From a virus, in IMG/VR virus record IMGVR_UViG_3300025120_000323, positions 1 to 30,324 of that record: a stretch of DNA of 30,324 nt; one strand, given 5' to 3'. Each line of letters starts with the position of its first letter. Position 1 is the stretch's first letter. This document shows positions 1-30,324 of this stretch, piece after piece. Both the position numbers and the translations under genes were made by a program. A model generated the notes under the pieces. It was not told where the DNA came from. It searched no databases and was given only the letters and a program-made list of their open reading frames with translations.

Positions 1-53
1 GTTATAACATTTTGATACCAGTTCCAGATCCGCGTTGAGCCTATTGTTACATC

Positions 54-385
54 GTAAGTCATTGATAAATATACAATGTTACAAAATACCCCCCTAATGT
101 TACCTAATGTTACAAAATTTAGGGCCAAAATGTAACATTATATTTTGATGTGTTATCGTATCAGATAGTGAGCAGGTTTACGCAGGTTTGATAGAGTCAA
201 AGTATCAGATTGTATCTATTTATATGTTTTTATTAATACTTACTTATAATGTTACATTTTTAAAATAGTATTTAACTCTCATAGAATTTATTACATTGTT
301 ACAAATTTATTTGGGGGTGGTCGAGCGACCTATTTTTCCATGTGAAATGTAACTTTGTAACATTGTAGATATATCAATGACTTAC
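54..385. repeat. 32-bp inverted repeat (arms 54-85 and 354-385)
   Basis: The left arm at 54-85 (starts GTAAGTCATTG, ends GTTACAAA) is the reverse complement of the right arm at 354-385 (starts TTTGTAACATTG, ends AATGACTTAC). I count two mismatches in 32 positions. The arms enclose about 268 bp holding further TGTTACA copies and a small GC palindrome at 319-330. No open reading frame lies inside, so this is unlikely to be an insertion sequence. A replication or regulatory structure is more likely. Confidence 0.75.
319..337 (+). terminator. Possible weak intrinsic terminator
   Basis: The palindrome GGTC-GAGC-GACC is followed by TATTTTT. The stem is short, so termination would be weak. It lies inside the large inverted repeat and could instead be a protein site. 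It might stop transcripts entering from the left before the promoter at 464. Confidence 0.3.
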
Positions 386-402
386 CGACACCAACTACGT
401 AA

Positions 403-423
403 CATTACATTACATTACATTAC
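403..423. repeat. CATTA pentamer microsatellite
   Basis: Four consecutive ATTAC units (404-423) follow a GTAACATTAC context. The array may have grown by slippage from a TGTAACATT element, since it extends directly from one. It sits about 40 bp upstream of the -35 box of the promoter at 464. Confidence 0.7.
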
Positions 424-463
424 AATACACTTCTCCTCACTCCCTGACACGTATACCCACAAC

Positions 464-491
464 TTGACATAAGCCGCCACTCCTGTATAAT
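464..491 (+). promoter_or_regulatory. Consensus sigma-70 promoter
   Basis: A perfect -35 hexamer TTGACA (464-469) and a perfect -10 hexamer TATAAT (486-491) are separated by 16 bp. Transcription would start near 498 and read rightward into the small genes from 597. Such a consensus promoter at the head of a phage operon suggests recognition by unmodified host RNA polymerase, that is, an early promoter. The leader of about 100 nt contains palindromic operator candidates at 532-545 and 558-579. Confidence 0.8.
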
Positions 492-531
492 GGTAATGTA
501 GCTAGGGAATTCGCCCTGTCTACTTTTACAC

Positions 532-545
532 GGTAACTCGTTACC
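532..545. promoter_or_regulatory. Operator-like palindrome GGTAAC-TC-GTTACC
   Basis: Perfect 6-bp inverted arms with a 2-bp centre lie about 35 bp downstream of the predicted transcription start. The half-site GTTAC also forms the core of the TGTTACA heptamers upstream, so one DNA-binding protein might recognise both. The repressor role is inference. Confidence 0.45.
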
Positions 546-557
546 ACAACCCCAAAT

Positions 558-579
558 GTTATAACACGTTATAACAAAC
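558..579. promoter_or_regulatory. Duplicated GTTATAAC operator, copy 1
   Basis: Two GTTATAAC octamers, each a perfect palindrome, are separated by AC, giving a 10-bp centre-to-centre distance, close to one helical turn. AAAC follows. The same 22-bp string recurs exactly at 1983-2004, each time a few bases before a Shine-Dalgarno sequence and a start codon. A single GTTATAAC also sits at 1-8. This suggests a cooperative dimer-binding site controlling two gene heads. Confidence 0.6.
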
Positions 580-596
580 TAACAAGGAATACAGAC

Positions 597-773
597 ATGA
601 CTAGTGAATGGAAAACCTTTGCAGTAGAACGAGAGCGAGAGATCGCTATGGAAAAAGAAACAGTCCCCTATGGGTATCACAATCTGAGGGACGAGCATAA
701 CACGATGTTTGTTCAAGACCTAGACTCTGAACTCAAACGCTACTGGAACGCAACACAGAGGACAAAGCGATGA
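597..773 (+). CDS. Small hypothetical early protein, 58 aa
   Basis: First reading frame after the promoter. It starts at an ATG with AAGGA 7-8 bases upstream, and its stop overlaps the next start as ATGA. The product is hydrophilic and charged, with a glutamate/arginine-rich stretch (residues about 10-20) and a basic C-terminus ending TKR. It has no membrane segment or recognisable motif. Its place at the head of the early operon, right behind the GTTATAAC operator, is typical of phage host-takeover or regulatory peptides, but no function can be assigned. Confidence 0.6.
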   Translation: MTSEWKTFAVEREREIAMEKETVPYGYHNLRDEHNTMFVQDLDSELKRYWNATQRTKR

Positions 774-949
774 GAAGCATAAGAGAGTGGGACAGACGCG
801 CCAAGCTAAAGCACGAGTATGAGAAACGCAGACTAGCATCTCGGTATGCGCTCAAGCAAGTGTGCATAGAGTTGGTTGTTATCACGCTATGCGCTACTGG
901 CATAGTAGCTATAATTTATCTAATGGGACAATCAGGAGTACTACAATGA
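770..949 (+). CDS. Small single-pass membrane protein, 59 aa
   Basis: Starts at the ATG of the ATGA junction with the preceding gene and ends in another ATGA junction with the next, so it looks translationally coupled on both sides. The first 33 residues are strongly basic and charged (MRSIREWDRRAKLKHEYEKR and on). They are followed by a hydrophobic segment of about 20 residues (roughly 36-55, core VVITLCATGIVAIIYLMG) and a short polar tail. The positive-inside rule predicts a cytoplasmic N-terminus. I do not recognise the family. A small inner-membrane early protein of unknown role is the best description. Confidence 0.6.
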   Translation: MRSIREWDRRAKLKHEYEKRRLASRYALKQVCIELVVITLCATGIVAIIYLMGQSGVLQ

Positions 950-1839
950 ACGATACAACTGCAACACCTAAAGTCGAAGCACCATCCATCGGTTCTAGCG
1001 CCATGCTAGTAGAGTTACAGGTTAGCCAGTGGACAGGTCGCAAGAAGGACAAGACAGCATCAGTCGAAGTGACTGATCAAAACTGGGCAGAGAAAGGTAC
1101 GGCATCAGTCAATAAGAAGTTACTAGGTAACTGTGACGAGCTGACCGCCATACACAAATTCACCGCCAACTCACGCAACATACACTACAAGTCCACCATG
1201 CCGTGGAGTGATACAGGTATGCGGCTACTACCGACAGCGCAGTATTTCAAATACCACCAACAGATGACTGAGTTACAAAACGAGTTCGAGCGTATGGCAC
1301 AGTCATTCATCAGCAACTATGATTGGGAGATCAGCAGGGCACAGGCACGGCTAGGTAATCTGTTTGTACGTGATGACTACCCTACTACGGACTCTATCTC
1401 TCGCAAGTTTGCATTCAACATATCTTACATACCATTGCCAGATGCAGGTGACTTTCGTGTGGATGTGGGCAACGACCAGAAGCAAGTACTCGAAGATCAT
1501 TACAACGAGTATTACAACAGGCAACTGCACTCTGCTATGAATGATGTGTGGCAACGCACCTACAAGGTGTTGAGTAATATGTCTGAGCGTCTGGACTATG
1601 AGCAGGGAGAGAAGAAGATCTTTCGTGACACTCTTGTTGACAATGTTACTGACATGGTAGAACTACTTAACGTGTGCAATGTGACAGGTGACAGCCAGAT
1701 GTCGGCGATGTCTATGAAGCTAGAGGATACGCTACGTGGCATTACCCCTGACGCATTACGTGAGGACTCATACCTCCGTGCCGAAACCAAACGTGCGGTG
1801 GACAAAGTTATTGCAACACTACCATCGTTGGATATGTAA
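946..1839 (+). CDS. DUF3150-like protein, 297 aa
   Basis: The start is set at the ATG of the ATGA junction, with AGGAG seven bases upstream. An in-frame upstream extension would overlap the membrane-protein gene. The N-terminal third contains VSQWTGRKKDK (about residues 29-39), then a KKLLG stretch, a PW-D-G-RLLP segment and LGNLF-DYP. This pattern matches what I recall of DUF3150, a family found beside MoxR-type ATPases and VWA proteins in phages and plasmids. The middle and C-terminal parts look helical. The gene directly precedes a MoxR-like ATPase and a metallopeptidase-VWA gene, which supports a three-part complex. The biochemical role is unknown and the family call is from memory. Confidence 0.6.
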   Translation: MNDTTATPKVEAPSIGSSAMLVELQVSQWTGRKKDKTASVEVTDQNWAEKGTASVNKKLLGNCDELTAIHKFTANSRNIHYKSTMPWSDTGMRLLPTAQYFKYHQQMTELQNEFERMAQSFISNYDWEISRAQARLGNLFVRDDYPTTDSISRKFAFNISYIPLPDAGDFRVDVGNDQKQVLEDHYNEYYNRQLHSAMNDVWQRTYKVLSNMSERLDYEQGEKKIFRDTLVDNVTDMVELLNVCNVTGDSQMSAMSMKLEDTLRGITPDALREDSYLRAETKRAVDKVIATLPSLDM

Positions 1840-1840
1840 G

Positions 1841-1999
1841 GTGAGTATCAACGGACAAGCGGTGCTACGTGTGCGCAACTACAAGCGCACCAAGCACTAC
1901 AAAGAAATGCGGATACCGAAGGGTCGGACCCCTCGTGTAGCGTATTACCAAGTCGTGACTCGCAAGGGTCGCATACTAGAAAGTTATAACACGTTATAA
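1841..1999 (+). CDS. Small basic protein, 52 aa (GTG start)
   Basis: A GTG start two bases after the preceding stop opens a 52-codon frame rich in Arg, Lys and Tyr (VRNYKRTKHYKEMR, then PKGRTPRVAYYQVVTRKGRI). It has no acidic patches, and could bind nucleic acid. Its last codons and TAA stop lie inside the second GTTATAAC operator, so the 3' end is constrained by that element. No good Shine-Dalgarno sequence precedes the GTG; coupling to the upstream gene would be needed. I do not recognise a family, and it may not be a real gene. Confidence 0.45.
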   Translation: MSINGQAVLRVRNYKRTKHYKEMRIPKGRTPRVAYYQVVTRKGRILESYNTL

Positions 2000-2004
2000 C
2001 AAAC
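1983..2004. promoter_or_regulatory. Duplicated GTTATAAC operator, copy 2
   Basis: Exact 22-bp copy of the element at 558-579: GTTATAAC-AC-GTTATAAC followed by AAAC. It is placed 16 bp before the ATG of the AAA+ ATPase gene and overlaps the Shine-Dalgarno approach. Because it lies inside an operon, it may bind a regulator acting as roadblock, or act at RNA level, rather than as a classic promoter operator. I see no -10/-35 pair just upstream. Confidence 0.6.
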
Positions 2005-2020
2005 CATAAGGAATGTAACT

Positions 2021-3100
2021 ATGAACGCAAATAAAATGTACGAAATGAACCTTAGTCAGATATCTAAAGCTATTGCCGCAGTCGGACATCTACGCACAGT
2101 ATATGTAGAGGGTCACATGGGTAACGGTAAGACATCACTACTAGATATGTTATCTAAGATGTTACCTGACCACATACCCTGTTACTTCAACTGTGTTACC
2201 AAAGATCTGGGTGACTTGAGTATACCATCACTCAACACCACCGAGGGGTACGTCACATACTTACCCAATGAAGAGTTTGGTATCCATCACGGCAAACCCC
2301 TGATCATCATGTTTGATGAGTGGCCAAAAGCTAATCAGTCAGTCAAGAACGGTACGCTTGTTACTATGCTAGAGCGCACAGTAGGTACAAAGAAGTTACC
2401 AGAAGGTAGTATCGTATTTGCTACAGGTAATCTAGGTGCAGAGGGTGTTGGCGATACTACACCACCTCACGCACGTAATCGTATGATTATGCTACGCGCA
2501 CGTAAGTCTACCAGTGAGGAGTTGATTGAGCATGGTATCAATAAAGGGTGGGAGCCTAGTGTATTGGGATTCATACGTGAGTTCCCTCAGATACTACAGG
2601 GGTTCGAGGATGTCAGAGACCCGAACGACAATCACTACATCAACCATCCCAAAGCACAGCGTATATCTTTTGTCACACCAAGATCATTGGAAGCTTGTAG
2701 TGACATACTCAAGCAACGGCATATGTTCGATGATCACAGTCTAACAGCTTTACTCATGGGTACTATCGGTGATCGTGGCGCTATGGACTTGGTGGCATTC
2801 GTCAAGTTGGCTGACCAACTACCATCATGGGAATCTATCAAGCAAGACCCAACCAACGCCAAAGTACCTGACTCCGCCTCGGCAGTATGTATGGTGGTGT
2901 ATCGCGCACTAGGTAACATGACTAGAGAAACAATCACACCATTCATGCAGTACCTACCCCGACTGAGTAAGGAGGCACAGGGTATGTTTGCCAATGGTGT
3001 ACGTGCTAATACCTACGCGCATCGGTCACTGGTGATGAGTAACAAACTGTTCACCGCATGGGCTATGCAAAACAACTACATGTTTTCTGCTGACAAGTAA
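2021..3100 (+). CDS. MoxR/CobS-like AAA+ ATPase, 359 aa
   Basis: ATP-dependent remodelling ATPase. Walker A is GHMGNGKT (residues 31-38), Walker B IIMFDE (95-100) and sensor 1 FATGN (133-137). An arginine-containing PPHARNRM (148-155) fits the arginine-finger region. The layout matches MoxR-type AAA+ proteins, including those named CobS in marine myophages. These usually work with a VWA-domain partner to remodel or load a target complex. The partner is evidently the next gene, 11 bp downstream, with the DUF3150-like protein as third member. AAGGA lies eight bases before the ATG. The C-terminal half (170-359) is probably the helical lid plus family-specific helices. The target is unknown. A role in cobalt chelation is unlikely, since no other cobalamin gene is visible. 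Confidence 0.85.
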   Translation: MNANKMYEMNLSQISKAIAAVGHLRTVYVEGHMGNGKTSLLDMLSKMLPDHIPCYFNCVTKDLGDLSIPSLNTTEGYVTYLPNEEFGIHHGKPLIIMFDEWPKANQSVKNGTLVTMLERTVGTKKLPEGSIVFATGNLGAEGVGDTTPPHARNRMIMLRARKSTSEELIEHGINKGWEPSVLGFIREFPQILQGFEDVRDPNDNHYINHPKAQRISFVTPRSLEACSDILKQRHMFDDHSLTALLMGTIGDRGAMDLVAFVKLADQLPSWESIKQDPTNAKVPDSASAVCMVVYRALGNMTRETITPFMQYLPRLSKEAQGMFANGVRANTYAHRSLVMSNKLFTAWAMQNNYMFSADK

Positions 3101-3111
3101 GGAGAGTAACA

Positions 3112-4431
3112 ATGCTTAAACTTAATGGGAATCTGACTGAGGAGCAACGCCTAGAGAAAGCGGTGGTTGCTATTATCAGCGAACCTAAGTACACAGCACT
3201 GGCAGGGGTATTGATGATCGGTGACAAGGTTATTGATGAGAGTATACCTACCGCGTGTACCAATGGACGTGATGAGAAGTATGGACGTGAGTTTGTCAAG
3301 GGTATCAATGATGCTGAGTTACGTGGTGTGGTTATCCACGAGAACAAGCACAAGATATACCGACATCTTACTACGTGGAAACACCTATGGGACATTGACC
3401 CCAAGCTTGCAAATATGTCTATGGACTACGTTATTAATCTTGAGGTGATTGACGAGAATCCACCCAACAAGAGTGGCGTACGCTTTGCCGTACTGCCTGA
3501 GGGTGGGCTAGTCGATGAGCAGTACCGAGGTATGGATACAGCTCAAGTGTTCAAGATGCTACGCAAGAAGAAAGAAGAAGGTGGCGGTGGTGATGGCGAT
3601 GAAGAGAGTGAGGGTAGCAAAGATGGTGACGGTAAAGGTAAGTCACCCGGGAGAAGTGGTGGTAGTACTCCACAAGATAACGAGTCAGGAGGTGACACCG
3701 ACAGCGATGTTACAGATACCCACGGTGGTTTTGATGAGCACGATTTCGCAGGTGCGCAAGAACTATCCGCTGATGAACAGCGCGAACTAGCCAGAGACAT
3801 TGACGAGGCCATACGTCAGGGTGCTATGTCAGCAGGTAAGATGGGTGCAAATCAAGCAAGGTCACTCGATGAACTGCTACAACCCCAAGTCGATTGGCGT
3901 GAGGTACTACGTGAGTTTATTCATGCTACGTGTGTAGGTAATGACTACTCTACATACTCTCGACCCAATCGTAGGCTAATGAGTCAGGGTATATACATGC
4001 CAAGCGGTGTCAGTGAGAAGGTCAATGAGTTGGTACTAGCCATTGACACGTCAGGCTCGGTGGGTCAGCACGAGTTGACAGTCATGCTTACTGAGGTCAA
4101 GGGTGTATGTGACACAGTAAAACCCGACAAGGTGCGCCTACTGTATTGGGGTAGCGATGTGGTACGTGACGAAGTGTACGGTACGCACGAACTAGATCAG
4201 CTAATACATTCTACCAAGCCGCGTGGAGGTGGTGGCACTGACGTTACATGCGTTACCGAGTACATGAAGGAGAAGAACATCAATCCGCAAGCGACCATTG
4301 TATTGACAGACGGTTACTTGTTTGGTGGTTGGGGTGATTGGACATGTCCAGTGTTATGGGCAATCCTAGATCACAAAGGGGCTGTGCCAAGCACAGGTAA
4401 AGCAGTACACATAAAATCAGAGGATATGTGA
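3112..4431 (+). CDS. Metallopeptidase-VWA protein (DUF2201 type), 439 aa
   Basis: Two-domain protein. The N-terminal domain carries a zinc-protease motif HENKH (residues 76-80, HExxH), followed by a MDYVIN segment (104-109) whose Asp105 could be a third ligand. This is the layout of the putative metallopeptidase domain of DUF2201 proteins. A low-complexity Gly/Asp/Glu/Lys linker spans about 152-208. The C-terminal VWA-like domain has an intact MIDAS set: DTSGS (312-316), Thr in GGTD (376) and Asp in LTDG (400). AAGGAG precedes the ATG by seven bases. It is probably the effector partner of the upstream AAA+ ATPase. The stop overlaps the next start as TGATG. The peptidase activity is predicted, and the substrate is unknown. 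Confidence 0.8.
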   Translation: MLKLNGNLTEEQRLEKAVVAIISEPKYTALAGVLMIGDKVIDESIPTACTNGRDEKYGREFVKGINDAELRGVVIHENKHKIYRHLTTWKHLWDIDPKLANMSMDYVINLEVIDENPPNKSGVRFAVLPEGGLVDEQYRGMDTAQVFKMLRKKKEEGGGGDGDEESEGSKDGDGKGKSPGRSGGSTPQDNESGGDTDSDVTDTHGGFDEHDFAGAQELSADEQRELARDIDEAIRQGAMSAGKMGANQARSLDELLQPQVDWREVLREFIHATCVGNDYSTYSRPNRRLMSQGIYMPSGVSEKVNELVLAIDTSGSVGQHELTVMLTEVKGVCDTVKPDKVRLLYWGSDVVRDEVYGTHELDQLIHSTKPRGGGGTDVTCVTEYMKEKNINPQATIVLTDGYLFGGWGDWTCPVLWAILDHKGAVPSTGKAVHIKSEDM

Positions 4432-4604
4432 TGGACGATTTTGAGAGTACGTTGAAACGCCGAATGGAGTGGGATACAGCAGTACAGGAAGTGGAGAAAG
4501 CGGTGAGATTTAGACTAGATGCTATGGACTCTAGGTTCTCATACGCTAGTGAAGATGACAAAGAACGCCTAGCGCAAGCGTGGGTACGAATACTACAAGG
4601 GTAA
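4431..4604 (+). CDS. Small acidic hypothetical protein, 57 aa
   Basis: Starts in a TGATG junction with the preceding gene, so it is probably translated by re-initiation. The product is charged and predicted largely helical (MDDFESTLKRRMEW, then VQEVEKAVRFRLDAM). It has no membrane segment, cysteine cluster or known motif. It closes the DUF3150-AAA-VWA cassette and is followed by a clear ribosome site (AAGGAGA) for the next gene. It might be a small accessory subunit of that cassette. No family is recognised. Confidence 0.6.
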   Translation: MDDFESTLKRRMEWDTAVQEVEKAVRFRLDAMDSRFSYASEDDKERLAQAWVRILQG

Positions 4605-4616
4605 GGAGATAAACAA

Positions 4617-5543
4617 ATGGCTATGTATGACGTTAAGTTTAAAAGTTTCAAAGAGATAGAAGCATATTGGCGCGGTGTAAAACCTATACGTGGTAGGAAG
4701 GAGGACGTACGACCTATCGCAGATCGCGCTCGACATTGGGAACGTGTGAATAAGTTATCAAACACTTGCTATTCTATGAGCCTCTCGTTCTGGAATGGTG
4801 AGATTCACAACGTAATCAAGTGGGAACTGGTATCAGGTGTAGAGACAGTGACCATAGCAAATGGCATAGGTGAATGGGCACACACGAGTCACTATTCATT
4901 CTTAGATAGGTTCTTACCGTGGAACGTGTTCTTCAGGAATCGGTCAGGTAAACATTTTATATCTACCAATCAAAATGGTTTGGCAAGAGAGAAATTCCTA
5001 CCCAAAGGCACAGGTAATTGGAAGGCACGTATAGGGTATGAGTATGACGAAAAACAACCCGTGGTAAAACTAACAAGAACCGATACGTCACACGATTGGG
5101 AGTTTACAGGTGATGATCATACCATCCCGCGAGCTAGAGTAGATAAAGAAGCTAAGAAGATACACAAGAAAGCTATCAGCGATTTTTGTGAGTGGACGTG
5201 GAACATGTTGCCCCTGCTAGAAGATAACACCCCCACCAACTGGCAAGAGCGCAGAGATAAATGTTCTGTATTGGGTATAAATGCACAACACACAAGTCAT
5301 CGGGGAACTCACGACAACAAGTTATTCTTGAGTATACTTGCTACCCCAGACGATCCACTGTACGCCGATCTAGCTATCGAGTGTATAGCGCAACTTAAAG
5401 ACACCTCACAACAGGTGTTTGATTATGAAACGCGAACGTGGAACCACAACAAGTTACGTGGTGATGTAAAAACATTTCGTAGAAAGCTCAACACTTGGGT
5501 AAACAAGCAAGGTGGGTTTACTAACATAACAACAGACTATTAG
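4617..5543 (+). CDS. Hypothetical phage protein, 308 aa
   Basis: Well-formed gene: AAGGAGA Shine-Dalgarno, ATG, and tight spacing to both neighbours. The sequence is soluble and rich in aromatic residues (many Trp: YWRG, HWERVN, SFWNGE, EWTWN, TRTWN), with a basic helical C-terminus (KTFRRKLNTWVNK). The N-terminal region repeats the themes W-G-E-I-H-N-V and I-A-N-G-I-G-E-W, suggesting beta structure. I see no nucleotide-binding, metal-binding or membrane motif. It begins a run of four unrecognised genes between the AAA-VWA cassette and the nuclease genes. The function is unknown. Confidence 0.7.
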   Translation: MAMYDVKFKSFKEIEAYWRGVKPIRGRKEDVRPIADRARHWERVNKLSNTCYSMSLSFWNGEIHNVIKWELVSGVETVTIANGIGEWAHTSHYSFLDRFLPWNVFFRNRSGKHFISTNQNGLAREKFLPKGTGNWKARIGYEYDEKQPVVKLTRTDTSHDWEFTGDDHTIPRARVDKEAKKIHKKAISDFCEWTWNMLPLLEDNTPTNWQERRDKCSVLGINAQHTSHRGTHDNKLFLSILATPDDPLYADLAIECIAQLKDTSQQVFDYETRTWNHNKLRGDVKTFRRKLNTWVNKQGGFTNITTDY

Positions 5544-5553
5544 GAGAGTAACT

Positions 5554-5892
5554 ATGGATGAGGCTAAAGCTTTAAGTACTATCGCTAAGTTAAAAGCCAA
5601 CATGACAGAGGAGGCTAGATTGGTAGCTGAGTTGGAGGATGCTATATACCTAAAGAGTATATTCCCCTCTATTGCGTACCCTGCGAGTAAGCACACAGAT
5701 ACAAGGTGGATAGGTTTCGGACCTAGTGGCTTTGAGGCAGTTACTCTGTGTTGGTTTGATGATGCAGAAGGTGTTAGGTATTACTTAACGCTAGAGCAAT
5801 ACAACGACATACCTAACAAAAGAATGAGAGCCGATAAGAGAAGTTATCCGGCGCAGTACAATAAACGAGCAAAAAAGGAGATGTTGCAATGA
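5554..5892 (+). CDS. Hypothetical phage protein, 112 aa
   Basis: Starts at an ATG after the cassette TAGGAGAGTAACT, nearly the same ribosome site as that before the metallopeptidase-VWA gene. The N-terminal 30 residues look like one amphipathic helix (MDEAKALSTIAKLKANMTEE). A probable beta-rich middle (RWIGFGPSGFEAVTLCWFDD) and a basic tail (KRAKKEML) follow. It overlaps the next gene by four bases (ATGA). I know no family for it. The tail could bind nucleic acid. Confidence 0.65.
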   Translation: MDEAKALSTIAKLKANMTEEARLVAELEDAIYLKSIFPSIAYPASKHTDTRWIGFGPSGFEAVTLCWFDDAEGVRYYLTLEQYNDIPNKRMRADKRSYPAQYNKRAKKEMLQ

Positions 5893-6845
5893 GCCATAAG
5901 AACGTGGTACGGGTGAGTGATGTAGGTATTCTAGTTGATGGTAGGGGTATACGTGAGTTTACTGAGGATGAACTGGATCAAGACGGTAACAACCAATACG
6001 TTATTATGTTTATGAAGGAGATACGTAAGATATTTCCTACTATCAAGTTTGCAGGGGATGTTTTTAATCCACGAGATGGTGTGACCTACGCAAAGAATAA
6101 CCTACGTCCCAACAAGATACACATATACACAGATACAGATGAGTGGTGTTGGGGGTGGATAGCCTATGAAGATTACAAAGTAGATAGTGCAGGTGATTGT
6201 ATGTACTGCGTGTACTCACGCAAGATAGAAAACAACAAGTATGACTACAGTAGAATACAACACCACATAGTTATGACGAGTAAACTAGACATAGCGGTAC
6301 GTAATGCTAAAAGGTACCTATCCCCATTTAACTTCAAAGAGATAGTGGACTACTCCAAATCAGGTGTAGTACAAGGTTTAGAAGAGCACGAACGCGCAAT
6401 TAGAAATACTTTGTTTGAGGCAAAGAAACCCTTTCAAGAAGGTCCAAGTATTGGGGGCTTACCTCAACTGTTTACTGAGTTGTTTCACTTAGTTGATTCT
6501 GAGTATAAGTTCTTATCAGAAAAGTTTACTAACCAACTAAGTACTTTGCGTAGTGCCTACGAACATTATGTAGAGCATGACAAAAACCCTGTAAGCTTTT
6601 ACTGTGTACGTATACATGAGCGTAGAGGACACCAACTGTTTGATGTCATACCAACTAAGGATCTCACCGCCAGTTCATGGGGCAACGTAAGTAGGTTGGA
6701 TGGCGATCCTACTACATGCACTGAGGAGACTTTACCTACAGATATTATGGGTAAGTTATCTGTCCTTTCCATCGCCGAAATAGGTGAGTACATACACGAT
6801 GTAGGTTATCGTGAGAGTGAAGGCATATTCTATGTTACACAGTGA
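5889..6845 (+). CDS. Hypothetical phage protein, 318 aa
   Basis: Coupled to the previous gene by an ATGA overlap, with AAGGAG 8-9 bases upstream. Soluble and mixed alpha/beta in appearance: an acidic N-terminal part (FTEDELDQDGNN), a Tyr/Trp/Cys-rich middle (DEWCWGWIAYEDY, GDCMYCVYSRK), then a long helical stretch (about 140-225). The CMYC pair is too isolated to call a zinc site. No catalytic motif is recognised. Neighbouring unknown genes and shared ribosome-site style suggest they are co-expressed early genes. Confidence 0.65.
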   Translation: MSHKNVVRVSDVGILVDGRGIREFTEDELDQDGNNQYVIMFMKEIRKIFPTIKFAGDVFNPRDGVTYAKNNLRPNKIHIYTDTDEWCWGWIAYEDYKVDSAGDCMYCVYSRKIENNKYDYSRIQHHIVMTSKLDIAVRNAKRYLSPFNFKEIVDYSKSGVVQGLEEHERAIRNTLFEAKKPFQEGPSIGGLPQLFTELFHLVDSEYKFLSEKFTNQLSTLRSAYEHYVEHDKNPVSFYCVRIHERRGHQLFDVIPTKDLTASSWGNVSRLDGDPTTCTEETLPTDIMGKLSVLSIAEIGEYIHDVGYRESEGIFYVTQ

Positions 6846-7110
6846 CAACTCTACGTATGAATATGGTTCAGATACTACTGTTCATCGCGCATGTATACAC
6901 AGTGATAGCAATACGATTGAAATATCATGTTTAGGCATGGATTGTGTTGACTCGCCAGACAATGGTGTGTACGATTCTATGGACAAATTACCTGATTGGA
7001 TACAAGATAGGTTAGCGGTGTTGCTTTTATGTGACCCAACTCCCCCGACTAAAGAAGTAAATGGTATAGGGAGAAGGATAGACGCTAGTGTTTTTTGGAT
7101 ACATAAATAA
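6832..7110 (+). CDS. Small acidic hypothetical protein, 92 aa
   Basis: I chose the ATG at 6832, which overlaps the preceding gene by 14 bases and has GAAGG about nine bases upstream. A GTG at 6811 or 6817 would add 5-7 residues. The product is acidic (DNSTYEYGSD, CVDSPDNGVYDSMD) with four cysteines and a hydrophobic LAVLLLC segment too short to span a membrane. No family is recognised. Confidence 0.5.
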   Translation: MLHSDNSTYEYGSDTTVHRACIHSDSNTIEISCLGMDCVDSPDNGVYDSMDKLPDWIQDRLAVLLLCDPTPPTKEVNGIGRRIDASVFWIHK

Positions 7111-7123
7111 GAGAGGGTTAATT

Positions 7124-7303
7124 ATGTTAGAAGAAATAATAAATATAGTGTTCGGTATATTACTTTTAGGTGTGTTAGGTATTCTCTGTCAAGGTGCTAT
7201 GCTCATAGTGAATGACAGAGAACGAGAATTTTGGAAACGTAGACGAAGAGGTACATGTGATGGCAATGACTCCCGAAGCGAAAGTGAAGAGGAAGGTAGT
7301 TAA
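7124..7303 (+). CDS. Small membrane-anchored protein, 59 aa
   Basis: The ATG at 7124 has GAGAGG eight bases upstream. One clear membrane segment (about residues 5-27: IINIVFGILLLGVLGILCQGAML) is followed by a charged tail with a KRRRRG cluster and a Ser/Glu end. The positive cluster just after the helix predicts an outside N-terminus and cytoplasmic tail. It overlaps the following nuclease gene by about 44 bases in another frame. It could be a small early membrane protein or a spanin-like or holin-like peptide, but nothing in the context supports lysis. Confidence 0.55.
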   Translation: MLEEIINIVFGILLLGVLGILCQGAMLIVNDREREFWKRRRRGTCDGNDSRSESEEEGS

Positions 7304-7610
7304 TCACCTTAAAAGCATGGGGGCATACTACTTTTTCCCTGCTACTGGTGGTTATGGTAAGAGTGGCGTACCTGACATAGTTGGGTGCTATGGTGGCTCG
7401 TTCTTTGGTATTGAATGTAAAGCAGGAAAGAACAAGGCTACCGCACTACAACTAAAGAACTTAGTGGAGATAGCAAGAGCAGGGGGTGTCGTCGCTATAA
7501 TAAACGAAGAGAACGTGCACACTGTGCCGGACATACTTGTAGGTGGGGAACTGGTCTCAAATGGTAGCGATTGGGAGCAGTTAGAGTTTGATTTTGGTGG
7601 TGTACAGTGA
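7260..7610 (+). CDS. VRR-NUC domain nuclease, 116 aa
   Basis: PD-(D/E)XK-superfamily nuclease of the VRR-NUC type (virus-type replication-repair nuclease), probably acting on branched replication or recombination intermediates. Visible motifs: KSGVPDIVG with the first catalytic Asp (residue 39), GIECKAG giving the E-x-K pair (Glu52, Lys54) and a following Gln (64) in TALQLKN. The length is normal for stand-alone phage VRR-NUC proteins. I chose the ATG at 7260 because AGAGG precedes it at suitable distance; an ATG at 7266 is also possible. It lies just upstream of other DNA-processing genes and the polymerase, which suits a role in replication or repair. Confidence 0.8.
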   Translation: MAMTPEAKVKRKVVNHLKSMGAYYFFPATGGYGKSGVPDIVGCYGGSFFGIECKAGKNKATALQLKNLVEIARAGGVVAIINEENVHTVPDILVGGELVSNGSDWEQLEFDFGGVQ

Positions 7611-7783
7611 AAGAGACAGACAAAAATCTTAGCACTACCATCCTAGAACCTACAAACAACTTTATAGTTGGTATAAAAACTGAAAGTATAGAGCTGAACT
7701 TTAAGAAAGACTACTCTTTAAGGGACGTACGTACCACGCAAGATTTTTTGCGTGTGTTAAAAGAACTACATGTGGAGGGGTAA
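7607..7783 (+). CDS. Small hypothetical protein, 58 aa (GTG start)
   Basis: A GTGA junction couples this frame to the VRR-NUC gene. The product (MKETDKNLSTTILEPTN, later KKDYSLRDVRTTQDFLRVLKELH) ends in a probable amphipathic helix and is close to neutral in charge. The stop lies a few bases before the ATG of the GIY-YIG gene, whose Shine-Dalgarno (GGAGGGG) is inside this frame. No family is recognised. The gene call rests on tight packing and frame. Confidence 0.5.
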   Translation: MKETDKNLSTTILEPTNNFIVGIKTESIELNFKKDYSLRDVRTTQDFLRVLKELHVEG

Positions 7784-7786
7784 TGT

Positions 7787-8401
7787 ATGGCACACAGTAA
7801 AAAGACTATCGAAAACATCAGGCGTAGACAACTAGCACTGGCCGACCTTGCTTGTGCTGGTCTGCCGTCTGGGGCTACGGCAATAGAGTATATTGAGGAG
7901 AGAATGAAAAAAATTAACGACCCATTTTACTACGACCATAACGCAGTGTCCGAAGAAATAATTAGACAACACAGAGCTACGCACAAGTTAGAGTTGCATG
8001 ACGCTAGTCACAGGCTAACAGGTAAACGTCTTTTACTAGAGCAAGAAGTGGTACTGGGGGCTAGAAAACCAGAGCATAAGGTAGGTGTTTATTTTCTAGT
8101 GCGGGGTAACTCAGTAGTATACGTAGGGCAATCTGTAAACATATTACGGAGGGTAGAGGAGCACCGAAGGACTAAGGCTTTTGATTCTTTCGCATACATA
8201 ATCTGTGACAAGTCTGAACTAAACATCTTAGAGAGCCTATACATGCTGTCTTTTAGAGGCAACAAGGATGAATACTGTTGGCAACCTCCCTTATCACATA
8301 AAAAACTAGTGTATTTAGGTACAGAGGTAGTTGAAAGTGAGGTACGTTCTGCGCCCAAAAAGGAGAAGACAGAAAATGGACTTAATAACAGTAGACTTTG
8401 A
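7787..8401 (+). CDS. GIY-YIG domain protein, 204 aa
   Basis: The central segment has the GIY-YIG signature: GVYFL (residues 100-104) and VVYVGQS (110-116). Arg121/122 and His126 in the following helix and Glu149 in ILESLYML provide the expected catalytic Arg, His and metal-binding Glu. The N-terminal 95 residues are basic and helical, with several His (HRATHKLELHDASHR), and may be a DNA-binding or adaptor region. It lies inside the replication block and overlaps the polymerase gene by 26 bases. It may be a structure-specific nuclease or a homing-type nuclease; the missing intron context favours the former. AGGGG precedes the ATG. Confidence 0.75.
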   Translation: MAHSKKTIENIRRRQLALADLACAGLPSGATAIEYIEERMKKINDPFYYDHNAVSEEIIRQHRATHKLELHDASHRLTGKRLLLEQEVVLGARKPEHKVGVYFLVRGNSVVYVGQSVNILRRVEEHRRTKAFDSFAYIICDKSELNILESLYMLSFRGNKDEYCWQPPLSHKKLVYLGTEVVESEVRSAPKKEKTENGLNNSRL

Positions 8402-10217
8402 AACTTATTATGATAAAGAATACTCATTACGAAAAATGACAACAGAATCCTACGTACGCGACCCTCGATTTGAGGTAGTGGGTGTAGGAGTAAAAGTAAA
8501 CAACGGAAATACGGAGTGGGCTAGTGGATCACATGAAGAACTTGAGCGGTACTTACACACTTTTAATTGGGCGGATAGTGTCTTACTCGCTCACAACACT
8601 ATGTTTGATGGTGCCATTCTTAATTGGCGTTTCGATGTTCATCCTCGCCGCTATACCGATACTCTTTGCATTGCCCGTGCTTTACATGGGGTCGAAGTTG
8701 GGGGCAGTCTCCATGCGTTATCTCAAAGGTATGACATTGGATCTAAGGGAACAGAAGTACTCGAAGCTATCGGAAAAAGACGTGACTCCTTCTCAGAAGA
8801 AGAGTTAGATAGGTACGGTGATTACTGCGTTAATGATGTAGAGCTTACCTACAAACTGTTTAAGATAATGGGTAAGAATTTTCCTAGACAGGAACTTAGA
8901 ATTATTGATGCTACGTTACGCATGTTCATCGAACCTATGCTAGACCTAGACTTGGGGCTGTTAGAACAACATCTTGAAAGTATCAAGGCAGTTAAGGATG
9001 ACCTGATAACTTCTTGTGGTGTAGATAAGTCAGAGTTGATGAGCAATCCTAAGTTCGCTGAGTTGCTTGAAGGCTTGGATGTAGCTCCTCCTATGAAGAT
9101 AAGTCCTACTACAGGTAAGAGTACATTCGCCTTTGCCAAGTCAGATGATGGGTTCAAACAACTACTTGACCATCCCAACTATAAAGTTCAAGCGTTAGCC
9201 AATGCACGATTAGGTAATAAAAGCACGTTGGAAGAGACTCGTACGCAAAGGTTTATAGATATATCTAAGCGAGGGTTACTACCTGTACCCGTACGTTATT
9301 ACGCCGCACACACTGGTAGATGGGGTGGAGATGATAAGATTAACTTACAGAACTTACCTAGTCGAGGACCACATGGTAAGAAGTTAAAGAAGAGTATAAT
9401 TGCTCCAGAAGGCTATACAATAGTGGATTGCGATTCGTCTCAGATCGAGGCTCGTGTGCTTGCATGGTTAGCAGGGCAAGACGATTTAGTATTAGCATTT
9501 GCAAACAAGGAAGATGTGTATATAAAGATGGCATCTATTATCTATGGTGTGCCTGAGGATAAGGTAACAGATGAACAAAGGTTTGTTGGTAAGACTACTA
9601 TACTTGGTGCAGGGTATGGTATGGGCGCATTGAGATTTACTGAACAGTTAAAAGGCATGGGAGTCCATATGGACATTGCCGAAGCACGTAGGGTAATAAA
9701 AACATACCGTGAAGCTAATTGGAAGATAAACGTGTTATGGCGTGATTGTCAGAATATGCTGGTAGAACTAGCACGTAGTAGGTCAATAGCCTTTGGAACT
9801 AATGATATAATAAAACCTGTAGTAACAGACCACTTTGTTGGAATAAGATTACCTTCTGGACTTATTATGAAGTATGGCGATTTACGGTGGCAACGTAACG
9901 ATAAAGGTGTAGAATTTAGTTATAAGACAAGGCGAGGTCGAACTAGGATATACGGTGGCAAGGTAGTAGAGAATGTATGTCAAGGTATAGCTAGGTGTGT
10001 TATCGCTGAACAGATGTTAGCCATTGCTAAGAAGTACCGCCCCGTCTTGACAGTACATGACTCGATAGCGTGTTGTGTACCAGTAGAAGAAGCAACAGAA
10101 GCGCAAACATATATTGAGGCGTGTATGCGTAAAACCCCTACTTGGGCAGAAGGGCTACCTTTAGATTGTGAGTCTGGTGTAGCTAAAGCCTATGGAGATT
10201 GTGACCCTGATGAGTAA
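8376..10217 (+). CDS. polA: Family A DNA polymerase with 3'-5' exonuclease, 613 aa
   Basis: Replicative phage polymerase. The N-terminal DnaQ-like proofreading domain has Exo I DFE (Asp7, Glu9), Exo II HNTMFD (Asn74, Asp78) and Exo III YCVND (Tyr150, Asp154). The C-terminal polymerase domain has TGRW (313-316), motif A DSSQIEAR (353-360), motif B QRFVGKTTILGAGYG (401-415) and motif C HDS (561-563). Position 410, aligned to E. coli Phe762, is Leu. Motif C has Ser where Glu is usual. There is no 5'-3' exonuclease domain, which is normal for phages. The ATG at 8376 is set by AAGGAG 10 bases upstream; upstream in-frame TTG codons would run far into the GIY-YIG gene. It is the core of the replication block. 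Confidence 0.95.
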   Translation: MDLITVDFETYYDKEYSLRKMTTESYVRDPRFEVVGVGVKVNNGNTEWASGSHEELERYLHTFNWADSVLLAHNTMFDGAILNWRFDVHPRRYTDTLCIARALHGVEVGGSLHALSQRYDIGSKGTEVLEAIGKRRDSFSEEELDRYGDYCVNDVELTYKLFKIMGKNFPRQELRIIDATLRMFIEPMLDLDLGLLEQHLESIKAVKDDLITSCGVDKSELMSNPKFAELLEGLDVAPPMKISPTTGKSTFAFAKSDDGFKQLLDHPNYKVQALANARLGNKSTLEETRTQRFIDISKRGLLPVPVRYYAAHTGRWGGDDKINLQNLPSRGPHGKKLKKSIIAPEGYTIVDCDSSQIEARVLAWLAGQDDLVLAFANKEDVYIKMASIIYGVPEDKVTDEQRFVGKTTILGAGYGMGALRFTEQLKGMGVHMDIAEARRVIKTYREANWKINVLWRDCQNMLVELARSRSIAFGTNDIIKPVVTDHFVGIRLPSGLIMKYGDLRWQRNDKGVEFSYKTRRGRTRIYGGKVVENVCQGIARCVIAEQMLAIAKKYRPVLTVHDSIACCVPVEEATEAQTYIEACMRKTPTWAEGLPLDCESGVAKAYGDCDPDE

Positions 10218-10470
10218 TGTTATTAACATAGATAGAACCCCTTACATACAGGATGACTACGATAAAGATGGTGTAGTTACCAAGATACTTATAGCACAAA
10301 GCGATGATGGTGAATATGCGCTAGTGTTTGAACAGTCTAGGGTCTTAGACGGTGAAGAGGTTGACACACAGGAAATTGTCATACCCTATGAAAACCTGAT
10401 GGAATCTTTACCTAATATAATTAGTGCTACTAAAGAAGTATTGAGGCTTGTAGAGGAAGATAAGGAGTGA
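10210..10470 (+). CDS. Small acidic hypothetical protein, 86 aa
   Basis: The ATG at 10210 overlaps the polymerase end by eight bases. An earlier in-frame ATG at 10192 is possible. The product is acidic (DDYDKDG, VLDGEEVDTQ, VEEDKE) with alternating hydrophobics suggesting beta strands and a C-terminal helix. Position between polymerase and RecB-like nuclease suggests a small accessory replication protein, but no motif supports a specific role. It overlaps the next start as GTGA. Confidence 0.6.
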   Translation: MSNVINIDRTPYIQDDYDKDGVVTKILIAQSDDGEYALVFEQSRVLDGEEVDTQEIVIPYENLMESLPNIISATKEVLRLVEEDKE

Positions 10471-11138
10471 GCATTGCGCCGTGGTCGTTCTCAAAGATTA
10501 AATCTTTTGAACAGTGCCCTAAGAAGTTTTATCATCTAAAGATATTAAAGGATTATAAAGAGCCTGAGACTGAGGCGATGTACTATGGAACGGCGTTTCA
10601 CTTAGCCGCCGAAGAATATATACGTGATGGTACACCACTCCCTGAGAAGTTTATGTATGGTAAAGCAGTACTTGATTCTCTTGCCGCCAAAAAAGGTGAT
10701 AAGCTATGTGAGTTGAAGATGGGGCTTACAGAAAATTTAGAACCCTGCGGGTTCTTTGATGATAATGTATGGTGGAGAGGCATAGCAGATTTAGTTATAT
10801 TAAACGAAGAAGATAAGGTAGCATGGGCTATAGATTATAAGACAAGTAAGAACACTAGGTATGCAGATAAAGGTCAGTTAGAATTAATGGCTATGGCATT
10901 GTTTAAACATTTTCCTAATATAGAGACAGTGCGTGGTGGCTTAGTATTTGTAGTGTGTGATGAGTTAGTTAAAGAAGAGTATGAACATACAGTTGCATCG
11001 AGCCTGTGGACTAAGTGGCTAACCGATTATAGTCGTATGGAGAAAGCGCAAGAAAAGAATGTGTGGAATGCAAACCAAAGTGGCCTGTGTAAACGTCACT
11101 GTGTGGTGACTGAGTGTGTATATAACGGGAGGAACTAA
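10467..11138 (+). CDS. RecB/Cas4-like PD-(D/E)XK nuclease, 223 aa
   Basis: Exonuclease-type domain of the RecB/PDDEXK_1 family, probably for recombination or end processing. Landmarks: WSFSKIKSFEQCPKKF at the N-terminus, GTAFHLAAEEY with His45, GIADLVI with Asp108, AIDYKTSK with Asp123 and Lys125, and GQLELMA with Gln137. Cys17 and three C-terminal cysteines (208, 212, 217) are arranged like the ligands of the iron-sulfur cluster in Cas4 and AddB nucleases. The start is taken as the GTG of a GTGA junction. AAGGAG directly abuts it, which is unusually close, so translational coupling is likely. No cas1 or CRISPR array is present, so adaptation is not implied. Confidence 0.85.
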   Translation: MSIAPWSFSKIKSFEQCPKKFYHLKILKDYKEPETEAMYYGTAFHLAAEEYIRDGTPLPEKFMYGKAVLDSLAAKKGDKLCELKMGLTENLEPCGFFDDNVWWRGIADLVILNEEDKVAWAIDYKTSKNTRYADKGQLELMAMALFKHFPNIETVRGGLVFVVCDELVKEEYEHTVASSLWTKWLTDYSRMEKAQEKNVWNANQSGLCKRHCVVTECVYNGRN

Positions 11139-11407
11139 TGCCGTACAAAAATAAAGCAGATCGCAAGAAACAAACCAATGCTCCTAAAGGTAGTAAAGAG
11201 CATAAAGCTCGTATGGAAAGACAACGAGCTAGGCGTAAGATGGATAGGAAAGGTAAAGATGCTAACAAAAATGGTAAAGCTGATAAGCGTGAAGGTAAAG
11301 ATGTCAGTCATAAGAAAGCATTGAGTAAAGGTGGTAGTAACAAAGACGGTGTTAAAGTAGAAAGTAGATCAGCTAATAGAAGTCGTAACTACAAAAAGAA
11401 AAAATAG
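11138..11407 (+). CDS. Lys-rich basic protein with HNH-like C-terminus, 89 aa
   Basis: Strongly basic, full of Lys/Arg, with almost no hydrophobic core. The C-terminal part, DVSHKKALSKGGSNKDGVKVESRSANRSR (split: DVSHKKALSKGG at about 57-68, then SNKDGVKVE and SRSANRSR), resembles the HNH pattern D-H-x-x-P-x-S-x-G-G-x-x-x-x-N-x-x, ending in Asn. It lacks the usual zinc cysteines. It may be a minimal or degenerate HNH-type DNA-binding protein; activity is doubtful. GGGAGG precedes the ATG, which overlaps the preceding stop (TAATG). It is the last gene before the 231-bp intergenic leader of the SNF2 helicase. Confidence 0.6.
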   Translation: MPYKNKADRKKQTNAPKGSKEHKARMERQRARRKMDRKGKDANKNGKADKREGKDVSHKKALSKGGSNKDGVKVESRSANRSRNYKKKK

Positions 11408-11638
11408 TTTTTCGTGTGGACGCTTACCTAGATGCGTCAATAAATAGTTTGAGGCGACCTTCCCCCCTTAGGTTGTTTTGGAGTTTATATATTCCCTCCT
11501 TTAACTCAACAAAATCAGGTAGCTTGAGGCAATATGACCTTTCATACCGACCTAGCCCTATCGGGAAGCGAAGCAGGGCTACTAACTTTTTGTGTGACGT
11601 GGACACCCACTTCATGCTTTTTCGCATCGGAGAAATAA
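11408..11638 (+). ncRNA. Candidate structured leader or small RNA
   Basis: 231 bp without a convincing gene in an otherwise gapless operon. Several potential stems can be drawn: GACGC/GCGTC (11419-11423 with 11434-11438), CGACCT/AGGTTG around 11454-11475, TAGCCCT/AGGGCTA (11553-11559 with 11575-11581), GTGG/CCAC and ATGC/GCAT just before the helicase ribosome site (GGAGA). A TTGAGGC...GACCTT pattern occurs twice, near 11450 and 11524. This may be a regulatory 5' leader, a processing site or a phage small RNA. Short frames on both strands cross it but show no family features. Confidence 0.3.
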
Positions 11639-13174
11639 ATGAAGATACTAGACAACAAGGCGCTATTATTAAGATTACGTAGGCCAAAACAAGTTACTAC
11701 AGTAATACCTAAGAGTAAAGAATTAGAAAATAATAAGGTATTAGTTAATTGGGGTATAGAAGAGGCTCATGTACTTAGAAACCTAAACATAAAAGCGCCA
11801 TCTCCTATAGAAGGTACGTACCAATGGACGGGGCAGTACGCACCATTTGACCATCAAAAAACAACATCCTCATTCTTAACACTTAACCGAAAGTCTTTCT
11901 GCTTTAATGAGCAGGGTACAGGCAAGACAGCTAGTGCTATATGGGCATCTGATTTCTTGTTAGATAAAGGGTTAATAAATAGAGTGTTAGTTATATGCCC
12001 ATTGTCAATTATGGATTCAGCATGGCGCAATGATTTGTTTACATTTGCCATGCACCGTACGGTAGACGTAGCCTATGGGTCTGCTAAAAAACGTGAGGAT
12101 ATTATAAACAACGGTTCTGAATACGTGATAATAAATTATGACGGGTTAGCTATTGTAGAGAAGACTATAGCGAATGGAGGCTTTGACTTAATAATAGTAG
12201 ACGAAGCTACTCACTATAAGAACCCGCAGACAAATAGATGGAAAACGCTTAACAGAATTATAAATCCTAATACTTGGTTGTGGATGATGACAGGTACCCC
12301 TGCGGCACAAAGCCCTATAGATGCTTACGGTCTAGCTAAGTTAGTAAATCCTAATAGCGTACCTAGATTCTTAGGTTCATTCCGCGATCAAGTTATGCGT
12401 AAGGTTACAAACTTTAAGTGGGTTCCTAAAGAAACAGCTACCGAGACAGTACACAGGGTACTGCAACCTGCCATAAGGTTTACCAAAGAAGAATGTTTAG
12501 ACTTACCCCCTATGGTATATGTCAAGCGTCAAGTAGAAATGACTCGTCAGCAGAACAAATACTATAAAGAACTGAAGAGTAAGATGGTAATGCAAGCGGC
12601 AGGTGAACAAATATCAGCGGCAAATGCGGCGGTTAATATGAACAAGTTACTACAAATATCAGCAGGTGCAGTGTACACCGATAAAGGTGACGCATTAGAG
12701 TTTGATATTAAGCACCGATATAAGGTATTAAGAGAAGTAATAGATGAGTCTAGTAAAAAAGTATTAATATTTGTGCCCTTTAAACATGTCATAAACATAC
12801 TTACAGACAAGCTACGTAGTGAAGGTATATCAACAGAGGTCATACGTGGAGATGTATCAGCCCCAAAAAGAACAGACATATTTAAAAGATTTCAAGAACA
12901 AGACAACCCTAAAGTATTAGTCATACAACCGCAAGCCGCCGCACATGGAGTTACCTTAACAGCCGCAAACACAGTGGTATGGTGGGGTCCAACAAGTTCT
13001 TTAGAAACTTACGCTCAAGCTAATGCGCGTGTACACAGATCAGGACAAGATCACAAATGTACCGTTGTGCAGCTACAAGGGTCTCACGCAGAGAAACGTG
13101 TTTACTCATTATTAGATAACAGAATTGACGTACACACAAAAATGATTGACCTTTACAAAGAAATACTTGACTAA
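11639..13174 (+). CDS. SNF2-family (superfamily 2) helicase, 511 aa
   Basis: DNA-dependent ATPase/translocase. Motif I is EQGTGKT (residues 91-97), motif II DEAT (188-191), motif III TGTP (218-221), motif V GVTLTAANTVVWWGP and motif VI ARVHRSGQ (463-470). Both RecA-like lobes are present and the order matches phage SNF2-type helicases, including the HRSGQ variant of the final motif. The box is DEAT rather than the DEAH typical of SNF2. The role is likely fork remodelling or strand displacement during replication or recombination. GGAGA lies seven bases before the ATG. It is separated from its upstream neighbour by a 231-bp leader, so it may be regulated on its own. Confidence 0.9.
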   Translation: MKILDNKALLLRLRRPKQVTTVIPKSKELENNKVLVNWGIEEAHVLRNLNIKAPSPIEGTYQWTGQYAPFDHQKTTSSFLTLNRKSFCFNEQGTGKTASAIWASDFLLDKGLINRVLVICPLSIMDSAWRNDLFTFAMHRTVDVAYGSAKKREDIINNGSEYVIINYDGLAIVEKTIANGGFDLIIVDEATHYKNPQTNRWKTLNRIINPNTWLWMMTGTPAAQSPIDAYGLAKLVNPNSVPRFLGSFRDQVMRKVTNFKWVPKETATETVHRVLQPAIRFTKEECLDLPPMVYVKRQVEMTRQQNKYYKELKSKMVMQAAGEQISAANAAVNMNKLLQISAGAVYTDKGDALEFDIKHRYKVLREVIDESSKKVLIFVPFKHVINILTDKLRSEGISTEVIRGDVSAPKRTDIFKRFQEQDNPKVLVIQPQAAAHGVTLTAANTVVWWGPTSSLETYAQANARVHRSGQDHKCTVVQLQGSHAEKRVYSLLDNRIDVHTKMIDLYKEILD

Positions 13175-13185
13175 AGCAATAAACA

Positions 13186-13219
13186 CCATTAAAGTTAAAG
13201 TCTCGTCACTTAATGGAGG
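13186..13219 (+). promoter_or_regulatory. Hairpin overlapping a ribosome binding site
   Basis: CCATTAA (13186-13192) can pair with TTAATGG (13210-13216), and the last two bases of the stem belong to the GGAGG Shine-Dalgarno (13215-13219) of the next gene. The loop is 17 nt. This could modulate translation of the 135-aa gene relative to the helicase. It is a modest stem and may be fortuitous. Confidence 0.3.
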
Positions 13220-13225
13220 TAGTAA

Positions 13226-13633
13226 ATGAGCGAAGAGATTATAGATGAACCCAATGCAGAGAAGCTTACCGAGGTTTATCTTAAAATAAAGGCTAAACGT
13301 GCGGAGTTATCCGCATCATTTAAAGAAGAAGATGACGTACTAGTCAAGCAGTTGGATAAAGTAAAGAAAGCATTACTTACATACTGTGAAGAACAGGGAC
13401 TTGAAAGTGTTAGGACTTCAGCAGGGTTATTCTATAGATCTGTTAAGACTCGATACTGGACTAGTGATTGGCAATCTATGTATGAATTTGTTTTGAACAA
13501 TGAAGTGCCTGAGTTTTTTGATAAGAGATTGAACCAAGCTAATGTGCGGCAGTTCTTGGAAGATAACCCCGACCTTGTACCTAAAGGTCTTAATGTAGAC
13601 TCAGAATACGCGATAGCGGTGAGGAAAAAATAA
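13226..13633 (+). CDS. Conserved phage protein, Gam-like layout, 135 aa
   Basis: A charged N-terminal helix pair (EKLTEVYLKIKAKRAELSAS, then VLVKQLDKVKKALLTYCEEQ) precedes a compact C-terminal part with VRTSAGLFYRSVKTRYWTSDW, VRQFLEDNPDLVPKGLNVDSEYAI and a basic tail. I recall this TSAGTVYRSVKTRYW...NPDLxPxGLN pattern from many marine and Pseudomonas phage proteins of unknown function. The coiled-coil-then-globular layout recalls Gam-type proteins that guard DNA ends, but that is only an analogy. GGAGG precedes the ATG. It lies between helicase and HTH protein in the replication block. Confidence 0.65.
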   Translation: MSEEIIDEPNAEKLTEVYLKIKAKRAELSASFKEEDDVLVKQLDKVKKALLTYCEEQGLESVRTSAGLFYRSVKTRYWTSDWQSMYEFVLNNEVPEFFDKRLNQANVRQFLEDNPDLVPKGLNVDSEYAIAVRKK

Positions 13634-13890
13634 TGAGTGAACAATTTGTACCCATTGAGGAAGTGTCAAAGCATTTCTCAGTATCAGTATCAACCATTCG
13701 CGCTTGGATACGGCAACAGCATATACCTAAGAGTGCTTACCTGAAAGTTGGTAATACTTATCGGTTTAGAATTAGTGATGTCACTGATGCGCTGAAACCT
13801 AAAGAAGAGAGTATGGAGTTAGAAAGTTTTGATGCCTCAGAAAACACTGCGGAGTTAGTTACCGAAGCATTTGCAGATGAGGACATCTAG
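13633..13890 (+). CDS. Helix-turn-helix DNA-binding protein, 85 aa
   Basis: Residues about 6-50 form a MerR/excisionase-type helix-turn-helix: IEEVSKHFSVSVSTIRAWIR, then the wing QQHIPKSAYLKVGNTYRF and RISDV. An acidic tail (ELESFDASENTAELVTEAFADED) follows. This small wHTH class includes phage excisionases, Cox-like regulators and replication adaptors. With no integrase in view, a regulator or replication accessory role is as likely as excision. It might read the GTTATAAC or TGTTACA sites on the left, but nothing in the sequence proves it. The junctions are TAATG upstream and TAGTG downstream. Confidence 0.75.
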   Translation: MSEQFVPIEEVSKHFSVSVSTIRAWIRQQHIPKSAYLKVGNTYRFRISDVTDALKPKEESMELESFDASENTAELVTEAFADEDI

Positions 13891-14573
13891 TGGATGGAGG
13901 CTCTGGCCTACGTCGAATCAGTATTCGTGGTAGCAGGTTTAACGAGGTAGTTAATGGTAGAGAAGTTAACACGAATATGGATAGCTTTAGGGACATAGTT
14001 ATTGTGAATGCCGCTCCAGTGTCTCGTACTTACTATAAGGATGCATACGACCCTAATAAGGTTGCGTTTCCTTTATGTTGGTCCGCAGATACACAGAGAC
14101 CATCTACGGATGTCCCCAAAGACCAGAAGCAATCTAATCGTTGTTTGGATTGCGCGAATAATATACGCGGTTCGGGTAGTAACGGAGGACGTGCGTGTAG
14201 GTTTTCGCAACGCCTAGCGGTAGCATTTGAGAGTGAGTTGGGAGATATATATCAACTTCAATTACCTGCTACTTCTATATATGGTAAAGGGCATGGTGGG
14301 CACATGACCATGCAGGGATACGTCAAGTTCTTGTCAGGGCGTAACGCTGTAGCTACAAACATTCTTACAAGAATGTATTTTGACGAGAGAAGTGTTGTAC
14401 CAAAACTTTATTTTAAACCCGTGCGTTCTCTTGGGGCTGTGGAGTTAGATACTGTGCAAAAAATGATTAATCATCCAGATACATTGAAAGCTATAACTTT
14501 AGATGTATCACCAGTAAACAACTCTGTGTCTCCGTTTGGCGTAGTAGAGGGCTTTGAAATAGATGCAAACTAA
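13890..14573 (+). CDS. Cys4 putative zinc protein of the SSB locus, 227 aa
   Basis: GTG start overlapping the previous stop, with GAGGA about eight bases upstream; an ATG 29 codons further in is a weaker choice. Four cysteines (63, 85, 88, 103) in C-x21-C-x2-C-x14-C spacing, within a basic polar region (DQKQSNRCLDCANNIRGSG), suggest a zinc knuckle. A probable beta-rich core follows (GDIYQLQLPATSIYGKGHGGHMT, YVKFLSGRNAVATNILTRMYF). Gene order with SSB directly after it suggests a single-strand DNA or recombination-mediator role. Its C-terminal V-S-P-F-G-V-V-E-G-F-E is echoed in the SSB (SPFSAVDGFEME), so the two may share a fold or ancestry. Confidence 0.6.
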   Translation: MDGGSGLRRISIRGSRFNEVVNGREVNTNMDSFRDIVIVNAAPVSRTYYKDAYDPNKVAFPLCWSADTQRPSTDVPKDQKQSNRCLDCANNIRGSGSNGGRACRFSQRLAVAFESELGDIYQLQLPATSIYGKGHGGHMTMQGYVKFLSGRNAVATNILTRMYFDERSVVPKLYFKPVRSLGAVELDTVQKMINHPDTLKAITLDVSPVNNSVSPFGVVEGFEIDAN

Positions 14574-14591
14574 AAACTAAGGACTTATGTT

Positions 14592-15290
14592 ATGAGTTAT
14601 ATTATTGAAAGTGTAGAAATACTTTATCCACGTATTAATCAGCCGTATAAGTTTGACTCTGCGGCAGGGGAGAATGGTAAAAGCGTACCATGTGACCCGT
14701 TTGATGATGGGGCAAAGTATGAAACAAAGTTTCGCATGGATAAAGATCAGGCAAAAGCTTTGTATGCGAAGATGGCGGAATCTTATTTAGCGGCTAAAGA
14801 AAAGAACTGGCCCGACAAGATAGACTTTCCGTTTGAGAAGCAAGAAGACGGGAGTTATGTAGGTAAAGCTGTACTTAAAGCGGCGTATGGTAAGGATGCT
14901 ACGGCACGACCCAAACAATACGATGCCAAAAGTAAAGAGTTACCTGAAGATTTTAAATTAACTACTGGCAGTCACGGCAATGTAGCGGTAACATTCTACC
15001 CGTACTTTATGCGTGAAGCAGGTGTATCTATCCGACTACGCGCAGTACAGGTTACTAAGTATGTACCACTAGAGTCCGCATCACCGTTTAGTGCGGTGGA
15101 CGGGTTTGAGATGGAGGCAAGTGGCAATCCATTTGAAACTGCTAAACCTGCACCCGAAGTAAGTGACGATGTTTTTGAAGATGAACCTGCTCCAGTAAAA
15201 GAGCCAAAGAAGGTCGCAAAAACAAAGACAGTCGCGCCAAAAGAAGCCGATAAGGATTTGGCCTCAATCGTTGATGAGTGGGACGACTAA
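14592..15290 (+). CDS. Single-stranded DNA-binding protein (DUF2815/gp2.5-like), 232 aa
   Basis: An OB-fold-type domain in residues 1-175 (opening with IIESVEILYPRINQPYKF, and containing GNVAVTFYPYF...GVSIRLRAVQVTKY) is followed by a Lys/Pro-rich hinge (KEPKKVAKTKTVAPKEADKD). The end is strongly acidic and aromatic (ASIVDEWDD). The acidic tail is characteristic of phage T7 gp2.5-like and DUF2815 SSBs, where it contacts the polymerase and helicase. It coats single strands at the replication fork. AAGGA lies about nine bases before the ATG. The family call rests on overall resemblance and the tail. Confidence 0.75.
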   Translation: MSYIIESVEILYPRINQPYKFDSAAGENGKSVPCDPFDDGAKYETKFRMDKDQAKALYAKMAESYLAAKEKNWPDKIDFPFEKQEDGSYVGKAVLKAAYGKDATARPKQYDAKSKELPEDFKLTTGSHGNVAVTFYPYFMREAGVSIRLRAVQVTKYVPLESASPFSAVDGFEMEASGNPFETAKPAPEVSDDVFEDEPAPVKEPKKVAKTKTVAPKEADKDLASIVDEWDD

Positions 15291-15308
15291 CCTCTTACCA
15301 ACACCTCA

Positions 15309-15355
15309 TGTAGCTAGGATTTTTCCGAAAAGGGTGCAACCGCACCCCTGCTACA
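15309..15355 (+). promoter_or_regulatory. Nested hairpin leader of the primase-helicase gene
   Basis: An outer stem TGTAGC/GCTACA (15309-15314 with 15350-15355) encloses a strong inner hairpin GGGTGC-AACC-GCACCC (15332-15347), with a TTTTCCGAAAA element between. No U-tract follows, so it is not a classic terminator. A CCTAGG palindrome and the start codon come 15-30 bases later. It may be a translational control element, an RNase processing site or a protein-binding leader for the large gene downstream. Confidence 0.45.
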
Positions 15356-15382
15356 CTATCTCTCGGACCTAGGTAGTGAATA

Positions 15383-18202
15383 ATGGATACTAAAACTTTT
15401 TTGCAGAATACTCTTAGTAGTGAAGGTCGCTACTGTGTGTTCGCATTTCGTACAGAAGATGATCGGAGGGTTCAAAAGTTCTACTCCTCCATAGATCACG
15501 TAGTAGATGCGGCACAAAAATTAGATTCTCAAGGCTATGATACTTACTTTGCCTTAGCAACATTCAACGAAGATAACTCACGTAAAGTTAATAACGTGAA
15601 TAAACTTAAATCTTTCTTTCTTGATCTTGACTGTGGTGCTACTAAAGACTATCCCGATCAAGATCAAGCAATAAAAGCATTGGCTAAATTTTGTAAGACT
15701 CTTTCCTTGCCAAAACCTATGCTTATAAACTCAGGACGGGGCGTACATGCTTATTGGTTTCTTTCTGAACATGTATCTCCACTTGATTGGGTTCCTGTAG
15801 CAGAACACCTAAAGAAGTTATGTGGTACTCATAAACTCTTGGCAGATCCCGCAGTGACTGCTGACGCCGCTAGGATACTACGAGTACCTAAGACACACAA
15901 CTATAAGACTAGCCCTCCTTCTCCTGTTGATTATTTTGTAGGGGACGTACCTGAACCTGTAGACTTTGATGCGTTTGCTGAGTTGCTTGGTATGGACATG
16001 ATACCAGTTCCCACAAAGATAGAAGATGGGATTAGTGCTTTTAGGGAAGCGTTAATAAAAAACAATGATAACAAGTTTAAAACTATCATTGATAAAACCA
16101 TAGCAGGTACAGGCTGTGAACAGATAAAAATAATAGCCACTGACCAAGAGAATTGCAGTGAGCCTTTGTGGAGGGCAGGGCTGTCTATAGCAAAGTTTTG
16201 CTCTGATGGTGCTAGTGGGGCTAAGTCTATATCTAAAAAGCATCCTAACTATTCTCCAGAAGCTACCGCAGACAAGCTAGAAAATATAAAAGGCCCATAT
16301 CTGTGCACTTCTTTTGATGAATTTAACCCTGAGGTATGTACTGATTGTAAACATTGGGGCAAAATTAAGTCCCCCATATTGCTAGGTCGCACTGTGGCAG
16401 AGGCTAGCAAAGAAGATAATATGGTAGAAGTTCTTGTAGATTCTGAAGACGAGTTTGGTGATACGGCTACGTATTCTATACCTACATACCCTAAACCTTA
16501 TTTTAGAGGGGCTAACGGAGGTGTATATCTACGAACTAAAACTTCTGACGGCGAGATAGACGAAAGACTTATATACCATAACGATTTATATGTAACAAAA
16601 CGCATACGCGATCAAGAAGTAGGCGAGTCTATAGTCATGCGACTGCACTTACCTGTGGATGGCGTACGAGAATTTACAGTACCTTTGACAGCAGTTACTT
16701 CCCGTGATGAGTTTAGAAAACAAATGTCCATGCAGGGAGTGGCGGTAACTAAAATGGACGATCTTATGACTTACACTACCGCATGGGTAAACGAGTTACA
16801 GGCTACTAATGTAGCTGATGAGGCTCGTAGACAGTTTGGTTGGACAGACGACACATACAAATCATTTGTTATTGGGGACAAAGAAGTATTTGGAGATAGA
16901 GTAGGATCTAATCCTCCTTCTACTGCTACGGCAGGTTTGTTTGATTTATTTGAGCCTAAGGGGACTTTAGATGAATGGAAGTTATTGGCTAACTTCTACG
17001 ATAGAGAAGGGTTTGAATTACACCAATATATAGTAGGAACTTCTTTCGGTGCTCCTTTGATGGAGTTCTCCCCTATAGCTTGCGCAGGGTTTCACATACA
17101 CGGTAAAGGTGGAGAGGGTAAGACTACTGCCATGTTCGTAGGGGCATCGGTATGGGCAGAGCCAGATGGATTTGTTATGCAGGAGAAGGACACTAATAAT
17201 TCTACAATGAATAGGGGGGAGGTCTACCACAATTTACCTTTATACCTTGATGAGTTGACTAACGCTAGTGGTGAAGTGCTATCTCAGTTAGCTTACCAAC
17301 TGTCAGGAGGTAAACAACGTGCCAGAATGTCAGGTGGTAGTAATGTAGAAAGATTTCGTGGTAAGCCGTGGAGCCTGTTATCTGTTAGTACTGGTAATAC
17401 AAGTTTTATAGAAAGAGTAAGTATGTTTAAAGCTATACCGAGGGCAGAGGCACAAAGGATGTTGGAGACCAAAGCGGTTAAGCTATTTAAAAAATCAGAG
17501 ACTAAGGAGGAAACAGATGCACACCAAGCGAGGATTAAGAAAGTGCATGGCGTAGCAGGTAAGATATACATACAGTTTGTAATTAATAATCTAGATGAAG
17601 TAAAAGCTTTACTACAAAGAGTGCAAATAAAGATTGATAAGGAAGCTAACTTAACTTCTGAAAATAGGTTTTGGTCAGCAGGTGTAGCGGCTACGCTTAC
17701 AGGATTGATAATAGCTAAACGTCTAGGGCTTGTTAACTACAATATGAAAAAGCTAAAAGCTTATGTGTTAAGACTATTAGCAGAAAATATGAGCGCCATT
17801 AGCGACATGAACACTCCTGTGCATGATACTTTAAATAGTTATATCCACGAGCATTGGGGTAGCATACTAAAAATCCAAAGCACTGACGATTTACGTAAAG
17901 GTCAGGATAACGGTCTTGATGGATTAATCATACCTGAATTAGATCCTAAAGTTAGGTTAGTAGGTAGGTATGAAACAGATACTAAGATGGCATACCTAGT
18001 ACCAAAACAGTTAAAGAAGTGGTGTGGCAAACAGCAGATAAACTACGGGTCTTTTATTCAAGACCTCAAAGAAAAGATGAATGCCAAACCAGTAGTAATA
18101 AGACTTACTAAAGGCACGTCTACTCAGCTACCTGCTACTAGAGTAATAGCCATAGACTGTTCTGGTGTAAGTATAGATGGGCCAGAACATGCTGAAGATT
18201 GA
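15383..18202 (+). CDS. PrimPol-DUF927-type primase-helicase, 939 aa
   Basis: Bifunctional replication protein. The N-terminal domain looks like an archaeo-eukaryotic-type primase: FFLDLDCG gives the DxD pair (Asp81, Asp83), SGRGVHAYW the catalytic His122, and AARILRVPKTHNYK the basic nucleotide-binding region. Cys308, Cys319, Cys322 and His324 (YLCTS...VCTDCKH) may bind zinc. The C-terminal DUF927-like/AAA helicase part has Walker A GKGGEGKT (574-581), Walker B LPLYLDE (618-624) and sensor STGN (669-672). It would unwind and prime the fork with the SSB and polymerase encoded upstream. The ATG at 15383 follows TAGGTAGTGAATA, a modest ribosome site. Confidence 0.85.
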   Translation: MDTKTFLQNTLSSEGRYCVFAFRTEDDRRVQKFYSSIDHVVDAAQKLDSQGYDTYFALATFNEDNSRKVNNVNKLKSFFLDLDCGATKDYPDQDQAIKALAKFCKTLSLPKPMLINSGRGVHAYWFLSEHVSPLDWVPVAEHLKKLCGTHKLLADPAVTADAARILRVPKTHNYKTSPPSPVDYFVGDVPEPVDFDAFAELLGMDMIPVPTKIEDGISAFREALIKNNDNKFKTIIDKTIAGTGCEQIKIIATDQENCSEPLWRAGLSIAKFCSDGASGAKSISKKHPNYSPEATADKLENIKGPYLCTSFDEFNPEVCTDCKHWGKIKSPILLGRTVAEASKEDNMVEVLVDSEDEFGDTATYSIPTYPKPYFRGANGGVYLRTKTSDGEIDERLIYHNDLYVTKRIRDQEVGESIVMRLHLPVDGVREFTVPLTAVTSRDEFRKQMSMQGVAVTKMDDLMTYTTAWVNELQATNVADEARRQFGWTDDTYKSFVIGDKEVFGDRVGSNPPSTATAGLFDLFEPKGTLDEWKLLANFYDREGFELHQYIVGTSFGAPLMEFSPIACAGFHIHGKGGEGKTTAMFVGASVWAEPDGFVMQEKDTNNSTMNRGEVYHNLPLYLDELTNASGEVLSQLAYQLSGGKQRARMSGGSNVERFRGKPWSLLSVSTGNTSFIERVSMFKAIPRAEAQRMLETKAVKLFKKSETKEETDAHQARIKKVHGVAGKIYIQFVINNLDEVKALLQRVQIKIDKEANLTSENRFWSAGVAATLTGLIIAKRLGLVNYNMKKLKAYVLRLLAENMSAISDMNTPVHDTLNSYIHEHWGSILKIQSTDDLRKGQDNGLDGLIIPELDPKVRLVGRYETDTKMAYLVPKQLKKWCGKQQINYGSFIQDLKEKMNAKPVVIRLTKGTSTQLPATRVIAIDCSGVSIDGPEHAED

Positions 18203-18404
18203 TGACCTTAATCCCGATGGCGTAAAGATAGTCGTCAATTGGGACAATATGGTAATAGGTGCTTCTGTCTTTGTGCCTTGTGTAAATACAGATAAGACAC
18301 TAAAACAAGTTAAGGAGATATTCAAGAATAAATCTTGGACTCTTGAGTTTAGAGTAAGAACTGAAAACGAGAAATTAGGTGTGCGTGTTTGGCGTACTTT
18401 ATGA
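18189..18404 (+). CDS. Small conserved phage protein, 71 aa
   Basis: The ATG at 18189 overlaps the primase-helicase end by 14 bases; an in-frame ATG four codons earlier (18177) is possible. The product has LNPDGVKIVVNWDNMVIGASVFVPCVNTD, a helix (LKQVKEIFKNKSW) and a C-terminal FRVRTENEKLGVRVWRTL. I recall this SVFVP-x-NT and GVRVWRT pattern from small proteins of marine phages without known function. The basic beta-rich end could contact nucleic acid. It is the last rightward gene, ending 35 bp before the terminator. Confidence 0.65.
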   Translation: MLKIDDLNPDGVKIVVNWDNMVIGASVFVPCVNTDKTLKQVKEIFKNKSWTLEFRVRTENEKLGVRVWRTL

Positions 18405-18438
18405 TATAGTTTCTATAGTTCAGATTTACTCCCCGTTG

Positions 18439-18474
18439 CCCCCTATTCGTTGCCGAGACGGTAGGGGGTTTTTT
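18439..18474 (+). terminator. Rho-independent terminator of the rightward operon
   Basis: CCCCCTA (18439-18445) pairs with TAGGGGG (18462-18468), with an inner CGT/ACG extension, followed at once by six T. This is a strong intrinsic terminator for the replication-side transcript. Read on the other strand there is no T-run after the stem, so it is unlikely to stop leftward transcripts efficiently. The stop codon of the leftward 2035-aa gene lies at 18473-18475, overlapping the end of this T-tract. Confidence 0.9.
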
Positions 18475-21400
18475 ATTGTCTATACTCCATGTTACTTTTC
18501 TGTATTGCATACTTCATAAGTGGGTTTATCGTAACACCATTGTGCATTTTTGCAGTGGTGTCCATATGAGATTCTACAGACTTCATTATATTACTAGGCG
18601 TGACTGCTTCTACTGGATGCCTTTGATTATGCTCATTTATATCATCCATTATGTTAGACATTTCCTCGTAGTCCCCTCTAGTGCTAGCCACATAGAACTT
18701 TTTAGTTAGTCTAGTTCTTTTTTCTGTTATAGCTCGTTCTACACGTTTATTTCTAGCTGTCTGTTCTTGCCTGAAAGTATATTCAGCAGGGGGGAAGCCT
18801 AATGCTTGGGCCGCAAAATCACTTATGGTCATATCATCATAAATAGGGTCGTTTCTTCTAGTACGTATACCTCCTTCTCTAACATACCTACCTACAGTAC
18901 TACGATAAAAATTGGTTAAACCCGCAGGGGCTAGGCTCTCAAGTCCTCGCTCTAATTCTCCATCACGTAAGTCTCCCATACCACGATATAACCTGTTAGC
19001 AGTGCTAAGTGAAGGGCCGCCTAAATAATAAGCTAAACTCTCTTCTAATGATGGGTCTTTATTAAACCTGTTTTCTTGTAATAACAAACCTGTAAGTCTT
19101 ACACGACTAGCTACATCTACACCAGTAAGCTCTGCTATAGCGCCTTTATACCAGCCTTCACCTATATACTTACGAAATGCTGTGTCTGCATCATCTTCTT
19201 CATCGTCAAACCAAAACAAGTCAAACATCATAGATATCGCGCCGTAAAGAGGTATGCCTTGAAGCCCCGCAAAAAATACGGCGGATAGATGTATTCCTGC
19301 TAATTGTTTTAGAGCCATATTTCTTAGCTCACTGTTAGCGTTTTTACCATACATATTATTTATAGCTAACTTACCTGCTTTAATCATAGAGTAATACATT
19401 TGTAGACCATAACTCTTATACATTAAAGCTACACGCCCTATACCTTGTTGAGAAGCACCTACAGCAGTTTCTAATACTGCGCCGCCATTAGTTTCTTGAG
19501 TGAGATATAAAGCTTCTTCCGCCGCCTTTTTCATGCGCTCACTCATACTAGAAGGAACGTCTATAAACGCGCCATCGACCGCGCTGTAGTATTTCTTGTT
19601 ATTATTCATCTTATCTAGTACTAAGTTATAGCTAGCTGTAAGGGCTACTTGCCTATTAAACCTTTCGGCAGAACTAAACATAATCGCGGATACCGCAGAA
19701 GTACCATCTAAAAACTTTAATATCTTATTGCTATTACTCTTGCGCCCTAAATCATCAACTCCTAACTGGTCTTTTAATTCTGAGTGATATATTTGCCCTC
19801 TATCATTAGCCATTTTAACTAAGGGAATCATTCGCTTCATCATAGCTATTTTTTCATTAGCTTTCTTAGCAGTAGGAGAAGTCTTACGTATTTTCTTCTC
19901 CACAGAACTTTTTAAAGTATATACGTCGTCTTTAATATCATAATATTCATCAATAGATAGTTTTGATGCGCCCACAAACTTAGTGGCTTGAGCTATAGCT
20001 TTATTGGCATTGTTTATTCCAAACTTACCTGATAGAAATGGTCCCACCACTAAAGGTATTTGAGACAGGTTAACTAACGCAGAAGATGCATTAAAGCCAA
20101 TGGTGTATATAAATGCTAGTTGGTTTGATCTTTGAAAATACTTTTCAGTAGCTTTATTGTTTGCACCTGTTCGTGCAAACTTGGCTCTCAGCCGCATCTC
20201 TTCTCTTACACTATTAAAAGTGCTTTGTTTTATATCTTTAGGAGTATCCTTAAACTCAATAGCATCTATCTCTTTTTCTATTTGGCGTATATTTGCCACA
20301 GCTTTCATTTTTTCTACTTGAGCACTTAGGTCGTATCCTTTATTTTGCATAGCATTACGTACGTCTTTATCATACCCTAACACGTTTTTACGTTTTTGTA
20401 GAGATTTAGCAAAAGAGGTTTCAGGTAATGTTTCAATAAACAATCGCATTATCTGTTCTTGCACTGCCGAGTCCGCATCCTTACCACTAGCGGATATAAC
20501 ATCTAGTACGTCAGAAACAAAAGACTCAGGAGGAGCGTTTTTAAATCTAGAAGGGTTGGTCTCTCCATCATAAGATACAGGATCACCTACCGTATTAGGA
20601 TCAGACTTTACTTCATCTAACATATTGTCTCTTTGTGTTCTGTTTTCAAACATTAAGAACACAGGCTCTACTCTGCCGTCTATAGTGGTGTCAAAAGATA
20701 TTTTATACTTTCCTTGTCGCACTAACGGGAAATACACTTCTAACTCACGAGCCTGTATTAAACGCTCATTTATTTGTTTCTTTAACCTAGTCTTTTGTGG
20801 AGTTACTTTCCCATCACCTAGAGCATCTATCTCACCATTAATAACCCTAACTAAGGCTTCATACATATTTTTATAGGCAGCACGTTGGGCATTAAATTGA
20901 TCTTGTCCGCTTTTACCTAAAGCATTCCAATCTTTACGTTGAGCTTTCCAGACATCTTCTAAACTATTACCACTAGTATCTGTCTTACCTTTATAATCAC
21001 TTTGAGGTTTGTTAGGGTCTACTTGGTATAAAGTAGCGCCGTAGTCAGAATGGTAAACCAAACGATCTAAAGCTTCTTTAGCTTCTATTCCATTGCTTTT
21101 TACCCAAGCATCATAGTCGGCCAATACAGCTTTTATTTTGTTATTAGCTTTTTGAATGCCTCCTCTTTGCCTTTCAAACGCTACATGTAGTTGTTGTCCT
21201 AAAGAACCAAAACCAACGTTTCTTGCTATATCTCCTAATGCTTGAGAACCAGTAAGTTTGTAAAGCGCTTCTTTTGCTTTTATATTGACTTCTTTACCTG
21301 CATTCAAAAAGTCCACTGCATTTTTTACAAAAAGCTTTTTATTTCCAGAAGATATAGACCTCTGAATATCCCCCATGTCTTTTAACATATCTTTAACACC

Positions 21401-24400
21401 ATCAGAAGTAGCATCTAACATACCTGAATTTCTTGTATTAGGACTAGGAGATAGTGAAGCCATTATTACAGCATCAACAGCATCCAAAGCGGAGTTAGCT
21501 GACTTAGTATTCATACCAATTAGTTTACGTATGTAGTTAGTAATAGAACGGAAGAACCTTTGTAAGGCACTTATTTTCTCACCTTTAGGGTTCATAGAAG
21601 CTAAAGTACGTTGAAAGCTAGCATTGCTAAACGTCTCTGCTACAAAATCATTGACTCCTTCTGCGCCATAAGCAGTGCCTAGCTGATCTTGTACATCATA
21701 ATATAATTTACTAAGTTGTTTGGTAACAGGGTGTGATTTGTTATTAAGCACATCAAATGTGGCCGCGTGAGTAGCTTCATGTAGTAACGAGTGTACGGTG
21801 GCGCCTTTGTTAGGATCTAAAGTTATAGTTTTAGTATTTGGATTAAACGTAGATACTGCCTTACCCCCTACATTACCTACTCCTATAGACACTCCGTCCA
21901 TATTATTAGACAACGCTCTAGCAATTTGAGTAATGCGCTTGCTTGTAGAAGTCTTAGCTACATCTTGCAATGCGCCTTTTAAGTCGTTGTTTTTGACCTT
22001 TGTTTTAATAGAGGTAGACAAATCATTATCTAAAGCCACTTCTTCTTTTGAATTTAGTTCTAGATTAAGCACATCAATGTTACCACCTCGTTTTAAAAAG
22101 GTGTCAGTGTCTTTCGCTATCTTTTCTCTTAACTGCGCAGGGGACATGGTTTCATCTAGTGCAGGTTTTGCATTCTTACCTCTTTTACCCTGCACTTTTT
22201 CTACTGCGTCAGCCACACGCGCTAACTCTTGTTCTTCTTTATTTAATTTTCTCTGCGCTTTAGGAGTTTCTTTAACTACTTTCTCAGCTTTCTTTACAGG
22301 AGCTTTTCTGTCAGGTACTACCTGTACCTTACCCTTAGTAGCTTTTTCTACTGCTACAGCAGTCTTAGCATCACGTTGCTTTACTTTGGTATCTTCTTGT
22401 TCTTGTTTAGCTCGCGCTGTAACATCTTTCTCTACTTTAGTTGATTCTTTTTGTTGCTCTACGACGCGCTTATCTACTTCAGCTTTAGCATCAGGACTTA
22501 GGTTTTTCTCTATCCACTGTAATGTAGCCTTAGTGTTTTCTCCTCCCGTCCCTGCAAACTTGGCTTTCTCGGAAGTAGGAGTGCCTTTTTGTACTCTAAA
22601 CTTAGGTGTGTTTTCTGCAATCTCAAAAGCTATAGCTGTAAATGCATCAGCAGGACGCTTAAATCTTTTAATGTATGTCTGAGCAGTTTGTTCAATACCT
22701 TTTTTATCACGAGGTATCTTCTTACCTAGTAACGTATTTATAGCTGTTACATCTTTAGGGTTAGTAAACTCTGCGCCACGAGGTACGGCAGTGGGAAACT
22801 CTATACTTCCATCTATGTTAGAACTGGTATCAACAGGAGCTTCTACTTTAGTCTTAACTTGTTTAGGTGTAGTAACTTTCTTTGGAGTCACCGGGGGAGA
22901 CGTAGAAACTTCTCCAGTATCAGTTGCGTTGAGTCTTTGTTTAGGTTTAGTTTTTAAAGAGTCAGGTACCAGAGCTTGCGTTGCTTCTGATATATTGGCA
23001 TCTTTTAATATCTTTCCTACGTCTGCCATTTCAGGCGCACTGTATAATGTCTTAGGTTCAGCGACGGTATCAGCTAATGTTTGAGGTCTAGCTTCAGGGC
23101 TAACGTCTCCAGTTTGAGCTGCACTGCGCCTCTGAGGTATTTGAGCTTCCATAGAAGCAGTGTCTGCATTTCTATCTACATCTTTAGTAAGTCGTGTACC
23201 TGTTTCCGCTTTTTGGAAGTTGACTGCTTTTTGTATGGCTCCAGCTTCGGTGTTTGTTACTTTTGTATCTGTAACTCCTAGGTCTTTTAATTCTTTTTGA
23301 AAAGCTTTAGTTAAAGTGTTGTAGTTATTTGTAGGGTTGGACTCAATTACTTCTTGAAGCACAGCTTCTCTACGCCGAGTACGGTCAGTTAGTGTACGCT
23401 CTTGTCTACGCCCTTCTAAACTTTCTAAATTAGACTCAAAACGTTCAATCGTTTTAAGATCTTCTATATTTTGTTTTTCTTCAGCATCAAACTGCTTTAT
23501 CATATCTAGCTGTTCAGGGGCATCTATATTATATTTTTCAGCCTCTTCTCTAGCTTTACCTACTTCTAACTCTTGAGTAGTTGGTCCTACACGGTTTATA
23601 TCAGATAATTCTGCGGCATCAAGCTCAGTAGAGAACATATCTATCTGCTCTTCTCCAAGCTCTGTACCTCTTAGTACTCTAGCTTCTTCTTCAGTTACGT
23701 TTATATCTTCATCAGTTACTTCTGTTGGCGCTTCACCGCCCTTTGAAGTACGCGCCCGCCCTTTAACAAGTACGTCTGCTAACGCTTGAACTATAGCACC
23801 CGCACCACCACCAATAGTAGCTTCATCAAGTACACCTGCATCAATAAGCTCTTTTTCAGGGTTATAACCTTGCTCAGTAAGATTTTGTAGTATAGCGGCA
23901 GAGGCTTCTTGTGCGCCCTCAAATACTCCTGTAACCCCTGCACTGCGGACTCGATCCATAATTCCGTTTATAGATTTAGGGCCAAGCTTATCTAATACCT
24001 TGGTAATTCCGGGAATTTTTAAGCCTTTAGCAACTCTACCTAGAGGAGTAAGTTCAAGTAGACCTATACCAAAACCTTTAGTAGCAGCAATATTTCGTTG
24101 TTCTTCAGTAGCACCTGCGGCACGAGCACGTTCACTAGCTTCACCAGAACCCGCGCTACCAACTATAGCACCTGCGGCGGGTAATGCGGCAGGGCCAAGA
24201 AAAGCTGTAGGTAGTAAAGCGCCTATAGAACCAACACCAGAAGCCAACTTATAAGATAAAGACTCTTTGTCTCCACCTTCGGGACGCAAGAAATTAGCCG
24301 CGTTCTGTATTTTTTCACGGGCTTTTAATTCCTCTTCTTCTTCTAATAGTGCAATAGCGCCAAGTCCAGCAGACTCATATAATCCTACTGCACCTGCACC

Positions 24401-24580
24401 AAGCCCTGTAGCTACGTTTTCAAAAAACCCTGCTTTTTCTTCTTCTACGGCAGGGCCATACAACTTTTCTAATTCTGAAGTTTTTTTAGCTATTTCTACA
24501 GACAGAAATCTAACTGCTTGTTCGTCTCCTGCGGATTTAGCATTTGCAACAGCTCTTTGTAATTCTGAAAGAGTAAACAT
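18473..24580 (-). CDS. Giant polyvalent virion protein with HExxH motif, 2035 aa
   Basis: The N-terminus has two Gly/Ala-rich hydrophobic stretches (about 52-80 and 113-145) that could insert in membranes. A long charged, low-complexity Lys/Glu region (about 550-860) follows. LHEATHAAT then gives a zinc-protease motif (His934, Glu935, His938), with NDFVAET supplying a likely third ligand Glu982. The C-terminal region (about 1480-1800: RTGANNKATEKYF, ALMYKSYGLQMYYSM) resembles the LPD38/PLxRFG-type domain of phage large polyvalent proteins, with a hydrophobic AVFFAGLQGIPLYGAI segment. Such proteins travel inside capsids and help genome ejection. Only a weak AGG element precedes the ATG. It is probably a late gene. 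The domain naming is from memory; the HExxH is seen directly. Confidence 0.75.
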   Translation of the reverse strand: MFTLSELQRAVANAKSAGDEQAVRFLSVEIAKKTSELEKLYGPAVEEEKAGFFENVATGLGAGAVGLYESAGLGAIALLEEEEELKAREKIQNAANFLRPEGGDKESLSYKLASGVGSIGALLPTAFLGPAALPAAGAIVGSAGSGEASERARAAGATEEQRNIAATKGFGIGLLELTPLGRVAKGLKIPGITKVLDKLGPKSINGIMDRVRSAGVTGVFEGAQEASAAILQNLTEQGYNPEKELIDAGVLDEATIGGGAGAIVQALADVLVKGRARTSKGGEAPTEVTDEDINVTEEEARVLRGTELGEEQIDMFSTELDAAELSDINRVGPTTQELEVGKAREEAEKYNIDAPEQLDMIKQFDAEEKQNIEDLKTIERFESNLESLEGRRQERTLTDRTRRREAVLQEVIESNPTNNYNTLTKAFQKELKDLGVTDTKVTNTEAGAIQKAVNFQKAETGTRLTKDVDRNADTASMEAQIPQRRSAAQTGDVSPEARPQTLADTVAEPKTLYSAPEMADVGKILKDANISEATQALVPDSLKTKPKQRLNATDTGEVSTSPPVTPKKVTTPKQVKTKVEAPVDTSSNIDGSIEFPTAVPRGAEFTNPKDVTAINTLLGKKIPRDKKGIEQTAQTYIKRFKRPADAFTAIAFEIAENTPKFRVQKGTPTSEKAKFAGTGGENTKATLQWIEKNLSPDAKAEVDKRVVEQQKESTKVEKDVTARAKQEQEDTKVKQRDAKTAVAVEKATKGKVQVVPDRKAPVKKAEKVVKETPKAQRKLNKEEQELARVADAVEKVQGKRGKNAKPALDETMSPAQLREKIAKDTDTFLKRGGNIDVLNLELNSKEEVALDNDLSTSIKTKVKNNDLKGALQDVAKTSTSKRITQIARALSNNMDGVSIGVGNVGGKAVSTFNPNTKTITLDPNKGATVHSLLHEATHAATFDVLNNKSHPVTKQLSKLYYDVQDQLGTAYGAEGVNDFVAETFSNASFQRTLASMNPKGEKISALQRFFRSITNYIRKLIGMNTKSANSALDAVDAVIMASLSPSPNTRNSGMLDATSDGVKDMLKDMGDIQRSISSGNKKLFVKNAVDFLNAGKEVNIKAKEALYKLTGSQALGDIARNVGFGSLGQQLHVAFERQRGGIQKANNKIKAVLADYDAWVKSNGIEAKEALDRLVYHSDYGATLYQVDPNKPQSDYKGKTDTSGNSLEDVWKAQRKDWNALGKSGQDQFNAQRAAYKNMYEALVRVINGEIDALGDGKVTPQKTRLKKQINERLIQARELEVYFPLVRQGKYKISFDTTIDGRVEPVFLMFENRTQRDNMLDEVKSDPNTVGDPVSYDGETNPSRFKNAPPESFVSDVLDVISASGKDADSAVQEQIMRLFIETLPETSFAKSLQKRKNVLGYDKDVRNAMQNKGYDLSAQVEKMKAVANIRQIEKEIDAIEFKDTPKDIKQSTFNSVREEMRLRAKFARTGANNKATEKYFQRSNQLAFIYTIGFNASSALVNLSQIPLVVGPFLSGKFGINNANKAIAQATKFVGASKLSIDEYYDIKDDVYTLKSSVEKKIRKTSPTAKKANEKIAMMKRMIPLVKMANDRGQIYHSELKDQLGVDDLGRKSNSNKILKFLDGTSAVSAIMFSSAERFNRQVALTASYNLVLDKMNNNKKYYSAVDGAFIDVPSSMSERMKKAAEEALYLTQETNGGAVLETAVGASQQGIGRVALMYKSYGLQMYYSMIKAGKLAINNMYGKNANSELRNMALKQLAGIHLSAVFFAGLQGIPLYGAISMMFDLFWFDDEEDDADTAFRKYIGEGWYKGAIAELTGVDVASRVRLTGLLLQENRFNKDPSLEESLAYYLGGPSLSTANRLYRGMGDLRDGELERGLESLAPAGLTNFYRSTVGRYVREGGIRTRRNDPIYDDMTISDFAAQALGFPPAEYTFRQEQTARNKRVERAITEKRTRLTKKFYVASTRGDYEEMSNIMDDINEHNQRHPVEAVTPSNIMKSVESHMDTTAKMHNGVTINPLMKYAIQKSNMEYRQ

Positions 24581-24601
24581 ACGATTACATACCTGCCTAA
24601 A

Positions 24602-26623
24602 TTAAGGTTTAGCGTACTGTTGCATTATACTTTGTAATTGAGATTGGTTTTGACTAGCCTGTTGTCTTGAACTATTAGTGCTTGTATTTGTATTGCTATT
24701 AGTTTGTTGTAAAGAATAACCACCTTGAGTAGCTATTTGTTGTAAGAAACTGTTAAGGATTGTTATAGCCTCATCTATATCGGCTTTTTCTAATAGTCTT
24801 TGATATTGCGATTCGTATCTTTCTAACAATCCTTGTTCTTCAAGAGTCAAACCTTCTTTAGCTTCCTTAGTTCTTAAAATTGTAAGTTGTGGGTTTATAG
24901 TCTTAAAAAATTCTTCACGTAACTTAATTGACTTGTCATGTAAAGAAGCTATCTCGTTAGCGATTTGAGAAGCGCTAGCTTGTTGTTGTACAATTTTATT
25001 AAGGTTAGCGGCGGTATCTGCTTTTAAAGCATCAATTTTATTTTTTATACCGTTTTGATTGTTTGCATATAATCTATCTGCTTCTTTATTATACATAGTT
25101 ATATCATCAGCAGAAATCCGCGCTAAAGTAGCCATAGACTTTTGACGCTCATCCATAACTCTACCCATAGCACGACCTGCTTCGGCGTTTATTTCTGTTG
25201 CTAACTTAGTGTCATTATCCATACGTTGTTTTTCTAAGGCCAAACGTTGATCAATACTAGCTTGCCTGCTTGCTACAGTGTTTGCATCGAACTTACCTCT
25301 AGCAATGCTAGCCCCACGCCCAGTACCACCTTCAATCAGCCCTCTAACACCCGCAGCGGCTCTTTCTTTTCTTAGGCGCTCAGGATCTAACAGTTCTTTA
25401 TCTAAAGCTTCTTTTTCTTTTAAGTACTTGTTGTACACAGCTTCTTGCCCAGCTCTGTCAAACCCACCTTTAGATTTGTCGCCACTGCTCATCCTAGTAA
25501 GTTCGTCTTGCTGTATTTTTGCAGGGTCTTTAGCCATATCCTTTTTAAGTGCGGCAGTAACTTCAGGTAACGCATCCGACACTTGTGTTCTACTTATTCC
25601 TGATGTGTCAGGGGTTGTAGACAGTCCAGCTACATCTAAACCGACACGAGATAAGTTTTGATTAACTTGTGATATACCATCAGAAGGAGGTTGAGAATCG
25701 TCTTGAGAGGTAGTTTGAGATCCAACTTGAGGAGCAAACACTCCTAAACCACCCATATCGGGTATTGTTTTTGGTGCAATAGTAGAGACAGGTGTTTGAG
25801 CTTGTTGTCCAGCAATTCCTGTAGCAGGAGGCGTATCAGCAGGCTGTGTAGTACTATCTTTAGTTTGGTCTTGTGGAGGTAAAGCGGCTTTACCAGCTTT
25901 AAGTTTATTTAATTGCTGTAATAAAGGTTCTCTTGATAGGGGTGGCGCGGCGTTAACACGGTCTTGCATACTATTAATAGCAGCATCAAACTCTTCAATG
26001 GTAGTAGGAGTTGGCTTAGAAAAAGCGTCTTTAATACCTGACACTGCGGTAGGGATGCTAGCGCTTTCCATTAAAGTTTTTTGTACTTTAACAGGCAATG
26101 CTTCAAAAGACTTTCTATCCATCCCTATAGCTTCTAACATTCTGTCAGATACTACACCGCCTCTTTGATAACCAATAATCCCGCCGTTAGCCATTTGCAT
26201 AGGAGGACGGGGAGCAGCGCGTAATCCCGCAGATGCGCCTTGAGGCATAGGGGGTCGTTGTCCTTGTTGTGGAGGTTTTGCTGGAGACATTTGTTGTTTT
26301 CTTTTCTTGTCTCTTTCACCTAAAATACCAGCCGTTTGTTTTACCAAGTCGTCTTTAGTACGCGCCATAGCATTTTGTTCTAACTGTTCGACTATAGTTG
26401 CAGGGCTTTGTTCCATAGATAGTCTAAGCTGGTTTTCAGCCATAGCTTTTTCAGAAGCTACTTTTTGTAAAGCAAGAGCATTCATTAGATCAGGAGTTAC
26501 TCCTTTACCAATATCAGCTTTCTGCTTTTGTTGTTCTTTTCCCATAGCTTGAGGATTTGCTCTAAGAACATTAGCTTGTTTGTCTATTCGGTTATCTAAA
26601 GTACCTAAACCCTGCTGTAACAT
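24602..26623 (-). CDS. Coiled-coil virion-associated protein with MANGGI motif, 673 aa
   Basis: AGGAG seven bases before the ATG gives a secure start. The N-terminal 115 residues are helical and Gln/Lys-rich. A Pro/Gln-rich linker (QQGQRPPMPQGASAG) leads to QMANGGIIGYQRGGVV (about 143-157). A disordered Pro/Thr/Gln-rich stretch (about 240-330) follows, then a long helical coiled-coil region (about 400-630) and a Gln/Ser/Asn-rich tail ending QQYAKP. No enzyme motif is seen. It lies between the 528-aa GG-motif protein and the giant polyvalent protein, so a tail or internal virion role (ejection or scaffold type) is likely. It shares the MAxGGI motif with its neighbour. Confidence 0.65.
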   Translation of the reverse strand: MLQQGLGTLDNRIDKQANVLRANPQAMGKEQQKQKADIGKGVTPDLMNALALQKVASEKAMAENQLRLSMEQSPATIVEQLEQNAMARTKDDLVKQTAGILGERDKKRKQQMSPAKPPQQGQRPPMPQGASAGLRAAPRPPMQMANGGIIGYQRGGVVSDRMLEAIGMDRKSFEALPVKVQKTLMESASIPTAVSGIKDAFSKPTPTTIEEFDAAINSMQDRVNAAPPLSREPLLQQLNKLKAGKAALPPQDQTKDSTTQPADTPPATGIAGQQAQTPVSTIAPKTIPDMGGLGVFAPQVGSQTTSQDDSQPPSDGISQVNQNLSRVGLDVAGLSTTPDTSGISRTQVSDALPEVTAALKKDMAKDPAKIQQDELTRMSSGDKSKGGFDRAGQEAVYNKYLKEKEALDKELLDPERLRKERAAAGVRGLIEGGTGRGASIARGKFDANTVASRQASIDQRLALEKQRMDNDTKLATEINAEAGRAMGRVMDERQKSMATLARISADDITMYNKEADRLYANNQNGIKNKIDALKADTAANLNKIVQQQASASQIANEIASLHDKSIKLREEFFKTINPQLTILRTKEAKEGLTLEEQGLLERYESQYQRLLEKADIDEAITILNSFLQQIATQGGYSLQQTNSNTNTSTNSSRQQASQNQSQLQSIMQQYAKP

Positions 26624-26645
26624 TTGTATCTCCTAAAAACTTTTA

Positions 26646-28232
26646 TTAACCACCAAATAAATCTGTATATAAATCAGCTAGACTTTTTGTTGTTCCTGCA
26701 AGCTGTGCGGCTTGACTAGGAGCGTTGTAAGAAACTGATTGCGCTTCTAACGGCAATCCCTGTAGCAATGACTGCATATATTGCACTTGCTTGTAGGGGA
26801 AGTCTCGTTCTTCTCTAAACTGAGCGTAATCTGCTGCCATACCTTCAGACTCAATACCTCGTTGAGTGGCACCTGCGGCTTCTTGCCTACCAAGTACATC
26901 AAACCCGTATTGATTAGCCATGTTCTGAGCTTCTATATTACGTCCTTGCTCAGTGTTAAACTGTTGTTGTGCTCTGTCATAAGCTTGGGCATACCCCTGT
27001 CCAGTTATATTAGCTAAGTTAGATTGCAAATTACGTTGTCCTTCCATGTCCATAAGAGCCTGACGTGAACCACCAAATGCACCTGCTTGTGTCATTCTAC
27101 CTGCGTTAGCTACACGGTCTATTTCAGCTTGACGCCTAGCCTCATCTATTTGAGGGTTAAGTGACGCCATAAGATAAGGGTTCATATATTGTTGAGCTTG
27201 CTCTGCGCCAAACGTTTGGGGGGTATACGTACCCATATTGTCAGGAGTAGCTAAAGAACCAATACCAGAAAATGCTTGGTTTTGTAGGTTAGATGTACCT
27301 GCGCTAAGTGGTCCTTCATAGGATTGATAGGCTTGATTACCTAAAGCCGCGCCTTTACCTAACATATCAGTTACATAATCACCTGCCCAACTAGATAAAG
27401 AAGATTCTTTACCTGCATATTCCCCTACCATAGGGTCAGTTCCGCCTGTAGAAGTGTCCCCCCCTCCTACTACTACTTCTCCCGCAGTTTGAAAATTAGT
27501 TTTAGGAATAGCATTTTGGTAGACAGAGCCGCCATAGTTATACGCTTGCGTAATTCCACCACCTGCCATTTTAGGCATAAACTTGTTAGGGTCTATTTGT
27601 TTACCTTGTTTGGGATTTCCTGTACGTGCTTCTCGTACGTTATCCATCATACCGTGCAATTGTTGTGCGCCTGCATCAGAGTTGCCATTACCTAAATGAC
27701 TAACAACATCAGCAGGAATAACAAACTCACCGTCACTAAGACGGGCTTCTTGTGTTCCATCAATACGCGCCGGAACTTGATCAGCCATTCCATCAGTCTT
27801 ACCTCCTAAATAATAACCTTTGTTAGTGGATGCAATACCTCCCATAGCCATGCCTGTAGGAGGTAAATTCTTTTGTGCTAGTTGAGCAGCTTGAGCTTGA
27901 GCTTTTGCCTGCGCTTCAGCTACGCTAGGCGGGGAAGTATCAGGGCGTTTTGCAAACTGCATGTCACTAAAATACCTACGTCCCGCACTCCCCGGTCTAC
28001 GTGGCTCTTGGCCTTCAGGAGTAGGTTGCATAGGCACTCGTTCACGAACCGCCTGTAACTCAGGTATTTTACCTTGATAACCTATTTTTGGCACTTCAGG
28101 TTGAAAATAATCATTAAGTCCACTAGTAGCCGCACCCTGTAATATGCCACTAACTAGGTCATTACTTAAAAAATTATTAACACTAGAATTATCGTCTGTT
28201 ATAGCGTCTACTAAATCCGCATACCAACCCAT
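26646..28232 (-). CDS. GG-motif virion or injection protein, 528 aa
   Basis: The ATG at 28232 forms a TGATG junction with the upstream gene and has GGAGA eight bases before it. Two turns, GMAMGGI (about 128-133) and KMAGGGI (about 222-228), flank a conserved-looking segment GMADQVPARIDG...ARLSDGEFVIPADVVSHLG (about 149-182) that I associate with marine phage virion proteins. The C-terminal half (about 335-500) is helical with QAGAFGGSRQALMDMEGQRN and GYAQAYDRAQQQF, typical of phage DNA-injection or tail-associated proteins. It has no membrane segment. It is likely a minor virion protein; the exact location in the particle is unknown. Confidence 0.65.
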   Translation of the reverse strand: MGWYADLVDAITDDNSSVNNFLSNDLVSGILQGAATSGLNDYFQPEVPKIGYQGKIPELQAVRERVPMQPTPEGQEPRRPGSAGRRYFSDMQFAKRPDTSPPSVAEAQAKAQAQAAQLAQKNLPPTGMAMGGIASTNKGYYLGGKTDGMADQVPARIDGTQEARLSDGEFVIPADVVSHLGNGNSDAGAQQLHGMMDNVREARTGNPKQGKQIDPNKFMPKMAGGGITQAYNYGGSVYQNAIPKTNFQTAGEVVVGGGDTSTGGTDPMVGEYAGKESSLSSWAGDYVTDMLGKGAALGNQAYQSYEGPLSAGTSNLQNQAFSGIGSLATPDNMGTYTPQTFGAEQAQQYMNPYLMASLNPQIDEARRQAEIDRVANAGRMTQAGAFGGSRQALMDMEGQRNLQSNLANITGQGYAQAYDRAQQQFNTEQGRNIEAQNMANQYGFDVLGRQEAAGATQRGIESEGMAADYAQFREERDFPYKQVQYMQSLLQGLPLEAQSVSYNAPSQAAQLAGTTKSLADLYTDLFGG

Positions 28233-30324
28233 CAATCTTCTCCAAGTAACTTTAATAGTTCATCATTTCTTTTTAACAATCCACCTTTTGCAGCGGCTAC
28301 TCCAAACCCACTAGGACCATACCCTCCAAAAGGACTGGCATAAAATTGCTCTTGTTGAGGTGTAGCAAATATACTATCAAAGTCGTATAAATAGTCTATA
28401 TCTGCAACGCCCATTTGTTGTGTAGTAGCCACAGTAGGTTGAGCCGCTTGTTGTGCAAACTGTTCACGGGCTAAGTCATCGAACTTATTTAACTTAGCAT
28501 ACCTTTCTGCGTCTGCCTGTAGTTCTAGTTGTCGATCTTGCGCTAACTTTTGTTCTACATCAAACTGTTGTTCTTGTTCTAATTTTTGTTGCGCTGCTAT
28601 CGCATCATTGTATGCATATAACCCTGTAGCTGCAAACTGCGAATCAGGATCAAATACAACATCTTGACCTGCTAGAGACTGTTCTAGCATAATTTGGTCG
28701 TTAATGTCAATTACACCATCATTGTTAACATCATACTGTAATTGTTGATCGGTTGGAACAAAAGAAGTAGGGTCAGTAAGTACTTCTTGTTCTGCAATTA
28801 TAGAGGCTACAAAATCTATATCTGCATCGGTTACTTCTTGCGCAGGTTTACCTACAAAATTAGCTACTGTTTCTATATCAAACCCTAAGTCTGCTAAACC
28901 TTCGTCGAATCTAGCTAGTAGGTTCTCTTCTGTAGTACCTAATGCTTCTAGTAAACTATCTTCTGTAGTACCTAGTTCAGCAGATACATCAGATATAGCT
29001 TTAGATAAAGCTTCATCACGGTCTATACCTGCATTTTCGTTTTCTTGTAATTTTTCTAATATGTTAGTTTCTAATTCACTAACTTGAGTTTCAACACCTT
29101 CAAACCGTGTTTTAAAATCTTCTCGTATATCATCTTCAGTCTTACCTAACTGAGTAAGTAAGTCATCTTTAGTAGTTCCTAACTCAGCAGATACATCATC
29201 TATTGCTTGTGCAAGTGCGTCAGCTCTATCTATACCTGCATCTTCGTACTCTTTCATCCTATCTAGAATGGTAGTTTCTAGTTCACTTACTTGAGTTTCA
29301 ACACTTCCAAAACGAGTTTCAAAATCGTCTCGTATATTTTCTTCAGTTTTCCCTAACTGAGTAAGTAAGTCTTCTTTAGTAGTGTCAAGATCTCCTGCTA
29401 CGTCTTCTATAGCTAAAGCTAATGCAGTATCTGCATCTACATTAATATCTTGGTACTCTTTCATCCTATCTAGGATGGTAGTTTCTAGTTCACTTACTTG
29501 AGTTTCAACACTTCCAATAGCAGTGGTTAAATCTCCTACATCTACCTCAAGTTGATCAGCAACTGCTTGTATAGCGTCATCTCTTTCAACTCCGGCTTCT
29601 ACTAACGTGTCAATAGCTGTTTGCGCATCAGCAATAGCATCAGCAGTTAGCCCAACAGCGGTTTCTACATCAGCAATAGCACTCGCATTACTATCTAAAA
29701 GAGTAGTTAAAGATTCTACATCCGTACCAAGTTGAGTCGCTAAATCTGCAATTGCTTGGTCTCGCTCAACACCATCCTCGATCATACCGTCTAGCGTAGT
29801 TTGAATGCCTGTAATAGATGTAGCATTTGCATTGAGCAGTTCAGTTAGGGATTCTACATCTGTGCCAAGCTGAGTAGCTAGACTTGCAATAGCCTCATCA
29901 CGAGATACGTCACCTTCGAGCATACCGTCTAACGTAGTTTGTATACCTGTAATAGATTTAGCATTTGCATTGAGCAGTTCAGTTAATGCAGTGGTATCTA
30001 AACCTTGTTGTTCAGCAATAGCTGCAATAGCTTCATCGCGTGATACACCTGATTTAACCAAAGCATCTACACTTGCTTGTACACCTGTAATAGATTTAGC
30101 ATTTGCATTGAGCAGTTCAGTTAGTGCAGTGGTATCTAAACCTTGTTGTTCAGCAATAGCTGCAATAGCTTCATCTCGTGAAGTACCCGCTTCTACTAAA
30201 GCATCTACACTTGCTTGTACACCTGTAATAGATTTAGCATTTGCATTGAGCAGTTCAGTTAGTGCAGTGGTATCTAAACCTTGTTGTTCAGCAATAGCTG
30301 CAATAGCTTCATCTCGTGAAGTAC
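28232..30324 (-). CDS. Repeat-rich virion or fibre-like protein, partial (697 aa visible)
   Basis: The reading frame stays open to the right edge of the window, so the N-terminus is missing; a TTG at 30061 inside it is not a credible start. The visible part opens with at least four 46-residue repeats (SRDEAIAAIAEQQGL, then LTELLNANAKSITG), passes through degenerate units, and then two 69-residue repeats (VETQVSELETTILDRMKEY). The C-terminal third has a dockerin-like calcium loop DVNNDGVIDINDQ, a Gln-rich helix (QKLEQEQQFDVEQKLAQDRQ) and an AAAKGGLLKR end. All of this suggests a long helical, rod-like structural protein such as a tail fibre or tape-like internal protein. The stop overlaps the next start (TGATG). 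Confidence 0.7.
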   Translation of the reverse strand, partial: TSRDEAIAAIAEQQGLDTTALTELLNANAKSITGVQASVDALVEAGTSRDEAIAAIAEQQGLDTTALTELLNANAKSITGVQASVDALVKSGVSRDEAIAAIAEQQGLDTTALTELLNANAKSITGIQTTLDGMLEGDVSRDEAIASLATQLGTDVESLTELLNANATSITGIQTTLDGMIEDGVERDQAIADLATQLGTDVESLTTLLDSNASAIADVETAVGLTADAIADAQTAIDTLVEAGVERDDAIQAVADQLEVDVGDLTTAIGSVETQVSELETTILDRMKEYQDINVDADTALALAIEDVAGDLDTTKEDLLTQLGKTEENIRDDFETRFGSVETQVSELETTILDRMKEYEDAGIDRADALAQAIDDVSAELGTTKDDLLTQLGKTEDDIREDFKTRFEGVETQVSELETNILEKLQENENAGIDRDEALSKAISDVSAELGTTEDSLLEALGTTEENLLARFDEGLADLGFDIETVANFVGKPAQEVTDADIDFVASIIAEQEVLTDPTSFVPTDQQLQYDVNNDGVIDINDQIMLEQSLAGQDVVFDPDSQFAATGLYAYNDAIAAQQKLEQEQQFDVEQKLAQDRQLELQADAERYAKLNKFDDLAREQFAQQAAQPTVATTQQMGVADIDYLYDFDSIFATPQQEQFYASPFGGYGPSGFGVAAAKGGLLKRNDELLKLLGED
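28678..28735 (-). other. Dockerin-like calcium-binding loop in the repeat protein
   Basis: The encoded segment YDVNNDGVIDINDQIMLEQ has Asp/Asn at positions 1, 3, 5 and 9 and Asp at 12 of an EF-hand-type loop (DVNNDGVIDIND), followed by a helix. This is the pattern of a single dockerin F-hand. Two such motifs make a true dockerin and only one is clear here, so calcium binding is plausible and cohesin binding is not implied. Confidence 0.6.
29027..29440 (-). repeat. Two 207-bp coding repeats (69 aa each)
   Basis: Units at 29234-29440 and 29027-29233 encode similar 69-residue blocks sharing TT-K-DLLTQLGKTE, a DDF/EDF-TRF segment and VETQVSELET. Flanking diverged half-units share the same elements. 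They are much less alike in DNA than the 138-bp units to the right. Unit sizes of 46 and 69 residues are both multiples of 23, hinting at a common 23-residue building block. Confidence 0.75.
29771..30324 (-). repeat. Tandem 138-bp coding repeats (46 aa each)
   Basis: At least four head-to-tail units occur with exact 138-bp phase (boundaries near 30322, 30184, 30046 and 29908). Bases 30061-30186 and 30199-30324 are identical over 126 bp. Units further left diverge step by step. The array runs off the window edge, so the copy number is unknown. It encodes the repeating part of the fibre-like protein. Confidence 0.9.

Follow-up and report, generated by a model that had tools for sequence, protein, structure and literature searches.

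The closest described relatives of the locus studied here are gene pairs of other phages. In N4-like phages, gp24 (ATPase) and gp25 (vWFA) form a core pair, both being middle genes in N4, and the passages of PMC4193335 that treat the two N4 genes describe gp24 as unknown and assign gp25 no more than a vWFA domain. For jumbo phages, the section of PMC7824862 on a MoxR and metallopeptidase-vWA pair proposes a role in virion assembly. The pair of an ATPase and a zincin-VWA protein is thus already known, and the initial annotation, which named the locus as the best candidate for an undescribed system, went too far as regards these two proteins. The term DUF3150, which denotes a third component of our locus, occurs in no paper of the literature searched (most subscription journals and bioRxiv preprints were not covered), and neither this component nor the presence of the complete trio on plasmids was found described there.

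The window analyzed here is the whole 30,324-nt stretch of IMG/VR record IMGVR_UViG_3300025120_000323, a marine phage. ATPase and zincin-VWA genes are neighbours in it, as in the N4-type pair, and together with the DUF3150 gene they all lie within 946-4431, with the ORFs present as initially annotated:

946..1839, plus strand: DUF3150 protein, 297 aa (PF11348), candidate substrate or adaptor subunit of the trio
1841..1999, plus strand: short basic ORF of 52 aa with a GTG start, located between the DUF3150 and ATPase genes; accessory, restricted to a subclade
2021..3100, plus strand: MoxR-like AAA+ ATPase, 359 aa (phrog_1297)
2111..2134, plus strand: Walker A of the ATPase, G31-T38, GHMGNGKT, with K37 conserved in 64/64
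3112..4431, plus strand: zincin-like putative metallopeptidase and VWA domain, 439 aa, DUF2201 family (PF13203, PF09967)
3337..3351, plus strand: HExxH (H76 E77 N K H80) of the zincin domain; H, E and H in 79/79
4045..4059, plus strand: MIDAS DTSGS (D312-S316), completed by T376 and D400; 79/79
4428..4604 (or with a start at 4431), plus strand: 57-58 aa ORF overlapping the VWA stop, outside the conserved unit

A purine-rich stretch lies just 5' of all three start codons of the trio, and the ATG of the DUF3150 gene at 946 overlaps the stop of the ORF before it. Judging by position only, the trio genes may be early.

The DUF3150 protein matches PF11348 (E=4e-10) with 39.9 bits, above the curated cut-off of 24.9. 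The ATPase matches phrog_1297 'ATPase' (E=2e-46), and MoxR is the name given to its relatives in some database records; Pfam yields sub-threshold AAA models only, the best trace being AAA_2. Its predicted membership of the MoxR AAA+ proteins is based on the presence of Walker A/B, sensor and arginine residues, the sensor and arginine-finger roles being ones that we presume. The third protein contains PF13203 (DUF2201_N, 'Putative metallopeptidase domain'; E=2e-25, 90.4 bits against a cut-off of 23.2) followed by PF09967 ('VWA-like (DUF2201)'; E=1.6e-14, 54.5 bits against 26.4), i.e., both domains of the DUF2201 family, in order and above the curated cut-offs. The window motif HENKH is accompanied by D105, a candidate third zinc ligand on the next long helix: in the AF2 model, helices span residues 67-82 and 97-115, with D105 on the latter, and the VWA domain matches solved VWA domains. 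Across the HExxH, a profile of the family aligns with MJ1213 (E=4.7e-4) and with an M48 peptidase (E=0.007), and zinc binding is predicted from this motif and the candidate ligand on the downstream helix. The label 'HNH endonuclease' attached to the VWA protein (phrog_1314, N4 RefSeq) was rejected, as no Pfam HNH model matched at E<=1. Sequence searches of solved structures with the ATPase and DUF3150 proteins returned nothing useful. The structure model of DUF3150 has a pTM of 0.50, with no Foldseek match at E<=0.001 and a best VIA-align Z of 9.8, to helical-bundle and designed proteins, results that point neither to a known fold nor to a new one; given this pTM and no clear fold match, the candidate role of adaptor is a guess from gene context alone.

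For comparison we used 79 other IMG/VR loci, namely the top 80 among 142 confirmed relatives after removal of a 100% identical near-copy (L002); the window itself (L001) was also left out. Their VWA proteins are 51-67% identical to that of the window (best segment), and DUF3150 identity to the window copy ranges from 39 to 74% across 41 aligned phage relatives. Alignment A1 comprises 41 of 44 distinct full-length relatives and A2 comprises 48 of 59; residue and motif counts exclude proteins that lack a position through truncation. In the VWA protein, H76, E77, H80, D105, D312, S314, S316, T376, and D400 are each retained in 79/79 viral relatives, and H76, E77, H80, D105, and the MIDAS are also invariant in 14/14 divergent phage, plasmid, and N4 proteins. 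Among the viral ATPases having the respective position, K37 is accompanied by D99 and E100 (66/66), N137 (67/67), R152 (67/69), R154 (69/70), and R221 (70/70), all of which, with G31, G34, and G36, are at least 97% conserved; of 63 full-length ATPases, 62 match a plain Walker A pattern. The residue numbers first assigned (K37, H76-E77-x-x-H80, D312) proved correct, and so did the view that the active sites are intact, the ATPase, MIDAS, and His/Glu residues being essentially invariant across the viral relatives. Constancy of the HExxH itself holds only in part: the His and Glu residues never vary (79/79), whereas their spacing does. HExxxH replaces HExxH in 26 of the 77 loci scored (16 of 59 distinct proteins), with 25 of the 26 reading HEDEGH, so that some members of the group may have a modified form of the predicted protease. 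On a tree with identical proteins collapsed, the spacing has changed at least three times.

Linkage of the three genes was examined from three starting points. Besides the window, MoxR is present in 74 and DUF3150 in 58 of the 79 loci found with the VWA protein. In the five loci without MoxR the contig ends no more than 88 bases from the start of the VWA match. DUF3150 is missing from 16 further loci, in which the MoxR match starts no more than 438 bases from the contig end, a limit that falls within the spacings of other loci (20-669 bases). A trio member is absent from the 79 loci only where the contig ends, and the order DUF3150-MoxR-VWA is common to all 58 complete loci. Seeding with DUF3150 gave 36 viral loci; the trio is present in each of the 26 that extend 3.6 kb or more downstream. 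Of these, 13 are on contigs outside the VWA-seeded set, and the remaining 13 include the near-copy of the window. The order in the 26 is DUF3150-MoxR-VWA in 24 and MoxR-DUF3150-VWA, as on plasmids, in two (L281, L282). Seeding with PolA (best 80 of at least 595 viral loci) left 13 testable loci with at least 6 kb upstream; the trio is present in 13/13 (10 new contigs, three from the VWA-seeded set) and therefore looks core to this marine phage group. The genes are thus conserved together, contrary to what would have counted against the initial annotation, and the domains of its ATPase-VWA machine with a predicted zinc protease of its own are confirmed at the sequence level, intact and together. 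Distance-matrix co-variation (25 loci, 300 pairs) gave partial r of 0.40 for DUF3150-VWA, 0.38 for MoxR-VWA, and -0.12 for DUF3150-MoxR; PolA scores 0.34 with DUF3150 and 0.36 with MoxR in the same test, which does not favour the trio over PolA.

The small ORFs behave differently from the trio. The coupled 57-aa gene, initially counted with the cassette, was rejected as a fourth component, since apart from a near-identical copy it has weak relatives in only two of the 79 loci (38% in L034, 39% in L067). The 52-aa ORF was found in 22 of the 79 (tblastn, E<=1; the two weakest at E=0.81), and the gap between DUF3150 and the ATPase in other loci contains no ORF or different ORFs.

The same three families are carried by plasmids. 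The order MoxR-DUF3150-VWA was observed on plasmids of Cupriavidus, Burkholderia, Simplicispira, and Rhodovastum, and DUF3150 identity is 26-32% in the best 25 of 44 plasmid records. Two trio-bearing plasmids are typed as conjugative, and no virion genes are annotated in the plasmid stretches examined. Among 61 bacterial loci (L094-L154), MoxR is present in 59 and VWA in 60; a first bacterial scan with the ATPase as query had given three stretches, none of them confirmed. Bacterial and plasmid copies lie near genes for Toprim primase, SSB, RadC, exonuclease, UvrD, or ParB. PRTRC genes, judged by ThiF within the stretch examined, are upstream in 28 of 51 loci (L094-L144) and occur in 12/12 Burkholderiaceae genomes checked; a search of the 79 phage loci, themselves partial, with the Cupriavidus PRTRC ThiF, A, and B proteins gave no match (phmmer, E<=1e-5). 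In a further 18 DUF3150 loci (L155-L172) no MoxR or VWA was found; 15 have an AAA gene of a family that we take to be Ycf46, and in the remaining three the DUF3150 frame starts at most 142 bases from the contig end. Overall, bacterial DUF3150 genes adjoin AAA+ ATPases as well as genes for DNA processing, and ThiF/JAB (ubiquitin-like) genes are neighbours in two settings; the planctomycete JAB/ThiF loci number five, including the source of both queries (L161).

We interpret the trio as a machine of mobile elements that has three subunits and uses ATP to remodel proteins, acting in the cell during the DNA phase, a reading to which we give a probability of about 0.5. The MoxR-like ATPase would form a ring, the VWA domain with its intact MIDAS would bind a substrate segment and couple the substrate to the ring, the zincin domain fused ahead of it would cut exposed substrate, and DUF3150 would recognise or present the substrate. 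This proposal draws on gene content, linkage, constrained active sites, presence in testable relatives and plasmids, and DNA-processing neighbourhoods. Because plasmids carry the same three-gene set, the machine would act intracellularly in the DNA phase (replication, takeover, or establishment) and not only in virion assembly; with the trio also kept in close relatives, the machine probably does more than build virus particles. Proteolysis is perhaps part of its action.

A role in virion assembly or processing, in which by analogy the ATPase-VWA pair would fold tail or head parts and the zincin would trim structural proteins, seems unlikely as the whole explanation, even though it has been proposed in print for jumbo phages (PMC7824862, in its discussion of the pair). 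The sections of PMC7159879 and PMC7824862 on the Acidianus two-tailed virus pair provide an analogy, and in roseophage RPP1 the genes of four virion proteins lie close to the gp24/gp25 homologues, according to the passage on that phage in PMC4193335. Plasmids make no virions, however, and the trio-bearing ones, two of them conjugative, argue against a purely virion role. Moreover, the trio lies in a plus-strand arm that also holds PolA, a PDDEXK exonuclease, SSB, helicase, and primase, whereas six records have a terminase match on the opposite strand, lying 3.1-3.8 kb upstream of DUF3150. (The terminase family phrog_2 matched in 0/8 viral records; PF03237 was over its cut-off in 7/10, and its control also matches in 6 of 14 well-known bacterial and archaeal genomes.) In phages, the substrates could nonetheless include virion proteins. 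The functions initially offered were host inactivation, counter-defence, and assembly; none is singled out by these data, and an exclusive role in virion assembly is opposed by the plasmid copies.

Equally doubtful is a counter-defence or host-takeover protease that would dismantle a host or rival-element complex threatening the incoming DNA. Phages and conjugative plasmids, which share the trio, face the same intracellular defences, and zincin peptidases are the commonest domain of their anti-host polyvalent proteins, as stated in the relevant part of PMC5512222; the pSYSA pair is near toxin-antitoxin and putative RNase genes. On the other hand, the presence of the trio in all testable PolA-seeded loci is unlike that of a patchy accessory gene, and no PADLOC match was obtained at E<=0.1, for which reason a known anti-phage defence system was also rejected. 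Least probable is a pure chaperone or an activase of metal centres or enzymes, of the chelatase/MoxR kind with a structural, non-cutting HExxH domain: five of the six studied MoxR-vWA systems surveyed in the pertinent section of PMC7159879 act in remodelling or assembly (one is likely peptide-degrading), and HExxxH in 26/77 loci would fit, but the catalytic Glu and both His are kept in 79/79 and 14/14 proteins, more than a structural role seems to need.

As a bolder and improbable extension of the remodelling machine, the trio could be an ATP-dependent protease of new architecture, with a MoxR motor, a VWA clamp, a zincin tethered to the clamp, and DUF3150 as an exchangeable adaptor. Since DUF3150 is found beside E1/JAB ubiquitin-like tagging genes (plasmids, planctomycetes), either the adaptor or the machine as a whole may recognise such tags. 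The existence of plasmid copies with the third partner means that the search for substrates should not be limited to virion proteins, and DUF3150 is the subunit to pull on for a substrate. Tractable models are N4 in laboratory E. coli for the pair and a Cupriavidus necator plasmid for the trio.

Compared with known systems, the locus shares with N4 gp24-gp25 (Schitoviridae) an AAA+ ATPase followed by a DUF2201-type zincin-VWA protein with conserved HExxH, D105 equivalent, and MIDAS, but DUF3150 was not found in the 20 kb of N4 examined; VWA protein identity is ~26-33% among the 40 isolate records listed. The group 2.2 jumbo-phage pair has the same two proteins with the same domain order, and the account of it in PMC7824862 leaves DUF3150 unmentioned. 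DUF3150 was likewise not found in the examined regions of a Rhizobium phage, a Salicola jumbo phage, Vequintavirus, and pSYSA, so not every ATPase-VWA pair requires it. At least three changes between trio and pair are needed in the VWA and MoxR trees, where several long branches meet; the starred branches force three such changes in the VWA tree and only one in the MoxR tree. The plasmid cassettes (Burkholderiales including Simplicispira, and Rhodovastum) resemble the window in having genes of all three families next to or close to one another on a single strand (~3.6 kb separates ATPase from DUF3150 on the Simplicispira plasmid). They differ in that MoxR comes first, whereas the phage group of the window mostly has DUF3150 first, and in the PRTRC genes often upstream, unmatched in the phage loci. 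In the cassettes of Ycf46-type AAA, DUF1257, and DUF3150 (Nitrospirota plasmid, Deltaproteobacteria, Planctomycetes), DUF3150 also adjoins an AAA+ ATPase, with DNA-processing or ThiF/JAB genes nearby, but the ATPase is of another family and zincin-VWA was not found in the stretches examined. Finally, the MoxR-vWA ternary systems (VMAP, iSTAND, etc.), as outlined in part of PMC7159879, differ from the trio, which has no matched effector domain and resides on mobile elements; no VMAP model is among the Pfam matches of DUF3150 at E<=1. They nevertheless combine an ATPase and a VWA protein with a third conserved protein, and the genes of the VMAP systems run third protein-MoxR-vWA, as in the window.

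The trio of the window, a 30,324-base virus record, consists of these open reading frames:

946-1839, plus strand, DUF3150 protein
2021-3100, plus strand, MoxR-like AAA+ ATPase
3112-4431, plus strand, zincin-VWA fusion of 439 aa (the VWA protein)

Genes for PolA, an exonuclease, a helicase, SSB and a primase follow on the plus strand, and beyond 18.4 kb the four largest ORFs lie on the minus strand. The C-terminal part of a 2,035-aa ORF (18473-24580, minus strand) matches a "DarB-like antirestriction" profile (phrog_10089, E=3e-40). The Terminase_6N model scored above its cut-off in seven of ten trio-bearing records of 33-62 kb, which supports their identification as tailed-phage genomes. For six of these seven (L003, L016, L030, L039, L050, and L058) the fetched stretch includes the match, which is located 3.1-3.8 kb upstream of DUF3150 on the opposite strand; the replication-side arm thus begins with the trio.

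Searched with the VWA protein, IMG/VR gave 142 confirmed relatives; the best 80 were kept, and 79 were used after exclusion of a 100% copy of the window. MoxR is present in 74 and DUF3150 in 58 of the 79 loci, and every locus missing either gene is on a contig that starts inside or shortly upstream of the next gene. The gene order is identical in all 58 complete loci, and the active-site residues of the trio are invariant or almost so wherever the position is present in the 79 loci. Two further seeds gave the same linkage. Among the best 80 of at least 595 PolA-seeded loci, all 13 with at least 6 kb upstream contain the trio (10 contigs new, three already in the VWA-seeded set), and among 36 DUF3150-seeded viral loci so do all 26 with at least 3.6 kb downstream (13 contigs new). 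The three genes are therefore conserved together, the check that the initial annotation had set, and the trio looks to be core to this phage group. The order in the 26 loci is that of the window in 24 and MoxR-DUF3150-VWA in two, so it can vary while the set is kept. The 57-aa gene at 4428-4604, previously regarded as a coupled part of the unit, does not belong to this core, since it is variably present among related loci, as are the small intergenic ORFs of trio loci generally. A basic 52-aa ORF directly after the DUF3150 stop (1841-1999, plus strand) has relatives in 22/79 loci (E<=1). Co-variation among the three proteins is no stronger than with PolA. In the VWA and MoxR trees the DUF3150-linked copies do not form one clade, a result made unsure by several long branches.

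No variation is seen at the putative zinc-site residues His76, Glu77, His80, and Asp105, either in the 79 phage loci or in 14 divergent proteins of phage, N4, and plasmid origin. In an AlphaFold2 model of the VWA protein, HExxH is part of helix 67-82, and helix 97-115 carries Asp105. Across the HExxH motif, the profile of the 14 proteins matches an M48 peptidase (E=0.007) and archaeal MJ1213 (E=4.7e-4), which we take to be the minigluzincin selecase. The His and Glu residues themselves thus do not vary among homologues, a further check set by the initial annotation, although their spacing does: HExxxH replaces HExxH in 26/77 loci (16/59 distinct proteins), 25 of them with HEDEGH; at least three switches are needed on the tree.

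Loci with HExxxH (HE[D/E]EGH) in the VWA gene
L006-L009, L011-L026, L028, L029, L034, L064, L068, L070

The excerpted text of PMC5512222 describes HExxxH as a variant in the zincins of polyvalent proteins, too. The modeled VWA domain is similar to solved VWA domains, including those of MDN1 (MIDAS) and NorD, which work with AAA+ partners. The label "HNH endonuclease" is given to this protein by PHROG 1314 and the N4 RefSeq record (NC_008720.1, 3165-4307) and is carried by many phage records among the tblastn matches listed; we rejected it, as no Pfam HNH model matches the window protein (3112-4431) at E<=1.

Among 50,697 phage records, 728 match the VWA protein by tblastn, every one below 60% identity, and three match DUF3150 (MinM2, Pag-Yong1, and Pra-JY27). 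In Vequintavirus the DUF2201_N and MoxR genes are on opposite strands near rIIA/rIIB (in L173, 814-2274, minus, and 5926-7110, plus; also L090). DUF3150 matches 44 of 72,556 plasmid records (E<=0.01) and the VWA protein 85 (E<=1e-5); on fetched Cupriavidus, Burkholderia, Simplicispira, and Rhodovastum plasmids the set is ordered ATPase, DUF3150, VWA. The Acinetobacter baumannii "plasmid" NZ_CP110465.1 was rejected as plasmid evidence and looks like an N4-like phage genome, in that a DNA-directed RNA polymerase is annotated upstream and its match nearly equals that of an Acinetobacter phage. Plasmid DUF3150s used as seeds in a genome scan yielded 79 loci. In 61 of them (L094-L154) the trio is present, with MoxR in 59 and VWA in 60, the misses being contig ends or a truncated DUF3150 copy; in 15 of the other 18 (L155-L172) DUF3150 stands with what we take to be a Ycf46-type AAA gene in place of MoxR/VWA.

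In Burkholderiales, 28/51 loci have upstream the PRTRC cassette (presumably ParB-related, ThiF-related), as judged by its ThiF gene. This ThiF was above cut-off in 12/12 Burkholderiaceae genomes checked versus 0/6 others, and the control gave matches in 8/14 genomes, none above cut-off; the association may simply reflect one plasmid backbone. Five planctomycete loci (L159, L160, L161, L163, and L165, including the one that supplied the queries) have DUF3150 and the Ycf46-type AAA gene near downstream Prok-JAB-like and ThiF genes; two JAB genes tested were slightly below and two ThiF genes well above the Pfam cut-off. Genes for SSB, Toprim primase, RadC, exonuclease, or UvrD are neighbors in other loci with the trio or DUF3150. 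The neighborhood queries, including PRTRC, JAB, and ThiF, had no match in the 79 phage loci (E<=1e-5).

DUF3150 adjoins two different AAA+ families, which supports an ATPase-linked role; no fold match was found for its AlphaFold2 model (pLDDT 79, pTM 0.50). For the ATPase and zincin-VWA pair of jumbo phages, virion assembly is proposed in the excerpted text of PMC7824862. Two observations, copies on plasmids and the position on the replication side, speak against virion assembly as the full explanation, but virion substrates in phages are still compatible with both. In studied MoxR-vWA systems, the available part of PMC7159879 states, VWA captures a substrate peptide and the ATPase remodels the substrate, and conflict systems of this kind include a third protein. 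By analogy, the VWA of the trio would capture a peptide of a substrate to be remodeled by the MoxR-like ATPase, DUF3150 would be the third protein of the machine, and the fused zincin might cleave the substrate once exposed. N4 gp24-gp25 represents the same ATPase and zincin-VWA pair as in the window, but differs in that DUF3150 was not found in the fetched 20 kb. In the VMAP systems, as described in that part of PMC7159879, the gene of the third protein immediately precedes MoxR and vWA, as DUF3150 does in the window.

What the first reader, a model, noticed from the sequence alone, without database searches (positions are those of the whole stretch)
18473..24580. 2035-aa polyvalent protein with metalloprotease motif and membrane-like segments
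It combines hydrophobic N-terminal segments, a charged disordered middle, an HEATH site with a likely third ligand and a PLxRFG/LPD38-like C-terminal region. Proteins like this are thought to be injected with the genome. A protease delivered early could cut a host defence or envelope protein. Together with the early HExxH-VWA gene, the phage encodes two different predicted zinc proteases.
Basis: partly seen in the sequence, partly recalled or inferred. Interest (0 to 1): 0.65.

Follow-up and report, generated by a model that had tools for sequence, protein, structure and literature searches.

The report
Ejected phage metalloprotease with clamp-like motifs
This giant phage protein belongs to a known kind of protein carried in the phage head and shot into the bacterium with the DNA; [quoted passage not shown]

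Summary
The ORF is real (minus strand, 2035 aa). HEATH is residues 934-938, and Glu982 fits the third zinc ligand. The C-terminus is a PLxRFG domain (NCBIfam, 283 bits, cut-off 100). HExxH plus the downstream Glu is intact in 61 of 63 non-redundant full-length relatives; the other two are remote relatives without the domain. The protease domain is homologous to, or shares a fold with, solved ejected virion proteins (PhiM1 gp48, an internal virion protein, N4 virion RNA polymerase). A virion-packaged, ejected protein is therefore the best reading. This is the known MPTase theme of polyvalent proteins (Iyer 2017). Cutting a host defence protein is possible but has no direct support; the published proposal is self-processing.

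New here: the disordered stretch before the protease is studded with Q-x-[DE]-[LM]-F. There are 83 sites in 41 of 61 relatives, against 1.4 expected by shuffling, in at least 31 unrelated flanking contexts. They are nearly absent from the rest of the protein and from neighbouring genes. The window has QIDMF (312-316) plus a degenerate copy. The motif matches the beta-sliding-clamp-binding motif of bacterial DnaE. Clamp binding itself is untested.

The parts
18473..24580 (-). whole ORF, 2035 aa, ejected internal virion (polyvalent, PLxRFG) protein
   Evidence: 58%-identical full-length relative L001/L021
23711..24580 (-). residues 1-290: conserved helical, Ala/Gly-rich N-terminal module with two weak hydrophobic segments (121-141, 254-272); contains the GEASERAR signature
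   Evidence: pLDDT about 80 over most of 1-190; family-wide conservation; hydropathy
22781..23998 (-). residues 195-600: largely disordered, charged region that carries the motifs
   Evidence: pLDDT below 50 at 195-320 and 464-603
23633..23647 (-). residues 312-316 QIDMF, clamp-binding-like motif (context VLRGTELGEEQIDMFSTELDAAE, identical in L001 across the flanks)
23498..23512 (-). residues 357-361 QLDMI, degenerate second copy (context APEQLDMI)
   Evidence: QLDMV in L001, QPDMV/QRDLV at similar places in relatives
22421..22759 (-). residues 608-720: small conserved helical domain (FxGTGGxNTKATLxWxExNLS)
21461..22003 (-). residues 860-1040: zincin-like metallopeptidase (MPTase) domain
21767..21781 (-). 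residues 934-938 HEATH, zinc-binding and catalytic motif
21635..21637 (-). Glu982, predicted third zinc ligand
18476..21313 (-). residues 1090-2035: large helical PLxRFG C-terminal domain (DarB C-terminus-like)
   Evidence: NF032893, phrog_10089, alignment A1, model
20711..20734 (-). residues 1283-1290 YFPLVRQG, the PLxRxG signature
24602..30322 (-). three upstream genes in the same direction (673 aa, 529 aa, at least 696 aa running off the window), probable virion proteins of the same late operon
   Evidence: same order and similar sizes upstream of the relative in L001; no informative family match

Best explanation
The gene encodes the largest ejected (internal virion) protein of an uncultivated short-tailed-type phage. 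It is packed in the head and passed into the cell with the DNA. Layout from N to C: (1) an Ala/Gly-rich helical module, probably for membrane contact; (2) a long disordered arm carrying clamp-binding-like motifs; (3) a zincin-like metallopeptidase domain with an intact HExxH...E site; (4) a roughly 950-residue helical PLxRFG carrier domain. Proposed action: after ejection the disordered arm reaches the cytoplasm and binds the host beta sliding clamp (DnaN). This would compete with host Pol III and repair proteins, or tether the incoming complex to the replisome, before any phage gene is expressed. The protease most likely acts on the polypeptide itself or a bound partner, for example to free the arm from the carrier. 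Shown: architecture, conservation of the zinc site, homology to ejection proteins, motif enrichment. Inferred: packaging of this protein (about 0.85), protease active (about 0.6), self-processing rather than host cleavage (about 0.4 against 0.2, the rest inactive or other), motifs bind DnaN (about 0.45).
For: PLxRFG match at 2.8 times the cut-off. A profile of 49 MPTase domains hits solved virion proteins: 9sfn internal virion protein E=1.1e-6 and PhiM1 ejection protein gp48 (8vb2) E=1.6e-5. The best structural matches of the model are N4 vRNAP gp50 9pnr/9pnt, and the matched range is its HExxH C1 domain (Z 7.8, 153-156 residues aligned). Viral-structure matches include internal core proteins of T7-like phages and phi14:2. 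Model topology is three strands, a helix with HEATH and a later helix with E982, as Iyer describes. Zinc site intact in 61 of 61 family members that have the domain. Motif Q.[DSE][LMI]F was fixed before the relatives were fetched: 83 hits in 41/61 proteins in the disordered middle against a shuffle mean of 1.4 (maximum 6 in 500 shuffles); best permuted control 20, median 1; C-terminal half 2 against 4.1 expected. At least 31 independent flank contexts. Neighbouring ORFs gave 9 hits in 385,838 residues, 6 of them one conserved C-terminal motif of another protein that is not clamp-like in the window. DnaE1 clamp motifs conserve Q1 and LF with position 2 free (PMC3919608); E. coli Pol III alpha uses QADMF and QLDLF is the strongest peptide (PMC11139829).
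Against: No virion proteomics and no binding or protease data. 20 of 61 relatives lack the strict motif (15 lack even a relaxed form). Pro and Gly dominate position 2, which is not the highest-affinity choice. Some sites share an extension (F-x-x-E-L) that known clamp motifs are not reported to have. The host is unknown: no relative in genome contigs and no isolate found that shares the N-terminal half. The window protein itself has only one strict motif. Z 7.8 to N4 is near the level that unrelated rows reach; the sequence-profile hits are the stronger evidence.
Confidence: 0.5

Rival explanations
1. One reading: an injected protease that cuts a host defence or envelope protein early in infection.
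For: Intact zinc site kept in all family members with the domain; homology to ejection proteins; Iyer et al. allow action after injection.
Against: No host substrate or target-binding domain is identifiable; published reasoning favours self-processing; the clamp-like motifs point to the replisome if to any host target.
Confidence: 0.2
2. The Q-x-[DE]-[LM]-F sites are a short linear motif for another partner, for example a phage portal/core or packaging protein or another host protein, and not for the sliding clamp.
For: Position 2 is mostly Pro/Gly and position 3 almost only Asp/Glu, narrower than needed for clamp binding; some copies continue F-x-x-E-L; short motifs that load cargo into heads are a plausible alternative (inference).
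Against: Positions 1, 4 and 5 match the clamp motif, and the free position 2 matches DnaE1; exact QLDLF, QLSLF and QLELF occur; proteins with no motif still have the whole carrier, so the motif is unlikely to be needed for packaging.
Confidence: 0.35
3. The metallopeptidase fold is a structural relic without activity, as it seems to be in T7-like ejection proteins.
For: In the T7-like relatives HExxH remains but the third ligand is lost: PhiM1 gp48 EFISQ, 9sfn ELVAW, Luutsna EFVAG; N4 vRNAP shows no degradation.
Against: The third ligand is intact in every family member here and in Rhizobium and crAss-like relatives; strict maintenance of both His and both Glu argues for zinc use.
Confidence: 0.25
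4. Self-processing protease: it separates the N-terminal arm from the PLxRFG carrier in the head or after ejection (the protease part of the best explanation, taken alone).
For: Proposed for this domain class, with P1 DdrB processing as precedent; the domain sits exactly between cargo and carrier, as C1 does in N4.
Against: N4 vRNAP with a related domain is packaged uncleaved; no cleavage site can be predicted here.
Confidence: 0.4

Closest known systems
PLxRFG domain proteins / DarB-like antirestriction C-terminus (NF032893, phrog_10089)
   Same: About 900 C-terminal residues, co-linear, 22-26% identical to isolates such as Skulduggery, Parlo, douglas 12A4
   Different: Several of those carry other cargo in the same chain, in Skulduggery a transglycosylase, SNF2-type helicase and DNA methylase; here the cargo is a disordered arm, and SNF2 is a separate early gene
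Zincin-like MPTase domains of polyvalent proteins (Iyer et al. 2017, PMC5512222)
   Same: Three-stranded sheet, HExxH helix, second helix with Glu; found in large injected phage proteins
   Different: No adjacent recognised effector enzyme; which of their 12 clades it belongs to was not tested
N4 virion RNA polymerase gp50
   Same: N-terminal membrane module, low-complexity linker, cargo, HExxH C1 domain, large helical C2
   Different: No RNA polymerase; disordered arm with clamp-like motifs in its place; homology of C2 to PLxRFG not shown
T7-type ejectosome proteins (PhiM1 gp48, phiKMV-like internal core proteins)
   Same: Homologous MPTase-like domain in solved ejected virion proteins
   Different: Those examined have lost the third zinc ligand; here it is intact
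Beta-clamp-binding motifs of DnaE, UmuC, Hda, transposases
   Same: Q-x-x-[LM]-F with free second position, in disordered or exposed segments
   Different: Several copies in one phage virion protein, Pro/Gly common at position 2; no binding data
Staphylococcal phage Twort gp168 and G1 gp240 (DnaN inhibitors)
   Same: Phage proteins aimed at the sliding clamp to stop host replication (PMC3594737)
   Different: Reported as host-replication shut-off proteins, not described there as ejected virion components; no sequence comparison was made here

Membership tests
PLxRFG domain-containing protein (NF032893) | Score above curated cut-off (100 bits) | tested here: met
   282.9 bits, E 5.6e-84
Large polyvalent protein-associated domain 38 (LPD38, Pfam) | Match to the Pfam model | tested here: inconclusive
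   No such match at E<=0.1, but several matches of the model in the viral structure library are named large polyvalent protein-associated domain proteins
Zincin-like MPTase of polyvalent proteins | HExxH helix plus Glu on a following helix, three-stranded sheet | tested here: met
   Conservation and model topology
Zincin-like MPTase of polyvalent proteins | Zinc binding and proteolytic activity | not testable with these tools
   needs biochemistry
Polyvalent protein (Iyer 2017) | Two or more functionally unrelated domains in one large phage protein | tested here: inconclusive
   MPTase and PLxRFG domains found, but only one recognisable enzyme
Ejected internal virion protein | Homology to proteins solved in virions or ejectosomes | tested here: met
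   9sfn E 1.1e-6, 8vb2 gp48 E 1.6e-5; N4 gp50 9pnr Z 7.8
Ejected internal virion protein | Physical presence in the virion and in the infected cell | not testable with these tools
   needs proteomics of an isolate
DarB antirestriction protein | SNF2 helicase and DNA methylase modules in the same chain | tested here: not met
   Only the C-terminal region matches; no such Pfam domain in the chain
Beta-sliding-clamp binder | Q-x-x-[LM]-F motif in a disordered segment, conserved | tested here: met
   QIDMF 312-316; family enrichment 83 against 1.4 expected
Beta-sliding-clamp binder | Direct binding to DnaN | not testable with these tools
   needs binding assay

The most novel reading that the evidence does not exclude
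Phages of this group carry in the head a protein with a multivalent, disordered clamp-binding arm joined to an active zinc protease. On ejection it docks on the host sliding clamp and cuts or displaces replisome proteins before any phage gene is expressed.
Probability: 0.17. Interest if true: 0.85.

Novelty: new variant of a known kind. Interest (0 to 1): 0.55.

Why it matters
What ejected virion proteins do once inside the cell is largely open. If these arms bind DnaN, it would be a case of host replication being contacted by a protein that arrives with the phage DNA, and it can be tested with short peptides. The comparison also suggests one carrier (metallopeptidase plus helical C-terminal domain) with exchangeable N-terminal cargo, and that the protease site is kept intact in some lineages and has decayed in T7-like ones.

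Tried and rejected
Pfam SutA RNAP-binding match at 813-837 (24 bits, below cut-off): not found in the 58%-identical relative, treated as a charge-composition artefact. Lysogenic relatives to learn the host: two scans of genome contigs found none. Isolates with the same N-terminal half: none in three further searches. Motif in a second protein (FATPQQxSLFxSPY at the C-terminus of the upstream ~1700-aa protein): in the window it reads QEQFYASP, so it is not a clamp-type motif and was not counted as support. Whole-model Foldseek against the PDB gave no significant match. The N-terminal model (870 aa) gave no viral match below E 0.001 and no convincing PDB match. Alignments of very distant relatives were too diverse to seed scans. 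Literature: no paper found that links a clamp-binding motif with a phage virion protein, within the open-access library only.

Full report
Observation. The ORF spans 24580 to 18473 on the minus strand and gives 2035 aa. NCBIfam's PLxRFG model matches at 282.9 bits against a cut-off of 100, and PHROGs match the C-terminal half to DarB-like proteins. Pfam gives no LPD38 match. The N-terminal hydrophobic stretches are weak and Ala/Gly-rich, so 'membrane-like' is fair but not strong.

Conservation. One close relative (58% identity) came from IMG/VR at first. It reads HESAH and EEFVSEAF, so the site is kept. Three further scans gave a large family: 163 loci, 78 clusters at 70%, 63 full-length representatives. 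HExxH occurs in 61 of 63. The two misses are remote C-terminal relatives without the domain. All 61 have the second glutamate. One scan used the pattern EFVAE[AT]F and would favour intact sites, so I repeated the count without it: 26 of 28 representatives intact, the same two missing; two further loci outside the representatives looked like misses only because they read EFTAE. The chance of an HExxH in a shuffled family member is 0.8%.

Distant relatives of the protease domain. The same HExxH-...-E pattern is in Rhizobium phage RHph_TM29 and crAss-like phages cr272_1 and cr4_1 (the latter two read with TAG as Gln), and, with the second Glu replaced by Gly, in the T7-like phage Luutsna-6. A profile of 49 family domains searched against PDB sequences hits an internal virion protein (9sfn, E 1.1e-6), the PhiM1 ejection protein gp48 (8vb2, E 1.6e-5) and a lethal-factor-type zincin (about 1e-4). 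In the two virion proteins HExxH is kept but the second Glu is not (ELVAW, EFISQ). The text of the PhiM1 paper contains neither 'protease' nor 'peptidase'. The predicted structure of residues 851-2035 has pLDDT 70-88 over the protease domain, with three strands, the HExxH helix and the later Glu helix. Its best structural matches are N4 vRNAP 9pnr and 9pnt, over N4 residues 2124-2357, which is the C1 HExxH domain described in the N4 paper. Z is 7.8, which by itself is middling; with the sequence-profile hits it is convincing for a shared ejected-protein module.

Architecture. N4 vRNAP is described as a lipid-binding N-terminal domain, a low-complexity linker, the polymerase, a linker, the HExxH C1 domain and the helical C2 domain. 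The window protein has the same plan: helical hydrophobic N-terminus (1-190 mostly confidently folded), disorder at 195-320 and 464-603, a small helical domain at 608-750, the MPTase domain (860-1040) and a helical PLxRFG domain (1090-2035). In isolates the PLxRFG carrier bears other cargo: in Skulduggery a transglycosylase, helicase and methylase, in RHph_TM29 an inorganic pyrophosphatase. Whether C2 of N4 and PLxRFG are homologous was not shown.

The motif. Comparing the two closest relatives, the stretch VLRGTELGEEQIDMFSTELDAAE stands out as unchanged within diverged disorder. QIDMF resembles QADMF, the internal clamp-binding motif of Pol III alpha. I fixed the pattern Q.[DSE][LMI]F and only then fetched the family. 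In the middle region (residue 250 to 70 before HExxH) of 61 proteins there are 83 matches in 41 proteins; composition shuffles give 1.4 on average and never more than 6 in 500; of the other permuted patterns the best has 20 matches and the median is 1; the C-terminal part has 2 against 4.1 expected. Neighbouring ORFs have 9 in 385,838 residues, 6 of them one conserved motif of a different protein that is not clamp-like in the window. The 83 sites fall into 31 groups by flanking sequence, so the enrichment is not one inherited site. The derived profile is Q, then P/G/L/others, then D/E, L/M, F, often P/A/G. Published clamp motifs are Q-aliphatic-x-[LM]-[FL], with QLDLF strongest and position 2 tolerant; in DnaE1 the motif is reasonably conserved except at the second position. 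The match is good but not perfect: Gly at position 2 lowers affinity, and some copies continue F-x-x-E-L.

Mechanism. The phage encodes its own family A DNA polymerase, DUF927 primase/helicase, single-strand binding protein, exonuclease and SNF2 helicase, and none of the window's other proteins has the strict motif. Clamp binding, if real, would thus more likely disturb or occupy host replication than serve the phage polymerase. Two or more motifs per chain would suit a dimeric ring. Phage proteins against DnaN are known from staphylococcal phages. The protease could free the arm from the carrier, as proposed generally for such domains, could act on a bound partner, or could be silent. The sequence cannot decide among these.

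Verdict. A real and correctly described protein of a known kind, with a well-supported ejected role, an intact protease site of unknown substrate, and a new, statistically strong motif pattern that suggests, but does not prove, sliding-clamp binding.

Noticed in passing
   Followed up: partly
28232-30322 (-): Open-ended upstream gene is built of repeated ~45-aa coiled-coil-like units (SRDEAIAAIAEQQGLDTTALTELLNANAKSITG), then one dockerin/EF-hand-like DVNNDGVIDINDQ; the L001 counterpart has many thrombospondin-type DxDxDGxxD repeats.
   Followed up: no
28232-30322 (-), C-terminus: Conserved C-terminal motif IFATPQQxxxFxSPY plus a DELLRLLGE-like tail in the upstream ~1400-1800-aa protein across several relatives.
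   Followed up: partly
L006, L007: crAss-like phages cr272_1 and cr4_1 carry the same MPTase pattern (HEIVH/HEILH ... EFIAE/EFLAE) in large genes with in-frame TAG read as Gln; one is annotated as exonuclease.
   Followed up: partly
L003:4530-11516: RHph_TM29 homologue has an inorganic pyrophosphatase domain (PF18823, 162 bits) just before the MPTase domain.
   Followed up: no
PDB 8vb2 and 9sfn: Solved T7-type ejection/internal virion proteins contain a zincin-like domain with HExxH but without the second Glu; the PhiM1 paper does not mention protease or peptidase.
   Followed up: partly
11639-13174: SNF2 helicase is a separate early gene here, whereas in DarB-like isolates such as Skulduggery a helicase is fused inside the polyvalent protein.
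   Followed up: no
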